DNA from: Bacillota bacterium
GTDB lineage: Bacteria > Bacillota_A > Clostridia > Lachnospirales > Lachnospiraceae
Direction of reading: 5' to 3'
Length of the DNA stretch: 64,000 bases
Assembly: GCA_023407175.1 (NCBI GenBank)
Contig: JAEYMU010000030.1
Coordinates: 124,001-188,000, forward strand
The position numbers and the translations under genes are program-made. This document shows positions 1 to 64,000 of this stretch, one piece after another (within the stretch, counting starts at the first letter, position 1; every line of letters begins with the position of its first letter). The notes beneath the pieces were generated by a model. The model was given only the letters and a program-made list of their open reading frames with translations. It searched no databases and had not been told where the DNA came from.

Positions 1-129
1 CTTGAGGCAGTGAATAAGGTTGCCGAAACCAAGACAGATTATTCCGATGCTCCCCTCGAGCCCCAGATTATGAAGAAGCTTACCGTGGAAACCTTCGGTG
101 TGGATTATCCCGAACCGGAGACATGCTAA
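1..129 (+). CDS. 3' end of an unidentified gene (partial)
   Basis: An open frame enters from the left edge and ends at a TAA after 42 codons; the peptide ends FGVDYPEPETC. A strong hairpin terminator follows 13 bases after the stop, which supports this as a real gene end. The fragment is too short and not distinctive enough for me to name the family. Confidence 0.6.
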   Translation, partial: LEAVNKVAETKTDYSDAPLEPQIMKKLTVETFGVDYPEPETC

Positions 130-142
130 ATTTTCGATACCA

Positions 143-175
143 GGCTGCTGTCAACTACAGCAGCCCTTTTTACTT
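143..175 (+). terminator. Rho-independent terminator of the left-edge gene
   Basis: GGCTGCTGT and ACAGCAGCC form a perfect 9-bp stem with a 5-nt loop, followed by CTTTTTACTTT. It lies just after the stop of the left-edge gene and ahead of the 3' end of the opposing pyrF. Confidence 0.85.
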
Positions 176-206
176 TATTAGGAGATTACGTCCTATTGCA
201 TAAAAT

Positions 207-1154
207 TTATAATATTGCAGCCTGTTTCTTTGCTGCGACCCAGGCCTGCTTCAGATCCTCTCTCATGTCGATAACAGCCTGGCGGGAGGCGTCCGCATAG
301 CCCTCCGGTCCATACTTTTCATAGGCCTTCAGCTTATAAGCGGCAATAATACCTCTGGAGGAATTCACGATAGCTCCCAGTCCGTCCTTATTAAAATAAT
401 GTACTAAATCCTCGGCTTTTCCTCCCTGGGCACCATACCCCGGAACCAGAATATAGGTTTTAGGCATCAGCCTGCGAAGTATCTTTCCCATCTCAGGATA
501 GGTTGCGCCAACAACTGCTCCGATATAGCTGTAGGAGCTTCCCATATGCAGCTCGCCCCATTCCGCCACCTTCTCTCCGACCAGCTCATAAAGCGGCCGG
601 TTATTAATCAGCTGATCCTGAAATTCTCCGCTGGAGGGATTGGAGGTCTTGACCAGAATAAACAGACCCTTGTTCTCCTCTTTGCATACCTCAATAAAGG
701 GCTTCACGCCATCGGAGCCAAGATAGGGATTGACTGTTATAAAATCCTCATCAAAGCCCCGGTAGTCCTTACCGCCCACAGTTACCTTGCCCAGATGTCC
801 CGTCGCATAGGCCAAAGAGGTAGAACCGATATCTCCGCGCTTTACATCCCCGATAACTACCAGTCCCTTCTCCTTGCAGTAATCCACCGTCTGTTTGAAT
901 ACCTTAAGTCCCTCAAGGCCGAACTGTTCGTACATGGCTATCTGGGGTTTTACGGCGGGAATTAAATCATAGGTGGCATCAATAATTCCCTTATTATACT
1001 GCCAGATTGCCTCTGCGGCTCCCTCAAGGGTTTCTCCCTTCTCACTGTAAGCCTTTTTAAGAATTTGCTGCGGTACATAATCTAACATCGGATCCAGACC
1101 AACCACAATCGGTGCACTTAAGGCTTCAATCTTTTCCACTAATCTGTTAATCAT
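207..1154 (-). CDS. pyrF: Orotidine 5'-phosphate decarboxylase
   Basis: Decarboxylates OMP to UMP, the last step of de novo pyrimidine synthesis, in the cytosol. The substrate-binding motif VGLDPML is at residues 18-24 and the catalytic motif DVKRGDI at 103-109, with Lys105 as the expected catalytic lysine. At 315 residues it matches the longer subfamily 2 of PyrF (TIGR02127 type) rather than the short E. coli form. The ATG has a GGGAGG about 10 bases upstream. It lies 40 bp after pyrC with no terminator between them, so the two are probably co-transcribed. Confident call. Confidence 0.95.
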   Translation of the reverse strand: MINRLVEKIEALSAPIVVGLDPMLDYVPQQILKKAYSEKGETLEGAAEAIWQYNKGIIDATYDLIPAVKPQIAMYEQFGLEGLKVFKQTVDYCKEKGLVVIGDVKRGDIGSTSLAYATGHLGKVTVGGKDYRGFDEDFITVNPYLGSDGVKPFIEVCKEENKGLFILVKTSNPSSGEFQDQLINNRPLYELVGEKVAEWGELHMGSSYSYIGAVVGATYPEMGKILRRLMPKTYILVPGYGAQGGKAEDLVHYFNKDGLGAIVNSSRGIIAAYKLKAYEKYGPEGYADASRQAVIDMREDLKQAWVAAKKQAAIL

Positions 1155-1194
1155 CTTCTTTTTTGCCTCCCATTTCCCGGAAGCTTTCCTCCTG

Positions 1195-2514
1195 TTATTT
1201 TTTTATATTGAGTTGATATACAAGCTGTCCCGCCACAAAGGTATATTCTACCCGGCCCCTGACTTTCCTTCCCTGGAACGGGGTATTCCTGCCCATGGAG
1301 TAGAATTTATTCTTATCGATCTTGTACTCTGCCTTCGGGTCAGCAATCACCAGATCGGCAATTTTTCCTTCCCCGATACAGCCCCGGTCAAGCTTAAGAA
1401 CCCTTGCGGGATTTACACTCATCTTCTCTGCCAGTTGGCTTATTGTCAGCCAGCCTCCAAGAACCAGCTCGGTATATGCAAGCGAAAATGCCGTCTCCGA
1501 CCCGACGATGCCAAAGGGAGCTTCTTCAAAGGATTTTGCCTTTTCCCCGGCGCTGTGGGGTGCATGATCGGTTGCGATCACATCGATGATCCCGGCCTTT
1601 AACGCTTCCTTCAAGGCTTTTACATCCCTTGGAGAGCGAAGCGGTGGATTCATCTTATAATCCGCATCATCTCCGGGAATATCCTCGTCACTTAAGGTAA
1701 AATGATGGGGGCAAACCTCCCCGGTAACCTTAAGTCCCTCCTCCTTTGCCAGGGCAAGCATTTGGGCACTGTCCCTGGTGGAGCAGTGGCACAGGTGCAG
1801 TCTGGCACCGGTTTCCTTTGCCAGCAGTATATCCCTGGCTGCGATAATGTCCTCCACTGCATTGCTGATCCCGGCAAGCTTTAGTTCTTCTGCCTTTCTT
1901 CCTGCGTTAATCACTCCTCTTCCCACCAGACTTTTATCCTCACAGTGGGCCAGTACCGGGATATCCTCCTGCGCAGCCTGCCTCATAGCCTCTGCATAGA
2001 GGGCTGTATCCATGACGGACTTGCCGTCTTCACTTAAGGCAACGGCTCCGGCCTGCTTAAGGTCCTTAATTGCCGTAAGCTCAGTACCTGCCTGTCCGAC
2101 GGTAACAGCGCCCACCGGAAGGATGTTGACTACAGCCTCCTGTCTTGCCTTGTCAAGCACCCACTGTATCCTTTCAGCACTGTCCGTTGCAGGCTTTGTA
2201 TTCGGCATGGGACAAATAGAGGTATATCCCCCCGCTGCAGCCGCAAGTGCTCCTGTTCTGATGGTTTCCTTATATTCAAAGCCAGGCTCACGAAGATGCA
2301 CATGCAGATCAATAAAACCGGGCATCACATATTTTCCTGCCGCCTCAATACAGGTGAACTGCCTGCCCGAAGCGAAAGCCTCCCTGCTGACTGCTTCCCT
2401 GTCGATTTGCGGTTCGACCTTAAGTATCCGTTCCTTGTCAATCAGAACATCATAAATGCCCTCTCTGTGCGAAGCCGGGTCAATGACATAACCTTGCCTT
2501 ATTAAAGTAAGCAT
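1195..2514 (-). CDS. pyrC: Dihydroorotase
   Basis: Cyclises carbamoyl aspartate to dihydroorotate in pyrimidine synthesis. An amidohydrolase-fold enzyme: the metal-binding DLHVHLREPG is at residues 69-78, the second-metal and bridging region follows (ALSEDGKSV, LAHCED), and the catalytic VIATDHAPH is near residue 315. At 439 residues with an N-terminal beta segment it fits the class I (Gram-positive) dihydroorotases. First gene of a pyrC-pyrF unit. A good promoter lies about 170 bp upstream, leaving a roughly 160-nt leader with small hairpins. I found no recognisable PyrR attenuator in that leader. Confidence 0.95.
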   Translation of the reverse strand: MLTLIRQGYVIDPASHREGIYDVLIDKERILKVEPQIDREAVSREAFASGRQFTCIEAAGKYVMPGFIDLHVHLREPGFEYKETIRTGALAAAAGGYTSICPMPNTKPATDSAERIQWVLDKARQEAVVNILPVGAVTVGQAGTELTAIKDLKQAGAVALSEDGKSVMDTALYAEAMRQAAQEDIPVLAHCEDKSLVGRGVINAGRKAEELKLAGISNAVEDIIAARDILLAKETGARLHLCHCSTRDSAQMLALAKEEGLKVTGEVCPHHFTLSDEDIPGDDADYKMNPPLRSPRDVKALKEALKAGIIDVIATDHAPHSAGEKAKSFEEAPFGIVGSETAFSLAYTELVLGGWLTISQLAEKMSVNPARVLKLDRGCIGEGKIADLVIADPKAEYKIDKNKFYSMGRNTPFQGRKVRGRVEYTFVAGQLVYQLNIKK

Positions 2515-2680
2515 AGTGTAGATTCCTCTTTCTTTTTAATAATATAGTTAAAAGTTATCACATGAATTTTTGTCCGATCATATTCTGCTTTTATTATCGG
2601 CAGGACAGGCCGATTTATAAACTGCGGCTTACACTGTCATAGCAATTTACCTGTTTACAGGATGACCCTTTTTGCTTATA

Positions 2681-2709
2681 ATTATATCCATCTATTTACC
2701 ATTTGTAAA
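2681..2709 (-). promoter_or_regulatory. Sigma-A-type promoter of pyrC-pyrF
   Basis: On the minus strand TTTACA and TATAAT are separated by exactly 17 bp. This predicts a start near 2674 and a leader of about 160 nt holding the hairpins CCTGT/ACAGG and ATCGGC/GCCGAT. The -35 box overlaps the predicted promoter of the divergent LysR gene. Confidence 0.65.
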
Positions 2710-2732
2710 ATTGAATAATTAGAATATATACT
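2703..2732 (+). promoter_or_regulatory. Possible promoter of the LysR gene
   Basis: TTGTAA and TATACT are separated by 18 bp and lie back to back with the pyrC promoter. Such overlap is usual for LysR regulators and their divergent targets. The boxes are imperfect, so this is tentative. Confidence 0.4.
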
Positions 2733-2760
2733 TCATAATTTTCGATGGGAGAAACGTACT

Positions 2761-3648
2761 ATGGATTTTAAACAATTGAAAACCTTTCTTAAAATCGTGG
2801 ATACGAACAGCTTTACCGGTGCCGCGGCAGCACTTGGCTATGCCCAATCTACCGTAACTACCCAGATTAAGAATCTGGAGGAGGAACTGCATGCACCCCT
2901 GTTTGAGAGAATCGGTAAAACCATAGCTCTCACACCCGAAGGGAAACTTCTTGTTCCATATGCCAGACAGGTTGTGCAGATTGAACGCTCCATATTTAAT
3001 GATTTGTCACCCTCTGTTCATCTATCCGGCCACCTGGTAATCGGAGCCGCAGAGTCCCTGTGTAATCTGCTGGTGCCCAGAATTATCCGGCAATTTAAGC
3101 AAAATTATCCGGATGTTAATATTGAAATCCGGTTCGGTAATTCGGGCATTTTCCCGGAGCTGCTGAAACGGGGTGAAATTGATCTGGCCTTCTCCATAGG
3201 CAAAAAAATCGAAGGCAGTGATTTTATTTCCTACATTCAAAGGAAGGAACGGATGTGTCTTCTGGTAAATCCCCAGCACCCCCTCGCAGGAAGTCCTCAG
3301 GTAATCCTTAAGGATATTACAAAATATCCGCTTTTATTGACCTCCCGGAGCTGCACCTACCGTTCCGCTCTTACCCGTATGGCAACGGAGCTGGAGCTGC
3401 AAATCAATATTGCTCTTGAAACAGGAAATGTCCAGGCATTAAAGCAATTTGCCACCAGTGGGATTGGCATAACCTTTCTGCCCTATATTGCAGCAGAGGA
3501 CAGCTTGAGTAATGGTGAGCTGGTTGAGCTTAACTGGTGCGGCGGGGATTTTGGCATTATTTCCGAGGTGGTATATCATAAGAGCAAGCATATTTTCCCT
3601 GCTATGGAGCATCTGCTCCAGGCCGCCAGGGCAATTATGGTGGGCTAG
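2761..3648 (+). CDS. LysR-family transcriptional regulator
   Basis: A DNA-binding regulator of 295 residues, the usual LysR length. Residues 1-60 hold the winged helix-turn-helix (MDFKQLKTFLKIVDTNSFT, then AAALGYAQSTVTTQIKNLE). From about residue 88 a periplasmic-binding-protein-like domain binds an unknown small effector (LVIGAAESL, then FSIGKKIEG and TSGIGITFLPYIA). It is divergent from pyrC with overlapping promoters. Control of pyrCF is possible, but LysR control of this pathway is not the norm, so that link is inference only. Confidence 0.9.
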   Translation: MDFKQLKTFLKIVDTNSFTGAAAALGYAQSTVTTQIKNLEEELHAPLFERIGKTIALTPEGKLLVPYARQVVQIERSIFNDLSPSVHLSGHLVIGAAESLCNLLVPRIIRQFKQNYPDVNIEIRFGNSGIFPELLKRGEIDLAFSIGKKIEGSDFISYIQRKERMCLLVNPQHPLAGSPQVILKDITKYPLLLTSRSCTYRSALTRMATELELQINIALETGNVQALKQFATSGIGITFLPYIAAEDSLSNGELVELNWCGGDFGIISEVVYHKSKHIFPAMEHLLQAARAIMVG

Positions 3649-3755
3649 AGCAAAAAAGAGTTTGCCCTGGCAAACTCTCGCGCCGAGCGCGGTCAGCAAA
3701 GCTGACATACAACCTAACGCGCGAGTGCGCATCCTGCCCGGAGGGCTTTTTGCTT
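3649..3755. repeat. Compact multi-hairpin intergenic element, probably terminator-linked
   Basis: Several nested inverted repeats occupy about 105 bp right after the LysR stop. They are GAGTTTGCC/GGCAAACTC, CTCGCGC/GCGCGAG, GTCAGC/GCTGAC and GCCC/GGGC followed by TTTTT. An outer pairing of AGCAAAAAAG with CTTTTTGCT encloses them all. The segment is more G+C-rich than its flanks. It may terminate LysR transcription, but its complexity suggests a dispersed structured repeat. Confidence 0.55.
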
Positions 3756-3780
3756 TATAGGCGCCATTTCCTATAAAGTA

Positions 3781-3833
3781 AAAAACCATGTTTTTTGCAC
3801 AGGTACCATTGGAACAGTATCGTGAAAACATGG
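3781..3833 (-). terminator. Terminator of the degenerate Nudix gene
   Basis: On the minus strand CCATGTTTT pairs with AAAACATGG across a 30-nt loop and is followed by TTTTTTACTTT, 11 bases after the stop of the upstream gene. Confidence 0.65.
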
Positions 3834-3844
3834 CTTAAAAAACA

Positions 3845-4243
3845 TTATTCCAGATCGGCCCGCTCGATGTCCTCAAGCACCTTGCCGCTTAAATAGTAAT
3901 TCATTTCTTCCTTCATAATCCATCGGCTGTCCGCTAATTCCTCCGACAAAACCACCTCATCAAAGGTGACCCGGCACAGATAGCTGATCCCCAGATTGAA
4001 CTCATCCCCCATCATAAAGGTCCAGGTATACAAAATTTTATCAATGACCGCCGACAGACCGGTCTGCTCGTAAATCAGACGTATGACCGCCTTATCCGGC
4101 GACTCCCCAAAATCAATGACTCCATCAATGAACAACCACTGGTACGGTTCGTCGGATACACGATCATCATACCATTTGCTTACAACAAGATACTTATTTT
4201 CATACTGTACAACACCCTTTACCAATACTCTGTACTTTTCCAT
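3845..4243 (-). CDS. Nudix-fold protein with a degenerate Nudix box
   Basis: A 132-residue protein with the general Nudix layout. The box GVIDFGESPDKAVIRLIYEQ keeps the glycine, the first glutamate and the arginine. The RE pair reads RL and the EE pair reads EQ, so metal-dependent hydrolysis may be weak or lost, and it may only bind a nucleotide or sugar. I start it at the internal ATG (MEKYRVLVKG) because AGGAGG lies 6 bases upstream; an earlier GTG lies before that site. It is the last minus-strand gene after the argS/ATPase genes, separated by about 90 bp, and is followed by a terminator. Confidence 0.6.
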   Translation of the reverse strand: MEKYRVLVKGVVQYENKYLVVSKWYDDRVSDEPYQWLFIDGVIDFGESPDKAVIRLIYEQTGLSAVIDKILYTWTFMMGDEFNLGISYLCRVTFDEVVLSEELADSRWIMKEEMNYYLSGKVLEDIERADLE

Positions 4244-4331
4244 CCCATGCCTCCTATCCACCTTACGGCCACGCTGTTACAGCCTAAGCCTATCGGCTAA
4301 ACTATAACATAGGCCCAACTGTAATGCCACG

Positions 4332-5735
4332 CTATTGTGCCTGTCCGGCCAGGTAATTGATGAACTGCTGTGCCGTCCGTCCTGACCTTCCTCCGTGGGA
4401 AAGCTCCCAACGGTTTGCCTCCAGATATAATTCCTCATCCGTCAGCTTTATATTTTCCTGGCGTCTTGCAAGAACTCTGACAATCTCCATAAATTCCTTC
4501 TGCGCCGGAGATGAGAAATTAATGGTCACGCCAAAGCGCGCCACCAGGGAAAGCTTCTCCTGAACCGTATCCGAGCGATGGAGCTCCTCGGTTACCTCCA
4601 TATCCGACCGGTCATTCCAGGTCTCCCGGATTAAATGCCTGCGATTAGAGGTTGCATAAATCAGGATATTATCCGGCTTTGTCTCCAGCCCGCCTTCAAT
4701 CACAGCCTTCAGATATTTATATTCTATCTCAAATTCCTCAAAGGATAAATCATCCATATAGATGATAAATTTATAATTCCGGTTTTTTACCCGTGCAATT
4801 ACCGCAGACAAATCCTCAAACTGATGCTTATAGATCTCGATCATTCTAAGGCCGTCCTTATAATACTCATTCAAAATTGCCTTTACCGAGGTGGATTTTC
4901 CCGTACCGCTGTCACCAAAGAGCAATGCATTATTCGCTTTCTTTCCTTCGATGAAGGCTCTGGTATTATCCACCAGCTTTTTCTTCTGCAGCTCATAGCC
5001 CACCAAATCGGACAATACCACCTCCTGTGTATTGGTGATCGGCAAAAACTCAAGCTCTCCGTTATCCTTCATGATACGAAAGGCCTTGTTCAGTCCGAAT
5101 GCCCCTACACCGTATTCCCGGTAAAAATCCGTAACATGAGTAAAAATCTCATGCTCATCCTTAGCACCTGAGATTTTATCACTTAGCATCCGCACCTTCT
5201 CGCTGACACTTTTATTATAACGGCTGCTGCTCTTTTCCAGAGCATGATAGTTGGTTATAATTGTAAAACAGTTAATCTCCAGCTCCTGTTCCAGAGGAGC
5301 AAAATCGTATTCAAACAGCTGCTTGAAGATTTTGAAATCATTCTCGGCAAACCGGTTTACGGTTCCTTCCCTGGCACCGACCTTCTCACAGGTGATGCTG
5401 AAAGGATTTTCCGTGGTTGCAAGCAAGAATGCCAGATAGTTATGCCACAGGTTTTTATCAAAGCCATAATCCGTAGCAATTTCAAGCAGACGGTTAATCA
5501 GCGCATATATCCCGGAGATGATATTCTCCTTGATAAAAATCGTATTCTCCTGCTTATTTACATAGCTGTCATATTCCTTGATCAGCTCGGCCAGCTGAAT
5601 GAGGATACAATCCTCTCCCAGCTTTTTATACACTACCAGTTTCGAAATCAATTGGTACATAGCAATAACCTTGCCCTTCCTCCATACCTGCAAATTTAGG
5701 GCCGCAGGCACGATATTTGCGAAGTGACTGATCAT
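4332..5735 (-). CDS. AAA ATPase of the DUF815 family
   Basis: A 467-residue P-loop ATPase. Walker [10 protein letters not shown] is at residues 274-282 and Walker [13 protein letters not shown] near 320, followed by a sensor-like [10 protein letters not shown]. This is the conserved core of DUF815 (PF05673), whose role is not established. The N-terminal 240 residues are helical and carry no domain I recognise. GGAGG lies about 11 bases upstream of the ATG. It sits 27 bp after another, unrelated ATPase and downstream of argS, with no terminator between them, so all three look co-transcribed. Confidence 0.85.
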
Positions 5736-5762
5736 CAGTCACTTTACCTCCATTCTGTCACT

Positions 5763-7118
5763 CTATAAGTCATCCATTCCGATTAATTCCAGGTTTGCAT
5801 TTTCCTCGGACCTGCTTATCAGCTCCTTTGAAAAACCGCTCCTGGAAAATACATAGCAGTATAACGGTTCCTTCCCGGCCTCTGCCGCCAGAGAAACCAA
5901 TTTTTCGTAATCACCGATTCCAGCCTCCTTATCCTCCCAGATGCATTTCCCCACAAGGATTTTTCCTGTTTCACTCTGGGCCAGGATATCTATTGTTCCG
6001 TTTTTACCGTACCAGCGATCCCACCATAGGAATTTCTCCGGCAGTCTCTGGTGCAAATTCATCAGCTTTAGGAATTCGGTACATACATCCGCAAAATATT
6101 CTCCCATATAATCATTCAGATAGGGGCTAATCCTTTCTTCATAAACCTGATCCATCCTTTTTAGCATCAGCTCGGACAGGTTCGGGAATACAAAACGATA
6201 CCAGAAGCCAAAAAAATTATCCTTGATCCGGTATAAGCCCTTTTGCACATTCTCCCTGCCTTCCTCACTGAGCGGTGAAAGCTTCTCCACCAGATCAAGC
6301 TCAATCAGATGCTTTAGGTAAACACTGATTTTCGCTCTTGAGAATTCGGTACACGCATGCAGATCATTCAGCTTACGGTTTCCCTGTGCAAGGGCGGATA
6401 AAATGGTATTATATACCGCCGGCTCCCGAAGCTCCAGCTTCAGAAACTGCTGCGGCGCTGTAAAAAGCCTGCTGTTTTTATTTAACATAAGGCTTTTGAT
6501 GTTCTCGGCAACGGTTCTGCTTTCCCGCCATTCATTCAGATATTCGGGAACTCCGCCAAGAATGGCGTTGATGTAAATGCAAGCTTCCACCGAAGAATCG
6601 GGGAAGCGGCTGACGAAATCCACGAAGCTAAAGCCCTTTAGCTTCAGATAGGCCGTAATCTGTGAGGTCACGCTGCCAAAATCGGTTATCATCTCATTCT
6701 CCACCCAGCGGATAGAGGAGGTGCATAAAATAAACATAACCGGCTTGTTTGTATTGTTTAATAAGCGAAAGGTTTCCATAAAGTCCGGACTGTTTCTGAT
6801 AATATAATGAAATTCATCCAGAACAATTATTGTTTTCTCTTCGCTCAATCCAATCAGCTCTTCGAATAATACCGGATAAGCAAGAATCTCCTGATGCTGC
6901 TCCTGCGAGTAGACCTGCCGGTTCATGCGCTGCAGCTGAAGCTTATCAACACACTCCGTGCCCTGATAATAATAGGCAGACGGCTTACCCTCCAGGAAAT
7001 CAGACAGCAGTGTCGTCTTACCCATCCCGATTCTGCCATACAGAATGATTAAGTTATTATCCGCCTGCGCATACTGTTCTTCGAGCAGCTTTAGCTCTGC
7101 CGACCTCTTTACGACCAT
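5763..7118 (-). CDS. ATP-binding protein of the ATPase_2/DUF234 family
   Basis: A 451-residue protein. Walker A GRIGMGKTT is at residues 28-36 and Walker B TIIVLDEFHY near 95-104, typical of ATPase_2 (PF01637, common in archaea). A winged-helix segment near 240-290 and a C-terminal DUF234 part follow; the latter contains WWDRWYGKNGTIDILAQ, a nuclease-like region with conserved acidic residues. The family's role is unknown; a toxin, regulator or DNA-linked function has been suggested for relatives, and I cannot choose between them. It lies 19 bp after argS. Confidence 0.85.
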   Translation of the reverse strand: MVVKRSAELKLLEEQYAQADNNLIILYGRIGMGKTTLLSDFLEGKPSAYYYQGTECVDKLQLQRMNRQVYSQEQHQEILAYPVLFEELIGLSEEKTIIVLDEFHYIIRNSPDFMETFRLLNNTNKPVMFILCTSSIRWVENEMITDFGSVTSQITAYLKLKGFSFVDFVSRFPDSSVEACIYINAILGGVPEYLNEWRESRTVAENIKSLMLNKNSRLFTAPQQFLKLELREPAVYNTILSALAQGNRKLNDLHACTEFSRAKISVYLKHLIELDLVEKLSPLSEEGRENVQKGLYRIKDNFFGFWYRFVFPNLSELMLKRMDQVYEERISPYLNDYMGEYFADVCTEFLKLMNLHQRLPEKFLWWDRWYGKNGTIDILAQSETGKILVGKCIWEDKEAGIGDYEKLVSLAAEAGKEPLYCYVFSRSGFSKELISRSEENANLELIGMDDL

Positions 7119-7137
7119 AGCCTCACCATTTTAACCT

Positions 7138-8904
7138 TTACATCCGTTCCGGCGCTTCAAAGCCCAGAAGCTCTGTACATACCTTAAGAATATCCTGTAC
7201 CAGGGTTATAAGCGCTATCCAGGAGGACTGCCTTGCGCTGTCCTCTTCCGCTATAATCTTGGTATTATGATAGAAGCTGTTGAAGGAGTTTGCCAAATCA
7301 TAGATATAAGCACAAATCCGGTGCGGGGCAATTTCCTGATAAGCCGTATCAATCATCTCACTAAACCTGGACAGCTCCAGCATAAGCTCCTGCTCCGCGG
7401 CAGAAGCCGGAGGAAGAATCGTCGATCCAACCGTCTCCTTCTTTAACTCGGCAAATTTTGCAAGGATCGATTTGATGCGGACAATCGTATACAGAATATA
7501 TGGTCCCGTGTCTCCCTCAAAGGCAGTAAAGCGATCGATATCAAAGATATAATCCTTGGATACCTGATTGGAGAGATCGCCGTATTTTAAGGCCGCGAGC
7601 CCCACCTGCGCCGCTATTATCCTTGCCTCGTCCTCCTCCATGCTGCGGTTTTCCATAATCTTTCGCAGCACCTCATCATTTACTTCCTTAATTAAATGCT
7701 CCAGGCGCATAACGCCGCCCTCTCTGGTCTTAAACGGCTTTCCGTCCCTGCCGTTCATCGTGCCAAAGCCGATATGAGTAAGCTTGGTCGTCTCGTTCAC
7801 AAGCTTCGTCTTTCTTGCACAGCGGAATACTGTCTCAAAATACAGCTCCTGACGCTTATCGGTAATATAGATGATATGCTCCGGGGCAAACAGCTTCATA
7901 CGCTCCACAATCGTTGCCAAATCTGTCGTATTGTACAGGGAGGCCCCATCGGACTTAAGGATAATGCAGGGCGGAATCTCCTTTGTATCCGAATCCTCCT
8001 TCACATCCACCACCAGTGCTCCCTCGCTTATTCTTGTATAATTATTATCCTTCAGATACTGAACCATATCAGGAATGTAGGACTGAACATCACTTTCCTT
8101 CTTCCAGAGCTCAAAGGATACATTCAGTATTTCATAGATTCTCTTAATATCCGTTACAGAGACCTCCAGCATGTGGTTCCACAGGGCACGATAGCCTGCA
8201 TGTCCATTCTGAAGCAGATAGGTAATCTGCTTGGCCTCCTCACGAAATTCCGGATTCTGCTTGGAATATTCGCTGGCTGCAGGATAAATTTCCTCCAGTT
8301 CGCTGATACTGAAGGGTGCCTCCTTCGGATATTCCCCTGCAAAGCTGTCGTCAAAGTAAACTAAATCCGGCTTGCGTCTCTTAAGCTCCGCCATGATCAG
8401 TCCCATCTGAGTTCCCCAATCGCCAAGATGCACATCTCCCATAACTTCATTTCCGCAAAAGCGAAGCAGTCGTTTAATGCTCTCGCCAATGACTGCGGAA
8501 CGCATGTGTCCTACATGAAGCGGCTTTGCAATATTGGGGCCGCCGTAATCAATCAGAATTTTCTTCGGCTCCTGGTCCTTCTCGCAGCCAAAATTCTCCG
8601 CTGCTCTCATCTGATTTAAAAATCCGGCCAGAAATTCGTCACTGAGTGTAATATTAATAAAACCCGGCATAATTGCCGTAATCTCCTGAAAGGTCCTGCT
8701 GTCCTTTAAGTATTCCACGATCTCCTGGGCAATCTTAATCGGTGCTGTCTTATATTGTTTGGCCGCCGCCAATGCGCCGTTGCACTGGTACTGGCATAAA
8801 TCCGGCCGGTTTGAGACAGTAACCGCACCGTATTTTTCTTCATAGCCCCTGGCAGTAAAGGCTTCCTTTAATTCAAGTGAAATTAAATCTGCTATTTTCT
8901 TCAT
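7138..8904 (-). CDS. argS: Arginyl-tRNA synthetase
   Basis: Charges tRNA-Arg with arginine in the cytosol. The class I HIGH signature appears as HVGH at residues 130-133 (PLHVGHMRSAVIGE). The N-terminal Add-1 tRNA-binding domain and the C-terminal DALR anticodon-binding helices (ending ELLGFEAPERM) are both present, giving 588 residues, full length. I start it at the second ATG (MKKIADLIS), since GGAG lies six bases upstream; the earlier ATG is part of the ATGGAG site itself. First of three closely spaced genes. Confidence 0.96.
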   Translation of the reverse strand: MKKIADLISLELKEAFTARGYEEKYGAVTVSNRPDLCQYQCNGALAAAKQYKTAPIKIAQEIVEYLKDSRTFQEITAIMPGFINITLSDEFLAGFLNQMRAAENFGCEKDQEPKKILIDYGGPNIAKPLHVGHMRSAVIGESIKRLLRFCGNEVMGDVHLGDWGTQMGLIMAELKRRKPDLVYFDDSFAGEYPKEAPFSISELEEIYPAASEYSKQNPEFREEAKQITYLLQNGHAGYRALWNHMLEVSVTDIKRIYEILNVSFELWKKESDVQSYIPDMVQYLKDNNYTRISEGALVVDVKEDSDTKEIPPCIILKSDGASLYNTTDLATIVERMKLFAPEHIIYITDKRQELYFETVFRCARKTKLVNETTKLTHIGFGTMNGRDGKPFKTREGGVMRLEHLIKEVNDEVLRKIMENRSMEEDEARIIAAQVGLAALKYGDLSNQVSKDYIFDIDRFTAFEGDTGPYILYTIVRIKSILAKFAELKKETVGSTILPPASAAEQELMLELSRFSEMIDTAYQEIAPHRICAYIYDLANSFNSFYHNTKIIAEEDSARQSSWIALITLVQDILKVCTELLGFEAPERM

Positions 8905-9387
8905 AACAATCTCCATTCTTTCAAAGCAAAAGCAAGGTATCCGTCAGCTCCGATATTACCTGACTTTCGAATCCTTTAATTAAACAATACTTTATCATAG
9001 ATAAAACTAATTGTCATCATATAACATAAAAATTTCCCTGCCATCCCAGAAATTTGGATATTCTTATATGTATAGTAAAATTTATACAATTAGCCAAATA
9101 AATTGTTATAATAACACATTTTATGAAAATAATATATACAAATTTAAAATTAAGACTGTTATTTTAAAATAAAATGTAGTATATTATAGCTATAAACATT
9201 CTATCATGAGACTTCTGTGACATACAAGCAGAATATGGACATTCGTTTGTGTCGAAAATGTATGGGGGATACAAAAGCAGATATTCCAGTGTGCTGATAT
9301 TGGTATGTGATTTTCTATACTTGGTTATAGTACACTTTGTTCATGGGAATGCACGGAGTATATCTGAATTACGAAAGGAGAAATATC
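8905..9387. other. AT-rich intergenic region between divergent genes
   Basis: About 480 bp with no convincing gene. It is strongly A+T-rich and should hold the promoters of argS (leftward) and of the CheX-like/CheY pair (rightward). The T-box, c-di-GMP and other common riboswitch cores I know were looked for and not recognised. Confidence 0.6.
9159..9187 (+). promoter_or_regulatory. Possible promoter of the CheX-like/CheY operon
   Basis: TTATTT and TATTAT with a 17-bp spacer, in very A+T-rich DNA where chance matches are common. It would leave a leader of about 190 nt. A TATACT at 9316-9321 is an alternative -10 box. Confidence 0.3.
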
Positions 9388-10275
9388 ATGTTCGGGCTTT
9401 ATTTTGGTAATTACTTAGTAGAAAAGAATAAAATTTCTCGATCACAGTATGAAGATTTAATGGAAAAGCAGCAAAAAACCAGAGTTAAATTAGGGCTTAT
9501 TGCTGTCGCAGAGAAATTATTAACTGCAAAGCAGGCGGAAGAAATTAATGATATCCAGCGTAAATTAGACAAACGTTTTGGTGACATCGCAATTGAAAAG
9601 GGATATCTGCTTCCGGAGGAAGTAACTCACCTTCTTAACCTACAGGGTAATCCATATCTTCAATTTGTTCAAGTCATTACTGAGAATAACATTCTGTCGA
9701 TACATGAGATTGAAACATATCTGGAGGAGTATAAAAAGGATAATAATCTTAAGGATTCCGATATTGACGCATTAAAGTCCGGAGATATTGACCGCATCAT
9801 CCCTGTATTTGTCGAGACAGATATTCCTCTTTGCGGGGATTGTATCAGCTTGTTCCTTCGCAATGTTGTGCGTTTTATCAGTACCGATATGGTAATTAGC
9901 AAGATATATAAAACCGGGGAATATAAATTCGGCGCTTTGGCCTCTCAGAAAATGGTAGGCGATCACGAATTTTTTGTTGGCTTTGCATGTCAGGACAAAG
10001 AATTATTGGCAATTGCAAATCCATTTGCAAAAGAAGAATTTATCGAAGTAGATGAGGACGCATTTGACTCTGTGTGCGAATTCATCAATTGCACGAATGG
10101 CTTATATGCTTCCAAGCTAAGCCATGAGGATATACATATTGATATGACTCCTCCTCTATTTTATACGGATAAAAAAATATTATCTAAGGGAGACATTTAT
10201 GTTGTACCGATTAACATCGGCGGTAAACATACAGACCTGCTGGTAACGATAGACAGTCAGTTAGAAATAAATTAG
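9388..10275 (+). CDS. MshEN-like repeat protein with C-terminal CheX-type phosphatase domain
   Basis: A 295-residue cytosolic protein. Four repeats of about 24 residues with an exact 29-residue period start at residues 6, 35, 64 and 93. Each follows the pattern hydrophobic-G-x2-h-h-x-E/A-x2-h-h...h-x2-h-x2-Q, as in FGDIAIEKGYLLPEEV. This resembles the MshEN (GspE N-terminal) motif, which binds c-di-GMP in MshE-type ATPases. Residues from about 135 look like a CheX/CheC-class domain: the helix around DSVCEFINCTNGLYASKLS carries the family's ExxN phosphatase motif at Glu231 and Asn234, then GDIYVVPINIGG. The next gene is a lone CheY, the expected substrate. GGAG lies 7 bases before the ATG; an upstream in-frame ATG has no such site. 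Ligand and target are inferred. Confidence 0.65.
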   Translation: MFGLYFGNYLVEKNKISRSQYEDLMEKQQKTRVKLGLIAVAEKLLTAKQAEEINDIQRKLDKRFGDIAIEKGYLLPEEVTHLLNLQGNPYLQFVQVITENNILSIHEIETYLEEYKKDNNLKDSDIDALKSGDIDRIIPVFVETDIPLCGDCISLFLRNVVRFISTDMVISKIYKTGEYKFGALASQKMVGDHEFFVGFACQDKELLAIANPFAKEEFIEVDEDAFDSVCEFINCTNGLYASKLSHEDIHIDMTPPLFYTDKKILSKGDIYVVPINIGGKHTDLLVTIDSQLEIN

Positions 10276-10287
10276 GAGGAAAAAAGA

Positions 10288-10653
10288 ATGGCTAAAATTC
10301 TAATGGTTGACGATTCCAAGACATCGCGCAAGATTCTAAGAGGCATTTTGGAAGAAAATGGTCACGAAGTGATTGGAGAAGCTTCAAACGGGGAAGAAGG
10401 TATCGAAAAATATAAAGAGCTCCATCCCGACATCACAACAATGGATATTACCATGCCGGTCATGGACGGTCTTGAGGCCCTAAGACTCATTATGGATTAT
10501 GATAAAAATGCCAAGGTAGTTATGGTTACTGCCGCCGGTCAGAAGACAAAGATGGTTGATGCCGTCAAATACGGGGCTGCCGAATTTCTTGCCAAGCCCT
10601 TTGAGGCTGCCCAGATTATCGATATCATCAAAAAGGTATTAGCTACCTGGTAG
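10288..10653 (+). CDS. Stand-alone CheY-like response regulator
   Basis: A 121-residue single receiver domain with no output domain. It carries the acidic pair Asp8/Asp9, phospho-acceptor Asp53 (TTMDITMPVMDG), Thr81 (MVTAAG) and Lys103 (AKPF), so phosphorylation should be intact. It starts 12 bp after the CheX-like gene behind AGGAGG, so both are co-transcribed and its dephosphorylation by the neighbour is likely. No kinase, receptor or flagellar gene is nearby, so the upstream kinase must be encoded elsewhere. Confidence 0.92.
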   Translation: MAKILMVDDSKTSRKILRGILEENGHEVIGEASNGEEGIEKYKELHPDITTMDITMPVMDGLEALRLIMDYDKNAKVVMVTAAGQKTKMVDAVKYGAAEFLAKPFEAAQIIDIIKKVLATW

Positions 10654-10671
10654 GAATTAAGAATTTAAACA

Positions 10672-10720
10672 GAGCTGTAAGCAGTCTGCCCCGGGCAGCT
10701 TGTTTACAGCTCTTTGTGTT
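10672..10720 (+). terminator. Terminator after cheY-like gene
   Basis: GAGCTGTAA pairs with TTACAGCTC, with an inner CTGCC/GGCAG hairpin, and is followed by TTTGTGTTATG. It lies 20 bp past the stop codon. Confidence 0.8.
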
Positions 10721-10750
10721 ATGTTTCCTCACGGATTTATTCTATTTGTA

Positions 10751-10936
10751 TTACTGCTGAACCGGCATAATGATTGCTGCTACGATATAGGCAAACAAGC
10801 CAATTCCGGAAAAAGCAAAAACCACCCACAGCAAACGCACAATCGTCGGGTCAATATTGATGTATTCAGCAAGTCCCTGGCATACTCCACAAATCATTTT
10901 ATTTCTTTCGGATCTGTATAATTTCTTTGGCTCCAT
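10751..10936 (-). CDS. PspC-domain membrane protein
   Basis: A 61-residue protein that is almost entirely a PspC domain (PF04024): KLYRSERNKMICGVCQGLAE, then a single membrane span WVVFAFSGIGLFAYIVAAII. PspC proteins sense or respond to envelope stress. GGAG precedes the ATG at normal distance. It is the last gene of the PadR/DUF1700/DUF4097 cluster, whose members are known to occur with PspC in Firmicutes, so it probably acts in the same envelope response. Confidence 0.9.
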   Translation of the reverse strand: MEPKKLYRSERNKMICGVCQGLAEYINIDPTIVRLLWVVFAFSGIGLFAYIVAAIIMPVQQ

Positions 10937-10968
10937 AAGAATCTCTCCTTTCTAATAACTATCATACA

Positions 10969-11847
10969 TTATTTTTCATTAAATTCAACAGAAATATGTC
11001 CGATACCGCAATCTAACTTAAGACTTCCGTCTGCTTCATTATGGTTGATTACCTTACCGTTGATATTGTTATAGCTATCCCCATCGATATCAATATTACC
11101 CAAGCCGCTGGTGACCTCATAATCATAAGCCTTACTCGTTCCCCTAAGCTCAAGGTCAACATTGCCGACTCCGCATTTTATATCGCTGTCTCCGCTGATC
11201 TCGCCACTGATCTCCACGTTTCCTACTCCGCAGTCCACTGTAATATCCTTGATATCAGCACCCTTCAATATCATCTCACCCGCACCGACGGTATACCTGG
11301 AAGCTCCGCTTACAGACAATTCTTTTATCTCCATTCTGCCTGCACCAACATTAAATTCTCCGGACTCTGCATTTATTTCCTCTGCGGTGATTGTGCCTGC
11401 ACCAATCTTTAATACAAAATCAGTAGCTACAAAGTCTTCCGGGATCGTTATGGTAATCTGGGGTGTAAACGACCCGTCCCAGGAAAATGCCCGTCTGATA
11501 TCAAAATTTATTCCCAGAAAGCTGCGCTGATTTCCGTCATCCTCGCTTATATACCAGATTCCATCCTCTACATAGGATTCTAATTCATCCTCAAAAATAT
11601 TCTTTGCCGATATGGAAAATTCCTCACCCTTTACCAGCTCAACCTTGCCATAATCGATATCGATATTCAGGTTTTTAACCCCGTCATAGCTTTCTTCCAT
11701 AGTGATAAACCGCTTATCCTCACTCCAGCCTTCCTGCCATGCTTCCCGCCAGTGCACACCGGCAGCGAAGGCTATGATCAGCAAAGCAATTCCCAATCCA
11801 ATGGATATCAGGCTAATTCCCAACCATACCCTTGTGAATGTTTTCAT
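10969..11847 (-). CDS. DUF4097-family membrane-anchored beta-repeat protein
   Basis: A 292-residue protein. A membrane span lies at about residues 9-31 (WLGISLISIGLGIALLIIAF). After a short linker it has regularly spaced beta strands rich in Gly, Asp and Val (DIDYGKVELVKG, GAGTITAEEI, GVGNVEISGEI, GLGNIDIDG, GIGHISVEF), the DUF4097 beta-helix pattern. The domain should face outside. Function of the family is unproven; it is often next to DUF1700 and PadR genes. Its ATG overlaps the upstream stop by 4 bases, so translation is coupled. Confidence 0.85.
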   Translation of the reverse strand: MKTFTRVWLGISLISIGLGIALLIIAFAAGVHWREAWQEGWSEDKRFITMEESYDGVKNLNIDIDYGKVELVKGEEFSISAKNIFEDELESYVEDGIWYISEDDGNQRSFLGINFDIRRAFSWDGSFTPQITITIPEDFVATDFVLKIGAGTITAEEINAESGEFNVGAGRMEIKELSVSGASRYTVGAGEMILKGADIKDITVDCGVGNVEISGEISGDSDIKCGVGNVDLELRGTSKAYDYEVTSGLGNIDIDGDSYNNINGKVINHNEADGSLKLDCGIGHISVEFNEK

Positions 11848-12674
11848 GCTGTCACACTCCTATTCTGAAATGGTCTTCTGCACAGATTAACAATACCTCT
11901 GATCATGGCGGGAAGAACATTCTTGCATAATATGATGCATAAGATACCAAACAGCATTCCCAATCCGAGTACTAAAAATCCGCTTCCGCAGAACAAAAGA
12001 GCAATCAGCGGAACACTGACTTGTATCAGCCCGGCTATAATCAGAGCTATTCCCGCAGCGATCATGGCAACGGCCGCAGCACCAAACCCGATAATGATAC
12101 CAATGATTGCTCCCAGAATCCCGACTACTATTCCGAAGAAGGCAGGAATGAAGGGTATTCCGAATATGATTAATAAAACCAGTAAAGCAACATTGGGACC
12201 TTTGTGATTATTATAAGTATTACTGTAATTTGCCCCATTACCATATGTGCTGCCGCTTGTGCCGTTATTTGCTCTGTCAGAATTTGCGTCACTGCGATAT
12301 GCTTCACTGTTATTTGTACTGCCGGAACGGTTATCATATGCGCCGCCGTTTGAAGCTTCATTCCGGCTGTTATCCGAATTCTTTTTTGCGGAACCCATCA
12401 ATTCAAACCGGTCTTCTTCAACGCTTGTATCCTGATACCCATTCTCTGTAAAATACCCTCTGCTCTCCCTGTCCTGTGCATTGGAATTCAGATCGGTCTT
12501 TATGATAGAAGCGACTCGCTTCGGTGAGCCTAGCTCCTTGATAATCTCCTCTTCATTCTCTTCCCCTGCATCATCAAAATATCCATTATAATATTGAAGT
12601 GCCTCTTCTCTTTCTTCTAAAGGGATATCGGACAATAAGCTTTCGAGTTCCTTCATGAATTCTAGCTTTGTCAT
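11844..12674 (-). CDS. DUF1700 (HAAS-domain) membrane protein
   Basis: A 276-residue protein. Residues 1-60 are the HAAS/DUF1700 helical domain (MTKLEFMKELESLLSDIP, then EEREEALQYYNGYFDDAGEE and ELGSPKRVA). Residues 85-155 are a low-complexity Asn/Ser/Gly/Tyr linker. From about 160 to 260 there are several Gly/Ile/Ala-rich membrane spans. These proteins are thought to act with a PadR partner in envelope sensing. It starts directly after the PadR stop (TAG then ATG) and overlaps the next gene, so all three are tightly coupled. Confidence 0.85.
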   Translation of the reverse strand: MTKLEFMKELESLLSDIPLEEREEALQYYNGYFDDAGEENEEEIIKELGSPKRVASIIKTDLNSNAQDRESRGYFTENGYQDTSVEEDRFELMGSAKKNSDNSRNEASNGGAYDNRSGSTNNSEAYRSDANSDRANNGTSGSTYGNGANYSNTYNNHKGPNVALLVLLIIFGIPFIPAFFGIVVGILGAIIGIIIGFGAAAVAMIAAGIALIIAGLIQVSVPLIALLFCGSGFLVLGLGMLFGILCIILCKNVLPAMIRGIVNLCRRPFQNRSVTA

Positions 12675-12992
12675 CTATTTCACTCCTTCAAAAATAATAT
12701 TAATCTTCCTAAAATAACTAACCCACTCTTCATAATATAGCCGAAGCTGTACCATACCTTTATCTGTTATCTTATAATATCTTCGATTTCTCCCCCCGAA
12801 TTCCAAATCATACACTTCCAGGCAATCTTCCTTCTGGAGCCTTCTAAGAACAGGATATAATGTGGATTCCGAAACCTCTATGGCTTGCCGGACATCCTGG
12901 GTTATCTTGTATCCATATGTTCCTTCCGGTTCCTTTGATACTACCGCAAGCACGATTGCATCTAACAGTGCTGAACCGGTATTAAATACCAT
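12675..12992 (-). CDS. PadR-family transcriptional regulator
   Basis: A 105-residue winged-helix repressor of the short PadR type: LDAIVLAVVSKEPEGTYGYK, then SESTLYPVLRRLQKED, then the wing FGGRNRRYYKITDKG. It heads the DUF1700/DUF4097 operon and probably represses it. The only promoter upstream has a perfect palindrome in its spacer, the expected site for autoregulation. AGGAG lies 8 bases before the ATG. Confidence 0.93.
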   Translation of the reverse strand: MVFNTGSALLDAIVLAVVSKEPEGTYGYKITQDVRQAIEVSESTLYPVLRRLQKEDCLEVYDLEFGGRNRRYYKITDKGMVQLRLYYEEWVSYFRKINIIFEGVK

Positions 12993-13043
12993 ACCAACAA
13001 CTCCTTTCTCAGGTTATAGAGCTTACAATATTATTGAATTAAC

Positions 13044-13084
13044 AATACTATACACCATATAATATTATATGTCAATATAGTATT
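13044..13084 (-). promoter_or_regulatory. PadR operon promoter with palindromic operator
   Basis: On the minus strand TTGACA (13070-13075) and TATAGT (13047-13052) are exactly 17 bp apart. The spacer and the end of the -35 box contain the perfect 16-bp palindrome CATATAATATTATATG (13056-13071). A further inverted pair AATACTATA/TATAGTATT flanks it. This arrangement fits a repressor-controlled, autoregulated promoter; binding by PadR is inferred. Confidence 0.75.
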
Positions 13085-13235
13085 ATTAGAAAATGGTTAA
13101 AATATTGCTTCACAATCATAATCAAAGTCTCTCTTATCATCTTAAACTACCTGGCAGATGAAAAATCTTCAAACTTATTCAAATTAACCTTAAAAACCTG
13201 CCCCCCGGATAAATTACGCCCATGCCGGGCACACG

Positions 13236-13268
13236 CAAAAAAAGAAACCGGTCTATAAAACCAGTTTC
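13236..13268 (-). terminator. Terminator of the first KimA-like gene
   Basis: On the minus strand GAAACTGGT pairs with ACCGGTTTC (one mismatch) and is followed by seven T residues, 16 bp past the stop. Confidence 0.85.
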
Positions 13269-13283
13269 ATTTTTTCCATAAAC

Positions 13284-15143
13284 CTATTTACCGAAGCGCT
13301 TTTTATCCAGGATATAATGGAAGGGCAGCACCACCGTTGATACATTCTTATGCTTGCTTAAATGCTGCATAAAGAAATAGGTGGTCTGATTATGCAGTAT
13401 CGTATCATACCAATGGGCCGTGACGAATTTAATCAAGATCACGGTGATATTTTCTCCATGCTGTAATTCCTTCTCCCTCTGCCACAAATAATCATCCAGG
13501 GGGTGAATGATATCACGGTAGGGTGTCTCGATAATCTTAAGTTCATAGGGGATTTGCAGCCTTTTCCAATGCTCCCGTAATTCCTGCGCATGCTCTGGAT
13601 GCCGGCATACGTGCAGGGCTGTTATATTCGTAGAGACGGAATTCGCATAATTGATTGCCTTTAAGAACGGTTTATTAATATCATGTAACAGTAGAATGCA
13701 CTGAGTAGAGGCTACCCCGCCCTGATTATAATACGGTTTATATTCCTCCAGCGTGAGCTCTTTCCCAATGCTTGAATAATGCTTGCTGATCGCGAACATC
13801 AAAAGCATGATTCCCGGAATTGCGATTGCAAGAATCCAGGCGCCGTCCATGAATTTCGTACTGAATACTATAATAGAAACCACCAGGGTCACTAATGCAC
13901 CAAAGCCATTAATCCAGCATTTATACTGCCAGCCCTTTTCCTTAATATTACGCCATTTTATAAACATACCATACTGTGCAATCGTAAAGGAAACAAATAC
14001 TCCCACCGAATATAACGGAATCAGCAAATGTGTCTGACTTTTAAAGCCGATAATCAGAAGTGAGGCTGCAATGAAAATGAATATAATCCCATTGGAGAAG
14101 CTAAGCTTCGTTCCCCTGGAAGAAAATTGTCTTGGGACATAGCCATCGTGGGCCAGAATAAAAAGCAGCTGCGGGAGGCCATTATACGCCGTGTTTGCCG
14201 CAAGGATCAGAATTAAAGAGGTAAACAGCTGTATCACATAATACATGAAGGTATGTCCAAACACAGCGGCAGCTACCTGTGATAATACTGTGTGTCCCTC
14301 CAGGGGAACAACCTGAAGCTTCATGGCAAGAATAGAGGTTCCGCCAAATATAAAAACAATGATACCGCCGAGCATATAAAGGACATGCTTCGCATTTTTG
14401 GTCGATGGAACCTGAAAGCTCGGAATGGAATTACTGACTGCCTCAACACCTGTCATTGCTGAGCAGCCTGAGGAAAAGGCCTTTAAAAGGAGTAAGATAC
14501 CAATACCGCTCAGCTCCTGCTTCGGAATCACTGCTTCGCTGTATTCAATCGGAGTCAGATCACCGGTAAAAAGCCGGAATAAGCCGCATACAATTAAAAT
14601 CGCCATCGAAACGATAAATAGATAGGTAGGCATGCCAAAGGTCTTGGAGGCTTCCCTCACACCCCTAAGATTACCGAGGGTGATAATAGCAACGCAAACA
14701 AGTGAAACCTCAATCCTGTAATCCTGCAGAGACGGAAATGCAGATGCCAGTGCTGCTGTAGAAGAGGATATACTAACCGCAACTGTCAAAATATAATCAA
14801 TGGTAAGAGCAGCTGCGGTTAGTAAGGAGGAGGTCTTCCCTATGTTTTCCTTCGCAACGGCATAAGCTCCGCCGCCGTTGGGATAATGATCTATAATTTG
14901 TGAATAAGATAATATCAAAATCAGCAATAAAAGCAAAATCGGTATTACAACAAACGGAACCGTATGAAATGCCAGAAGGCCCGCGGCCGGTATCAATATC
15001 AGTAAAATCTCCTCCACCGCGTATGCCACCGAGGAAACCGCATCACTCGCCATAATGGGAAGCCCCCATAATCTCGAAAGCTTTTCATGGTTTAGTTCAC
15101 TATTCTTCAAGGGTTTCCCCAAAATTATTTCTTTCATACTCAT
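13284..15143 (-). CDS. kimA: KimA-like potassium importer (APC superfamily), copy 1
   Basis: A 619-residue polytopic protein with about 12 membrane spans and a cytosolic C-terminal domain of about 150 residues. Its core motifs match Bacillus KimA (YdaO): IILGKPLKN, MASDAVSSVAYAVEEIL, SYSQIIDHYPNGGGAYAV, DYILTVAVSIS, KAFSSGCSAMTGVEAVSN, and in the tail HWYDTILHNQTTYF and VVLPFHYILDKK. KimA is a proton-coupled high-affinity K+ importer inhibited by c-di-AMP. Older annotation would say amino acid permease. I start at MSMKEII because GAGGAG lies 9 bases upstream. A near-identical paralogue lies just upstream, with its own terminator between them. Confidence 0.8.
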   Translation of the reverse strand: MSMKEIILGKPLKNSELNHEKLSRLWGLPIMASDAVSSVAYAVEEILLILIPAAGLLAFHTVPFVVIPILLLLLILILSYSQIIDHYPNGGGAYAVAKENIGKTSSLLTAAALTIDYILTVAVSISSSTAALASAFPSLQDYRIEVSLVCVAIITLGNLRGVREASKTFGMPTYLFIVSMAILIVCGLFRLFTGDLTPIEYSEAVIPKQELSGIGILLLLKAFSSGCSAMTGVEAVSNSIPSFQVPSTKNAKHVLYMLGGIIVFIFGGTSILAMKLQVVPLEGHTVLSQVAAAVFGHTFMYYVIQLFTSLILILAANTAYNGLPQLLFILAHDGYVPRQFSSRGTKLSFSNGIIFIFIAASLLIIGFKSQTHLLIPLYSVGVFVSFTIAQYGMFIKWRNIKEKGWQYKCWINGFGALVTLVVSIIVFSTKFMDGAWILAIAIPGIMLLMFAISKHYSSIGKELTLEEYKPYYNQGGVASTQCILLLHDINKPFLKAINYANSVSTNITALHVCRHPEHAQELREHWKRLQIPYELKIIETPYRDIIHPLDDYLWQREKELQHGENITVILIKFVTAHWYDTILHNQTTYFFMQHLSKHKNVSTVVLPFHYILDKKRFGK

Positions 15144-15186
15144 AAATTTATTCTCCTCTTTATGCCCGATACCGGCCCACTTCCTA

Positions 15187-15219
15187 TCATAAGTCATATC
15201 TCATCCAGCTGACTTATGA
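15187..15219 (-). other. Leader hairpin upstream of KimA copy 1
   Basis: TCATAAGTCA and TGACTTATGA form a perfect 10-bp inverted repeat with a 13-nt spacer, about 45 bp before the start codon. It could be an operator or an RNA stem; it has no T-tract. A weak TATAAT lies further upstream on the same strand. Confidence 0.4.
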
Positions 15220-15291
15220 CACTCTAACCGACATTTTGATTATATATAGTTTGGCATAAAGATAGTATTAATATTTCTATCGGACACCTTA

Positions 15292-15341
15292 AGATAAAAT
15301 CAAAGCAATACGCTTCCCCTGAAGAAAAGCATATTGCTTTG
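15292..15341 (-). terminator. Terminator of KimA-like copy 2
   Basis: On the minus strand CAAAGCAATATGCTT pairs with AAGCGTATTGCTTTG (one mismatch) and is followed by ATTTTATCTT. It separates the two KimA-like genes into distinct transcripts. Confidence 0.8.
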
Positions 15342-15352
15342 ATGGATGTCTC

Positions 15353-17212
15353 TTATGGATTAAACCGTTTTTTATCCAGAATATAATGGAAGGGGAGCAC
15401 GACCGTCGATACATTCTTATGCTTGCTTAAATGCTGCATGAAAAAATAGGTGGTCTGGTTGTGCAAAATCCTGTCATACCAGTGAGCAGTAACGAATTTT
15501 ATCGTAATAACGGTAATATTCTCACCGTGCTTTAGTTCCTTTTCCCTCTGCCACAAATAATCATCCATCGGATGAATGATATCCCGGTAGGGGGTCTCAA
15601 TAATTTTTAACTCATAGGGAATTTTCAGTCTTTCCCACTGTTCCTGTAATTGCTTTGCATGCTCCGGATGGCGGCACACATGGAGAGCTGTTATATTATT
15701 GGAAATGGAATTTGCATAGTTGATCGCCTTTAAAAATGGTTTATTGATATCATGCACCAGCAGGATACACTGGGTGGTGGATACACCGCCCTGGTCATAA
15801 TAGGGCCTATATTCCTCCAGATAAAGCTCCTTGCCAATGTTGGAATAATGCTTCTTCACAGAAAGCATCAGCAGCATGATAACCGGGATTGCAATGGCAA
15901 GAATCCATGCCCCATCTATGAATTTAGTACTGAATACAATCACTAATACAACCAGGGTAACCAGCGCCCCAAAGCCGTTAATCCAGCATTTGTACTGCCA
16001 GCCCTTCTCCTTAATTGTCCTCCATTTTTTAAACATACCGTACTGTGCTATGGTAAAGGAAATAAATACGCCCACCGAATAAAGCGGAATTAAAGAATGA
16101 GTTTGACTCTTAAATGCTATAATCAGCAGGGAAGCCGCTATAAAAATAAATATAATACCGTTGGAAAAGCTAAGCTTTGTACCCCTGGAGGAAAACTGTC
16201 TCGGAACAAACCCATCATGTGCCAAAATGTATAAAAGCTGCGGCAGGCCGGTATACGCCGTATTAGCCGCAAGGATCAAAATCAAGGCAGTAAAGAGCTG
16301 AATTACATAGTACATAAAGGAATTTCCAAAAACCGCCGCAGATATCTGGGATAGTACCGTATGTCCCTCTACCGGAGCCACATGAAGATTCATTGCAAGT
16401 ATGGCTGTCCCTCCGAAGATGAATATAATGATACTGCCCAGCATATATAAAACATGCTTTGCATTCCTGGTGGAGGGTGCCTTAAAGCTTGGAATCGAAT
16501 CACTGACCGCCTCAACACCGGTCATTGCCGAACAGCCTGAAGAAAAAGCCCTCAGGACAATCAGGATACCGATTCCGCTCATTGTATCTGTTCCGATAAT
16601 AGGCTCCGCATACTCGATGGGGGTTAACGACCCGGTAACAAGCTTGAAGATGCCGCATACAATCAGTATCGCCATCGAGAATATAAAGATATAGGTCGGC
16701 AGGCCGAAAATCTTGGAGGATTCTCTGACTCCGCGCAGATTCATTAATGTTATGAAGGCCACACATACCAACGAAACCTCTATTTTATAATCCTTAAGAG
16801 CCGGAAATGCTGAAGCAAGTGCGGCTGTGGAGGAGGAAATACTAACCGCTACGGTAAGTATGTAATCAATGGTAAAAGCCGCAGCAGTTAAAACAGACAT
16901 GGTCATGCCTATATTTTCTTTCGCCACGGCATAAGCTCCGCCGCCGCCCGGATAGTGGTCGATGATCTGTGAATAGGATAAAATCAGCATTAGTAATAAT
17001 AACAGAATCGGTATTACAATAAAGGGCATCGTTCGAAATGCCAGCAGACCAATCGCCGGTATTAAGATCAGAAGTACCTCCTCAATCGCATATGCTACGG
17101 AAGATACCGCATCACTTGCCATAATTGGCAGACCCCAGAGTCTGGACAGCTTTTCATGGTTTAGCTCGCTATTTTTTAAAGGCTTCCCCAGCACAATATC
17201 TTTAATACTCAT
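15353..17212 (-). CDS. kimA: KimA-like potassium importer (APC superfamily), copy 2
   Basis: Also 619 residues from the chosen start (MSIKDIVLGKPLK, GAGGAG 9 bases upstream), colinear with copy 1 along its whole length and clearly a product of tandem duplication. Key motifs are the same (MASDAVSSVAYAIEEVL, YPGGGGAYAVAKENIG, KAFSSGCSAMTGVEAVSD written here as RAFSSGCSAMTGVEAVSD, HWYDRILHNQTTYF). Differences cluster in the linkers and some membrane faces, so both copies appear intact and may differ in affinity or expression. Predicted role: K+ uptake at the membrane. I saw no c-di-AMP (ydaO) riboswitch upstream of either copy. Confidence 0.8.
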   Translation of the reverse strand: MSIKDIVLGKPLKNSELNHEKLSRLWGLPIMASDAVSSVAYAIEEVLLILIPAIGLLAFRTMPFIVIPILLLLLMLILSYSQIIDHYPGGGGAYAVAKENIGMTMSVLTAAAFTIDYILTVAVSISSSTAALASAFPALKDYKIEVSLVCVAFITLMNLRGVRESSKIFGLPTYIFIFSMAILIVCGIFKLVTGSLTPIEYAEPIIGTDTMSGIGILIVLRAFSSGCSAMTGVEAVSDSIPSFKAPSTRNAKHVLYMLGSIIIFIFGGTAILAMNLHVAPVEGHTVLSQISAAVFGNSFMYYVIQLFTALILILAANTAYTGLPQLLYILAHDGFVPRQFSSRGTKLSFSNGIIFIFIAASLLIIAFKSQTHSLIPLYSVGVFISFTIAQYGMFKKWRTIKEKGWQYKCWINGFGALVTLVVLVIVFSTKFIDGAWILAIAIPVIMLLMLSVKKHYSNIGKELYLEEYRPYYDQGGVSTTQCILLVHDINKPFLKAINYANSISNNITALHVCRHPEHAKQLQEQWERLKIPYELKIIETPYRDIIHPMDDYLWQREKELKHGENITVITIKFVTAHWYDRILHNQTTYFFMQHLSKHKNVSTVVLPFHYILDKKRFNP

Positions 17213-17523
17213 AAAATTGTTCTCCTCACTCCCTAGCTGGAACACGCTCCGGTGTGCTGTCACATCGACTTTAGTTTTCCGTATTCCATATCTAATTCTT
17301 TGATCCAAAGAATGTGTATTCTTGATTAATAATCATTGCATCACATTTCAACATTATATACCCGCATGTATAAAGATTGTATAAATTTTTATGCCAAATG
17401 TATAAAGAACCTATAAAGATTTTTTGTAACAACCCCGCCGGTCCATTTGTTAAAAACAGTGGAAATATCTCTGGAAAAATCGTATAATATACCCATTATT
17501 ATTCTATTACTTGGGGGACACTT
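17213..17523. other. Divergent intergenic region
   Basis: No gene seen. On the minus strand, three TTTATACA direct repeats lie between about 17370 and 17412, next to a TTGGCA that could serve as -35 for KimA copy 2. The right end holds the promoter of the sugar isomerase gene. Confidence 0.5.
17460..17488 (+). promoter_or_regulatory. Possible promoter of the sugar isomerase-Nudix pair
   Basis: A consensus TATAAT at 17483-17488 with a poor -35 (TGGAAA) 17 bp upstream. It lies 36 bp before the start codon. Confidence 0.4.
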
Positions 17524-18375
17524 ATGAAAAACATTAAAATCGGAACCTGCGTCAGAGGGAATGAAATATTAACCGTATTACCCGAGGTAATAAACGCCGG
17601 GTTTGAAACAGTCCAGCTATATTTTAATGAAACTCTGAAGGGTGCGAATTTCGTGGAATTATCCAAAAGAACGGCAGAAATTATCGGAAGCAGTGACTTA
17701 AGAATATCCGGCATCGGCTTATATTGCAATCCGCTGCAGCAGGAGGAACAAAGAAAGGAGTTGGAATATTGCATTGACTATGCCCATTTGTTTGGTGCAG
17801 GACTGGTTGGTACCTTTGCGGGAGCTCTGGAGGGTGCAAGCGTTGAGGAGGCTTTGCCTAAATATAAAGAGATATTTGGTGAGCTCGCCAGAAGGGCCGA
17901 GGCAGGCAATGTTAAAATCGGTATCGAAAATTGTCCCATGTATGGCTTCTGGTACCGGAATACCTGCAATATCGGCTATTGTCCGAAGGCCTGGGAAATG
18001 ATGTTTGACGCGGTTAACAGTGATTTTATCGGACTGGAATGGGAGCCTTCCCACCAATTAGAGCAATTCATTGATCCAATGGAACAGCTTAAGGAATGGA
18101 TGCCTAAAATCGTACATATCCACGGGAAGGACGCAGTAATTGATTGGAAGTACATCCGAAAGTACGGTGCATGGTTTGGCTCGGATTATAGCTGCCACCG
18201 CTTTCCGGGCCTGGGAGACAGTGATTGGAAGCAGATTATAGCCCTTCTTAAGGAGGGCGGCTATGAAGGAGATATCGCAATCGAAGGCTTTCACGACCCT
18301 GTATACAATGGAGACCGGGAGATGGAAGGACAGATTATGGCACTGAATTACCTGAAAAGCTGCCAGGATGAATAA
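17524..18375 (+). CDS. Sugar phosphate isomerase/epimerase family protein (TIM barrel)
   Basis: A 283-residue protein of the AP-endonuclease-2-like TIM barrel family (PF01261). The barrel strands IKIGTCVRG, GFETVQLYF, RISGIGLY and VKIGIENCPM are visible. Candidate metal ligands are in IGIENC, LEWEPSHQ, IVHIHGKD and DIAIEGFHDP. These enzymes interconvert ketoses or process inositol-type sugars; the substrate here cannot be read from sequence. A GGGGG site lies 6 bases before the ATG. A Nudix gene follows 15 bp after the stop in the same transcript. Confidence 0.85.
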   Translation: MKNIKIGTCVRGNEILTVLPEVINAGFETVQLYFNETLKGANFVELSKRTAEIIGSSDLRISGIGLYCNPLQQEEQRKELEYCIDYAHLFGAGLVGTFAGALEGASVEEALPKYKEIFGELARRAEAGNVKIGIENCPMYGFWYRNTCNIGYCPKAWEMMFDAVNSDFIGLEWEPSHQLEQFIDPMEQLKEWMPKIVHIHGKDAVIDWKYIRKYGAWFGSDYSCHRFPGLGDSDWKQIIALLKEGGYEGDIAIEGFHDPVYNGDREMEGQIMALNYLKSCQDE

Positions 18376-18390
18376 GAAATGAGGTAAACT

Positions 18391-18837
18391 ATGCTGAACG
18401 TTGATTTTAACAATTATGTTGAGGACCATTTGCTAAAATTTGCTGTGATTGTTGCAAGACACGGCGGAAAATGGGTTTTCTGCAAGCACAGGCAGCGAAA
18501 TACCCTGGAATGTCCGGGCGGACACAGAGAACCCGGCGAGGATATCCTTACCGCCGCCAGGCGTGAGCTTTACGAAGAAACCGGAGCCCTGGATTATTCC
18601 ATTCGGGAAATCTGTGCATATTGCGTAAGTAATCAGAACGAAGCTGCAGACGGTACCGGTAAAACCTACGGGATGCTCTATTATGCCGATATCTCAAGCT
18701 TTGATAAGCTGCCGGAATCAGAAATCGAGCAGGTTGTGCTACTGCGCAACCTGCCTAACAATTGGACCTATCCTGAAATCCAGCCTATATTATTGGAGAA
18801 GGTAAACCACATCATTGCTGAAAACCCATTGCACTAA
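18391..18837 (+). CDS. Nudix hydrolase, YtkD/MutT-like
   Basis: A 148-residue cytosolic hydrolase with a perfect Nudix box at residues 44-66 (GHREPGEDILTAARRELYEE, then TGA). The start of the fold, VARHGGKWVFCKHRQRNTLE, resembles Bacillus YtkD, which cleans 8-oxo-dGTP. The substrate is inferred only. It is downstream of the sugar isomerase, spaced 15 bp with its own GAGG site. Transcription probably ends in the palindromic repeat that follows. Confidence 0.85.
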   Translation: MLNVDFNNYVEDHLLKFAVIVARHGGKWVFCKHRQRNTLECPGGHREPGEDILTAARRELYEETGALDYSIREICAYCVSNQNEAADGTGKTYGMLYYADISSFDKLPESEIEQVVLLRNLPNNWTYPEIQPILLEKVNHIIAENPLH

Positions 18838-18850
18838 TCTGAACGCTACC

Positions 18851-18906
18851 AGTACTGCCTTGCATAAATATCACTTAATTCAGCGATATTTATGCAAGGC
18901 AGTACT
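18851..18906. repeat. AGTACTG palindromic repeat, copy 1
   Basis: A perfect 22-bp inverted repeat with a 12-nt loop, beginning AGTACTGCCTTGCATAAAT and ending GGCAGTACT. It lies between convergent genes; its right end overlaps the stop codon of the histidine kinase (CAC-TAG-TACTG on the minus strand). There is no T-tract, so it is not a standard terminator. Two related copies lie at 21756 and 26940. Confidence 0.85.
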
Positions 18907-20302
18907 AGTGCTGTTCCTTCGGCAGGAGTACGGTAAATTTACTTCCCTCTCCGACACTGCTCTCGGCAAGTATCTTTCCGCCATGGGCCTCTACGATGGA
19001 TTTTGCAATGGTAAGGCCGATACCAGAGCCTCCGGTAGCACGATTACGTGACTTATCGGCACGGTAAAAGCGTTCAAAAATAAAGGGCAGCTCCTCCTGC
19101 GGTATGCCGATTCCATTGTCCTGTACATAAAAACCGGCTGCTTCCCTGGTTTCAAAGACTTCAAAGGCGATGCTTCCGCTCTCCTTGGAGTACTTGATTG
19201 CATTCGAAAGCAGGTTGACCATAACCTGCCGGATACGATCCTCGTCGGCAAGTACGAAAGCAGGACTTCCCTCCACCTTAAGCCCAAGCCCTTTCCTTGA
19301 GGCTTCCTTTTGCAAGCCCTGGGCTGTTCCTTCAGCAAGCCTTAATAAATCTATCCTTGATTTGTTAAGGCTTAGATTTTCACTTTCAATTTTAGCCAGC
19401 TTCTCAAGCTCGCTCACCAGCTTACCAATCCGGACCACCTCTTCATAGCAGCTGTCCAGACGCTCTCCATTAGCCTCCCACACCCCCTCCATCATTGCCT
19501 CCAGATAGGATTGGAGAATGGTAATCGGTGTACGAAGCTCATGGGCTACATCCTCCGTCAGCCGCTTTCTAAGCTTTTCCAGGGTTTCCAGCGAAGTTGC
19601 CAGATGATTGATGGATTCTACCAGCAGGTTCAGCTCCCTGGCACCGCCCTCTTCCTTAAGTCTTACCTCATAATTGCCGTCTGCAATCTGCTTTGTAGCC
19701 TCCACAGTCTTTAAGATCGGCTGGCTGATTCTTCGGGCCAGCACGGTACCTGTCACCGCCGATATAAACAGGGACACCAGACCGACTCCCAGCAAAATAA
19801 AATTCAGGGAATGCAGGAATCTAAAATCATTTTCATTTAGGAAGAAGGGGCCAAAATAGCTGATGCTTACGGAACCAATCTCTTTTCCATTAAGCATTAG
19901 GGGGTAGCTTGTTGATTGAAATTCCCCGTTAAGCTGGGGATATTGTATAGCCATCCTGCTTGATATTTCATCCATAATCTGGTTGCAAAGCTTCATATCA
20001 TGGGATTGCGCATCCCATAAGATATTATTCTCTGCATCATAAACCTTGATAATATAGCCCTCATACAGTGAGCTCATACCGATTGCATGGATGTAATCCA
20101 GATTCCACTGACCGGTAAAGGAGGTATATTGGTTGCTGATGCTTGTGGTTATAATCTGGGTCTTTAATTCCTGCTGCTCTGTTACATACTGTGTAAACTG
20201 TTTATTAATAAAATAATTGGAGAGTACACTGATAACCCCAATTGTAATCAGCACAATTACCAGAATGGAGAGAGCCAGCTGCTCCCTTAAGGTTTTCCTC
20301 AC
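18905..20302 (-). CDS. Sensor histidine kinase
   Basis: A 465-residue membrane kinase. Span 1 is near residues 10-30, an extracytoplasmic sensor runs to about 165, span 2 is 167-190, and HAMP follows (ARRISQPILKTVEAT). The H-box DVAHELRTPITIL carries the phospho-accepting His254. The N, G1, F and G2 boxes are intact (NLLSNAIKYS, DNGIGIP, FERFYRAD, GSGIGLTIAKSI). It starts with GTG directly after the response regulator stop. Its last codons overlap the palindromic repeat. Ligand unknown; position after copA and a lipoprotein suggests metal or envelope sensing. Confidence 0.93.
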   Translation of the reverse strand: MRKTLREQLALSILVIVLITIGVISVLSNYFINKQFTQYVTEQQELKTQIITTSISNQYTSFTGQWNLDYIHAIGMSSLYEGYIIKVYDAENNILWDAQSHDMKLCNQIMDEISSRMAIQYPQLNGEFQSTSYPLMLNGKEIGSVSISYFGPFFLNENDFRFLHSLNFILLGVGLVSLFISAVTGTVLARRISQPILKTVEATKQIADGNYEVRLKEEGGARELNLLVESINHLATSLETLEKLRKRLTEDVAHELRTPITILQSYLEAMMEGVWEANGERLDSCYEEVVRIGKLVSELEKLAKIESENLSLNKSRIDLLRLAEGTAQGLQKEASRKGLGLKVEGSPAFVLADEDRIRQVMVNLLSNAIKYSKESGSIAFEVFETREAAGFYVQDNGIGIPQEELPFIFERFYRADKSRNRATGGSGIGLTIAKSIVEAHGGKILAESSVGEGSKFTVLLPKEQH

Positions 20303-21004
20303 CTAATCACCCCCGAATTTATAACCGACCCCGTGAATTGTTTTTACGTAAACCGGGTTTTTGGGATCGGTTTCAATTTTCTGGCGCAAATTCTTGATAT
20401 GACTGTCAATTGTTCTGTCATAGCCCTCGAATTCATCCCCAAAGGCAGAGGCAATTAATTCATCCCTGGTGAATACCTTATTCGGATATTTGATCAGGGT
20501 AGTAAGCAGCTTATATTCGTTTGGAGTCAGCTTTACCTCTTCCTGCTTTTTTTGGACACTGCGGCTCTCGAAATTCACGATCAAATCCCCTTCCAGGTAA
20601 GAACAGATCGTAAGAAATGCTCCAGGGTCCTCCGAGGCTCTCCGCAGGACAGCCTCTATTCTTGCAAGGAGCGTCTTTAAGCTGAAGGGCTTTGTAATAT
20701 AATCATCTGCCCCAATTCCAAGCCCCTGGAGCAGATCTGCCTCATCGGACTTGGCTGTCAGCATAATAATAGGAACCTTGGACTTTCTTCGAAGGATGCG
20801 GCAAACCTCTTCCCCTGATAATAGGGGAAGCATAAGATCGAGTAAAACCAGAGCGATATTCTCCCGCTCAAACAGCTCGATTGCCTTTTTTCCGTCTTCT
20901 GCGGGTATCACCTGAAAGCCCTTGCTTTCCAGAAAGGACTTTACCACCAGCATTATCTTCTCCTCATCCTCGACTACCAATATCCTTTTCACTCCGGTAT
21001 TCAT
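20303..21004 (-). CDS. OmpR-family response regulator
   Basis: A 233-residue regulator with a receiver domain (ILVVEDEEK, phospho-acceptor Asp56 in LVLLDLMLPLLSG, TAKS, ITKPFS) and a C-terminal winged helix (KLTPNEYKLLTTLIKYPN, RTIDSHIKNLRQKI, IHGVGYKF). I start at MNTGVKRIL: GGAG lies six bases upstream inside an ATGGAG. It is 30 bp after the lipoprotein gene and abuts the kinase gene, so the three form one unit that may also read through from copA. Confidence 0.94.
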   Translation of the reverse strand: MNTGVKRILVVEDEEKIMLVVKSFLESKGFQVIPAEDGKKAIELFERENIALVLLDLMLPLLSGEEVCRILRRKSKVPIIMLTAKSDEADLLQGLGIGADDYITKPFSLKTLLARIEAVLRRASEDPGAFLTICSYLEGDLIVNFESRSVQKKQEEVKLTPNEYKLLTTLIKYPNKVFTRDELIASAFGDEFEGYDRTIDSHIKNLRQKIETDPKNPVYVKTIHGVGYKFGGD

Positions 21005-21034
21005 TCTAATCTCCATTTTTGTCTATAATCAAAA

Positions 21035-21715
21035 TCAGTTTTTGCCGTCCAGATCAAAGGGCTTTAGCAGCTTATCAACCTGTATTTTCTTACCCTTGGA
21101 ATCCATGGTTGTAACCTTGGCAAATGCCCAGCCCTCCAGCTTATCCGTATCCACTCCGGCATTTAGGAAAACCTCCGGATTTAATACGAATACAATATCC
21201 TTATCATTTTTTGTCATATCCTTGGCCCACTCAAACATATTACCTCCGGACAGATCAATTCCGAAATGGTCCAGGGTGGCATGATATTTCAGGTTACCCC
21301 GGTACAGCTTAACCATCTGCTGGTAAGTTTTGATTGGAGTACCCCCACCCTCATAGGTCAGAATATCATCTCCCAGATTAATGCCAACAACAATCTTGTC
21401 TCCGGTATACATTCCCTCCGGCAACTTGCTTGTATCAAGTCCTGCGTCAAGGAAGGGAGCTGCATCCGTTTCCAGTATTATATCTTCCGAGGTTTTACTG
21501 TAATCACTGCTTATAATCAACCTTGTGGTTTTATCCGGTGCCTCCAGCGACCAGCCGTCAAAATCAGCAGCCTCTGTTACTAAATCCCCCTCCGCATTCA
21601 AAACTGCCTCGAAGGAGGTCACGGACCGGTCACCGATTACATCCAGGCCGCCACAGGCGGTAAGGCCGGTTACAGCCAGACCCAGTATTGCTACCATCAA
21701 TAATTTTTTCTTCAT
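21035..21715 (-). CDS. Lipoprotein of unknown function with an internal duplication
   Basis: A 226-residue exported lipoprotein: basic start MKKKLL, hydrophobic core, lipobox LTAC with the lipidated Cys21. Two similar halves can be seen: one around APFLDAGLDTSKLPE, the other around EVFLNAGVDTDKLEGW. Each is followed by a beta segment with V-x-V and a K-rich end. No family recognised. It may present a sensory or metal-binding surface to the kinase encoded two genes downstream. GGAG lies 7 bases before the ATG. The repeat at 21756 lies between it and copA. Confidence 0.75.
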   Translation of the reverse strand: MKKKLLMVAILGLAVTGLTACGGLDVIGDRSVTSFEAVLNAEGDLVTEAADFDGWSLEAPDKTTRLIISSDYSKTSEDIILETDAAPFLDAGLDTSKLPEGMYTGDKIVVGINLGDDILTYEGGGTPIKTYQQMVKLYRGNLKYHATLDHFGIDLSGGNMFEWAKDMTKNDKDIVFVLNPEVFLNAGVDTDKLEGWAFAKVTTMDSKGKKIQVDKLLKPFDLDGKN

Positions 21716-21755
21716 ATATAGTCTCCATTCTGCCTTTCATAACATCTCAGCCTAT

Positions 21756-21794
21756 AGTACTGCCTTGTGTAAATAACACTTACAGGACAGTACT
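21756..21794. repeat. AGTACTG palindromic repeat, copy 2
   Basis: A shorter member of the family: AGTACTG and CAGTACT ends around CCTTGTGTAAATAACACTTA. Like copy 1, its right end overlaps a stop codon (copA) with the same CAC-TAG-TACTG context. Confidence 0.8.
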
Positions 21795-24255
21795 AGTGAT
21801 ATGCCTTAAAACGCTTTAAGCGCAGTGCATTGGTTACTACTGATACGGAACTAAAGGCCATTGCGGCAGCCGCAAAAATAGGATTCAGCAACGGTCCGCC
21901 AAACAGATGCAGGATACCTGCCGCAATCGGAATTCCGGCCACATTATAACCAAAAGCCCAAAATAAATTCTGCTTGATATTACGGATGGTACTTTTACTT
22001 AAGTTTATCGCCGTCGGAACATCCATCAGATCACTCTTCATCAGGACAATATCAGCGGATTCTATTGCCACATCGGTTCCGGAGCCAATCGCTATCCCGA
22101 TATCAGCCTGCACAAGAGCCGGTGCATCATTAATTCCGTCTCCTACCATGCACACCTTCCGGCCCTCTGCCTGGAGCTTCTTTACCTCACCAGCCTTATC
22201 CTGGGGCAAAACCTCCGCAAGTATCCGGTCAATACCAACCTGCCTTGCGATAGCCTCTGCTGTCCCCCGGTTGTCTCCGGTAATCATTGCAACCTCAATT
22301 CCCATGGACTGGAGCCTCTCAATTGCTTTGGCACTGCTTTCCTTCACCACATCAGCCACCGCGATAATTCCGGCAAGCCGGTTCTCCACTGCAACATACA
22401 TGGGAGTCTTGCCTTCCTTCGCAAGCTGCTCTGATTTCTCCTTCAATCCGGCCAACTCAATTTCCTTATGCTCCATCAGCTTCTTATTGCCGATTGATAC
22501 CCTTTGCCCTTCAATTACTACCTCGATTCCATGACCGGGAATTGCCTCAAACTCCTCAACCTTCATAAGCTCCAGCTTCTCTGCCTGAGCTCCTCTGACA
22601 ATTGCCTCACCCAGCGGATGCTCCGAGCCCTTTTCAGCAGACGCGGCAAGCTGTAACAGATACTCCCTGCTTACATCCTGGTTCGTTATAACATCGGTTA
22701 CCTCCGGCTTTCCTTCGGTAATCGTACCTGTCTTATCAAATACAATGGTGTTGATTTTATGTGTCGTCTCCAGGGCTTCACCGCCCTTAATCAAAATACC
22801 GTTCTCCGCGCCCTTGCCCGTTCCCACCATAATCGCCGTAGGTGTGGCAAGACCCAATGCGCAGGGGCAGGCAATGACGATAACAGAGATAAATATGGTC
22901 AGCGCAAAGGCCAGCGACTGTCCGCTGATAAACCAGGCCAGAAAAGCCAGCAAGGCGATCGAGCATACTACAGGTACAAAATACCCGGATACAATGTCCG
23001 CCATCTGGGCAATCGGAGCCTTGGAGCCCTGGGCATCCTCCACCAGCTTTATAATCTGGGCCAAAGCCGTATCACTGCCTACCTTTGTTGCTTTGAATTT
23101 AATCAATCCGTTCTTATTAATGCTGGCAGCATAAACCTTATCTCCGGCCTTTTTATCCACAGGCATACTCTCACCGGTCAGCATTGCTTCATCCACAGAG
23201 GTACTGCCCTCTGTCACAATACCATCCACCGGGATTTTCTCACCGGGCTTAACCAGTACGATCTGCTCAAGCTCCACTTCATCGATCGGAATCTCAAGCT
23301 CTCTGCCATCCTCCAGCACAGTCGCAGTCTTTGGAGCCAGCCCCATCAGCTTCTTGATTGCCTCCGAGGTCTTTCCCTTAGAAACTGCCTCCAGTGATTT
23401 TCCAAGCAGGATTAATGCAATGATGACACCCGCCGTCTCATAATAAAGGCTTTCTACTGCGATAAAGTCTCCATTTACAATCCGAACTGTATTATAAATA
23501 CTGAACAGGATAGCGGCAGAGGTTCCGATTGCCACCAGCGAATCCATATTGGGGCTTCTTTGCAGGAGAGCCTTAAAGCCTATGGTGTAGAACTTATAGC
23601 CTGCAATAATAATCGGTGTAACCAGGGATATCTGCAGCAGCGCATATCTTAAAGGAAACTGCATCGGACTTAATGCTTCCGGTATCGGAAAGGGCCACCA
23701 GGACACCATGGGTGCCATGGCAAAGTATAGTAACGGAATTCCGAATACGGTAGCTATGATAAATTTCGTCCATAGGGTTTTTATTTCCTTTTCCTTACGC
23801 AGCTTATCCTCATCAATCGTATTTTTATCTATCTCCAGGGCCTGATATCCTGTCTTTACAATACAGTCCTTAATCAAAGCCAGCTTAATCGTATGGGGGT
23901 CGTATTCTACACTGGCCTTCTCCGTAGCCAAATTAACGGATACCTTAGCCACCCCTTCTAATTTGGCGATCGCCTTTTCCACCCGCTGTGCACAAGCCGC
24001 GCAGGTCATGCCTCCAATCGGAATGGTTACTGAGTTAAGCTTTTTATCGAGGGTGACACCATAGCCGGCCTCTTCTACCGCTTCCTTAATAGCCGGCAGG
24101 ACAACCTGCTGCTCGTCAAATTCCACCGTTAGCTTCTCTGTTGCGAAATTTACATTGGCCTCAACCACACCTTCCAGCTTCGCAACCGCTTTCTGAACCC
24201 GCTGCGCGCAAGCCGCACAGCTCATACCACTGATTTTCACTGTTTCTTTATTCAT
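21793..24255 (-). CDS. copA: Copper-translocating P-type ATPase
   Basis: Exports Cu(I) across the cytoplasmic membrane. Two HMA metal-binding domains come first (GMSCAAC with Cys13/Cys16 and GMTCAAC with Cys85/Cys88). Then come the membrane domain, the CPC motif IACPCALGLATP, the phosphorylation site DKTGTITEGKP, HP-locus SEHPLGEAI and hinge MVGDGINDAPAL. Total 820 residues, full length. The start MNKETVK has GGAGG six bases upstream; an earlier in-frame GTG does not. It follows DUF2318 and HMA-DsbD_2 genes that also look copper-related, and precedes a two-component system. Confidence 0.95.
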   Translation of the reverse strand: MNKETVKISGMSCAACAQRVQKAVAKLEGVVEANVNFATEKLTVEFDEQQVVLPAIKEAVEEAGYGVTLDKKLNSVTIPIGGMTCAACAQRVEKAIAKLEGVAKVSVNLATEKASVEYDPHTIKLALIKDCIVKTGYQALEIDKNTIDEDKLRKEKEIKTLWTKFIIATVFGIPLLYFAMAPMVSWWPFPIPEALSPMQFPLRYALLQISLVTPIIIAGYKFYTIGFKALLQRSPNMDSLVAIGTSAAILFSIYNTVRIVNGDFIAVESLYYETAGVIIALILLGKSLEAVSKGKTSEAIKKLMGLAPKTATVLEDGRELEIPIDEVELEQIVLVKPGEKIPVDGIVTEGSTSVDEAMLTGESMPVDKKAGDKVYAASINKNGLIKFKATKVGSDTALAQIIKLVEDAQGSKAPIAQMADIVSGYFVPVVCSIALLAFLAWFISGQSLAFALTIFISVIVIACPCALGLATPTAIMVGTGKGAENGILIKGGEALETTHKINTIVFDKTGTITEGKPEVTDVITNQDVSREYLLQLAASAEKGSEHPLGEAIVRGAQAEKLELMKVEEFEAIPGHGIEVVIEGQRVSIGNKKLMEHKEIELAGLKEKSEQLAKEGKTPMYVAVENRLAGIIAVADVVKESSAKAIERLQSMGIEVAMITGDNRGTAEAIARQVGIDRILAEVLPQDKAGEVKKLQAEGRKVCMVGDGINDAPALVQADIGIAIGSGTDVAIESADIVLMKSDLMDVPTAINLSKSTIRNIKQNLFWAFGYNVAGIPIAAGILHLFGGPLLNPIFAAAAMAFSSVSVVTNALRLKRFKAYH

Positions 24256-24314
24256 AAAAATCCTCCATTTTGTCACAAACCCGTGAATTTAGGCGTCAGT
24301 ACAAATTTTCATAT

Positions 24315-24830
24315 CTATTTCCAATTTTCGAAGATTTGTGCCGCCTGTACCAGCACATCCTTTGAAATTGTAATCGTGTCATCCGTTACTGTTTTATATT
24401 CATCCGTGATCGGAACGGGATTACAGCCTCCCTTGGTTACTTCCACATCATCCATGCTAAAGGAATTACCGCAGTTCTGGCATACCAGCTTACCATTCTC
24501 ATACTCATAATAGCCCTTACCGGAGCTATAGCAGACCTGGCAGGTATTGAAGACAGTCCTGATGGTACCGTCCGAGGCCTTCACTGCAATTACCTCCATA
24601 TCGGTACCATTAATTTTCGCCGGATAAAAGGAGGGTTTTTCTGTAACCTCACTTACCGGAATGACGATATCACTATCCGTTACTGCGGCGGCCTCCAAAT
24701 CAGAGGCTCCGCTGCTGCCTGTCTTGCCGGGCAGCTTTACTATTAAGGCTATGATTATTAATGTTAACGCAGCAACCCCAATGATTGCAAGTTTTTTTAA
24801 GTCTGTCTTATTACTCTTGTTGTTTCCCAT
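24315..24830 (-). CDS. DUF2318-domain membrane-anchored protein
   Basis: A 171-residue protein with one N-terminal span (about residues 13-32) and an external domain. The cysteine pattern CQVCYSSGKGYY, LVCQNCGNSF, GGCNP matches DUF2318 (PF10080), a predicted metal or Fe-S binding domain. In other bacteria it occurs with iron or copper transport proteins. Here it sits between the HMA-DsbD_2 fusion and copA, pointing to metal handling at the outer membrane face. The metal itself is inferred. Confidence 0.8.
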   Translation of the reverse strand: MGNNKSNKTDLKKLAIIGVAALTLIIIALIVKLPGKTGSSGASDLEAAAVTDSDIVIPVSEVTEKPSFYPAKINGTDMEVIAVKASDGTIRTVFNTCQVCYSSGKGYYEYENGKLVCQNCGNSFSMDDVEVTKGGCNPVPITDEYKTVTDDTITISKDVLVQAAQIFENWK

Positions 24831-24909
24831 GATTATGTTCTCCTATTTTTAACTGAAATAATTGATTAATAAAGTCAATTTCGCAGACACTTGTATTTCT
24901 ATAGACGGC

Positions 24910-26895
24910 CTAATCATTAGAAATTGACTTTGAGGCCGGGTCAAAATCTGTTATTTCCTTTTGAATCGCGTCCTTATCGATTTGGCTGATGTCCTCAACA
25001 ACCTTGACATACCCGACATAGGAACCATCTGCGGTAAAAAAATCAAAATCCTGATTCGGAACAAAGGAAATTGGATTTTCCCCTTCCTCCATGGTAAGCT
25101 GTGCCTGATAGTACGGGAAGATTAAGTCAGCCCTGGGACTATCCGCTCCATTGATGACCCATTTCGTTTCAACTCCCCTTTGCACTACAACAACCGCAGG
25201 AGAAAATCCATTTTTATCATAGGTAATCTCTACATACTGAAGATCATCCTCTATCTTAGCAACTGTCAGTGTATCTGCTTTCACCCGTTTGCCCTCCAGA
25301 GTACTATAATCAAAGCTTATGCTGCTTCCGCTGCCGGTGTCCCCTCCGCAACAGCCTCCCGCTGCTGTATCAGAGCTGTCCGAGGAGGTTGAAGAACCGG
25401 TGTCAGACGAGCTGTCAGAACTACTCGCCGTACCTGCGCTGCTGCTGCAGCAGGAGCCAGAGCTCTGGGAAGAGTCATCCACAATCTGGCTGCTGTCGAC
25501 ATTACTCAAATCATCTACGACAACGATCTTGCTTCGAATCATACCCATCCAGCAGCTATAAGATACCGTGCCGCTTTCTTCCGGTGTAAACTTGATTACA
25601 TTATCTCCTGTGCTTAGCGACTTCTCAATACCGTATTTCTGAATGATGATACGGTTGTTGCAGCCATTCAGATCACCATCCTCTGCCTGTATGGTCCAGA
25701 TTACCGGCAATCCCTTCTGCACCACAATAGACTCGTATTTTCCGGAGGATATCCCTGTGGTTACCGTCTGGACTCCATCCTCTATCGTTGCAACGGCTGA
25801 GGTTTTCACCGTCCCTGCCTGGGATGTCAGGGTTGGCAGATTAAAGCCCGACAGGCTTATTCCGTTATTGAACATAAAGATACCCAGAACTACTACCAGG
25901 ACTGCACTGACTGTCATCATCCTTTCGGTAAACTTTTTATGAAAGAAGGTGCTTACTGCACCAAAGGCAAAAAGGAGCGGTACAGTACCAATACTGAAAA
26001 TAAGCATGGACAAAGCCCCCTTCAGAGGACTGCCTGTAGATAAGGCATACAGCTGCATTGCCTGCAAGGGGCCACAGGGCATCAGACCGTTCAAGAGACC
26101 GATATAAAAGGGACCGCGGCCTCCTCTCTGGGCATTTATTTTCTTTGCAAACTGCTTTGGCATTCTTGGGTTAAATCTGCGAAGTCCTGGGAAGATTCCA
26201 AGCATATTAATACCCATGATTACCATGAATACACCTGCCAGTATCTGAACAATTCCCTTCATCGTGCCTGTGAAGCTGACAGCAGAGCCGATTGCACCGA
26301 CAATTCCACCGATCAGGGTATAGGAAAGAACTCTTCCCAGATTATAAAGCAGGCTGGGCTTCAGCACATACAGTCTGCGTTCGCTGGGGGCAGCGCCCTC
26401 TGTGGGTATGCTTTGTGACAGACAGATTCCCCCGCACATGGCAACACAGTGGATTGAGGTCATCAATCCAACGAGAAAAAGCATTCCATATCCCATGCCT
26501 TCCGCAGCAAGCGGGAAATCATAGAAGATATGAAGCAGATTGAATCTCCAGGCAATGATATATGCCGTAAATAAAATGATAGCCACTCCTACAATATTAC
26601 TGTAATCCCGGCTGCCTTTGGACTCCCGGCCCAAAGCTCCTGTTTTATCCGCATTCTTATTTCCGTATTCTACCGGCTCCAAGCCTTCTCTTTTCACAAG
26701 GTAATCGATACCCTCCAGTACCGCTATTATTTGTTCGAGTCCGATGGTATTTTCATCAAAGGTCACAGTAACGCTACCTGATACATAGCTTGCAGTAACG
26801 TCCGTAATCCCCTTCTGCTTTTGCAGCTCCTGTTCAATCCGGCTTTCACAGTGGGCACAGGTCATATTTTCGATATATAATGTTTTCTTTTTCAT
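24910..26895 (-). CDS. HMA - DsbD_2-like membrane - cupredoxin-like fusion protein
   Basis: A 661-residue multidomain protein, probably copper transfer. It begins with an HMA domain (ENMTCAHCESRIEQEL, Cys13/Cys16). A six-or-so span DsbD_2/SafE-type domain follows (LVGLMTSIHCVAMCGGICLS, LLNGLMPCGPLQAMQLY). Outside are two cupredoxin-like beta domains; the first ends YSCWMGM with Cys and Met that could bind copper. A Ser/Cys-rich linker with CC pairs joins them. The ATG lies 13 bases after GGAGG, which is long; a TTG four codons upstream is too close, so the start is uncertain. First gene of the copper block. Confidence 0.8.
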   Translation of the reverse strand: MKKKTLYIENMTCAHCESRIEQELQKQKGITDVTASYVSGSVTVTFDENTIGLEQIIAVLEGIDYLVKREGLEPVEYGNKNADKTGALGRESKGSRDYSNIVGVAIILFTAYIIAWRFNLLHIFYDFPLAAEGMGYGMLFLVGLMTSIHCVAMCGGICLSQSIPTEGAAPSERRLYVLKPSLLYNLGRVLSYTLIGGIVGAIGSAVSFTGTMKGIVQILAGVFMVIMGINMLGIFPGLRRFNPRMPKQFAKKINAQRGGRGPFYIGLLNGLMPCGPLQAMQLYALSTGSPLKGALSMLIFSIGTVPLLFAFGAVSTFFHKKFTERMMTVSAVLVVVLGIFMFNNGISLSGFNLPTLTSQAGTVKTSAVATIEDGVQTVTTGISSGKYESIVVQKGLPVIWTIQAEDGDLNGCNNRIIIQKYGIEKSLSTGDNVIKFTPEESGTVSYSCWMGMIRSKIVVVDDLSNVDSSQIVDDSSQSSGSCCSSSAGTASSSDSSSDTGSSTSSDSSDTAAGGCCGGDTGSGSSISFDYSTLEGKRVKADTLTVAKIEDDLQYVEITYDKNGFSPAVVVVQRGVETKWVINGADSPRADLIFPYYQAQLTMEEGENPISFVPNQDFDFFTADGSYVGYVKVVEDISQIDKDAIQKEITDFDPASKSISND

Positions 26896-26939
26896 ATTGG
26901 AAAACAATCCTCCTGTACATATTTATTTACCAGTACATC

Positions 26940-27002
26940 AGTACTGCCTTGACGCAAATATCAAGCCTTGCATATGAAACAATATTACGTTAAGGCAGTA
27001 CT
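26940..27002. repeat. AGTACTG palindromic repeat, copy 3
   Basis: Ends AGTACTGCCTT and AAGGCAGTACT, with imperfect inner arms (ACGCAAATAT against ATATTACGT). It lies upstream of the HMA-DsbD_2 gene, so it probably falls in that transcript's leader or promoter area and marks the right border of the copper block. Confidence 0.75.
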
Positions 27003-27076
27003 AATACTTTACTCTATCATATCAGCCGATTGTGGAGATAATATGGAGATAAGATTTTTATATCATGGGAAAAGGG

Positions 27077-27105
27077 TATTCATTTCCCGGGTTATGTGCT
27101 ATAAT
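27077..27105 (+). promoter_or_regulatory. Possible rqcH promoter
   Basis: TATAAT at 27100-27105 with TATTCA 17 bp upstream. The -10 is consensus, the -35 weak. Leader about 135 nt. Confidence 0.4.
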
Positions 27106-27137
27106 TCATGATTATATGTAACTGTTCAGAGCAAAGT

Positions 27138-27198
27138 AAATTTATGCAAAAATATGCGGTGAAGGCTTGCATGCATAAGCATATTTTGGTATAAATTT
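27138..27198 (+). other. Inverted repeat in the rqcH leader
   Basis: AAATTTATGCAAAAATATGC pairs with GCATATTTTGGTATAAATTT over 20 bp with two mismatches. Between them is a second near-palindrome, GCTTGCATGCATAAGC. It ends 27 bp before the ribosome binding site and could influence expression. Confidence 0.55.
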
Positions 27199-27244
27199 AT
27201 ATGCCGCCCAAATTCGGGGGGGTATGGCAGAATGGAGGTTTTTT

Positions 27245-29017
27245 ATGGCATTTGATGGTATTGTAATCGCCAATCTAATACAGGAGCTTCGTCAAACTCT
27301 GCTTGGGGGCAGGATTAATAAAATTGCCCAACCGGAGAAGGACGAACTCATATTAACCATTAAGGGACAGGGGAGGGAGCAGTATAAGCTCTTAATGTCG
27401 GCAGGTGCAGGGCTTCCACTGATTTATCTTACGGAGAACACCAAGCCGAGTCCTCTGACGGCACCTAACTTTTGCATGCTGCTACGAAAGCATCTAAACA
27501 GCGCCCGTATTATTGATATTTTTCAGCCGGGTCTTGAACGTATTATCCATTTTAAGCTGGAGCACCTGGATGAAATGGGTGATCTCTGTGTGAAATATTT
27601 AATTATGGAGCTAATGGGAAAGCACAGTAATATCATCTTCTGTGATGAAGAATTGAATATTATTGACAGCATCAAAAGGGTTAACCAGTTCATCAGCTCC
27701 GTTCGTGAGGTGCTCCCCGGACGAAAGTATTTTGTACCGCAGACGACAGAAAAGCTCGATCCCCTGAACCTTACACAGGAAGCCTTTGACAGCTTTATTC
27801 TTAAGAAGCCCATGCCAATCGGCAAGGCTCTTTATAACAGCCTGACCGGAATTAGTCCACTCATCGCCAATGAGCTCTGCTGCCGTGCTTCCCTTGACTC
27901 AGGTGATTCCACCGAAGCATTGAACGAAGCGGCCGGCCTTCATCTCTACAATATGCTGATCCGTCTCATGGAGGATGTAAAAAACGCTTCCTTCACCCCC
28001 AATATTGTGTTACAGGAGGGCAATCCCGTTGAATTCTCCAGTGTGGCACTTACCTGCTATCAGGGTCTGGAGCTTCAGAGCTTTTCCTCCATCTCCGAGC
28101 TGCTGGAAGCCTTCTATGCCTCCAAGGATGCCGCGGCCAGAATCAAGCAAAAATCCTTTGATTTGCGTAAGGTGGTTTCCAATGCAATCGACCGTGCCTC
28201 CAAAAAATATGATCTTCAACAAAAGCAGCTTAAGGATACCGAAAAAAGGGACAAGTATAAGGTGTACGGAGAACTGATAACCGCTTACGGCTACGGGCTT
28301 GAGCCGGGAGCAAAGGTCTTGAATACCTTGAACTATTATGATAACACGGAAATCAGTATACCCCTTGATGAAACCATAGCTCCGATGGAAAACGCCAAAA
28401 ATTATTTTGAAAAATACAGTAAATTAAAACGTACCTATGATGCCCTGACCATCCAGCTTAACGACACGGCGGATGAGCTTACCCATCTGGAATCCATCCG
28501 AGCCGCCCTTGACATCGCGACAGAGGAAAATGATCTGGCTGCGATTAAGCGCGAGCTGACGGAGTACGGTTATATTCGCCGTAAATTCACAAATGGTTCG
28601 GGAGGGAAGGAGAAGAAAAGCTCCTCTGCCAAGGCTGGAGGTAAGAGTAAACCCCTCCATTATATCTCCCCTGACGGCTTCCACATGTATGTGGGTAAGA
28701 ACAATTACCAGAATGACGAGCTGACCTTCCAGCTCGCCGAGGGCGGTGACTGGTGGTTCCATGCTAAGAAAACCGCCGGTTCCCATGTAATTGTCAAAGC
28801 AGAGGGAAAGAAGCTCCCCGACCGGACCTTCGAGGAGGCCGCAAGGCTTGCCGCTTATTATTCCAGTGCAAGAGCCGCCGATAAGGTCGAGATTGACTAC
28901 ACTCTGAAGAAAAATATCAGAAAGCCCGCAGGAGGCAAGCCGGGATTCGTTGTCTACTATACCAACTATTCCATGGTTGCCAAATCGGATATCACCGGTA
29001 TTGAACAGATCGTTTAA
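27245..29017 (+). CDS. rqcH: Ribosome quality control protein RqcH (NFACT family)
   Basis: Binds stalled 50S subunits and recruits tRNA-Ala to add C-terminal alanine tails. Older annotation calls it fibronectin-binding protein. NFACT-N starts MAFDGIVIANLIQEL, HhH and coiled-coil segments occupy about residues 180-440, and the NFACT-R domain (SPDGFHMYVGKNNYQND, GDWWFHAKKTAGSHV) is at about 460-580. The total is 590 residues. The known DR pair reads ER here (Glu98-Arg99). The start has GGAGG six bases upstream; an earlier ATG lies before this site. Confidence 0.92.
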   Translation: MAFDGIVIANLIQELRQTLLGGRINKIAQPEKDELILTIKGQGREQYKLLMSAGAGLPLIYLTENTKPSPLTAPNFCMLLRKHLNSARIIDIFQPGLERIIHFKLEHLDEMGDLCVKYLIMELMGKHSNIIFCDEELNIIDSIKRVNQFISSVREVLPGRKYFVPQTTEKLDPLNLTQEAFDSFILKKPMPIGKALYNSLTGISPLIANELCCRASLDSGDSTEALNEAAGLHLYNMLIRLMEDVKNASFTPNIVLQEGNPVEFSSVALTCYQGLELQSFSSISELLEAFYASKDAAARIKQKSFDLRKVVSNAIDRASKKYDLQQKQLKDTEKRDKYKVYGELITAYGYGLEPGAKVLNTLNYYDNTEISIPLDETIAPMENAKNYFEKYSKLKRTYDALTIQLNDTADELTHLESIRAALDIATEENDLAAIKRELTEYGYIRRKFTNGSGGKEKKSSSAKAGGKSKPLHYISPDGFHMYVGKNNYQNDELTFQLAEGGDWWFHAKKTAGSHVIVKAEGKKLPDRTFEEAARLAAYYSSARAADKVEIDYTLKKNIRKPAGGKPGFVVYYTNYSMVAKSDITGIEQIV

Positions 29018-29029
29018 GGAGATGTAAAA

Positions 29030-29860
29030 ATGATTCTTGCAGACTACCATGTCCACTCTGAATTTTCAAGTGATTCCCAGGCTCCCATGGAGCAGGTAAT
29101 TGAAAGAGCTCTGGAACTGGGCTTAAGCAGGCTATGCTTTACCGACCACATGGATTATGATTATCCTCCGGTCAGCCGCCATGATTTTATGTTCGACCCT
29201 GAGGCCTATGTGAAAAAGCTTGCTTCGCTACGAGAGCAATACCATAAGAAAATTGAAATTCTGACCGGTATCGAGCTTGGATTGCAGCCCCATCTGTTAG
29301 AGCGCCTGAATTCCCTGATTAATAAATATCCCTTTGACTTTATTATCGGCTCCTCCCACGTTGTAGACCATTATGACCCATACTTTCCTGAGTACTGGGA
29401 GGATAAGACAAAGGAGCAGGGTATTACCCGGTACTTTGAATCGATTATTGAAAACTGCAAAGTCTTTCATGCCTTTCATGTATATGGACACATTGATTAT
29501 ATTATCCGCTATGTACCAAAAAAGTATATTGATCCCTCCGGCAAAAGTATGCCGGACTATTCTTATCTTGATTTCTCCGATCTTCTGGATGAAGTGCTTA
29601 AGACCATCCTCTCCTATGGCAGGGGAATTGAAGTAAATTCGGCGGGACTAAAATACGGTCTTCCCTATCCGCACCCCAAGGCCGAGATTTTAAAAAGATA
29701 CCGGGAGCTGGGAGGAGAGCTTATTACGATCGGTTCCGATGCCCATAAACCTGAGCATCTGTGTTATGATTTTTCCCTTCTACCGGAATATCTTAAGTCT
29801 CTGGGTTTTCGTTATTACGCTGTATTTAAACAGGGCCAGCCCACGTACGAAAAACTGTAG
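29030..29860 (+). CDS. PHP-domain phosphatase, histidinol-phosphatase (HisJ) family
   Basis: A 276-residue PHP hydrolase. Metal ligands are visible in DYHVHSEFSSDS (residues 5-16), TDHMDY, GIELG, GSSHVVD, YGHIDYI and GSDAHKPE. This set fits the HisJ/YtvP family that makes histidinol, though no other his gene is near. A role in another phosphoester reaction is possible. It lies 12 bp after rqcH with AAGGAG ahead of its ATG, so the two are co-transcribed. Confidence 0.85.
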   Translation: MILADYHVHSEFSSDSQAPMEQVIERALELGLSRLCFTDHMDYDYPPVSRHDFMFDPEAYVKKLASLREQYHKKIEILTGIELGLQPHLLERLNSLINKYPFDFIIGSSHVVDHYDPYFPEYWEDKTKEQGITRYFESIIENCKVFHAFHVYGHIDYIIRYVPKKYIDPSGKSMPDYSYLDFSDLLDEVLKTILSYGRGIEVNSAGLKYGLPYPHPKAEILKRYRELGGELITIGSDAHKPEHLCYDFSLLPEYLKSLGFRYYAVFKQGQPTYEKL

Positions 29861-29920
29861 GCTCAAGGTCTCAGAAAAGGAAAACGGTGGGGATCAAATA
29901 CAACTCATCCGTAGCTTGTC

Positions 29921-31015
29921 CTACTTAATGATTGTTCCCCCACCGATTACATAATCGTTCTGATAAAATACAACTGCCTGTCCGGGAGTAATTGCCCGCT
30001 GCGGTTCCCGGAAGATGCATTCCAGCCTGTCCTTCCCTGTCTTTTTAATGGTACATGGAGCTCCCTTATGGCTGTAGCGTATCTTCGCCTCTACCTCAAG
30101 CTCCCCGTCCAAATCCGGGATCGCCATAAAATTCAGCCGATCCGCATACAGGCGATCAGAAAATACTTCCTCCGAGCTTCCGATTACCACTTCATTTTCC
30201 TTGGACTTAAGCTCAAGGACAAAGACAGGATGTCCCATTGCCAAATTCAAGCCCTTTCGCTGTCCTACTGTATAATTAATCAAGCCCCGGTGTCTTCCCA
30301 GAATTTCACCGGCGGTATTAACAAAATTACCGGGAGTTAAACCTGCCACATTGCCATCGCTTTCCTGCTTCAAATAGTCCTGAATAAATCCGGCATAATC
30401 ATTATCCGCCACAAAGCAGATTTCCTGACTGTCAGGTTTATCCGCTACGATAAGCCCCAGCTCATTCGCCATCGCCCTGATTTGATCCTTGGAATATTCA
30501 CCGACCGGCATCAGGGTATGGGCTAACTGATACTGGGTCAGATTATACAGGGCATAGGTCTGATCCTTAGCCGCCGTAACAGATTTTTGTATGGTATACC
30601 TTCCGTTTGGCAGCTTCGCTATTCGCGCATAATGTCCGGTCGCTATAAAGGAGGCTCCGATATCCAGGGAACGCTTCAAAAGCGCCTCCCATTTCACATA
30701 ACGGTTACAGGCGATACAGGGATTTGGCGTATGTGCCTGAAGATACTCCGACACAAAATAGTCGATTACCTGTTCCTTAAAATCCTTTTTAAAATTCATG
30801 ACATAATATGGGATATCAAGAGCAGCAGCCACCCTTCTGGCATCCTCAACCGCACTAAGTCCACAGCAGCCGCCCTTTTCCTCCATGCTGCAGAGCTCTT
30901 CCTCCTGCCAGATCTGCATGGTTACACCGATCACATCATAGCCCTGCTTTTTTAATAGCCAGGCAGCCACAGAGGAGTCCACGCCCCCTGACATGCCTAC
31001 TACGACCTTCTCCAT
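29921..31015 (-). CDS. mnmA: tRNA-specific 2-thiouridylase
   Basis: Makes s2U34 in the wobble position of Lys, Glu and Gln tRNAs. The PP-loop SGGVDSS is at residues 9-15. The two catalytic cysteines lie in NPCIACN and SQEICFV. C-terminal beta-barrel segments end with the conserved TPGQAVVFY and VIGGGTI. The length (364) is typical. The stop of iscU and the start of mnmA share TAATG, so translation is coupled to the sulfur donor machinery, a common Clostridia arrangement. Confidence 0.96.
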   Translation of the reverse strand: MEKVVVGMSGGVDSSVAAWLLKKQGYDVIGVTMQIWQEEELCSMEEKGGCCGLSAVEDARRVAAALDIPYYVMNFKKDFKEQVIDYFVSEYLQAHTPNPCIACNRYVKWEALLKRSLDIGASFIATGHYARIAKLPNGRYTIQKSVTAAKDQTYALYNLTQYQLAHTLMPVGEYSKDQIRAMANELGLIVADKPDSQEICFVADNDYAGFIQDYLKQESDGNVAGLTPGNFVNTAGEILGRHRGLINYTVGQRKGLNLAMGHPVFVLELKSKENEVVIGSSEEVFSDRLYADRLNFMAIPDLDGELEVEAKIRYSHKGAPCTIKKTGKDRLECIFREPQRAITPGQAVVFYQNDYVIGGGTIIK

Positions 31016-31452
31016 TAATATTCTACCTCTTCCTCACCATCATGGATATCGGACTTGGGCTTTGACAGGCCTTCGATGATTATCTTATTCTTCTGGGCAT
31101 AATCCCATAAAGCGGCATGAATTGCTTCCTCGGCTAAGAGGGAACAGTGCACCTTTACCGGGGGCAATCCGTCAAGGGCCTCCATAACAGCCTTATTGGT
31201 TATCGTTAAAGCCTCCTGAACCGATTTTCCCTTAACAAGCTCTGTTGCCATACTGCTGGTAGCCACAGCCGCACCGCAGCCGAAGGTCTTGAATTTCACA
31301 TCATGTATGATTCCTTCGCCGTCGATATCAAGATATATTCTCATGATATCCCCGCACTTGGCATTTCCTACAGTTCCGACACCGCTTGCATTCTCTATCT
31401 CTCCGACATTTCTCGGATTTGTAAAATGATCCATTACTTTCTCTGAATACAT
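31015..31452 (-). CDS. iscU: Fe-S cluster scaffold protein IscU/NifU-like
   Basis: A 145-residue scaffold on which Fe-S clusters are built. The three cluster-binding cysteines are Cys33 (AKCGD, with the conserved Asp35), Cys59 (TFGCGAA) and Cys103 (VHCSLLAEEA). The short acidic C-terminal tail is typical of the Clostridia NifU-like form. It lies 50 bp after iscS behind AAGGAGG. Sulfur would come from the IscS product and clusters or sulfur pass on in the same operon. Confidence 0.95.
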   Translation of the reverse strand: MYSEKVMDHFTNPRNVGEIENASGVGTVGNAKCGDIMRIYLDIDGEGIIHDVKFKTFGCGAAVATSSMATELVKGKSVQEALTITNKAVMEALDGLPPVKVHCSLLAEEAIHAALWDYAQKNKIIIEGLSKPKSDIHDGEEEVEY

Positions 31453-31502
31453 ATAAATTCCTCCTTTGATTATATGCCTAGTCCTTCGTTATCATTGCCC
31501 GA

Positions 31503-32681
31503 TTATCTTTTCTTTATGAAATCCTCATAGAGCGGGGACATCTTACGCAGCTTATCAACAATTTCCTTAATCTGATCCACTGTATAGTTGATTTCTTCTT
31601 CCGTATTCTCATCACTTAAGGTGAGCCGAAGGGAACCGTGTGCAATTTCATGGGGCAGTCCGATGGCAAGCAGTACATGGGAAGGATCCAAGGAACCCGA
31701 GGTACAGGCTGAACCGCTGGAGCCACAGATATTCTTCATATCCAGCATGATGAGCAGGGACTCACCCTCAATAAACTGAAAGCTGAAATTTGCATTGTTG
31801 GGAAGCCTTCTGGTCCGGTCGCCGTTTAATCGAACAAAGGGAATTTCCTCCAATACTCTTTTAATCAACAGATTACGAAGCCTTAATTCCTTATCTATGC
31901 TTTCCTTCATGGAAGCAAGCGCCAGCTCGGTTGCTTTTCCGTAGCCGACAATCCCCGGTACGTTCTCCGTTCCGGCTCTTCTTTGCCGTTCCTGTGCTCC
32001 GCCATGCATAAAGGAACGGATTTTAACACCCTTTCTGATGTACAAAAAGCCAATACCCTTCGGGCCATTTATCTTATGTGCACTGGAGCTTAGCATGTGG
32101 ATATTCAGCTCATTCACGTCGATAGGCACATGCCCGAAGGCTTGTACTGCATCGGTATGAAACAATATGTTATATTTCTTTGCTATTTCACCAATTTCCT
32201 TAATTGGCTGCATGGTTCCGATTTCATTGTTGGCAAACATCACCGAAATCAGTATGGTGGTCGGACGGATCGCCTTCTCAAGCTGATCCAGCTTTAATAT
32301 CCCGTTCTCATCCACATCAATATAGGTTACCTCTACCCCATGCTTTTGCAGATACTCACAGGCATGGAGAATTGCATGATGCTCTATTTTTGAGGTAATG
32401 ATATGATTTCCTTTATCGGCATAGGCATCCACTGCGGCCTTTAAAGCCCAGTTATCGGATTCCGTCCCGCCGGCGGTAAAATATATTTCCGAAGCGTCCG
32501 CACCGAGTGCCTTTGCTATGGTGTCCCTTGCTTCATCAACAGCTTTTTTATTCTGACCAGCGAATTCATATACGCTGGATGGATTGCCATATAATTCTGT
32601 GAAATAGGGAAGCATGGCTTCCACAACCTCAGGCCGCGTCTTTGTAGTTGCAGCATTATCAAGATATATTTTCTTCTCCAT
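31503..32681 (-). CDS. iscS: Cysteine desulfurase
   Basis: A PLP enzyme that takes sulfur from cysteine as a persulfide for Fe-S clusters and for MnmA. The start YLDNAATT, the PLP lysine Lys203 in SSAHKINGPKG, the HTDAVQ motif and the active-site Cys326 in GSACTSG are all present. At 392 residues it is a group I IscS/NifS type. It follows iscR by 24 bp in the isc-mnmA operon. GGAG is nine bases ahead of the ATG. Confidence 0.96.
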   Translation of the reverse strand: MEKKIYLDNAATTKTRPEVVEAMLPYFTELYGNPSSVYEFAGQNKKAVDEARDTIAKALGADASEIYFTAGGTESDNWALKAAVDAYADKGNHIITSKIEHHAILHACEYLQKHGVEVTYIDVDENGILKLDQLEKAIRPTTILISVMFANNEIGTMQPIKEIGEIAKKYNILFHTDAVQAFGHVPIDVNELNIHMLSSSAHKINGPKGIGFLYIRKGVKIRSFMHGGAQERQRRAGTENVPGIVGYGKATELALASMKESIDKELRLRNLLIKRVLEEIPFVRLNGDRTRRLPNNANFSFQFIEGESLLIMLDMKNICGSSGSACTSGSLDPSHVLLAIGLPHEIAHGSLRLTLSDENTEEEINYTVDQIKEIVDKLRKMSPLYEDFIKKR

Positions 32682-32705
32682 GATGTCTTTCTCCTTTATT
32701 TCATT

Positions 32706-33179
32706 TTATTTACCACAGGTCTGTTTTGTTTTATTATCCGCTGGAGCGGATCCGGCCTGAACCTTTTTGCTCACTTCTACCAGCTCGGATAGTCTGATAC
32801 TGTCTACCGCGTCATTTATACTATCACTTATACGCTTCCAAACATATTTTGTTACACAGGAATCCGCGTTGCTGCAGTTTCCGTCACCTCCCGCCACCTC
32901 CGAACAATCAACGGGGCTTAAATCGCCCTCCAGGGCCCGAAGGATGTCTCCTACGGATATCTCCTCGGCTGGAGCAGCCAGCTGATAACCGCCCTGGGCT
33001 CCGCGAATGCTCGTTACAATACCTGCTTTCTTAAGCTTTGCGATCAACTGTTCCAGATAGTTCATCGATATTGCCTGTCTTTCCGCTATCTGGCTCAGCG
33101 CTACTGCTTCTTCGCCGGAATGTACTGCCAGATCAAGTACCGCCCTTAGTCCATATCTGCCCTTGGTTGACAGCTTCAT
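32706..33179 (-). CDS. iscR: Rrf2-family Fe-S regulator IscR
   Basis: A 157-residue winged-helix repressor: MKLSTKGRYGLRAVLDLAVH, the recognition region ISMNYLEQLIAKLKKAGIV and wing GAQGGYQLA. Cys92, Cys102 and Cys108 (VDCSE, GNCSN, DSCVT) are the expected [2Fe-2S] ligands. It is first in the iscR-iscS-iscU-mnmA operon and most likely represses it when holding a cluster. I start at the ATG with GAGG about 8 bases upstream; a GTG three codons earlier is too close to that site. Confidence 0.93.
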   Translation of the reverse strand: MKLSTKGRYGLRAVLDLAVHSGEEAVALSQIAERQAISMNYLEQLIAKLKKAGIVTSIRGAQGGYQLAAPAEEISVGDILRALEGDLSPVDCSEVAGGDGNCSNADSCVTKYVWKRISDSINDAVDSIRLSELVEVSKKVQAGSAPADNKTKQTCGK

Positions 33180-33249
33180 TTGCTTCACCTCGTCTATTTC
33201 TACTATTTTATTTCCTACTGATTTAATCCCTATTATTTTACTCGGTTAT

Positions 33250-33278
33250 AATATAACACCACGTTAATATCATGTCAA
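33250..33278 (-). promoter_or_regulatory. Promoter of the isc-mnmA operon
   Basis: On the minus strand consensus TTGACA and TATATT are exactly 17 bp apart, about 70 bp before iscR. The spacer GATATTAACGTGGTG is the likely target area for IscR, but no clean palindrome was seen. Confidence 0.75.
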
Positions 33279-33404
33279 TATAGTTTGAAAAATTTTCATA
33301 ATATTTTTATTCTGAGATTTTAAGCTCCCGAAGGGAAGCTCCTGATTCATAAGTTTTGCCAAAGGCAAATATATATACATAGAAAAGAATTGTAAGGTTG
33401 ATCT

Positions 33405-34985
33405 ATGAAGCATAAAGCAGTCATTACTGCACAACAGCTTAAATATATGAAAAACAGCAATATTGTGAAGGGTACCCTGATATTGACCCTGTCAGGGTTT
33501 ATTATCCGGTTCATTGGCTTTTTCTATCGTATCTTTTTGTCCAATACGATGGGTGCGGAGCTGATGGGCATCTATCAGCTGGTCTTTCCTGTATATGGTA
33601 TCTGTTTTACCATCTATGCCAGCGGTATACAGACCTCTATCTCAAGGCTTGTTGCCGGTGAGATCGGAAAGCGCAATCCAAAAAATGTCTCCCGTATTTT
33701 AGGTGTCGGTATGGTGCTTTCCGTTCTCCTGGCTGTTGCTATGTCCGCCCTGATCTATTTTTATGCTGATTTTATTGCCTGGCGTATTCTATTGGAGGAG
33801 CGCTGTGCCTCCTCACTTAAGATTCTTGCAGTTGCATTTCCCTTCTGCGGAGTAACCGCCTGCATCAACGGCTATTATTACGGGCTCAAAAAAGCCGGGG
33901 TTCCGGCTGCAACCCAGCTTTTGGAACAGGTAGTCCGGGTTATCGCAGTCTATTTTATCGCCCTGTATTTCGGCAATGGAGAATTGAAGGTTACCTGTGA
34001 GATGGCAGTGATTGGTCTTGTGGCAGGCGAGATTGCCTCCTGCCTGTATAACAGCGCAGCATTGTTTCACGAGAAATCACCCTCCAGACAGCTAATCGTG
34101 GATATGGACCCGAATGCCAAAAAAAGCAGGCCCAAGCTGATTATCAAGAATCTTCTGGTATTAAGCGTTCCCCTGTCCGCCAACCGTTTGCTGTTAAGCA
34201 TTCTTCACAGCATTGAGGCTGTACTCATCCCGTCAATGCTCCGGCGCTCAGGCCTAAGCAGCCAGGATTCCCTGGTAGTGTATGGTGTCTTAAATGGAAT
34301 GTCTATTCCTTTTATTATGTTTCCTACTGCACTGATTAATGCATTGGCCGTCCTTTTACTTCCGACGATTTCTGAAGCACAGGCAATCAATAATGATAAG
34401 CTGATCGGAAAAACCACTGCCATATCCATTAAGTACAGCCTGATTGTCGGAATTGTAAGCACCGGTATCTTTGTTGCCTTTGGACGTGATCTTGGAATTT
34501 CAGTATTCCATAACGAATCAGCCGGTGAATATCTGATGATACTGGCCTGGCTCTGCCCCTTCTTCTATCTGACCACCACCTTGGGCAGTGTTATCAATGG
34601 GCTTGGCAAGGCACATGTCACCTTCATTAACTCGATCATTGCCAGTCTGTTGAAGATATTATTTATTGTTATCTTAATTCCCTACCGCGGAATTAATGGA
34701 TATCTTATTTCCTTATTGATCGGACAGCTCATCGTGACCGGACTTGATACCCTTGCAGTTATAAAAAATGTTCATTTTTCCCTGGATAACATCAACTCTA
34801 TCCTTAAGCCGGGACTTATCACTTTGCTTGGCTGTATTATCATCCGGGAGGGCTATCAGTATACAAAAAAAATGACACATATCAATGAAGTAGTATATTT
34901 ACTGGGCTTCTGCTTCCTTTTATGCGTCATTTGCACTATTCTTTTGGTTATAACCGGTGCTGTTTCTAAAAAGGATTTTAAATAA
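33405..34985 (+). CDS. SpoVB/MurJ-type flippase (MOP superfamily)
   Basis: A 526-residue polytopic protein with about 14 membrane spans. The start KGTLILTLSGFIIRFIGFFYRI, then NTMGAELMGIYQLVFPVYG and SRLVAGEIGKRN, match the SpoVB/YkvU/MurJ-like polysaccharide transporters that flip lipid-linked precursors. Spore cortex or cell-wall precursor transport is likely, but the exact substrate cannot be told. The ribosome binding site AAGG is modest. Two small hairpins (AAGCTCCC/GGGAAGCT and TTTGCC/GGCAAA) lie just upstream. Its end overlaps the convergent GGDEF gene by 8 bases. Confidence 0.88.
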   Translation: MKHKAVITAQQLKYMKNSNIVKGTLILTLSGFIIRFIGFFYRIFLSNTMGAELMGIYQLVFPVYGICFTIYASGIQTSISRLVAGEIGKRNPKNVSRILGVGMVLSVLLAVAMSALIYFYADFIAWRILLEERCASSLKILAVAFPFCGVTACINGYYYGLKKAGVPAATQLLEQVVRVIAVYFIALYFGNGELKVTCEMAVIGLVAGEIASCLYNSAALFHEKSPSRQLIVDMDPNAKKSRPKLIIKNLLVLSVPLSANRLLLSILHSIEAVLIPSMLRRSGLSSQDSLVVYGVLNGMSIPFIMFPTALINALAVLLLPTISEAQAINNDKLIGKTTAISIKYSLIVGIVSTGIFVAFGRDLGISVFHNESAGEYLMILAWLCPFFYLTTTLGSVINGLGKAHVTFINSIIASLLKILFIVILIPYRGINGYLISLLIGQLIVTGLDTLAVIKNVHFSLDNINSILKPGLITLLGCIIIREGYQYTKKMTHINEVVYLLGFCFLLCVICTILLVITGAVSKKDFK

Positions 34986-36384
34986 CCGGAGAGCTAAGGA
35001 GATAGTTGTTCTTTCCCTGCTCCTTAACACGATAGAGGGCCTGATCCGCCTGCTCCATCAGCTGCTCGTAACGCAAGCCGGAGGCAGGATAGAGAGCAAC
35101 ACCGATGCTGGCGGAAATCTTGATCGGGCTGTTATTACACAGATAGGTGGTGTCCAGCTTATCCTTTAAAAGGGTTGCCTTCTCTTCAACCTCGTCATCA
35201 TTTTCAATATTACCGGCAAAGACAATAAATTCATCACCGCCGACACGCCCGATAATCTCACCCTCGGAGAAAACCTCCTTGACACTGCCAATGACATAGA
35301 CCAGTACTTTGTCACCAACCAGATGTCCGTAATTATCATTAATGCTCTTGAAATCATCAAAATCCACCAGCATCAGCATATGTCTGCCTTTTTTATTACC
35401 GGTGATATATTTTTCAATTTTTTTAATTGTTACTTCCTTGTTGTAGACACCTGTTAACGGATCTCTCGTCGCCTTATATTCCAGTGCTTCCAGTTCTTTT
35501 TTCTGGGAGTCTACATTGACCATCTTGCCGATGACGCGAAAGGGATGCTTATTATCATCATAAATGGTTTTACCCATGAGCTGACACCAGATGAATTCAC
35601 CCAGCCGGTTTTTAATCCGGTACTCCGCTTCAATGAATCTTCTTCCCTCCGCCAAATGGTGGCAAAATTCCAGATAGACACCCCAGTCATCCGGATGAAT
35701 ACGATCCTTCAATATCACATGGTTTTCCTTGAAACTGGATATCACCGGGTCCATTCCGAATAAATCCTGGTATTTGTTCGTATATTTCATCTCATCCAAA
35801 GGAATATGGTATTCAAACAAAACATCGTTGAAGAGCTCAGTTGCGATACGGTAACGTTCTCCCTCCAGCAGAATAATGTTTTGCATCCGCTTCTGTTCAC
35901 TGATATCAACAAATACCACCGACAGCGTATGCTTGCCGTCCTTGCTGACCGAGCTGTTGCCGTTCATCAGCATATACAGTATAGTGCCGTCCTTAGTAAC
36001 CATCTGTACCTCATAGCGAATGGTATCATTCCCCAGCTGATCTTTGATATCCTGTGTAAAATCTGTATTTGATTGTTCGATAAAATCCAGCAGTGAGCTC
36101 TTGTTCTGCTCTCTCGTTTCATTTTTATCATAGCCTAAGATATCAAAGAAGCCCTGACTGGCATATAATATCCTGCAATTGTCCTCCAGTGTAAAATGTA
36201 CTAAGCCTGCCCGGATACTGTTTGTAATTTTTTTGAGTTCTGCTGCCGCACGGGTAACTTTTTTCTCGTTTTCCAGGCGCAGTAACAAAATAATAACTAC
36301 GATAATAATACATATACTTATTATGATAATTACTAACGACAGCAAAACAGCAGGCTCATTTAATATGCTGCCAATCCTTTTCAT
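34978..36384 (-). CDS. PAS-PAS-GGDEF diguanylate cyclase
   Basis: A 468-residue membrane-bound enzyme that should make c-di-GMP. One N-terminal span is at about residues 13-35 (LLSLVIIIISICIIIVVIIL). Two PAS domains follow (ILYASQGFFDILGYDKNE, and YTNKYQDLFGMDP with a PAC end). The GGDEF domain runs from about 305: DPLTGVYNKE, LVDFDDFKSIND and an intact GGDEF signature (GRVGGDEFIVF). The usual RxxD inhibitory site upstream of the signature is absent, so product inhibition may be weak. Signal unknown. Single gene, tail to tail with the flippase. Confidence 0.92.
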   Translation of the reverse strand: MKRIGSILNEPAVLLSLVIIIISICIIIVVIILLLRLENEKKVTRAAAELKKITNSIRAGLVHFTLEDNCRILYASQGFFDILGYDKNETREQNKSSLLDFIEQSNTDFTQDIKDQLGNDTIRYEVQMVTKDGTILYMLMNGNSSVSKDGKHTLSVVFVDISEQKRMQNIILLEGERYRIATELFNDVLFEYHIPLDEMKYTNKYQDLFGMDPVISSFKENHVILKDRIHPDDWGVYLEFCHHLAEGRRFIEAEYRIKNRLGEFIWCQLMGKTIYDDNKHPFRVIGKMVNVDSQKKELEALEYKATRDPLTGVYNKEVTIKKIEKYITGNKKGRHMLMLVDFDDFKSINDNYGHLVGDKVLVYVIGSVKEVFSEGEIIGRVGGDEFIVFAGNIENDDEVEEKATLLKDKLDTTYLCNNSPIKISASIGVALYPASGLRYEQLMEQADQALYRVKEQGKNNYLLSSPVI

Positions 36385-36555
36385 ATCCTTAGTCCCCCAA
36401 TTAAACCTATTAATAAGTACATTTACATGACAGACACTTGCGTCTGATGGTCATATGCTTCAAACTACGGTAAATAAAGGCAATCACCGGATTTTGGTAA
36501 CTTTAATTCAGATCAGATCATACCTTATCATTCGTAAGATATCACTCTAATTAAC

Positions 36556-36594
36556 ATCAAGTAACGCCTTATAATTCATAAGGTGTTACTTGAT
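36556..36594 (-). terminator. Hairpin overlapping the metA stop codon
   Basis: On the minus strand ATCAAGTAACACCTTAT pairs with ATAAGGCGTTACTTGAT (one mismatch), with the last seven codons of metA forming the left arm and loop. The T-tract after it is weak (GTTAATT). Probably ends metA transcription. Confidence 0.6.
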
Positions 36595-37474
36595 ATACAT
36601 AATAATTAAGCCAGTTTGTATACATTGCATTTGCATGGGCTCTCCATACAAGATTCGGCTTTAATTCCGGCTTGTCGCCCGGATAATAATTTCTGGGCAG
36701 CTCGATGTCCAGTCCCTTGTTTACATCTCTTTTATATTCCTTGTCCAGAGTAACCCGGTCATATTCCGGATGTCCCATAACAAAAATCTGCTTTCCCTCC
36801 CTGGCTATCACAATAAATATTCCCGCTTCTTCTGATTCTGCAAGAATTGTAAGCTCCTCACACTGCCGAATATCCTCTTTGGAAACAGTAGTATATCTGG
36901 AATGCGGCGCGTAGAATATATCGTCAAAGCCTCTGACAAAGGGTTCTTTACGTTTTAAAACACGATGTTCAAATATTCCGAACATCTTTTTATCCAAAAG
37001 CTGCTTATGAATTCCGTAATGATAATACAGTCCCGCCTGTGCCCCCCAGCAGATATGAAGTGTTGAGGTGACGTTCGTCTTGGACCATTCCATAATCTGC
37101 TTCAGTTCTTCCCAATAGTTGACCTCTTCAAATTCCATCAATTCTACCGGGGCACCTGTAATAATCAGACCATCGAATTTCTTATATTTAATATCCTCAA
37201 AGGTGAGATAGAACTGATCCAGGTGACTGGTCGGCGTATGCGTTCCAGTATAGGAGCCGGTGGTTAAAAAAGTAATATCCACCTGCAGCGGTGTGTTGGA
37301 AAGACTGCGAAGGAGCTGAACCTCAGTATCCTCCTTAATCGGCATCAGGTTTAGGATGGCTATCTTCAAGGGCCGGATATCCTGATGCATCGCCCTTGTC
37401 TCATCCATAATAAATATATTCTCATCCTCGAGAATTTTTTTAGCTGGTAAATCGCTTTGAATTCTAATTGGCAT
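36569..37474 (-). CDS. metA: Homoserine O-acyltransferase, predicted acetyl-CoA type
   Basis: First committed step of methionine synthesis, acylating homoserine in the cytosol. A MetA-family protein of 301 residues with the nucleophile Cys142 (HICWGAQAG) and the catalytic HPEYD near residue 235. Residue 111 is Glu (TGAPVE). In work on Bacillus cereus MetA, Glu111 was shown to favour acetyl-CoA, with Gly at that place in the E. coli succinyl enzyme. So the product here is probably O-acetylhomoserine despite the MetA name. It has its own promoter; no SAM riboswitch was seen in the short leader. Confidence 0.95.
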
Positions 37475-37544
37475 ACTTTATCACCATTTTCGTATTTGAT
37501 ATTTTAACGTCCGGAATGGATAGATTTTATCCATAGTAATGCTT

Positions 37545-37573
37545 ATAATAGCATGATTCCTGAAATAAATCAA
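37545..37573 (-). promoter_or_regulatory. metA promoter
   Basis: On the minus strand TTGATT and TATTAT with a 17-bp spacer, about 70 bp before the start codon. The leader is too short for a SAM (S-box) riboswitch. Confidence 0.6.
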
Positions 37574-37607
37574 TCGATAATAGTATTTTCGACCTATTTT
37601 CATCCCA

Positions 37608-39611
37608 TCATACTGATTTCAACAAAGCCAGCAGCTCTTCTTCACTGATTATTTTCGTTCCCAGCTCCTGGGCCTTTGTTAATTTACTTCCTGCATTTTC
37701 GCCTGCAACCAGATAGCTTGTATTCTTTGATACACTGCCCGATACCTTGCCTCCGTTACGGCTGATCAGCTCTTCCATCTCCGGTCTTCCCATTGTAGGC
37801 AGGGTTCCGGTTATAACAAAGGTCTTTCCGGCAAAGGGCTGCTCTTCTCCGGAGCTTTGCGTCAGAGACATAAAATTCATCCCTGCCTCTTCCAGACGGT
37901 GTAAAATCACCCTGTTTTCCTCCACTGCAAAAAAATCCACAATAGAATTTGCCGTAATCTCTCCCACATCATTAATGGCAATGAGTTCTTCAAAGGATGC
38001 CTTCTGAAGGTCCCACAGGGATTTGAAATGCTTTTTTAATTCCGCACCGGCTCTTCTGCCAATGTTTTTTATCCCAAGGCCGGTAATCAGGCGGTCAATA
38101 TCATTTTTCTTACTGTCTTCTATGGCCTTCAGCAGCTTATCCGTATTTTTCTCCTTACCGATCAGGCCCTTTTCTATCAGCTCATCACGGTATCTGTGCA
38201 GATAGTAGATATCGGCGATATCCTTAAGATAACCCTCCTGAATCAGTATCTCGACATAGGCCTCCCCAAAGCCCTTGATGTCCATGGCATTACGCCCGAC
38301 AAAGTTCATGATATGCTGGCTTAGCTGTGCCGGACAGTTGATGTTGGTGCATCTGGTATCCGCCGTACTCTCATCTCTTGAGGTGGGCGCCCCGCAGCTG
38401 GGACATACCGCTGATATTTTAAAGGGAACGGTATCCTGGGGACGTTTTTCCTTCACAACATACAGAACCTCGGGTATGATTTCTCCAGCCTTACGGACAC
38501 CAATCGTATCTCCTATTCTTACATCCAGTTCATCTATTCTGTCCTGGTTATGCAGGGTTGCCCGTTCCACATTCGTTCCGCACAGCCGGATCGGCTCAAA
38601 GATTGCCGTCGGGGTAATCCTGCCGGTTCTTCCGACGGACAGACGGATTTCCTTCACTACGGTTTCCTTCTGCTCCGGGGGGTATTTATAGGCGATTGCC
38701 CATCTGGGCACCTTTGAGGTAGCTCCGAAGTATTCTCTGTCCTTTAAATTATCTACCTTTACTACGGCACCATCGATATCATAGGGCAGACTTCCTCTGG
38801 ATTCCCCGATTTCCTCAATTGCCTGCCAAACCTCGTCCGCACTTTTGCACAGCCTTGAACCTTCCACCACCCTGATGCCCTGCTTTTTCAGCCACTCCAG
38901 GCTTTCGGAATGGGTGGTAAAGGTAATCCCTCTGGCCTCCTGGACATTGAATATGAATAAAGACAGCCTCCGTTCCTTCACTACTGCGGGATCAAGCTGG
39001 CGAAGCGTTCCCGCAGAGCAGTTCCTGGGATTGGCAAACAGCTTCTTTCCCGCCGCATAGAGCTTCTCATTGACAGCCTCAAAGTCCTCATTTTTCATAT
39101 AGACTTCGCCCCTGATTTCAATATAGGGAACGGTATCCTTCAGCTTTGTTTTCACATCCTCAATCATCTTGACATTGTCAGTAACATCCTCTCCCTGGTT
39201 AATACCGTCACCTCTGGTTACTCCCATGGTCAGCTTTCCATCCGTATAACGCAGTGCTATGGATAAGCCGTCAATCTTTTTTTCAACCACGAAAACCGGG
39301 TCTTCCCGTTCCTTTTTAATCTTTTCAACAAAGCTATAGACCTCTTCCTTATCAAAGACATCCTGGAGGCTTAGCATCGGCACATTGTGCTTTACAAGAA
39401 CTCCCGCCTCCCGCTTTGCTTTCCCGCCTACCTTCTGTGTGGGAGAATCCGGGCTTTGATACTGGGGACTTTCCTGCTCCAGTCTGCGCAGCCTAAGTGA
39501 CAGCTGGTCATATTCATAATCCGATATCTCCGGGTCATCCTGGTTATAATACCTGTCACCATGATATTTCAGTTGCTCCCGTAAGCTTTCAATCTCCTGC
39601 TTTATGTCCAT
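37608..39611 (-). CDS. ligA: NAD-dependent DNA ligase
   Basis: Seals nicks in DNA during replication and repair using NAD+. The adenylation lysine is Lys112 in EKKIDGLSIAL. The OB fold follows, then the four-cysteine zinc finger (CPSCGAPTS, RCTNINCPAQ), the helix-hairpin-helix region (GLGIKNIGRRAG, INDVGEITANS) and a C-terminal BRCT domain from about residue 590 (FVITGTLPTMGR). The total, 667 residues, is full length. It lies 60 bp after rluF, likely in the same transcript. Confidence 0.97.
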   Translation of the reverse strand: MDIKQEIESLREQLKYHGDRYYNQDDPEISDYEYDQLSLRLRRLEQESPQYQSPDSPTQKVGGKAKREAGVLVKHNVPMLSLQDVFDKEEVYSFVEKIKKEREDPVFVVEKKIDGLSIALRYTDGKLTMGVTRGDGINQGEDVTDNVKMIEDVKTKLKDTVPYIEIRGEVYMKNEDFEAVNEKLYAAGKKLFANPRNCSAGTLRQLDPAVVKERRLSLFIFNVQEARGITFTTHSESLEWLKKQGIRVVEGSRLCKSADEVWQAIEEIGESRGSLPYDIDGAVVKVDNLKDREYFGATSKVPRWAIAYKYPPEQKETVVKEIRLSVGRTGRITPTAIFEPIRLCGTNVERATLHNQDRIDELDVRIGDTIGVRKAGEIIPEVLYVVKEKRPQDTVPFKISAVCPSCGAPTSRDESTADTRCTNINCPAQLSQHIMNFVGRNAMDIKGFGEAYVEILIQEGYLKDIADIYYLHRYRDELIEKGLIGKEKNTDKLLKAIEDSKKNDIDRLITGLGIKNIGRRAGAELKKHFKSLWDLQKASFEELIAINDVGEITANSIVDFFAVEENRVILHRLEEAGMNFMSLTQSSGEEQPFAGKTFVITGTLPTMGRPEMEELISRNGGKVSGSVSKNTSYLVAGENAGSKLTKAQELGTKIISEEELLALLKSV

Positions 39612-39671
39612 TACGATTACCTTCCTTATTCTTCTTATATAATAACAGCCTCGTACAAATGGTACTGTAGC

Positions 39672-40424
39672 CTACCTTTTTCCCTGCTTCGTCATCTGAT
39701 TCATTTCTTCGATTTCCTTCTCTGTAACATTACGAAAATCCCCTGTTTTCAGCCTGCCCAGCCGGATATTCATAATACGTACACGCTTTAGGCTGACAAC
39801 CCGGTAATCCAGATACTCACACATTCGTCTGATCTGCCGATTTAATCCCTGGGTTAAAATGATATTGAAGGTATACTTATCCACCTGGCTGATCTTGCAG
39901 GGCTTTGTGACCGTATCAAGGATCGGTATTCCGGAGGACATCTTCTGGAGGAATTCCAGACTGATTTCCTTATTCACAGTCACAAGATATTCCTTCTCAT
40001 GGTTATTCTCCGCTCTTAAAATCCGATTGACAATATTGCCATCATTGGTCAGCAAAATTAGCCCCTCCGAATCCTTATCCAGACGCCCAATCGGATAAAT
40101 CCTCATTCCGTATTTGATATAATCAATGATATTATTCGGTTCCTTATGATCGGTGGTACATACGATTCCCTCCGGCTTATTGAAGGCGATCAATACGAGC
40201 TTCTGTTCCTTCTTAACCGGTTTGTCCAGGAAGGTTACCACACTGTTTTTTGTCACCTTGGAGCCAACACCCGCAATATTGCCGTCGATCTTAACCTTAC
40301 CCTCTTCAATATAGCGGTCCGCTTCTCTTCTTGAACATACCCCCGCTTCGCTTAAGAATTTATTAATTCTTATTTCTTCCTTTTCATCCCCCTGTGAGGT
40401 AAGTCTTTTTGTTCTTTTTGGCAT
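39672..40424 (-). CDS. rluF: Ribosomal/tRNA pseudouridine synthase RluF-like
   Basis: A 250-residue RsuA-family enzyme. The N-terminal S4 RNA-binding domain starts IRINKFLSEAGVCSRREADR. The catalytic motif IGRLDKDSEGLILLT holds the active-site Asp. The C-terminal stretch LTQGLNRQIRRMCEYLDYRV and VRIMNI is closer to RluF (23S U2604) than to RluB. The exact target base cannot be proven from sequence. First gene of the rluF-ligA unit. Confidence 0.88.
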   Translation of the reverse strand: MPKRTKRLTSQGDEKEEIRINKFLSEAGVCSRREADRYIEEGKVKIDGNIAGVGSKVTKNSVVTFLDKPVKKEQKLVLIAFNKPEGIVCTTDHKEPNNIIDYIKYGMRIYPIGRLDKDSEGLILLTNDGNIVNRILRAENNHEKEYLVTVNKEISLEFLQKMSSGIPILDTVTKPCKISQVDKYTFNIILTQGLNRQIRRMCEYLDYRVVSLKRVRIMNIRLGRLKTGDFRNVTEKEIEEMNQMTKQGKR

Positions 40425-40567
40425 GGTGTCCTCCTCTATTTCAGCTGTGCCGGCCTCCTGGCAGAAGCCGGTCTACAGTCTTATCTTATTGGCTGATATA
40501 TCCTATTAATTATAATTGATTTCGCATCGGCAGTCTACTTGTTTTTCCATGATGTTGGTTCCAGAAT

Positions 40568-40622
40568 AAACTCCCCTTAGGCAGCAGAATTATACATCCT
40601 TCTGCCACCCTAAGGGGAGTTT
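40568..40622. terminator. Strong hairpin between rluF and a small orphan gene
   Basis: AAACTCCCCTTAGG and CCTAAGGGGAGTTT with inner GGCAGAA/TTCTGC pairs form a long stem. It starts 8 bp after the stop of the leftward orphan gene and has T residues on both sides, so it can serve as its terminator. Confidence 0.8.
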
Positions 40623-40630
40623 TAGCTGCC

Positions 40631-41065
40631 TTACAGATATTTTTTCATTACCTCAATATTTTCTTCTTCCTTCTTTATAAATTCCTTCGCTATTTCAGTA
40701 CTTGTTCCATCCGCATTTTTACTCTTGTTAAGCAGGCGTGTCATCTGTGTAATTCCCATCGTACTTCCCTGGATTACCATCTGTGCGATATGGCTTTCAC
40801 TGCTATTAATCAGAGTATTCATTTTTACGTTACCTTTCATTAAGGCCTTTTCATATACCGGATTATCCTTAGCCTCAGTACCGCTCAGCTGAAGCTGTTT
40901 TTCTGATTTATCCTTCAGCTCCTGATAATCCCTTAGCTGCTTGTACAATGCACTGTTGAATTCATTGTTTGGCGCCTTATTCAGGACCGCTTCTATCGCT
41001 GTAATTCCAGTGGATGCATTCTGATAGGTCTTTTCCAGCAGATCAAGATCAATATTTCCAATCAT
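40631..41065 (-). CDS. Small helical protein of unknown function
   Basis: A 144-residue, mostly alpha-helical, soluble and charged protein (MIGNIDLDLLEKTYQNAS, then SALYKQLRDYQELKDKSEKQ). The Met/Gln-rich stretch IAQMVIQGSTMGITQMTRLL could be a helical bundle core. No family recognised; it vaguely resembles four-helix DUF2383/DUF4142-type proteins. Its AAGGAGG site lies inside a 13-bp stem followed by six T, so the gene is probably regulated at this structure. The upstream gene ends 55 bp before its start. Confidence 0.7.
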   Translation of the reverse strand: MIGNIDLDLLEKTYQNASTGITAIEAVLNKAPNNEFNSALYKQLRDYQELKDKSEKQLQLSGTEAKDNPVYEKALMKGNVKMNTLINSSESHIAQMVIQGSTMGITQMTRLLNKSKNADGTSTEIAKEFIKKEEENIEVMKKYL

Positions 41066-41108
41066 AAAAAACCTCCTTATACTATATAGATGAAAATAGT
41101 ATAAGGAG
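41066..41108 (-). promoter_or_regulatory. Terminator-like hairpin that contains the ribosome binding site
   Basis: On the minus strand CTCCTTATACTAT and ATAGTATAAGGAG form a perfect 13-bp stem with a 10-nt loop, then GTTTTTTATG. The right arm is the AAGGAGG site of the small orphan gene, whose ATG directly follows the T-tract. The structure can therefore end transcription from the upstream gene and also block translation of the downstream one. Confidence 0.75.
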
Positions 41109-41119
41109 TCGTTATTTAT

Positions 41120-41899
41120 TTATTCAGCGGAGTCACCCTGCGCTTCAGTTTTATCGGAAGCTGCATCATTGGAGGAGTTACTTTTATTAGCCAGCTCATT
41201 GATGCTTTCCCAGAAGCTCTGTAAATCCTCATCGCTTTTGATTGCTTCATCACTCTTTTTATCCGTCATTTCGATTAATTCGGCAACATCCTCGTCATTA
41301 TTTCTTGCGTCATAATAAGCCTTGGTTTCTTCATCCATTTCTCCGGAGAATATCTTAAGCTTACCATCCTCTCCAGTCACAACATAAAATTTGGATAATC
41401 CGGGTGCCGGAGTGGAAATACCGGTGAACTTAATCTCATGATATACATATACGATGTAGGTATTGTCCAAAAATCCCTTCTTGGTATAGGTTGTTATATC
41501 AGAATATTCCTCGATATACTCCGTTTTCTTCTGCAATTCATCCTGGGAATCCACCTTTGTCGGATCACTTAGCAGCTCTTTGATGGCATCCACATCACGG
41601 TCATTTTTTGCCTCATAGAATTTTTTGAACAGTTTTTTAATATCGGGATAGGCATCCTTCTCGATATCATATACCGGAAGCGGTGCCTTGGTAGGTGCCA
41701 CAGTTATTGTTGGTGTTACCGCTGCTGTGATATCTCCCTGTGCATAGACGTCCGTATCCGCAAAGGCCTCCTGTATCTTACCACTGTTTCCCCCCTCCTT
41801 CGCCTGTGTCTTATCATTACTCACAGATAGGGTTAACAGGCCGATTCCCATAATACTCATAGTCGTTAATAAAATTGCTTTTTTATATTTTAGTTTCAT
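41120..41899 (-). CDS. Secreted or membrane-anchored protein of unknown function
   Basis: A 259-residue protein with a signal peptide or N-terminal anchor (KYKKAILLTTMSIMGIGLLTL). A Thr/Pro-rich linker follows (AAVTPTITVAPTKAPLPVYD). The folded domain from about residue 80 (DIKKLFKKFYEAKNDRDVDA, STPAPGLSKFYVVTGEDGKL) is similar in outline to NTF2-like domains seen in other Clostridia exported proteins. The acidic tail is low complexity (NSSNDAASDKTEAQGDSAE). The chosen ATG follows the second of two tandem GGAG sites. Function unknown. Confidence 0.75.
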   Translation of the reverse strand: MKLKYKKAILLTTMSIMGIGLLTLSVSNDKTQAKEGGNSGKIQEAFADTDVYAQGDITAAVTPTITVAPTKAPLPVYDIEKDAYPDIKKLFKKFYEAKNDRDVDAIKELLSDPTKVDSQDELQKKTEYIEEYSDITTYTKKGFLDNTYIVYVYHEIKFTGISTPAPGLSKFYVVTGEDGKLKIFSGEMDEETKAYYDARNNDEDVAELIEMTDKKSDEAIKSDEDLQSFWESINELANKSNSSNDAASDKTEAQGDSAE

Positions 41900-41900
41900 T

Positions 41901-41934
41901 AAAAGTCTCCATTCTGCAAAAGTCTCCATTCTGC
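41901..41934 (-). repeat. 17-bp tandem duplication carrying the ribosome binding site
   Basis: AAAAGTCTCCATTCTGC occurs twice head to tail just before the secreted-protein gene. On the coding strand this gives two copies of GCAGAATGGAGACTTTT, hence two GGAG sites 17 bases apart; the second is correctly spaced for the start. Confidence 0.85.
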
Positions 41935-42282
41935 CGATAGGATATGAAAATCTGCAGTCAATTGTAGTTTTCCCGGCAGGATTATCATAAATCCGGTTTA
42001 CTGTTACATTGTTTTCCCAACCCCAGATTACATTTTACCAAATCTGCCGAAAAAAATCAACCTTATTATTTCATCAATTTGTAACATTATTTAACAACTT
42101 TGTAACATTTGATTTAAAAATACTCTTAATAATATTTTAATAAGATTATAACGAGACAGAATGGTAAAAAAAATATATAATAATACCATGGATTGCGTCA
42201 TAAGGATTTCCAGGCATTTCATAATACGAAATGAATTTTCTTATGGCTTAATACCTCTATTTTAAAAAAGGAAGGTGTCTGC
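41935..42282. other. AT-rich divergent intergenic region
   Basis: No gene seen. It contains TTTGTAACATT twice at about 42086-42110 and two opposing promoters' worth of A+T-rich DNA. A nested stem near its right end precedes the EcsC gene. Confidence 0.5.
42199..42245 (+). other. Nested stem-loop in the EcsC leader
   Basis: CATAAG/CTTATG encloses CATTTC/GAAATG with a 7-nt loop. It lies about 37 bp before the EcsC start codon and could be a leader structure or operator. Confidence 0.4.
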
Positions 42283-43077
42283 ATGAGGCAAAGTTTCGAG
42301 CAACAGCTTAAGCAACTGGAAAAACAGGAGTACCGGCTGCTTAACAAACCGGAAAATCCCATTCTCCGCTCTACCATTACGCCCGTTACGGATAAAATAC
42401 AGGAGATTATTCCTGACAAATTAAGATCGACTTTAAATGCGGCTTTCTACAAAGGCTTTCAGCTGGTCTTCGAGAAAGGGGTTTCCCTGATCGAAAAAAC
42501 CTATGATAAAGAAAAGATTGCTATGGATTTTGATGTCAACAATTATGCAGTAGACAAGAACTGTAACAAACGCTATATTAAAAGACTCGACAAACAGTCA
42601 AAGCAATCGGGCCTGGTCAATACCTCCATTTCCGCAGTGGAAGGAGGGGTTCTCGGTTTGCTTGGTATCGGTCTCCCGGATATTCCTCTTTTTCTTGCAG
42701 TTATTATGAAAACCATAAATGAAATTGCTTTAAGCTATGGTTTTTCCTATGATACACCGGAGGAAAAGGCATATATGTTGCTACTGATTCGCGCGGCAAT
42801 TGCCAAGGATATCAAGCAAAAGGATTTTGATCAGGAATTAGACCAGCTTAGCGCTAAAATCGATCAAAGCATCGTCCCTGAACTTGATCTGGATTCCCAG
42901 ATGAAGGAAACCTCTGATACCCTTTCGGACGTTTTATTAACTGCAAAATTTATTCAAGGGATTCCGATTGTCGGAGTGGTTGGCGGTGCCGTAAATTACA
43001 CTATCCTTAATAAAATTGGCAATTATGCAAAAATCAAATACAAAAAGCGATATCTGTTAAAAAAGCTTTCCCGATAG
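42283..43077 (+). CDS. EcsC-family protein
   Basis: A 264-residue protein of the EcsC family (PF12787). Typical features are the N-terminal helices, the central glycine-rich amphipathic stretch SAVEGGVLGLLGIGLPDIPL, AVIMKTINEIALSYGFSYDT and the C-terminal IPIVGVVGGAVNYTILNKIG. In Bacillus, EcsC is coded next to the EcsAB exporter, but its job is unclear; many members are lone genes, as here. It may associate with the membrane through the Gly-rich segments. AAGGAAGG lies ahead of the ATG. Confidence 0.88.
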   Translation: MRQSFEQQLKQLEKQEYRLLNKPENPILRSTITPVTDKIQEIIPDKLRSTLNAAFYKGFQLVFEKGVSLIEKTYDKEKIAMDFDVNNYAVDKNCNKRYIKRLDKQSKQSGLVNTSISAVEGGVLGLLGIGLPDIPLFLAVIMKTINEIALSYGFSYDTPEEKAYMLLLIRAAIAKDIKQKDFDQELDQLSAKIDQSIVPELDLDSQMKETSDTLSDVLLTAKFIQGIPIVGVVGGAVNYTILNKIGNYAKIKYKKRYLLKKLSR

Positions 43078-43219
43078 TTTATCACCACGCCTGGGTTTTG
43101 GCGCTGCAATTCTCCGGTTTTCTGTGACTTCCGCTTCGCTGCACTCACAAAAACACGTCGCGTTTATCACTTGTGAACAGGAACTCTATATTTTCTATTA
43201 GAATTCCTTGAAAACTTTC

Positions 43220-43248
43220 TTTACTTTATAAATGTTATATTATATAAT
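43220..43248 (+). promoter_or_regulatory. Promoter of the tRNA-Arg gene
   Basis: TTTACT and consensus TATAAT with exactly 17 bp between them. It predicts a start near 43255, only a few bases before the hairpin that precedes the tRNA. Confidence 0.7.
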
Positions 43249-43257
43249 AACATAGTC

Positions 43258-43285
43258 CGAAAAAACCTGACACAGGTTTTTTCGC
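43258..43285 (+). other. Terminator-like hairpin in the tRNA 5' leader
   Basis: CGAAAAAAACCTG and CAGGTTTTTTCG pair almost perfectly around a 3-nt loop, placed between the predicted start of transcription and the tRNA. It may end EcsC transcription from upstream, or form a structured leader removed by RNase P. Confidence 0.6.
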
Positions 43286-43289
43286 TTAG

Positions 43290-43361
43290 CACCTGTAGCT
43301 CAGTGGATAGAGCGTTCGCCTCCGGAGCGAAAGGCCGCCGGTTCAAATCCAGTCAGGTGCA
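43290..43361 (+). tRNA. tRNA-Arg (anticodon CCG)
   Basis: A 72-nt cloverleaf with acceptor GCACCTG/CAGGTGC and discriminator A. The D arm is GCTC/GAGC and the anticodon stem TTCGC/GCGAA, with loop CTCCGGA giving anticodon CCG for codon CGG. The T loop is TTCAAAT. The T stem GCCGG/CCAGT has a C-A mismatch at the middle pair and a G-T pair at the end, which is unusual for a functional tRNA. CCA is not encoded. A strong terminator follows. Confidence 0.93.
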
Positions 43362-43370
43362 TACTTTGGG

Positions 43371-43397
43371 GAGTGTTGTAAACACTCTCTTTTTTCT
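43371..43397 (+). terminator. Terminator after tRNA-Arg
   Basis: GAGTGTT/AACACTC with a 3-nt loop, then TCTTTTTTC. Ten bases past the tRNA. Confidence 0.9.
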
Positions 43398-43420
43398 TGA
43401 AAATTATCTTTCCCGGATTA

Positions 43421-44380
43421 TCACATCGTTAATGTATTGTTTCTTCTGGAATAGAGGTAGACACTGTCTGATAAAATTTCGTCACGGGCCACTTGGGTGT
43501 GATTTACATCTCTGACCATCTCTGATAAGAGTTCCCTTGTCATAGTCCTGTCATAGGGAATCATCAGTACTTCATGTATGCTGCTTGGGAGAATAAAAAG
43601 ATCACATTGGATTTGATTTGCGAAATTCTTAAGAACATTTTCATATAAGAGACAGGTAGCTCCATTGATGCCTTTCTGATTTGTTAAAATATATATTTTC
43701 TTTCTGTCCGAATTCTGATGCTCTATGATATCCTTAATGATTGTTTCCGATTGTTCATCCTGATTGCAATCCATAATATCCTCTTTCAGCATTCCAAGAA
43801 TCATATCCTCCATACTTTGTATGGAGGGTGGAAAAATTCTGCCGGTATTGTCTGCTGCCCTATGGTACAGCTCCTTTAATGTAGTTTCCCAGGCCCTCAT
43901 ATGTTCATTGGTAATCCTTATCGTACCTATTCCGTCATTATCCTGCCTCACCAGACTGTGGAATGTAATCGCCATGTCAAGATACTTTATGTGGGGAATC
44001 TTTTCTAGCAGCTTCTTATTTCTTTGAAAGTTAACCAGCCGGTAGACAATAAAGTCCTTCACATCCTCAAAGCGATAGGAAAAGCTTTCGCTCATGATCG
44101 GAAGCTGATAATTCAGATAAGTATGGCAGAGCTTTTCCGCAAGTTCCTTGATTTCAGCCCCCATAATATATTCTTCATAGTATGGCAACAGATAAATATT
44201 AGGGGAAAAGTTTTTATCCTTCCTCAGCATAATTAAACTGTCCAGCTCCAATGCGTTGTTTTTCGTGACCTTATAAATCTTTATATCATAGTCCTCCCCC
44301 ATCCTCTGCCTGACTAAATTGATGATTTCTGTTACAAATGTGTCATAATGACTAATTCCTTCCTTAACAAATTGCAGCAT
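43421..44380 (-). CDS. DUF5688-family protein
   Basis: A 319-residue soluble protein with the pattern of DUF5688, a family seen mainly in Lachnospiraceae. It has an N-terminal part with YDIKIYKVTKNNALELDSL, a helical centre (YRLVNFQRNKKLLEKIPHIK) and a C-terminal part with YILTNQKGINGATCLLYENV and LFILPSSIHEVLMIP. No catalytic motif is recognised. These genes are often present in many copies per genome; the role is unknown. AAGGAGG precedes the ATG. It is transcribed towards the tRNA gene. Confidence 0.8.
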   Translation of the reverse strand: MLQFVKEGISHYDTFVTEIINLVRQRMGEDYDIKIYKVTKNNALELDSLIMLRKDKNFSPNIYLLPYYEEYIMGAEIKELAEKLCHTYLNYQLPIMSESFSYRFEDVKDFIVYRLVNFQRNKKLLEKIPHIKYLDMAITFHSLVRQDNDGIGTIRITNEHMRAWETTLKELYHRAADNTGRIFPPSIQSMEDMILGMLKEDIMDCNQDEQSETIIKDIIEHQNSDRKKIYILTNQKGINGATCLLYENVLKNFANQIQCDLFILPSSIHEVLMIPYDRTMTRELLSEMVRDVNHTQVARDEILSDSVYLYSRRNNTLTM

Positions 44381-44770
44381 AATTTTTCCTCCTTACTTAG
44401 TTTATAAATACTCTCTAATTCAGCCACAGCTTATCATGCCAAATAAATCTACCGGATTTCACTGGTAAACTCAAGTTCAAAAAATAATCTAGATAGGGAT
44501 TTTCGATCTTCGAAGGTAAGAAACAAAGATAAATAGTAAAACAAGAAACACAAAATCAGATATGCTGTAAAAAGTCCCGAATCCATTCTAAAGATTAAAA
44601 ACCGTATCGCTCGGATATCTAATATACAGGATATGGATTATTGTAGCAAAAAAGATATGGAAAGGCAAGTTATTATGATACATATATTTACATAAACTTT
44701 TCCAATTTCTTTGGTGAATATGCCTATGATCTCCCCTTCCTTCAAAATGATATCCAAAGTATAGCAGGCT
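44381..44770. other. Intergenic region with no clear gene
   Basis: About 390 bp without a supported gene. On the minus strand a stretch of roughly 45 codons (ending at a TAA at 44638, with KEGEIIGIFTKEIGKVYVN) is open. It lacks a good start and may be a gene remnant or chance. No hairpin terminator or riboswitch was recognised. Confidence 0.4.
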
Positions 44771-45499
44771 CTATTTCCTGTTCGCACTTAGGGCAAGGAT
44801 TACCTGTGCCGGTGCATAGAAAGTCCACATCAGAATAGAAGAAAGGGAATACAGCCTATGATAAAGGTTCTCCGGCAGAGCAATAAAGCCGGACATATTA
44901 AAGATTCCAACATTAATATCACACAGCAGGAAAAGCACCATTCCGACGGCAAACAAAACCCTGCTTCTGTCTCCCCGATTATGAAACGCCAGTCTGGCAG
45001 CATTTATTGTATTGGTAAGAATGCATATAAAATATAGTACACTAATGAATAGAAGGCTATCGATTTCTACTTCTGCCAACCAAAGCAATAAGCAGACTGT
45101 GACGGCTACTGTAAGCTGCAAGGCAAATCTTAGTGCAAGCCTCCTACCGGAACTGTGTTTTTCCAGAAGCAGACGCAGCCCATAGAGCTGCTGGACGACA
45201 ATAAAGGTTATCACACCAAGGATATAATAATCCAGCATCAGAATAAACAAGTCCGATACCAGAGTAAAAAATAAAGCTGCCTTCATGCATAAAATTATGC
45301 CTCTGTCAGTATTCCTCCCTAAGAAAAATACATAACAGAAGCATAGGATGATGACGCTAAATTTTATATCTGCTGACAGGGCATAATTATGCCCTGTGAA
45401 ATCCAGGAATAAAAATATTACATATAATATCGTCTGAAATAATATAAACAAAAAGATAGTCCTAATGTTTCCTGACTTTCCTGACAGAGAACGTCTCAC
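44771..45499 (-). CDS. Polytopic membrane protein, possibly YhhN-like
   Basis: A 242-residue protein with about eight membrane spans. Two related segments hold acidic residues inside spans (AALFFTLVSDLFILML and VGMVLFLLCDINVGIFN). This recalls the YhhN/lysoplasmalogenase (TMEM86) fold, but the match is loose and the substrate unknown. It begins with GTG; AGGGGG lies about 7 bases ahead, and no ATG is near. It follows the GGDEF-EAL gene by 64 bp and is probably in the same transcript. Confidence 0.7.
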   Translation of the reverse strand: MRRSLSGKSGNIRTIFLFILFQTILYVIFLFLDFTGHNYALSADIKFSVIILCFCYVFFLGRNTDRGIILCMKAALFFTLVSDLFILMLDYYILGVITFIVVQQLYGLRLLLEKHSSGRRLALRFALQLTVAVTVCLLLWLAEVEIDSLLFISVLYFICILTNTINAARLAFHNRGDRSRVLFAVGMVLFLLCDINVGIFNMSGFIALPENLYHRLYSLSSILMWTFYAPAQVILALSANRK

Positions 45500-45563
45500 T
45501 GGAATGCCCCCTTTACCGATCTATGTATCAGGCAGCTTCCTACCTTCATTCCCCGCGCCGGCA

Positions 45564-47120
45564 TTATATCTGGCTTATATGCTCCTCCTGATTCTTTAAA
45601 AACATAATTGCTTTTTCTCTGGGTACCGGCTTACTGTATAAATAGCCCTGTGCCATATCACAATTTGCTTCCTTAAGAAAGATTTCCTGATCAAAGCTTT
45701 CCACACCCTCAGCAATCACATACAAATCAAGATTTCTGGCAAGATTAATGATGGTTTGAATAATTTTCTGGTCACACTGGTCCTCCATAACCGTATCCAG
45801 AAAGCTTTTGTCTATCTTTAAATTGCTTACCGGAAGCCGTTTCAAATAGTTCATCGAGGAATAGCCTGTTCCAAAGTCATCCAATGAAAAGTTCACACCT
45901 ATTTTTCTCAATTCCTGTATGGTAGTAATCGTATAATCAATATCATCCAGCGCTATGCTTTCCGTTATCTCAAGCTCAAGCCTGCCCGGATTAATTCCGG
46001 TCTCTTCAATTACATCATAGACCTGTCTGACAAAATCGCGATCCTTAAACTGTCTTGCAGAAAGATTGACCGCCATGGTTACGTCCGGATAATCCTCTGA
46101 CCATTGCTTTAGCTGATGACATGCCGTTCTTAAAACCCAAATACCGATCGGCACAATCAAGCCTGTTTCTTCTGCCACATAGATAAATTCGTCCGGGTAA
46201 ACGAGTCCTTTGGTTGGATGGTTCCAGCGGATCAGCGCCTCAAAGCCCACTACCTTTTTGGATTCCAAATTCATCTGTGCCTGATAAAACAGAACAAACT
46301 CATTACGCTCCAGTGCCTTTCGAAGCTCTGACTGCGTTTCAATCTTCTCGGTCAGCTTCTGGTTAAAGGCATATTCAAAATACACATGGGTATTCTTTCC
46401 GTTTGCTTTCGCCACATACATGGCTGAATCAACATTTTTTATTAAGGACTGGGATGTTCTGCCGTCCTTCGGTGCAAAGGCCACTCCAATGCTGACAGTT
46501 ACAAAATATTCCTTTGTTGATAAAATAAATGGGTAGCTGAATACATTCTTTATTTTTCTGATCTTATCCTCAAAGATAGCCATATCCTTAAGATTCTGGG
46601 ACAGCACGATAAATTCATCTCCGCCGATTCTCGCAAGATAATCATTCTCGTCCATCGCCTGCTTCAAACGGTAGGTTACATCAATCAACAGCTCATCGCC
46701 ATAGGAATGCCCCAGCGTATCATTGATATTCTTGAAATTATCAATATCAATATCCATGATTGCAATGATTTCCTCGCTGCGAAGCGTAATCATGATATTA
46801 TCCAGCATCTCCGTAAAGGCCGCACGATTCGGCAGCTCAGTCAGATAATCTGTATAAGCCAGCTTTTTCATGCTTTCTTTATTTCTATTCAACTCTTCAT
46901 ACTTGGCTGTAAGTTCGTTAAAGGAGTTTACCTGGGCAGTATAAGTCCCCTCCAGTTCCTTGCAGTGCTCGGAAAGCTTTTGATTCTCTTCTTTTGCAAG
47001 TTTACCGGTCCGGCTGGCTGCTCGGTATCTGACCGAATAATACACCAGCAGCAATATTATAATTACCATTGCCACGATAGCGACAATTCCAACTATCCGG
47101 TCAATCACAAAATATCCCAT
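45564..47120 (-). CDS. GGDEF-EAL dual-domain c-di-GMP enzyme
   Basis: A 518-residue protein: a single N-terminal span (about 8-28), a coiled coil to about 85, then GGDEF ([28 protein letters not shown], intact IGGDEFIVL) and EAL ([55 protein letters not shown]). Both sites look intact, so it may make and break c-di-GMP. No sensor domain is visible beyond the coiled coil. It starts 35 bp after nfnB behind GGAGG. Confidence 0.94.
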
Positions 47121-47155
47121 AAGTCCCCTCCAATACGTTCCCCAGACGCATCTCT

Positions 47156-48544
47156 TTAGTTTTTAGATTTTAAGTATTCATCTATCCCTATAGCCGCCGC
47201 CTTGCCTGCTCCCATAGCAAGGATCACCGTTGCTGCTCCTGTAACGGCATCTCCTCCGGCAAAAACTCCCGCTTTGGTTGTCTCACCGGTTTTCTCATTT
47301 GCAATAATGCATCTATGCCGATTCGTCTCAAGTCCCTTGGTGGTCGATGAAATCAAAGGATTCGGGCTGGTTCCCAGGGACATAATCACTGTGTCAAGCT
47401 CCAGGGTAAATTCTGAGCCCTTCTTTTCCACCGGCCTTCTTCTTCCTGTTGCATCCGGTTCACCAAGCTCCATCTCCACGCAGCGCATACCGGATACCCA
47501 CCCCTGTTCATTAACGAGTATTTCCGTAGGGTTGGTCAGCACCTTAAATATGACGCCTTCCTCCTTGGCATGGTGTACTTCTTCTATTCTTGCCGGAAGC
47601 TCCGCTTCACCTCTCCGGTATACAATATAAACCTCAGCACCAAGCCGGAGCGCTGTTCTTGCCGCATCCATGGCAACATTTCCGCCACCGACTACTGCAA
47701 CCTTCTTGCCTGCGATAATCGGAGTGTCATAGCTCTCGTCAAATGCCTTCATCAGATTATTACGCGTCAGGTATTCGTTTGCAGAAAAAACTCCGTTTGC
47801 ATTTTCTCCCGGAATACCCATGAATTTCGGAAGTCCGGCACCTGAGCCCACAAATACCGCCTCAAAGCCCTCTTCCTCCATCAATTCATCAATCGTCAGG
47901 GATTTGCCGATTACTACATTGGTTTCAATTTTTACACCCAAGGCCTTTACATTCTCTATCTCTGTCTTAACAACCGTTTCCTTCGGGAGCCTGAATTCCG
48001 GTATACCATATACCAGTACACCACCCGGCTCATGAAGTGCTTCAAAAATTGTAACTGAATAACCCATCTTCGCTAAATCTCCTGCGCAGGTAAGTCCTGC
48101 GGGTCCTGCTCCGATGACCGCAACCTTCCTTCCGTTCGGGTTTTCCGGCTTCTCCGGCCTGATATTATGCTCTCTTGCCCAGTCCGCAGTATAGCGCTCC
48201 AGCTTTCCGATGGATACAGGTTCCCCCTTTATGCCCCTGATGCATCTTTCCTCGCATTGGGTTTCCTGGGGACATACTCTTCCGCATACGGCAGGAAGGG
48301 AGGAGTATTTACTGATTATTTTAAAGGACTCTTCTATATCACCCTTCACAATTTCCTTGATAAAGCCCGGAATATCAATTGATACCGGACATCCATCAAC
48401 ACATTTCGGATTCTTACACTGAAGACATCGGGAAGCCTCAAGCTTTGCCTCCTCTTCATTGTATCCATAACAAACTTCGTCAAAATTAGTCGCTCTGACC
48501 TTAGGGTCCTGTTCTCTGACGGGAACCTTCTTTAATACATCCAT
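47156..48544 (-). CDS. nfnB: NfnB: large subunit of NADH-dependent reduced ferredoxin:NADP+ oxidoreductase
   Basis: A 462-residue flavoprotein of the glutamate synthase small-subunit family. The N-terminal cysteine clusters [15 protein letters not shown] and [15 protein letters not shown] bind two [4Fe-4S] clusters. FAD-binding [12 protein letters not shown] and NADP-binding [13 protein letters not shown] follow, with the C-terminal [13 protein letters not shown]. Next to an NfnA-type FNR subunit it forms the electron-bifurcating transhydrogenase of anaerobes. Taken alone it could be named gltD or sudA; the partner gene decides it. Confidence 0.93.
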
Positions 48545-48597
48545 TGATATCTATCCTCCAAGATGACTGAATTTAGGCAATCTACATACAAATGCCA

Positions 48598-49497
48598 CTA
48601 TAAATGGCACTCGCAGTCCTTATGATGATGAGTTTCTCCTTCCTTTGCGCGAAGTATTTTTTCTCCTTCCTCCGATTTATACATGGAAAGTCGCTTCATA
48701 GCCTCATCAAAATTAACAAGATGCCCATCAAATTCAGGTCCATCAACACATGCAAATTTAATCTCATTCCCTATCGTCAGCCTACAGGCACCGCACATAC
48801 CGGTACCGTCAACCATAACCGGATTCATACTGACAATAGTCTTAATCCCCAGCTCCTTCGTAAGTATGCACACGAACTTCATCATAATCATAGGCCCGAT
48901 TGCGATAATCAAATCATAATGCTTTCCCTGATTATTGATCAGGTCCTTAATGCAGTCATTTACATTTCCTTTAAAGCCGTAGGAACCATCATCCGTAGTT
49001 ATATAAAGATTTTTTGCGTATTCCTTCATTCTGTCTTCCAGAATAATCAAATCCTTATTTCTCGCACCAATGATACAGTCCACATCATAGCCGTTCTCTT
49101 TCATCCATTTTACCTGCGGATAAACAGGGGCAGCTCCAACACCACCAGCTACAAATAAAACACTTTTGGCAGACAGCTCGTCCGCCGGCATATCAATCAA
49201 TTCCGATCTGCGTCCCAGGGGTCCGGTAAAATCACGGAATGCTTCCCCTACCTCATATTCAGCCATTAACCCAGTAGATGCTCCAATTGCCTGGAATACA
49301 ATAGTAACCGTACCGGCTTCTCTATCATAATCACATATTGTCAAAGGAACCCTCTCACCCTTTTCATCCATCTTTACAATAACAAACTGGCCCGGGTAGC
49401 AGTTCTTTGCAACTCTGGGGGCTTTTACATCCACAAGATAAATGGAATTAGCAAGGCGCTCCTTTTTTGTAATCGTATATATGTAATTCTCAGCCAT
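48598..49497 (-). CDS. nfnA: NfnA: FNR-like subunit of the bifurcating transhydrogenase
   Basis: A 299-residue ferredoxin-NADP reductase-like subunit. The FAD domain (PGQFVIVKMDEKGERVPLTI) and NAD-binding domain (VLFVAGGVGAAPVYP) are followed by a [2Fe-2S] site with cysteines in GTGMCGACRLTIG and KFACVDGPEFDGH. It works with NfnB to couple ferredoxin and NADH oxidation to NADP+ reduction. I prefer the second ATG (MAENYIYTI), since GAGG is 9 bases upstream of it. The tail is His/Cys-rich (THHHKDCECHL), which may bind metal. Confidence 0.93.
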   Translation of the reverse strand: MAENYIYTITKKERLANSIYLVDVKAPRVAKNCYPGQFVIVKMDEKGERVPLTICDYDREAGTVTIVFQAIGASTGLMAEYEVGEAFRDFTGPLGRRSELIDMPADELSAKSVLFVAGGVGAAPVYPQVKWMKENGYDVDCIIGARNKDLIILEDRMKEYAKNLYITTDDGSYGFKGNVNDCIKDLINNQGKHYDLIIAIGPMIMMKFVCILTKELGIKTIVSMNPVMVDGTGMCGACRLTIGNEIKFACVDGPEFDGHLVNFDEAMKRLSMYKSEEGEKILRAKEGETHHHKDCECHL

Positions 49498-49855
49498 TTC
49501 CATTAACCTCTTTCCCTAAGTTTCTCCGCCCCTTTGCGGAAATTCCCTACATAGCTGATAAGCCTGTGGTTCTAATTATACGTTAGATACTTCAAAAAAT
49601 CCAGCTAATTTTATAAAATGGCCCGCAGTTCACATTTTTCGTCATAATATATATAATTTCTTCTTTAATTTATATATATATTTTTAACCAACAAAATAAT
49701 AGGAATTATATTCCATGGATTCTTGTAATATTTCATAAATCGCATAGTCTCCTACCAGCCATTTGCATAATACTACATCTCCAGGTATATAATTCCACCT
49801 ATATAATACAAGGCATATAATTCCCCGCATTATATGCCTTATCCTGCTTATCTGA
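49498..49855. other. AT-rich intergenic region upstream of nfnA
   Basis: No gene seen in about 360 bp. It includes TATATA tracts near 49650-49685, a TATAAT on the minus strand near 49576 that may serve nfnA, and the terminator of the HD-domain gene at its left-facing end. Confidence 0.5.
49810..49840 (-). terminator. Hairpin after the HD-domain gene
   Basis: AAGGCATATAAT and ATTATATGCCTT form a perfect 12-bp stem with a 7-nt loop, 15 bp past the stop. The T-tract is weak (GTATTATATAGG). Confidence 0.65.
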
Positions 49856-50476
49856 TTATTTTAATGACATAAGCTTATCCAAAAACAGGGAATACTGCAA
49901 TTCCTCTGCCTGTACATCAGCACCAAGTCTCCCAAGACGGTCACACCGGCACAGTAAAGCAATATCCTCTATTGAAACCTGTTTTATTAACCCTCTCATA
50001 TCCGCATAGGGCAATTTCTTCATCACATAGAGCATATGCATATGGTATCTGACAAGTGCGGCCGTTCTTATGATAAATTCCCGCTCATTGGTGAAGCAGG
50101 AAAGAAAATCAATACACAGCTTTTCTCCCACCTTATCATGGTCATAGGAGGTAAACCTCCCCCTTACGGCTTTGGTGGTATCCGGCTTACCGATATCATG
50201 CAGCAGTGCCGCCCACATAAAGGACTTTTGATCCCTTGCCCTATCTCTCACTTTGGACGCTTCATCAAGCACCAGGCAAGTATGGTTGAAAACATTGCCC
50301 TCCGGATGGTATTTTTCTGACTGCTCCGTAGCTTTTAATCTCCACAGCATTGTAAAAGGGTTGATCTGGTAATTCTCATCGTAAGATAAGGCAGTAATAT
50401 ATTCCGAGGGCTTGGCATCGCTTAACAGATGCTTCGTCATGGCATGGAATATTTCCTGTTTCTCTAAATCGTTCAT
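49856..50476 (-). CDS. HD-domain phosphohydrolase-like protein
   Basis: A 206-residue HD-superfamily protein. The metal-binding pattern is H...HD...D: NHTCLVLDEASK, then AALLHDIGKPDTT, SYDHDKVGEK and YHMHML. This resembles the HD part of bacterial tRNA nucleotidyltransferases but without the polymerase domain, so a nucleotide or RNA phosphoesterase role is likely. I start at MNDLEKQEI, since GGGAGG lies five bases upstream. A longer in-frame extension to 50677 overlaps a separate small gene in another frame and is rejected. Confidence 0.82.
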   Translation of the reverse strand: MNDLEKQEIFHAMTKHLLSDAKPSEYITALSYDENYQINPFTMLWRLKATEQSEKYHPEGNVFNHTCLVLDEASKVRDRARDQKSFMWAALLHDIGKPDTTKAVRGRFTSYDHDKVGEKLCIDFLSCFTNEREFIIRTAALVRYHMHMLYVMKKLPYADMRGLIKQVSIEDIALLCRCDRLGRLGADVQAEELQYSLFLDKLMSLK

Positions 50477-50525
50477 AGGCGCCTCCCTGAGGGAATTCCC
50501 AGCTTTTATCAAACTCTTTATTACG

Positions 50526-50705
50526 TCACCCCTTTGGTTCGTGATTTGGTTTCTCATAGGGATGGGCGCGCTGATGTCCTGCTTTTGCCTTTCCCTGAAT
50601 TTCCGGAACGGGCGGCGCATCATTCCTTGGTATATGCAACCTTTGTGAGCCTTCGGTTCCATGGGGCTCTTCCACATCCGGTCTTCTCATTCCTGCCTTT
50701 GCCAT
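50526..50705 (-). CDS. Small 59-residue protein (conserved-looking)
   Basis: Starts MAKAGMRRPDVEEPHGTEG and contains APPVPEIQGKAKAG; basic and rich in Pro, His and Gly. AGGAGGG lies 6 bases before the ATG. Codon use and motif style look like small conserved Clostridia proteins I have seen without a known role. It starts 14 bp after the 45-residue gene and ends 49 bp before the HD gene, so three genes share one transcript. Likely unstructured alone; a spore or nucleic-acid binding role is speculation. Confidence 0.65.
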   Translation of the reverse strand: MAKAGMRRPDVEEPHGTEGSQRLHIPRNDAPPVPEIQGKAKAGHQRAHPYEKPNHEPKG

Positions 50706-50719
50706 AGCTTCCCTCCTGT

Positions 50720-50857
50720 CTACACATCATTATGCTTTACGGACTGCTTTTTCGCCGTTTTATTCTTATTCTTGACCTCTTCATCCGTTATGGGCGTTTT
50801 CCCATCCGCTTTTTTCATTCTTGTACGTTTATTGTCAATCTGACTGTCCTTGGGCAT
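50720..50857 (-). CDS. Small 45-residue basic protein
   Basis: Begins MPKDSQIDNKRTRMKKADG, continues KTPITDEEVKNKNKTAKKQ and ends HNDV. AAAGGAG lies 7 bases ahead of the ATG, which is strong support for translation. The peptide is Lys/Asn/Thr-rich and probably disordered or nucleic-acid binding. No family recognised. First gene of the small operon leading to the HD protein. Confidence 0.55.
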   Translation of the reverse strand: MPKDSQIDNKRTRMKKADGKTPITDEEVKNKNKTAKKQSVKHNDV

Positions 50858-50938
50858 GATTATCTCCTTTACTGGACTGATCAATTGTTACATAACTAGT
50901 ATGTACAATCGAAAGCAGGCTATCCATGACCAGCCGGA

Positions 50939-51439
50939 TCAAAACGGCATTTTCAGGCTTTCATAGCTGGAGAGGCTGGATAAATTATAATTTGAAAAAC
51001 GCTTGTCCAGGGATAATTCCGTTCCAAACCATTCCGGCGGAACAAATTCCCGGGAAGCCTGCTCATCCGCAAATTCCACTTCTACAAGGACAAGTCCCGA
51101 CAGCAGTCCCTCAAAAATATCCAGCTCGGCTGTTAGTCCGCCTTCCAGGGGAATCAGATACCTGGTCTTTGTAATCAGGTTATGATCTGTTTTCGGTAAA
51201 AGCTCCTCATAGGCACTCCTGGTTAAGGGAAGCTCTATCTCCTGATTGACATTTGCATCCCCCTTTTTTCTTTTGCCGATGCCCTGCTTTGACTTATAGG
51301 TTAAAATATATTCCTCATTGCTTTTTCGAATCCGTATCGTGGGATTATGGCATAAATACCCCTGTTCTATTTTCTTATAATCATATTGCGGCAAATCCTC
51401 CGGTATATTACGAACTGCATATTTACGTTCGATTTCCAT
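50939..51439 (-). CDS. CYTH-domain (triphosphate tunnel) protein
   Basis: A 166-residue single-domain CYTH protein. The signature ExExK opens the protein (MEIERKYAV), followed by basic and acidic tunnel residues (TIRIRKSNEEYILTYKSKQ, QEIELPLT, ELDIFEG, LVEVEFADEQA, LDKRFSNYNL). Such enzymes hydrolyse inorganic triphosphate or nucleoside/thiamin triphosphates, usually with Mg2+. The exact substrate is open. The ATG has GGAG nine bases upstream; a GTG two codons earlier is too close. Upstream of the small-gene/HD cluster on the same strand. Confidence 0.9.
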   Translation of the reverse strand: MEIERKYAVRNIPEDLPQYDYKKIEQGYLCHNPTIRIRKSNEEYILTYKSKQGIGKRKKGDANVNQEIELPLTRSAYEELLPKTDHNLITKTRYLIPLEGGLTAELDIFEGLLSGLVLVEVEFADEQASREFVPPEWFGTELSLDKRFSNYNLSSLSSYESLKMPF

Positions 51440-51550
51440 CCTCACCGACTCCTTTCCTTCCTTGGTTCAGCTATATAATTAAATTTACCATTTACTATCC
51501 AGCAAAGCAAATACTGGAATAGGAAATATTTTTCTGCAAATACTAATTCT

Positions 51551-51955
51551 ATGAAAAGTAAAAAATGCTTTATTCAAAACTTTATAATATGCGGGTTATG
51601 CGGCTGGTGTATGGAATGCTTCTGGACAGGACTCGCTTCCATCCGCAGGCGCACGGATAAAAAACTTTCCTGTCACACCTCAATCTGGATGTTTCCTATC
51701 TATGGTATGGCCGCCTGCCTGTCACCTATTTGCCAAAAACTGAAAGACCGTAATGCACTGCTTCGAGGAGGTGTCTACACAATCATTATCTATGCAGCAG
51801 AATACACCAGCGGTGTACTTCTGAAAAAACACGGTGCATGTCCCTGGGATTACAGTAAAGCAAAGCTTAACTACAAAGGTGTCATCCGGCTGGATTACGC
51901 GCCGGTCTGGTGCATCGCCGGATTATTCTTTGAAAAAATCCTGAAACAGCGTTAA
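51551..51955 (+). CDS. PF06541-type membrane protein (putative ABC transporter type IV family)
   Basis: A 134-residue protein with about four membrane spans: IQNFIICGLCGWCMECFWTG, then SIWMFPIYGMAACLSPIC, GGVYTIIIYAAEYTSGVLL and the conserved PWDYSKAKLNYKGVIRLDY. This matches PF06541 (putative ABC-transporter type IV); function unproven. A short form, ending soon after the WDY motif. No strong ribosome binding site is seen. A 288-bp palindromic element begins 8 bp after its stop. Confidence 0.8.
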   Translation: MKSKKCFIQNFIICGLCGWCMECFWTGLASIRRRTDKKLSCHTSIWMFPIYGMAACLSPICQKLKDRNALLRGGVYTIIIYAAEYTSGVLLKKHGACPWDYSKAKLNYKGVIRLDYAPVWCIAGLFFEKILKQR

Positions 51956-51962
51956 CCCCAAA

Positions 51963-52250
51963 CATACGCATGAAAGAACATTTTGTTAACGGGTGTAAGT
52001 TTTCGGCTGTGTCCCTTGGTAATTAATTTTCAAGAAAGAACCCTTGCGTCACTAAGCATACAAAAAATGCTTAGGACACAGCACAAAGGAGACAACTCAC
52101 TACGTTCAAACAAGTCTCCTTTGTGCTCTTGGCACATTTTCCGTATACTAAGTGACACAAGGAACCATTTCTTAATAAAATTAATTACCAAGGGACACAG
52201 CCAGAAAAGTTATCATATATAAATTTACACCCTGTTCATTCATGCGTATG
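51963..52250. repeat. 288-bp imperfect palindrome (MITE-like or structured RNA)
   Basis: The two halves are inverted copies. Outer arms CATACGCATGAA/TTCATGCGTATG are perfect over 12 bp, then GGGTGTAA/TTACACCC. A perfect 26-bp arm starts GGCTGTGTCCCTTGGTAA at about 52008 and 52176. Middle arms are degenerate (CACTAAG/CTTAG type), and the centre AGCACAAAGGAGAC/GTCTCCTTTGTGCT is perfect over 14 bp with a 20-nt loop. No coding frame fits. The terminal repeats suggest a non-autonomous transposable element. No clear target duplication was found. Confidence 0.85.
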
Positions 52251-52274
52251 CCCTGTTCCATGTTGTATCCGTAC

Positions 52275-52303
52275 TTGAAAGGCCGGTAAAAAAGTTGTAT
52301 ACT
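52275..52303 (+). promoter_or_regulatory. Promoter of the HAD-GNAT gene
   Basis: TTGAAA and TATACT with exactly 17 bp between them. A 9-10 bp inverted pair CGGTAAAAA/TTTTTACCG starts in the spacer and ends near 52360, and could form a leader stem. Leader about 120 nt. Confidence 0.65.
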
Positions 52304-52431
52304 CTAACATATGCTGGCGAGACAGCACATTAGGCTCATAAGACGCACCTTTTTACCGAAAGTTCAAAAGCAATTTTGATCACTTGTATTATGATAAGTT
52401 TTGATTTACTTGTCAATAGGAGGACACATAC

Positions 52432-53619
52432 TTGTTAAAGGCAGTAATTTTTGATATGGACGGGGTAATCATTGACAGCGAGCCCCTGCATTCCAGGGCT
52501 GCGTTACTGGCCCTGCAAAAATACAATTCAGGTATAACCCTGGACTATATTGAACGCTTTATAGGCAGTACTACATATTATATGTGCCAGAAAATGGTTG
52601 ATGATTTTCATGTCGATGTAAACCCTGAAGAATTGTTAAAAGCATATGATGAAATGAAGGAATTTCTATTAAAAAAAGAAGGCTATACCATTGTTCCATA
52701 TGTCATTGATTGTATTAAGGATTTATATAAGAATAAAATCAAGCTCTCCATCGCCTCCTCTTCCTCGGTAAAGGAAATTGAAGAGGTTATGGACTCCTTA
52801 AATATCCGCAAATACTTCACCAGCTTTGTCTCAGGCACTACTGTCGCCCATACCAAGCCGGCACCGGATATATTCCTTAAAGCCGCTGAAAGCCTTGACG
52901 CGGTACCGGAAGAATGCCTCATAATTGAAGACTCCTATAATGGAGTCACCGCCGCCACAAGAGCCGGTATTACCTGCATTGGATTTGTCAATCCCAACTC
53001 CGGGAAGCAGGATTTAAGCCAGGCTGCCCTGCTTGTGGAGGGCTTTGATGAGATTAATTATAATTTCCTTAAGGAATTTTATGAAAAGCTAAAAACCCCT
53101 TCCACCATCCTTACCACCTCACACTTTATTATCCGGGAGCTTACCCAAGCCGACATCCCTGATTTGTATCAGATCTGCAAACAGCCAGGCGTGCGGGAAT
53201 TCCTGGAGGACTTCTCCGATGACCTGAATACGGAAATCGAAAAACACCGGGCATATATTAAGAATATTTACTCCTATTATGGCTTTGGCCTATGGGGAGT
53301 ATTCCTTAAGGAGAATGGAACGTTAATCGGCCGCTGCGGCATCGAATTAAAGATGCTGGAAGAGGAAGCGGTCTATGAAATCGGCTACCTTCTAAGCACA
53401 CAGTATCAGGGCTTGGGCTATGCCAGTCAATTTGTCCCAGAGGTTCTTCGCTACTGCTTCACTTGTCTGAAAATCCCCAAAGTTGTAGCCGTCATCGACC
53501 AAAATAACCAAAGCTCCATCCGCCTTGCTGCCAAATCAGGGATGCAGCGGACCAGGGAAATCATCAGAAACAACCGTATTTTTCATCTTTATGAAATAAC
53601 AAATAAGGATATTGCTTAA
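52432..53619 (+). CDS. Fusion of HAD phosphatase/mutase and GNAT acetyltransferase
   Basis: A 395-residue two-domain protein. Residues 1-215 are a HAD hydrolase of the beta-phosphoglucomutase type: Asp8/Asp10 in FDMDGVIIDSEP, motif II SIASSSS, Lys142 in TKPAPDIF and IIEDSYNG. Residues 230-395 are a GNAT acetyltransferase (FIIRELTQADIPDLYQICK, IGYLLSTQYQGLGYASQFVP, NQSSIRLAAKSGM). The start codon is TTG, eight bases after AGGAGG; no ATG is near. The two activities may act on one substrate or simply be fused; this joining is uncommon to my knowledge. Confidence 0.88.
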   Translation: MLKAVIFDMDGVIIDSEPLHSRAALLALQKYNSGITLDYIERFIGSTTYYMCQKMVDDFHVDVNPEELLKAYDEMKEFLLKKEGYTIVPYVIDCIKDLYKNKIKLSIASSSSVKEIEEVMDSLNIRKYFTSFVSGTTVAHTKPAPDIFLKAAESLDAVPEECLIIEDSYNGVTAATRAGITCIGFVNPNSGKQDLSQAALLVEGFDEINYNFLKEFYEKLKTPSTILTTSHFIIRELTQADIPDLYQICKQPGVREFLEDFSDDLNTEIEKHRAYIKNIYSYYGFGLWGVFLKENGTLIGRCGIELKMLEEEAVYEIGYLLSTQYQGLGYASQFVPEVLRYCFTCLKIPKVVAVIDQNNQSSIRLAAKSGMQRTREIIRNNRIFHLYEITNKDIA

Positions 53620-53650
53620 AATACAAAAGCGATGGAAAGCAGGGCTTCTG

Positions 53651-53731
53651 GCTCAAAATTTAATTGATAAATACCATCAAATACAGATCAGCGGCATCTG
53701 CAAGGAATGCGCCAAAAGCAGGAAAAGCTGA
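53651..53731 (+). pseudogene. Probable remnant of a Fur-family regulator C-terminus
   Basis: An open stretch with no start, reading AQNLIDKYHQIQISGICKEC then AKSRKS-stop. The H-x5-GICKEC end is the usual last zinc-binding segment of Fur/PerR/Zur proteins. Nothing of the DNA-binding domain is seen upstream; the preceding gene ends only 30 bp before. Probably the leftover of a deleted gene. The match is short, so chance is possible. Confidence 0.4.
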
Positions 53732-53756
53732 GCTATACCGGAATTCTGTAAATTGT

Positions 53757-53793
53757 AAAAGGATGCTGCATCCGTGAGTTGCAACATCCTTTT
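53757..53793. terminator. Bidirectional terminator
   Basis: AAAAGGATG/CATCCTTTT with T and A tracts on both sides, between the convergent HAD-GNAT and repeat-lipoprotein genes. It ends four bases before the latter's stop. Confidence 0.75.
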
Positions 53794-53797
53794 ATTA

Positions 53798-54136
53798 TTA
53801 CTTCGCAGTACTTGTAGTACCGGTCGTACCTGTTGTTCCGGTGGTTCCTGTTGTAGTTCCTGTGGTACCTGTTGTTCCCGTCGTACCTGTAGTACCGGTC
53901 GTGCCTGTCGTTCCAGTCGTTCCAGTCGTTCCAGTTGTTCCCGTCGTACCTGTAGTTCCAGTGGTTCCTGTTGTACCCGTTGTAACCTTAGGTGTCGGAG
54001 TCACTGTAGTTGTTGTTGTCGCAGTGTTATTTGTACCAGTTTTTGTTCCCGTCTTTGTATCAGTAGTCGAACATCCAGCAAAAACCAGCGTTGAAATAAA
54101 GCATATACTTATAATTATCGCCAATTTTCTTTTCAT
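53798..54136 (-). CDS. Lipoprotein with a Thr-Gly-Thr repeat stalk
   Basis: A 112-residue exported lipoprotein: signal MKRKLAIIISICFISTLVFA and lipobox VFAGC with lipidated Cys22. A Thr-rich linker leads into 18 GTT tripeptides with one extra Thr, then STAK. There is no folded domain, so it is probably a surface stalk or a target of glycosylation (all Thr). The 9-bp DNA repeats behind it may vary in number between strains. The opposite strand is also open over this repeat but has no ribosome binding site and is taken as a shadow. Confidence 0.7.
   Translation of the reverse strand: MKRKLAIIISICFISTLVFAGCSTTDTKTGTKTGTNNTATTTTTVTPTPKVTTGTTGTTGTTGTTGTTGTTGTTGTTGTTGTTGTTGTTGTTGTTTGTTGTTGTTGTTSTAK
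53813..53977 (-). repeat. 9-bp tandem repeat array encoding Gly-Thr-Thr
   Basis: About 18 units of a 9-bp period with third-base variation (GGAACGACT, GGTACTACA, GGAACAACT and similar). Synonymous drift between units suggests selection on the peptide as well as slippage. Confidence 0.85.
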
Positions 54137-54246
54137 GATACTCCTCCTATATAATTTAATATTACATGGATAGTATCTCTCGGTTCCATTGATTTATTCA
54201 TGAATTATTTATGTGCCAGATTTGAAGAAAAAATCAAAATTTTCCT

Positions 54247-55023
54247 TTATTTGAACTCCGTCATATCCCTGCGAAATCGAATCGGAAGGTTGCCTCGCTG
54301 TAATTTGGGATTAATCCGTTCCTTGATGGCAATATTATGAAAAAATATCTTCCATAAATCCCGGTAATCATCCTCTACAAATGATTTTTGTTCCAAACTC
54401 TCCTGCTTAAGCTCCGGAACCTGTGCCAAAATCCACTGGCTGCCTGGAACATGCAAAACTGCCAGCTTGCGCGTCTCGTCATAGATCAGAAAGCGCTCCT
54501 GCGGAAAACGATCTGCAAAATGAGGGGCAATTAAGGTAAGGACATTACTCTTTGGATGAATCACCGATGCCAGCAGGCCGTTCTCCTGCTCGGAAAAACG
54601 GATAAACTCTATAAAATGATATGCTTCCCGTCCCACATACCGATCTACCTTAAAAGCCTTATTCACTATCTCATTGCTCAAATGCTCCGTTATTCCCCTT
54701 CCGACGGAAAAGCCCAGAATTAAAAAACGGTAAATCAAATCCGCCTTTCCCAGATAATCAGACAGGGCAACCCTGCAGCACATCTCATATACTTCTCCGG
54801 AAATCTTTGATTTAATGGAAGCGGATACCTTTGAGGCTAATTCTAAATCCGTATCCACCTTAATATATTCAGAGAATAATTCAATATTATGATATTCATT
54901 ACCTTCGCTTTTTTCTTCGATCTTAATATTAGCATGTCCGTATCTTGAGCTCCAAGCCAGGTAAATTGCGGTAAATATCCCATCAATACTGTTATCACAA
55001 AGATAGATATGCTTTGTATCCAT
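54247..55023 (-). CDS. TIGR03915-family putative DNA repair protein
   Basis: A 258-residue protein that begins MDTKHIYLCDNSIDGIFTAI and continues YLAWSSRYGHANIKIEE. It has the pattern of the family always paired with the TIGR03916 radical SAM protein, thought to act in DNA modification or repair. The C-terminal part (LIYDETRKLAVLHVPG, QWILAQVPEL, DLWKIFFHNIAIKERINPKL) fits the same family. I use the second ATG, since GGGAG lies seven bases upstream. It follows the radical SAM gene by 93 bp with two short hairpins between. Confidence 0.88.
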   Translation of the reverse strand: MDTKHIYLCDNSIDGIFTAIYLAWSSRYGHANIKIEEKSEGNEYHNIELFSEYIKVDTDLELASKVSASIKSKISGEVYEMCCRVALSDYLGKADLIYRFLILGFSVGRGITEHLSNEIVNKAFKVDRYVGREAYHFIEFIRFSEQENGLLASVIHPKSNVLTLIAPHFADRFPQERFLIYDETRKLAVLHVPGSQWILAQVPELKQESLEQKSFVEDDYRDLWKIFFHNIAIKERINPKLQRGNLPIRFRRDMTEFK

Positions 55024-55039
55024 AATTATACTCCCGCAT

Positions 55040-55100
55040 ATCACAAGTAAGCTTGTGATATTGCTTCAATAAATAGTTTGAAAGTGACTTTCTTTCAAAC
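55040..55100 (-). other. Two small perfect hairpins between the DNA-repair genes
   Basis: ATCACAAG/CTTGTGAT (4-nt loop) and GTTTGAAAG/CTTTCAAAC (7-nt loop) lie next to each other in the intercistronic gap. They may be RNA processing or stability elements; neither is followed by a T-tract. Confidence 0.45.
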
Positions 55101-55116
55101 TTCACTCCCAGCTTCT

Positions 55117-56559
55117 TCAAAGACCGGCAATTTTTGGAACATTATTAAACCCAGACTGAAAATTCACATCGTCAAATAAGGATAGCTGCCGGTAAGTAAT
55201 ATCCTTGTCTATGCCAAGCGGCGGCTGATCCTTAAGGGCAACCAGCTGTCTGGTTATAAAATCTTCCTCTATTTTGATCGGATACATCATTCTGCCTTTA
55301 CAGGTGATGAAGTATATGGCTCTTTTCAAAACAATTCCCATTCTTTTTAGATCCTGGAAATCCAATGGGGCGCTCTTTCTTGCCATAATAATGCGGTTTG
55401 CCGAGTTTGTCCCAATTCCGGGCACTCGAAGCAGGGTATTATAATCCGCACGGTTTACCTCCACAGGAAAGCATTCCAGATGCCGTAATGCCCAGTCACA
55501 TTTGGGGTCCATCAAGACATTGAAATTCGGACGCTTTTCATCCAGCAGCTCCGTCGTTGTAAATCCATAAAAGCGGAGTAAAAAATCCGCCTGATATAAA
55601 CGATGCTCCCGAAGCAGCGGCGGTCCCTCCAGTGTGGAGGGCAGTCTGCTGTCCTGGTTTATATTCATAAAGGCTGAATAAAAAACCCGTTTCAGATCGA
55701 AATTATCATACAGCGCTTCCGCCACTGACATAATCTGATAATCACTCTCCGGAGTCGCACCGATAATGAGCTGAGTACTCTGGCCAGCCGGCACAAAGTA
55801 TCTCTTTTCCTTTTTCTTGACGGGTGCGAGGGGTGCGGCGGTATGTGTGGCAATGATCTCCTTCATATCCTGGTCGGCGCCACCTGTGATCATGGCGGGC
55901 ATTGCAGCCTGCTTAAAATCAGGCAGGCCCAGAAACTCCCGGTGATTTTGCCTGCCAAGCTGAATCTGCCGAATCGGCTTTAAGATATTCTTACGGTTCT
56001 TATGAGGAGCCAAATCCCTTAAGCTTTCGGCTGTTGGCAGCTCAAGATTAACGCTCATACGGTCGGTATACCATCCAAGGAGCTCAATCAGCGCCGGGTC
56101 CGCACCCGGAATCGCCTTGCAATGGATATAGCCATTGAAGCGGTGTACCTCCCGAAGCAGCCTTAAAGCCTCCAGAATCAGCTCCATCGTATGATTGGGA
56201 CTGACCAAAATACCGGAGCTTAAAAATAAGCCCTCGATATAATTCCTACGGTAAAATTCCATCGTAAGTTCACTGATTTCCTGTGGAGTAAAGGAGGCTC
56301 TGACAACATCATTGGAGGAACGGTTAATGCAGTATTTACAGTCATAGATGCATTCATTGGTATATAAAACCTTAAGCAGTGAGATGCATCTGCCGTCCGC
56401 AGAAAAACTATGACAGATACCGCAGGCCATACTGTTACCCATACTGGTTCCGTTCCCCTTACGGTCAACACCGCTGGAGGTGCAGGCAACATCATACTTC
56501 GCGGCATCAGACAGTATCTCCAGCTTTTTCTGTACTGTCAGGTTTTCCTGAATTACCAT
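55117..56559 (-). CDS. TIGR03916-family radical SAM protein (putative DNA modification/repair)
   Basis: A 480-residue radical SAM enzyme. The cluster-binding CxxxCxxC is Cys70/Cys74/Cys77 (ECIYDCKYC). An additional cysteine group sits before it (MACGICHS). The C-terminal part has a helix-hairpin-helix (RVPGIGTNSANRIIMARKS), fitting a DNA-binding role. It pairs with the TIGR03915 gene that follows, as in many Clostridia. Substrate unknown. GGGAG lies 8 bases before the ATG. Confidence 0.93.
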   Translation of the reverse strand: MVIQENLTVQKKLEILSDAAKYDVACTSSGVDRKGNGTSMGNSMACGICHSFSADGRCISLLKVLYTNECIYDCKYCINRSSNDVVRASFTPQEISELTMEFYRRNYIEGLFLSSGILVSPNHTMELILEALRLLREVHRFNGYIHCKAIPGADPALIELLGWYTDRMSVNLELPTAESLRDLAPHKNRKNILKPIRQIQLGRQNHREFLGLPDFKQAAMPAMITGGADQDMKEIIATHTAAPLAPVKKKEKRYFVPAGQSTQLIIGATPESDYQIMSVAEALYDNFDLKRVFYSAFMNINQDSRLPSTLEGPPLLREHRLYQADFLLRFYGFTTTELLDEKRPNFNVLMDPKCDWALRHLECFPVEVNRADYNTLLRVPGIGTNSANRIIMARKSAPLDFQDLKRMGIVLKRAIYFITCKGRMMYPIKIEEDFITRQLVALKDQPPLGIDKDITYRQLSLFDDVNFQSGFNNVPKIAGL

Positions 56560-56622
56560 AGTTTATTCTCCCATTAGCAAACATTTGTTCTGTATTAATA
56601 TTATCAAAATGCTTTGCTAAAG

Positions 56623-57795
56623 TCAATAGCTTTGCTGTCTTTTTCTTTTACTAACCACCAGTGCAATTGATATGAAAGCAATCATAAAACCAATTTGGAT
56701 CGCCATACAGCCAAGGGCCTCCGATATCTTATTCCACTCAAAGGAGGTAATCGCACCCAGGGAATTGTTTGCCCTTACATACCAGTAGGCAGGCGTAATA
56801 CTGGCTGCCTTTAATACATTGCTGCCAAGATATTGCTGTGGCACATAAATTCCGCTGATAAATGAAACACCAACCGATATCGCTGTAGAAATTGCCGCTA
56901 TAGCCTTCCGGCTGTTTACCATAATACCGATCAAATAGCTGGCGCTAAGTACCGTGAGTGCAAATACTACCGCATTCAGCCAAATCAAAAGCAGATTACC
57001 GTTAATTTCATGGCTTTTATTCATCAGAAAGCCTGCTACTATGAATAACAGCAGATAGCTGAGAATATATCCCACATTGGCAAGAATCAACTGCAAATTG
57101 AACCTCCGATAGCTAACTGGTGAAGCATTATGTCTTCTTCGTATATCCAACCCGTTAAAATAAAACATAATCATACTGATTATCATGATAGAAGCTGCAA
57201 TTATGATATATCCAAGGAAATTAAAATAGGCAACATTAAATTCATTGGCGTATGCGGTTATACTTTTAGTCTGCACCTCCATAACCGTATTGGCTTTCTT
57301 TGTCAGGTTTTTTTCCAGGCTAACCGTCAATTCCTCCGGGCTGATGGACGGAACATGGCTTAAGTACACCCTTGCCAGATTTAAATAATTATCGATTGCT
57401 GTATCAATCGACATGGATTCCGTCGAGTTCGGTACGGTTTGCTTTTCCAGCTTCACTGTTCCTTCCTTTAGGAAGTCTTCTGAAAAACCCTTGGGTATGG
57501 TCAGAACATAGCGTATTTCGCCAAAAAACAGGGCATCCTTTATCGCAGCTTCGTCCTTTCCCGGCTCAACTACCGTTATATAATTTGTAAGATAATCGAT
57601 GAAGCCGTCCACAAAAGTACTGTCCCCGTCTTCATTAATAATCATTGCCTTAACCTTGCTGACTTCAAAGGCATCTGTTCCGATATCCTCGCTGACTGTC
57701 AGAATATAGAACAGGCCGATAAACAATACTGCATAAATTAGTATTGACGTTTTCAGTTTATATAATATCTTAAAATAAATTTTAAATGCTGGCAT
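56623..57795 (-). CDS. ABC-2-type transporter permease, second subunit
   Basis: A 390-residue ABC-2 permease. One N-terminal span (ILIYAVLFIGLFYILTV), a large external domain (about 50-200), then five spans (GYIIIAASIMIISMIMFYF, YILSYLLLFIVAGFL and others, ending IQIGFMIAFISIALVV). I start at MPAFKIYFK, with AGGAGG seven bases upstream. This overlaps the end of the first permease gene by 14 bases, so they are coupled. With the ATPase it forms an exporter, perhaps of a peptide, lipid or drug. Confidence 0.88.
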   Translation of the reverse strand: MPAFKIYFKILYKLKTSILIYAVLFIGLFYILTVSEDIGTDAFEVSKVKAMIINEDGDSTFVDGFIDYLTNYITVVEPGKDEAAIKDALFFGEIRYVLTIPKGFSEDFLKEGTVKLEKQTVPNSTESMSIDTAIDNYLNLARVYLSHVPSISPEELTVSLEKNLTKKANTVMEVQTKSITAYANEFNVAYFNFLGYIIIAASIMIISMIMFYFNGLDIRRRHNASPVSYRRFNLQLILANVGYILSYLLLFIVAGFLMNKSHEINGNLLLIWLNAVVFALTVLSASYLIGIMVNSRKAIAAISTAISVGVSFISGIYVPQQYLGSNVLKAASITPAYWYVRANNSLGAITSFEWNKISEALGCMAIQIGFMIAFISIALVVSKRKRQQSY

Positions 57796-58915
57796 AATTC
57801 TTCCTCCTGATTCCCATATAGGATGCAACACACAACAGAACCGTAAAAACACAAAGAATGGCTGCATCCAGATAAAAACGGTTATAGGTATCATAATAAT
57901 AGAGGCTGTACATTGCATCGGCGATCAAATTTACCGGATTAAGGTATCCCAGAATCGGAAGCTTCTCCATAACAATATACTTCATCTGATAAGACATCAT
58001 TCCTGCGAGAAAGGCACCCACCAGAACTACAAAGGTAAGGATTGCCTCCTTTGTTTCAGTCTTTTTTCTGACCCATACGCCGACACAGGCACCCAGCGCA
58101 ACTCCGCATAAGGAGCCAAGCAGGCAAATACCAAAAAGGTAGGCCAGATTATCGCCAAAATTGATCCGAATGATGTAATACATATATAAGAACAGCAGAA
58201 TGATACTAATGATATGTGCCGTAAATGCCGCCAGAAGATTACTGAAAAACAGCTTCATTTTATTCATGGGTGAGACATTCAGCCGCGCGCCGCGGTGGGA
58301 CAGGTCGGCCTGAATATTGACTACCTCGTCCAGCCCCCAGTTGGCAGCAAAAATACAGGTATAGGCGAGTAACGCATAGAAATAAACCAGAAGAGACTGA
58401 GGTTTATTTTTCGCCTTTGCTTCTTCTACAAATTCAGACCTTTGCATCAGGTCATCCAGCAGTCCCTCCTGAAGAGCCTTCGGGTTTTCCTTAAGAATTC
58501 CTGCGACAGCATCCGAAGCCTGAAGGTAATTATCCAGGAAGGATTTGATAATTGTAGCATTCAAGGATTTTGCCTTCACATGAAGCTCGGGATTTTCACT
58601 GCCAACGATATAGGCTTCAATTTCTCCATTCTCCAGAAGCTTTCCTGCTTCCTCCGCACTGCAATACTCCACATTAAACATCGGTTGTTCCTCATTTATT
58701 TTCGTGGCGCTTAAAACCTCACCAAGAGCATCCTCCTTATCCCCCTGACTATCATAGGCAATAGAAACCGTCTTAAAATCCTCCACCTTCCACAGATTGT
58801 TGCAGGCGAAATAAAGACAGGAGGCCATCATAATCGGGAACAGGTAACACCAGAACATGTTCCCTTTATTACGAAACAGGCATTTTAATCTTGTTTTATA
58901 TAATAATAGTGTCAT
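57782..58915 (-). CDS. ABC-2-type transporter permease, first subunit
   Basis: A 377-residue ABC-2 permease: first span NMFWCYLFPIMMASCLYFAC, external domain to about residue 180, then spans (FYALLAYTCIFAANWGL, AFTAHIISIILLFLYMYY, YLFGICLLGSLCGVALGACV). The coding start MTLLLYKTR has GGAGG five bases upstream. A second ATG immediately before is too close to the site. Paralogous in shape to the next permease, giving a heterodimer. Confidence 0.88.
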   Translation of the reverse strand: MTLLLYKTRLKCLFRNKGNMFWCYLFPIMMASCLYFACNNLWKVEDFKTVSIAYDSQGDKEDALGEVLSATKINEEQPMFNVEYCSAEEAGKLLENGEIEAYIVGSENPELHVKAKSLNATIIKSFLDNYLQASDAVAGILKENPKALQEGLLDDLMQRSEFVEEAKAKNKPQSLLVYFYALLAYTCIFAANWGLDEVVNIQADLSHRGARLNVSPMNKMKLFFSNLLAAFTAHIISIILLFLYMYYIIRINFGDNLAYLFGICLLGSLCGVALGACVGVWVRKKTETKEAILTFVVLVGAFLAGMMSYQMKYIVMEKLPILGYLNPVNLIADAMYSLYYYDTYNRFYLDAAILCVFTVLLCVASYMGIRRKNYASI

Positions 58916-58959
58916 CATATCCTCCATATTTGCTCATTTCTATCATAAGACAATGTAGC

Positions 58960-59892
58960 TTAATCCCTTAATTCCTTCCCGGTAATCTCCAGGAATACGT
59001 CATTGAGTGTCGGCTGCTCTGTAATTACCCTGCCAAAATTTATTTCCCTCTGACTCATAAAGTCCAGAATAGTAACCAGATTATTCTTCCCTCTGCCGGA
59101 CTTAATCACAAGCAGATTATCCTGGTGCTCTACCGAATAAACTCCGGGGAGCTTCCTTAATTCATCCAGATATTCGTCCGTAATTGCATAGACCTCCAGG
59201 CTGATCTTCTCACCGATGGAGATCATCGATTTCAGCTCCTCCTTGGTACCCTTGGCAATTACCCTGCCTTTATCAATAATTGCAATATTAGTACAAAGCT
59301 GCTCGACCTCCTCCATATAATGGGAGGTATAAATAATCGTTGCCCCATCCTCGTTAAGCTTTTTGATGCCCTCCAGTATCCGGTTACGGCTCTGAGGGTC
59401 TACAGCGACGGTCGGCTCATCCAGAATAATGAGCCTGGGCTTGTGGACAATACCGCAGGCAATATTCAATCTTCGAAGCAAGCCGCCGCTTAATTTCTTG
59501 GGGTAGAATTTCTGGAAGTCCTCCAGTGCAACAAATTCGATAGCTTCCTTGGTCAGGCGTTTTACCTCTGCCCTATCTTTAATATACAAACTGCAGAAAT
59601 AGGAAATATTCTCATATACCGTCAGTTCATCAAACACCGCCACATTCTGCATGATAATACCGATATCCTTCTTGATATTGTAGGCATTCGGACTCATCGG
59701 CTTATCAAAGATACGAATGCTTCCCTTGTCGTATTTTAAGAGAGCGAGCATACAATTGATGGCCGTTGTCTTGCCGGAGCCATTCGGTCCGAGCAGCCCG
59801 AAGATCTCTCCCTCCGCTACCTCCAAATCAAGATAATCCAGCGCCACCAATTTATCATAGCGCTTTACCAAACCTTCCACACTTACTACCAT
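58960..59892 (-). CDS. ABC transporter ATP-binding protein
   Basis: A 310-residue ATPase of the drug/lipid exporter (CcmA/DrrA-like) type. Walker A GPNGSGKTT is near residue 36, the signature LSGGLLRRLNIA near 140 (Leu where Gln is usual), and Walker B LIILDEPTVAVD, with H-switch TSHYMEE. The C-terminal part is the extra DrrA-like domain. It heads the three-gene exporter operon. Its ribosome binding site can pair with upstream copies of AATCCTCC. Confidence 0.92.
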   Translation of the reverse strand: MVVSVEGLVKRYDKLVALDYLDLEVAEGEIFGLLGPNGSGKTTAINCMLALLKYDKGSIRIFDKPMSPNAYNIKKDIGIIMQNVAVFDELTVYENISYFCSLYIKDRAEVKRLTKEAIEFVALEDFQKFYPKKLSGGLLRRLNIACGIVHKPRLIILDEPTVAVDPQSRNRILEGIKKLNEDGATIIYTSHYMEEVEQLCTNIAIIDKGRVIAKGTKEELKSMISIGEKISLEVYAITDEYLDELRKLPGVYSVEHQDNLLVIKSGRGKNNLVTILDFMSQREINFGRVITEQPTLNDVFLEITGKELRD

Positions 59893-59898
59893 ATTTCC

Positions 59899-59965
59899 AA
59901 TCCTCCTTGATTTTTAGGAGGATTTTCCCTCCCTTGATTTTTAGGAGGATTTCTCCTCCTCATTT
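59899..59965 (-). promoter_or_regulatory. Tandem SD/anti-SD repeats in the exporter leader
   Basis: On the minus strand a 26-27 bp unit occurs twice: a G-rich GGAGG-like block, then AATCCTCC, then TAAAAATCAA. A third GGAGGATT follows, and this is the real ribosome binding site, 9 bases before the ATG. Each AATCCTCC can pair with the next GGAGG. The layout favours translational control or repeat-length variation. Confidence 0.65.
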
Positions 59966-60074
59966 CAGTTTCATCGATCTTGATCCTACTATACAAAATC
60001 CGAAGCCGGATTACCAGTGAACAGCGTCACGATGTAGAATGACATTTGTCATGCTAGAAGGCTTCGGATAAAAT

Positions 60075-60116
60075 AAAAAGAACGCATCACATAATCTGCA
60101 TTATGCGGATGCGTCC
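60075..60116 (-). terminator. Terminator of the PfkB gene
   Basis: On the minus strand ACGCATC/GATGCGT with inner ATAAT/ATTAT, then TCTTTTTATTTT. An outer CTTCGG/CCGAAG pair can extend it. Confidence 0.85.
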
Positions 60117-60159
60117 CGAAGATCTCAAAAGCCAATTATCTAATTGATATCATACCCTG

Positions 60160-61086
60160 TTACCATATCTTATCCATCTTAAAATCTATATTCTCATAAA
60201 GGTTATTAACCTCCGTTTCCGAAAGAAAGCCATTGGCTGCTCCGGTTTCACCGATTTTATAGGAGGCAAACAGCTGCGCCCTTTTCAGTGCCTCCAGCGG
60301 ATTGCCGTCCTTTGCATAGTAATGAATAAACGCACTGAATAATGCATCCCCGGCTCCGACGGTATTCACCACCCTGCGGGTATATACCGCGTCCATATGA
60401 TACAGTGCATCTTCCTCCCGCACATAAATCATAGCCCCTCGACTTCCCTGTCCAAGGACGATAATCTTACTGTTATAGGAACTCTTTAATTTCATCAGAA
60501 ACTTCTCCGGTGCGCCAGTCAGTCCCTCGTCACTTAAGAATATGATATCCGCGTACTCCATAAATTCTTGGTTATAGCTGTCATTGATGTTATCTAAAAC
60601 ATGCAGGTCGGTAGCAATCATAATATTTTTATTCCTTGCCAGGGGCAATAGCGAGCGGGCAAAATTAATATTACAGATTACTGCGACTTTACCATGCTCA
60701 AACAATTCATTTAATGCCTCATCCTTATAAACCCTGTCCTGGATATCCTTCAAATCACAATAAATCTCCCTCCGGCCCTCTGCATCATATAAGACAACCG
60801 ACTGGGATGTAGCGGAAAGTTCCTTTTTTAAATATTTACTGCTTAAGCCCAAATCCTGAAATACCTTTTCAATATAGGCAGCTTCCTTATCCTCACCAAG
60901 CAGGGAGACAGCTTCCACCGTTTCACCCAGCTTATTGAGGGCACTTGTAATATTAAATGCAACTCCGGAAATCTCGGTTTTGATACCATGGAACGGATAA
61001 TCAATCGGAAAATATTCGATTGGAAAGCCCTTTATTCTCACCGTTGTTTCAAGATTGATCAAACCTGCCACTATAATTGTATTCAT
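60160..61086 (-). CDS. PfkB-family carbohydrate kinase
   Basis: A 308-residue ribokinase-fold sugar kinase. The first strand VAGLINLETTVRIKGFP, the GVAFNITSALNKLG sugar-binding region and the C-terminal signature VNTVGAGDALFSAF (catalytic Asp) are intact. Substrate could be ribose, fructose or another sugar or nucleoside; the family name cannot settle it. GGGAGAGG is close to the ATG. It is followed by its own terminator and preceded by a palindrome that separates it from the starch genes. Confidence 0.9.
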   Translation of the reverse strand: MNTIIVAGLINLETTVRIKGFPIEYFPIDYPFHGIKTEISGVAFNITSALNKLGETVEAVSLLGEDKEAAYIEKVFQDLGLSSKYLKKELSATSQSVVLYDAEGRREIYCDLKDIQDRVYKDEALNELFEHGKVAVICNINFARSLLPLARNKNIMIATDLHVLDNINDSYNQEFMEYADIIFLSDEGLTGAPEKFLMKLKSSYNSKIIVLGQGSRGAMIYVREEDALYHMDAVYTRRVVNTVGAGDALFSAFIHYYAKDGNPLEALKRAQLFASYKIGETGAANGFLSETEVNNLYENIDFKMDKIW

Positions 61087-61140
61087 ACCTCTCCCTCATT
61101 TCTGCTACTGAGAGTGCTCCTACTTATTGTTTCTCATGAG

Positions 61141-61191
61141 ACAGTGGAATAGGGCTTATTCCGTCTCCCTGGATAAGCCCTATTCCACTGT
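61141..61191. terminator. Long hairpin between the starch-binding and kinase genes
   Basis: ACAGTGGAATAGGGCTTAT and ATAAGCCCTATTCCACTGT form a perfect 19-bp stem with a 13-nt loop. T residues follow on the plus strand (TATTTTAC) rather than the minus strand. It probably ends the starch-binding transcript even so. Confidence 0.75.
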
Positions 61192-61229
61192 TATTTTACA
61201 TGATTATAACGATATGTGTAGCCCATTCA

Positions 61230-61841
61230 TTAATTGTTTACTGTGCTTCCCTTTTTTCTTACAATGAGCATTGCTGAAGCTGACAGGGCTGCAAGGCTGA
61301 ATAATACTGCTGCAGGAACTCCTGTTTCTCCGGTCCCCGGTGCATCTGTCGAAGCAGCTGTATCCTCTGTGGCAGCTGCAGTCTCTTCTGTGGTGGTTTC
61401 CGTAGCTGCTACTGCCGTCGGCCATCCATCTTCTGCTGCTGTATATAAGACTGCTTCATTAGTAGAAGCGCCCATATCATTTGCTTCTCCTTCACCGCCG
61501 ATTACAACCCATATTTCTCCGGAATCTACGGCTACATCATTCACATTGCTGGATTGGGGTGAGCCACCTGCTGCACTGAATACCAGATTTAACGGAACCT
61601 CTGTCTCAATGGTGTAGGTATACCAGCCGTCGCCTTCTTCTGTCATGGCAGTTCCCGGCCATACGCCTGCTGTTTCACCTTTATCTCCCCAATTGTACAC
61701 ATTCATACTTCCCCAACTCTGACCATCCTTTGCATGAATCACAATCTTGCTGGTTGCTGCAAACGCTGTAGAAACATACATTGCTGACAACAATACTGCC
61801 GTAAAAAAGATCACTGCCGATTTTCTTAAAATGCTTTTCAT
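61230..61841 (-). CDS. Secreted starch-binding (CBM26-like) protein with sortase-like tail
   Basis: A 203-residue surface protein. A signal peptide (about 1-29, ending STAFAA) is followed by one CBM26-type starch-binding module: KIVIHAKDGQSWGSMNVYNW, VWPGTAMTEEGDGWYTYTI, LNLVFSAAGGSPQSSNVND. A Thr/Ala/Glu-rich linker and the tail PGTGETG, hydrophobic span and KK end look like a variant cell-wall sorting signal. No catalytic domain, so it would hold starch or glycogen at the cell surface for the nearby GH13 enzyme and sugar importer. AGGAGAGG lies ahead of the ATG. Confidence 0.82.
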   Translation of the reverse strand: MKSILRKSAVIFFTAVLLSAMYVSTAFAATSKIVIHAKDGQSWGSMNVYNWGDKGETAGVWPGTAMTEEGDGWYTYTIETEVPLNLVFSAAGGSPQSSNVNDVAVDSGEIWVVIGGEGEANDMGASTNEAVLYTAAEDGWPTAVAATETTTEETAAATEDTAASTDAPGTGETGVPAAVLFSLAALSASAMLIVRKKGSTVNN

Positions 61842-61895
61842 AAATATTACCTCTCCTTTTTTTTATTTTACAAGAGAACACTATGTTCCCCTGTT

Positions 61896-63623
61896 TTAAG
61901 CAAGCTTTATATAGAAGGCGGTATTCTCAGGAATTGCTATACTTCCCTTAAATGGCTCCCATATCTGCCCGCTTATTAACTCTGTCATCTGCTGCGGCTC
62001 TTCCCTTGCGAGGGAAAACGCCTGCAAGCTGTCCGTAGGATTAATCAGTATGATTATCTCCTCTTCCTCATAGGACCGTTTCATAGCAAAAACTGACTCC
62101 GTACTTAAAAATTCAATTGTGCCAAGCCTTAAGGCCTTTTGTGTTTTCCGAAGCTGAATCAGCTTTTTCCAGTATTCATAAAGCTCCATATTCCAATGCT
62201 CCCGGTTCCAGTCAAAGGTTCTCCGGCAGCCCGGGTCATAATTTCCTGTGATACCGATTTCTGTTCCGTAGTAGATACAGGGCATTCCTATGTAAGCCAT
62301 CAAAAATGCGGCAGCATTTTTAAGCGCCCTGATATTTTCTCCCGCCGAATACAGGAACCGTTCCGTATCATGGCTGTCCAGCAGGTTTAGCATGGCGCCG
62401 TTCACCTGATGGGGATAACGGGTCAGATAATTGCTTAGCTGATATTCAAAATCCTTAGCCGTAATTACTGCCTGGGCAAAGAAATCAACACAACACTTTG
62501 TTACCGAATAATTCATAATGCTGTCAAACTGATCTCCCATAAGCCAGGGATAGGAATTATGCCAGTTCTCACCGATAATGATGGCCTCTGGGTTCATACC
62601 CTTTAGAAGCTTTCGAAATTCTCTCCAGAATTCATGATCAATCTCATCCGATACATCCAGGCGCCACCCGTCTATTCCGGTTTCTGCCGTCCAGTATTGA
62701 ACACAATCCAGTAAATACTTACGAAGACTGGGATTGTTTGTATTGAGCTTTGGCATACTGCGGACAAAGCCAAACATTTTATAGTTGGGCGGATCGGTCA
62801 CAATCTGATCTCCGTCGATAAAAAACCAGTCATAATAGAGTGAGTCCTTTCCCTTTTCCACTACATCCAAAAAAGGAGGAAATTTATCACTGCAATGGTT
62901 AAATACTGCATCTAAAATAATTCTTATCCCCTTCTCATGGGCCTTTTGAACCAATTCCTTAAGGCTATCCTGCTCCCCGAAATAAGGGTCAATCTTAAAA
63001 TAATCCACCGTATCATACTTATGGTTGGAGGGTGACAAAAAGATAGGGGTAAGATAGATTCCGCTAATCTCCAGGTCATTTAAATAATCCAGCTTTTCTG
63101 TAATCCCTTTCAAATCTCCGCCAAAAAAGCTTTTTTGCCCGGGAAGCTCACTCCATTTGCTCAAATTAGGGGGAGAATTCTCCGGATCTCCATCATAAAA
63201 ACGGTCTACGAATATTTCGTAAAAAACTGTATCATGAATCCAGGAAGGCTCTGTCTGCATGTCATTGGAATTAATGTAGGGATATTGAAAATAATAACAG
63301 TGGGCCTGTTCATCGTTGAATTCCTCTTCTATCCCCATCTCGGTATAATACAATATCTGTCCGTCACTGACTAATTCAAAGTAATAGCCAAGTCGTGTAT
63401 CCTTCTGCCTGATTTCAAACTGATAATAGTCATAATACCGGTCGGTCAAAATCTTTTTCATCGGATGCTTTTGCTTTCTTTCCCAGTCAAATTTCACACC
63501 ATAGATTATGTTTACCGCGTCCATATCATTTTTCGCTGTTCTCAATCTGATGTGCAGCTCATCTATCCTATAAGCATAAGCATAGTTGCTTTTCGGTATA
63601 TGACATAATGCTTCTATGTTCAT
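61896..63623 (-). CDS. GH13 neopullulanase/maltogenic amylase-type glycosidase
   Basis: A 575-residue cytosolic alpha-glucan hydrolase. The N-terminal CBM34-like domain (to about 120) is followed by the catalytic barrel: DAVFNH (238-243), GWRLDVSDE with nucleophile Asp323, GENWH with acid/base Glu352, and SHDTERF with Asp419. This layout fits GH13_20 (neopullulanase, cyclomaltodextrinase). No signal peptide, so it should act on imported maltodextrins. It lies between the sugar-binding lipoprotein gene and the starch-binding protein gene. Confidence 0.92.
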   Translation of the reverse strand: MNIEALCHIPKSNYAYAYRIDELHIRLRTAKNDMDAVNIIYGVKFDWERKQKHPMKKILTDRYYDYYQFEIRQKDTRLGYYFELVSDGQILYYTEMGIEEEFNDEQAHCYYFQYPYINSNDMQTEPSWIHDTVFYEIFVDRFYDGDPENSPPNLSKWSELPGQKSFFGGDLKGITEKLDYLNDLEISGIYLTPIFLSPSNHKYDTVDYFKIDPYFGEQDSLKELVQKAHEKGIRIILDAVFNHCSDKFPPFLDVVEKGKDSLYYDWFFIDGDQIVTDPPNYKMFGFVRSMPKLNTNNPSLRKYLLDCVQYWTAETGIDGWRLDVSDEIDHEFWREFRKLLKGMNPEAIIIGENWHNSYPWLMGDQFDSIMNYSVTKCCVDFFAQAVITAKDFEYQLSNYLTRYPHQVNGAMLNLLDSHDTERFLYSAGENIRALKNAAAFLMAYIGMPCIYYGTEIGITGNYDPGCRRTFDWNREHWNMELYEYWKKLIQLRKTQKALRLGTIEFLSTESVFAMKRSYEEEEIIILINPTDSLQAFSLAREEPQQMTELISGQIWEPFKGSIAIPENTAFYIKLA

Positions 63624-63670
63624 TGATACTCTCCTTTGATTTATGTCCCACTTGCTGACTTTTTCGCTGA

Positions 63671-64000
63671 CTATTCTGTAGCCAGTAAGGTATTCCAGTC
63701 CTCAACTGCCTTCTTTCTTCCATCCGCAGGGGTAAGCTGTCCGTCAAAAACTGCCTGGCAAACCTGGGCTGATATCGTCCAGTAATAGGATATTCTCGAT
63801 GCGGAGGGCATGGGGAAGGAATTCTCAAACTGCTCGACAAAGGGCTTCAGATGCTCATCCTCAGATAGCCCGGCTATGTTGCTGACATCCTTTAGGGTAG
63901 TTATTTTATCAGCCTTTTCATACATAATAGTTGCCGACTCATCCGAAACCAGGAACTGTGCAAAAAGCTGTGCTGCATTGGGGTATTTGGTAAAGGCAGA
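63671..64000 (-). CDS. C-terminus of a maltodextrin-type ABC solute-binding protein (partial)
   Basis: The last 109 residues are in the window; the gene continues past the right edge. The sequence SAFTKYPNAAQLFAQFLVSD, then KPFVEQFENSFPMPSASRIS and YYWTISAQVCQAVFDGQLT, is typical of the MalE/family 1 sugar-binding lipoproteins. With the GH13 gene next to it, the ligand is probably maltose or maltodextrin. Membrane subunits would be expected beyond the window. Confidence 0.88.
   Translation of the reverse strand, partial: SAFTKYPNAAQLFAQFLVSDESATIMYEKADKITTLKDVSNIAGLSEDEHLKPFVEQFENSFPMPSASRISYYWTISAQVCQAVFDGQLTPADGRKKAVEDWNTLLATE

Follow-up and report, generated by a model that had tools for sequence, protein, structure and literature searches.

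Most of the known c-di-GMP controls of swimming target the motor itself or gene expression, and among those of the flagellum is the YcgR-type PilZ brake, which acts on the motor. In Caulobacter, the Cle proteins link c-di-GMP to motor control via a CheY-like protein and, in the available part of that account, bind c-di-GMP through an Arg-rich C-terminal extension (PMC5677366). In Borrelia, CheX is the CheY-P phosphatase, and a review of c-di-GMP signalling in this genus, the source of both statements (PMC4013479), suggests CheX or CheY3 as the possible route by which a c-di-GMP receptor acts. The CheX proteins of Borrelia (CheX-CheY complex, 3hzh) and Thermotoga (1squ, 1xko) span ~150-160 residues and consist of CheX alone. 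The MshEN domain of MshE and PilF (the GSPII N-terminal subdomain; 5htl, 8pdk) is composed of 24-residue motifs with 5-residue spacers. A link between the two kinds of domain has been named before: one sentence in the available text of Wang et al, 2016 (PMC5013675) associates MshEN with CheA and the chemotaxis phosphatase CheX, among others, and this text gives neither a partner CheY nor a function. We found no functional study of an MshEN-CheX protein among the matches listed in a literature search that lay mostly outside subscription papers; the original prediction that no such system had been described needs qualifying, as the association of the domains had been named.

Here we describe a locus in a 64,000-nucleotide stretch of DNA (the window, taken at its full length), in which a CheX domain preceded by four MshEN half-motifs is encoded directly upstream of a single-domain CheY. 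The protein shares the fold and the ExxN pair of Borrelia and Thermotoga CheX, from which it differs by the added half-motifs, and its CheY, unlike in those systems, probably lies outside the flagellar operon as an additional one. With MshE and PilF it shares the length of motifs and spacers, the Gly and Gln residues and, for repeats 2 and 3, apparently the arrangement; however, it has four half-motifs in a row, neither the C-terminal subdomain nor the ATPase, and its family has two changed leucine positions. The 121-residue CheY has no Arg-rich C-terminal tail of the kind used by Cle, and the pair, for which no PilZ match was obtained with either protein in Pfam at E up to 10, would act on the phosphate of CheY and not, as YcgR does, on the motor. 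The best explanation, to which we assign a probability of about 0.5, is that the locus encodes a c-di-GMP-gated phosphatase for a dedicated second CheY. The features are the following:

9388..10275, + strand: MshEN-repeat/CheX protein gene, 295 aa (ATG at 9388, stop codon 10273-10275)
9400..9471, + strand: MshEN-like repeat 1, residues 5-28, whose first residue is Tyr (repeat scoring, contact alignment)
9487..9558, + strand: MshEN-like repeat 2, residues 34-57, K34 L35 G36 ... A50 ... N54 .. Q57 (coincides with motif I of MshE and PilF in their c-di-GMP-bound form)
9574..9645, + strand: MshEN-like repeat 3, residues 63-86, R63 F64 G65 ... V79 ... L83 .. Q86, best of the four (coincides with motif II of the same two proteins)
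9661..9732, + strand: MshEN-like repeat 4, residues 92-115, degenerate, V94 replacing Gly and Y115 replacing Gln (repeat scoring, contact alignment)
9817..10257, + strand: predicted CheX phosphatase domain, residues ~144-290
10078..10089, + strand: ExxN catalytic motif E231-F-I-N234 (aligned to T. maritima CheX; E and N in 62/62 rows)
10274..10279, + strand: AGGAGG, probable CheY ribosome-binding site, overlapping the CheX-gene stop codon (sequence)
10288..10653, + strand: single-domain CheY gene, 121 aa (Response_reg match; ATG at 10288, stop codon ending at 10653)
10671..10713, + strand: inverted repeat AGAGCTGTAA...TTACAGCTCT, then T-rich DNA, a possible terminator of the two-gene unit (sequence)

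Starts and stops re-read in the sequence confirmed the predicted gene coordinates. Because the AGGAGG of CheY and the CheX stop codon overlap, the two genes form a tight unit. The terminator scan, which placed the inner stem at 10686-10698, gave 2 sites in the stretch against 1.2 expected. In keeping with the earlier remark that no chemotaxis gene is nearby, no other chemotaxis family was found among the 22 window proteins scanned, and two c-di-GMP enzymes are, as had been noted, encoded elsewhere in the window: a PAS-PAS-GGDEF protein (34978-36384, - strand) and a GGDEF-EAL protein (45564-47120, - strand). We have no evidence tying either of them to the CheX-CheY pair.

The N-terminal block comprises four 24-residue units separated by 5-residue spacers, i.e. 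a 29-residue period. When the block is compared with itself, 29 is the sole positive lag within 20-39, and the summed pairwise BLOSUM62 score of the repeats is 103, against -119 ± 26 after permutation of residues 1-120, with none of the 20,000 shuffles scoring as high. The NCBIfam model NF053729, which describes an MshE-related c-di-GMP motif (cut-off 38), matches the whole protein with 45.0 bits and residues 1-118 with 49.1 bits. It exceeds the cut-off in 8 of the 9 relatives scanned, among which both gene orders and fused forms are represented, with scores from 39.2 (L061) to 90.1 bits (L101); for the ninth (L105), it was not among the best 25 models. No Pfam MshEN model matched the protein at E up to 10. 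Searched against the PDB, a profile of 59 N-termini matches PilF (6f8l, E = 7.9e-11) and MshE (5htl, E = 7.7e-7, profile positions 29-87 aligning on chain positions 4-62) and, more weakly, PilB chains. The AF2 model of the 295-aa protein has a mean pLDDT of 94.3 and a pTM of 0.85; the folds closest to the modelled repeat block are c-di-GMP-bound MshE and PilF, on whose ligand-binding motif pair (motifs I and II) repeats 2 and 3 superpose. Both domain assignments, MshEN and CheX, are backed by significant profile matches, whose absence would have refuted the original prediction, and by confident structural models. The initial description of four MshEN-like repeats holds for their period, their mutual similarity and their kinship to MshEN, but the published motif, even in its relaxed form, is matched by repeat 3 alone: repeat 1 has no R/K/L at position one, repeat 2 lacks both motif leucines, and repeat 4 has neither the Gly nor the Gln. 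Given the changed second leucine triad and the lack of a Pfam match, we describe the block not as a canonical MshEN domain but as a divergent relative, which probably functions in the manner of MshEN.

Published work on PilF provides rules against which repeats 2 and 3 can be read. In the available parts of these papers, the motif consensus is widened to (R/K/L)LG, a Lys at the first motif position of GSPII-B supports 6 nM binding, and either Gln to Glu change in GSPII-B weakens binding, both together abolishing it (PMC11731258); the GSPII-A work reports that the third-position Gly is important and that Ile is tolerated in place of Leu (PMC12002112). Of the three repeat pairs tested, repeats 2 and 3 have the best-conserved ligand contacts, as counted on the 62-row CheX-gene alignment with 61 rows scored, and both Gly and both Gln are present in 61/61 rows. 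The rule for a binding pair (R/K/L first, G third, Q last) holds with K34 G36 Q57 and R63 G65 Q86. Of the two guanine-stacking leucine triads, one is hydrophobic (L35, V79, L83) and the other consists of A50, N54 and F64, with A50 and N54 standing in place of stacking leucines. Across relatives, position 50 is Ala or Val; position 54 is Asn in 60/61 rows of the main clade and most commonly His in the sister group (9/15, with Val or Leu in 4/15). By analogy with the published rules, K34, G36, Q57, R63, G65, L83 and Q86 favour binding, and A50 and N54 are unfavourable. Since these two are altered among the 12 ligand contacts, c-di-GMP binding by the repeat block is rather likely but unproven. 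The site would be asymmetric, with a normal guanine half-site in repeat 3 and an altered, conserved half-site in repeat 2 (Asn, or mostly His in the sister group), and the latter could adjust how tightly the ligand is bound or shift the preference to another cyclic dinucleotide.

The replacement of the repeat 2 leucines by A50 and N54 also feeds the most serious competing explanation, in which the repeat block is what remains of a degenerate MshEN and serves as a protein-binding or dimer scaffold, while CheX acts constitutively on the partner CheY, with no role for c-di-GMP. The motif residues lost from repeats 1 and 4 in the main clade would fit such a relic, as would two related sister-group members, L098 and L099, in which repeats 2 and 3 no longer have their RLG triplets, and the accessible text on PilF GSPII-A describes an MshEN fold that can exist without c-di-GMP binding (PMC12002112). 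However, a mere scaffold does not sit well with contact positions that are most conserved precisely in repeats 2 and 3, with invariant Gln and Gly residues at both half-sites, or with the score that the sister-group member L101 reaches on the c-di-GMP motif model, and we hold this explanation to be unlikely, if well short of negligible.

The CheX/CheC-class assignment of the C-terminal domain, with an intact ExxN numbered E231/N234, was recovered by domain model, by phmmer and by alignment. The domain matches PF13690 with 37.7 bits (cut-off 27, passed in just 2 of the 7 relatives scanned) and T. maritima CheX (1squ/1xko) with E ~1e-5; it qualifies as a CheX fold, and its E231 and N234 align with the E and N of the T. 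maritima ELGN. Both residues are invariant in the main clade, the alignment holding 62 of 73 sequences after removal of 10 short ones and one with an in-frame stop. From its sequence, this domain should be a CheY-P phosphatase. The invariant ExxN points to catalysis and thereby away from a c-di-GMP-dependent adaptor or brake, in which CheY, in trans or in cis, would dock on FliM and bring MshEN-CheX with it, the phosphatase being secondary or lost. In addition, the flagellar operon of one relative already has a YcgR-like protein (PilZNR-PilZ, L114:6216-6974), and we consider such an adaptor improbable. In-frame stops are seen in the CheX-gene copies L034 and L082 (same genome), L122 and L126, which may be pseudogenes.

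The downstream gene product matches Response_reg with 102.8 bits and has, as first proposed for this lone CheY, all key residues in place (D8, D9, D53, T81 and K103); the DD pair, D53 and K103 are found in 67/67 rows and T81 in 65/67. The flagellar operons of three genomes (G004, G019 and G020, reached via loci titled Mobilitalea sibirica, Herbinix hemicellulosilytica and Mobilisporobacter senegalensis) carry a separate CheY after FliY (stretches L113-L116), along with ORFs read by eye as CheB, CheA, CheW, CheC and CheD; model matches identify the receivers of CheY and CheB only. In a tree of 48 chosen receivers, including 22 of the 67 pair-CheY rows, the flagellar-operon CheYs cluster together (99/91), separately from the CheYs of the pairs. 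Because these three relatives have separate flagellar-operon CheYs that stand apart on the tree, the window CheY is probably a second CheY, distinct from the flagellar-operon one.

A scan of 84,980 species genomes yielded 72 loci, and in 68 of them CheY lies adjacent downstream on the same strand, the other 4 ending at a contig edge. Another 33 loci, some from the same genomes, have an adjacent CheY in 32 cases, 27 downstream and 5 upstream. In these loci, the pair is kept while its neighbours change. A larger operon was considered and rejected: over 92 loci (some from the same genome), the genes beyond CheY vary and what recurs looks like local synteny, argS (by eye, other strand) being next upstream in 38/92, and polC and ispG (both by eye) recurring in 9 and 8. 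Two repeat-CheX copies with no adjacent CheY found (L112 and L118) come from genomes that hold another copy (G122 and G214).

Some relatives encode both proteins in one chain. P0079 and P0115 are CheX-CheY fusions, and open frames of 437-476 residues occur in 9 of 91 family genomes; a receiver was present in all four of these that were read, by our own model and in three also by Pfam. Fusions lie scattered over the receiver tree, requiring at least 5 changes, 2 of which well-supported branches make unavoidable; the switch between fused and split forms has thus happened more than once, by gain or loss. In the sister group (L093-L104, L109-L111), DxxN replaces ExxN in 15/15 and CheY lies upstream of CheX in 14/15; L124, L126 and L128 have CheY upstream and retain the Glu. 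Within this group, the repeat 2 and 3 triplets of L098 and L099 now read S-L-D / T-M-A and E-F-V / E-F-T, and the genome of L098 (G208) has flagellin and no match for FliM or CheA. A response regulator of ~225 aa lies near the CheX gene in opposite orientation in 7 of the 15 loci (L094:530-1219, - strand, with similar ORFs in L093, L095, L098, L101, L104 and L109); the one examined is a receiver joined to Trans_reg_C.

The distribution of the architecture was followed through 299 genomes of a single family, the one to which Mobilitalea sibirica belongs and which we take to be Lachnospiraceae. Matches occur in 94 of them and the repeat-CheX architecture in 91, once G114, G149 and G277 (CheX half only) are dropped and the partial matches G052 and G208 kept. 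FliM is found in 84 of these 91 genomes vs 69 of the 208 without the architecture (Fisher p = 3e-23). In the CheA/FliM search, which 37 of the genomes of the 72 pair loci entered, CheA was found in 37/37 and FliM in 36/37. In a class-level sample of 291 genomes, family members included, 13 have full-length matches with E < 1e-50; the remainder of the listed matches are weak, most of them lying in frames of ~560-615 aa (the two that were read look PilB-like by eye) or in frames of CheX length. The family in which the pair occurs consists of anaerobic bacteria, most of them flagellated. Of the seven architecture genomes without a FliM match, 3 have flagellin and 4 have CheA, the absences being weak as genome completeness is not given: G076, G103 and G154 have CheA and no flagellin or FliM match, and in G105 FliM, flagellin and CheA are all unmatched. 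These four genomes, and the position of the pair away from flagellar genes in the window, speak for an output other than the flagellum (type IV pili, control of genes or the turnover of c-di-GMP itself), against which stand FliM in 84 of the 91 architecture genomes and flagellin in 3 of the other 7; we give this reading only a slim chance.

The c-di-GMP enzymes were rejected as specific evidence for the gated phosphatase. EAL is found in 91/91 genomes with the architecture, in 141/208 without it, and in 42/43 of those that lack it and have the common FliM type (a class that leaves out 27 genomes with a FliM match weaker than ~1e-45, our own cut), with a median count of 7 in both flagellated groups (counts to 9 at most). 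As EAL is equally common in flagellated genomes without the architecture, the two enzymes of the window say little.

In the c-di-GMP-gated phosphatase that we prefer, the two genes, or the one gene of some relatives, would form a side-branch of chemotaxis. CheA, the presumed kinase, would phosphorylate the pair CheY, and the CheX domain would dephosphorylate its partner CheY at the aspartate. The four MshEN half-motifs would bind c-di-GMP, chiefly via repeats 2 and 3, and the bound ligand would alter either the activity of CheX or its access to the substrate. c-di-GMP would thereby set the lifetime of the phosphate on the pair CheY, and the output could be motor bias or the amount of phosphate left for the main CheY. 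We infer ligand binding, phosphatase activity, their coupling, the kinase and the motor output, and we slightly prefer the c-di-GMP-bound form as the active phosphatase. The fused forms fit this mechanism best, since sensor, phosphatase and substrate share one chain. The link from c-di-GMP to CheY dephosphorylation put forward in the original prediction is thus partly supported, as far as sequence comparison goes. The more detailed statement, that a gated phosphatase for a second CheY occurs as a pair (in two orders) or as a fusion across flagellated Lachnospiraceae, with an asymmetric site, is more tentative, at slightly under even odds.

If true, c-di-GMP would act directly on the lifetime of a response-regulator phosphate, i.e. 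of the chemotaxis signal, and a lifestyle signal would be tied directly to swimming control. With sensor and phosphatase in one chain, the link between c-di-GMP and CheX can be tested with two purified proteins, and it would assign a function to a protein annotated as hypothetical or as 'chemotaxis protein CheX'.

Two DNA-level controls were tried and rejected. With a sigma-D consensus, 10 of 64 upstream regions matched at ≤2 mismatches vs 8.2 expected from mononucleotide shuffles, and a riboswitch search of the whole window at Rfam gathering thresholds returned one tRNA alone. Farther along the window, two adjacent genes (13284-15197 and 15353-17308, both - strand) encode proteins of 637 and 651 aa that are very similar by eye and look, again by eye, like two copies of a membrane transporter duplicated in tandem.
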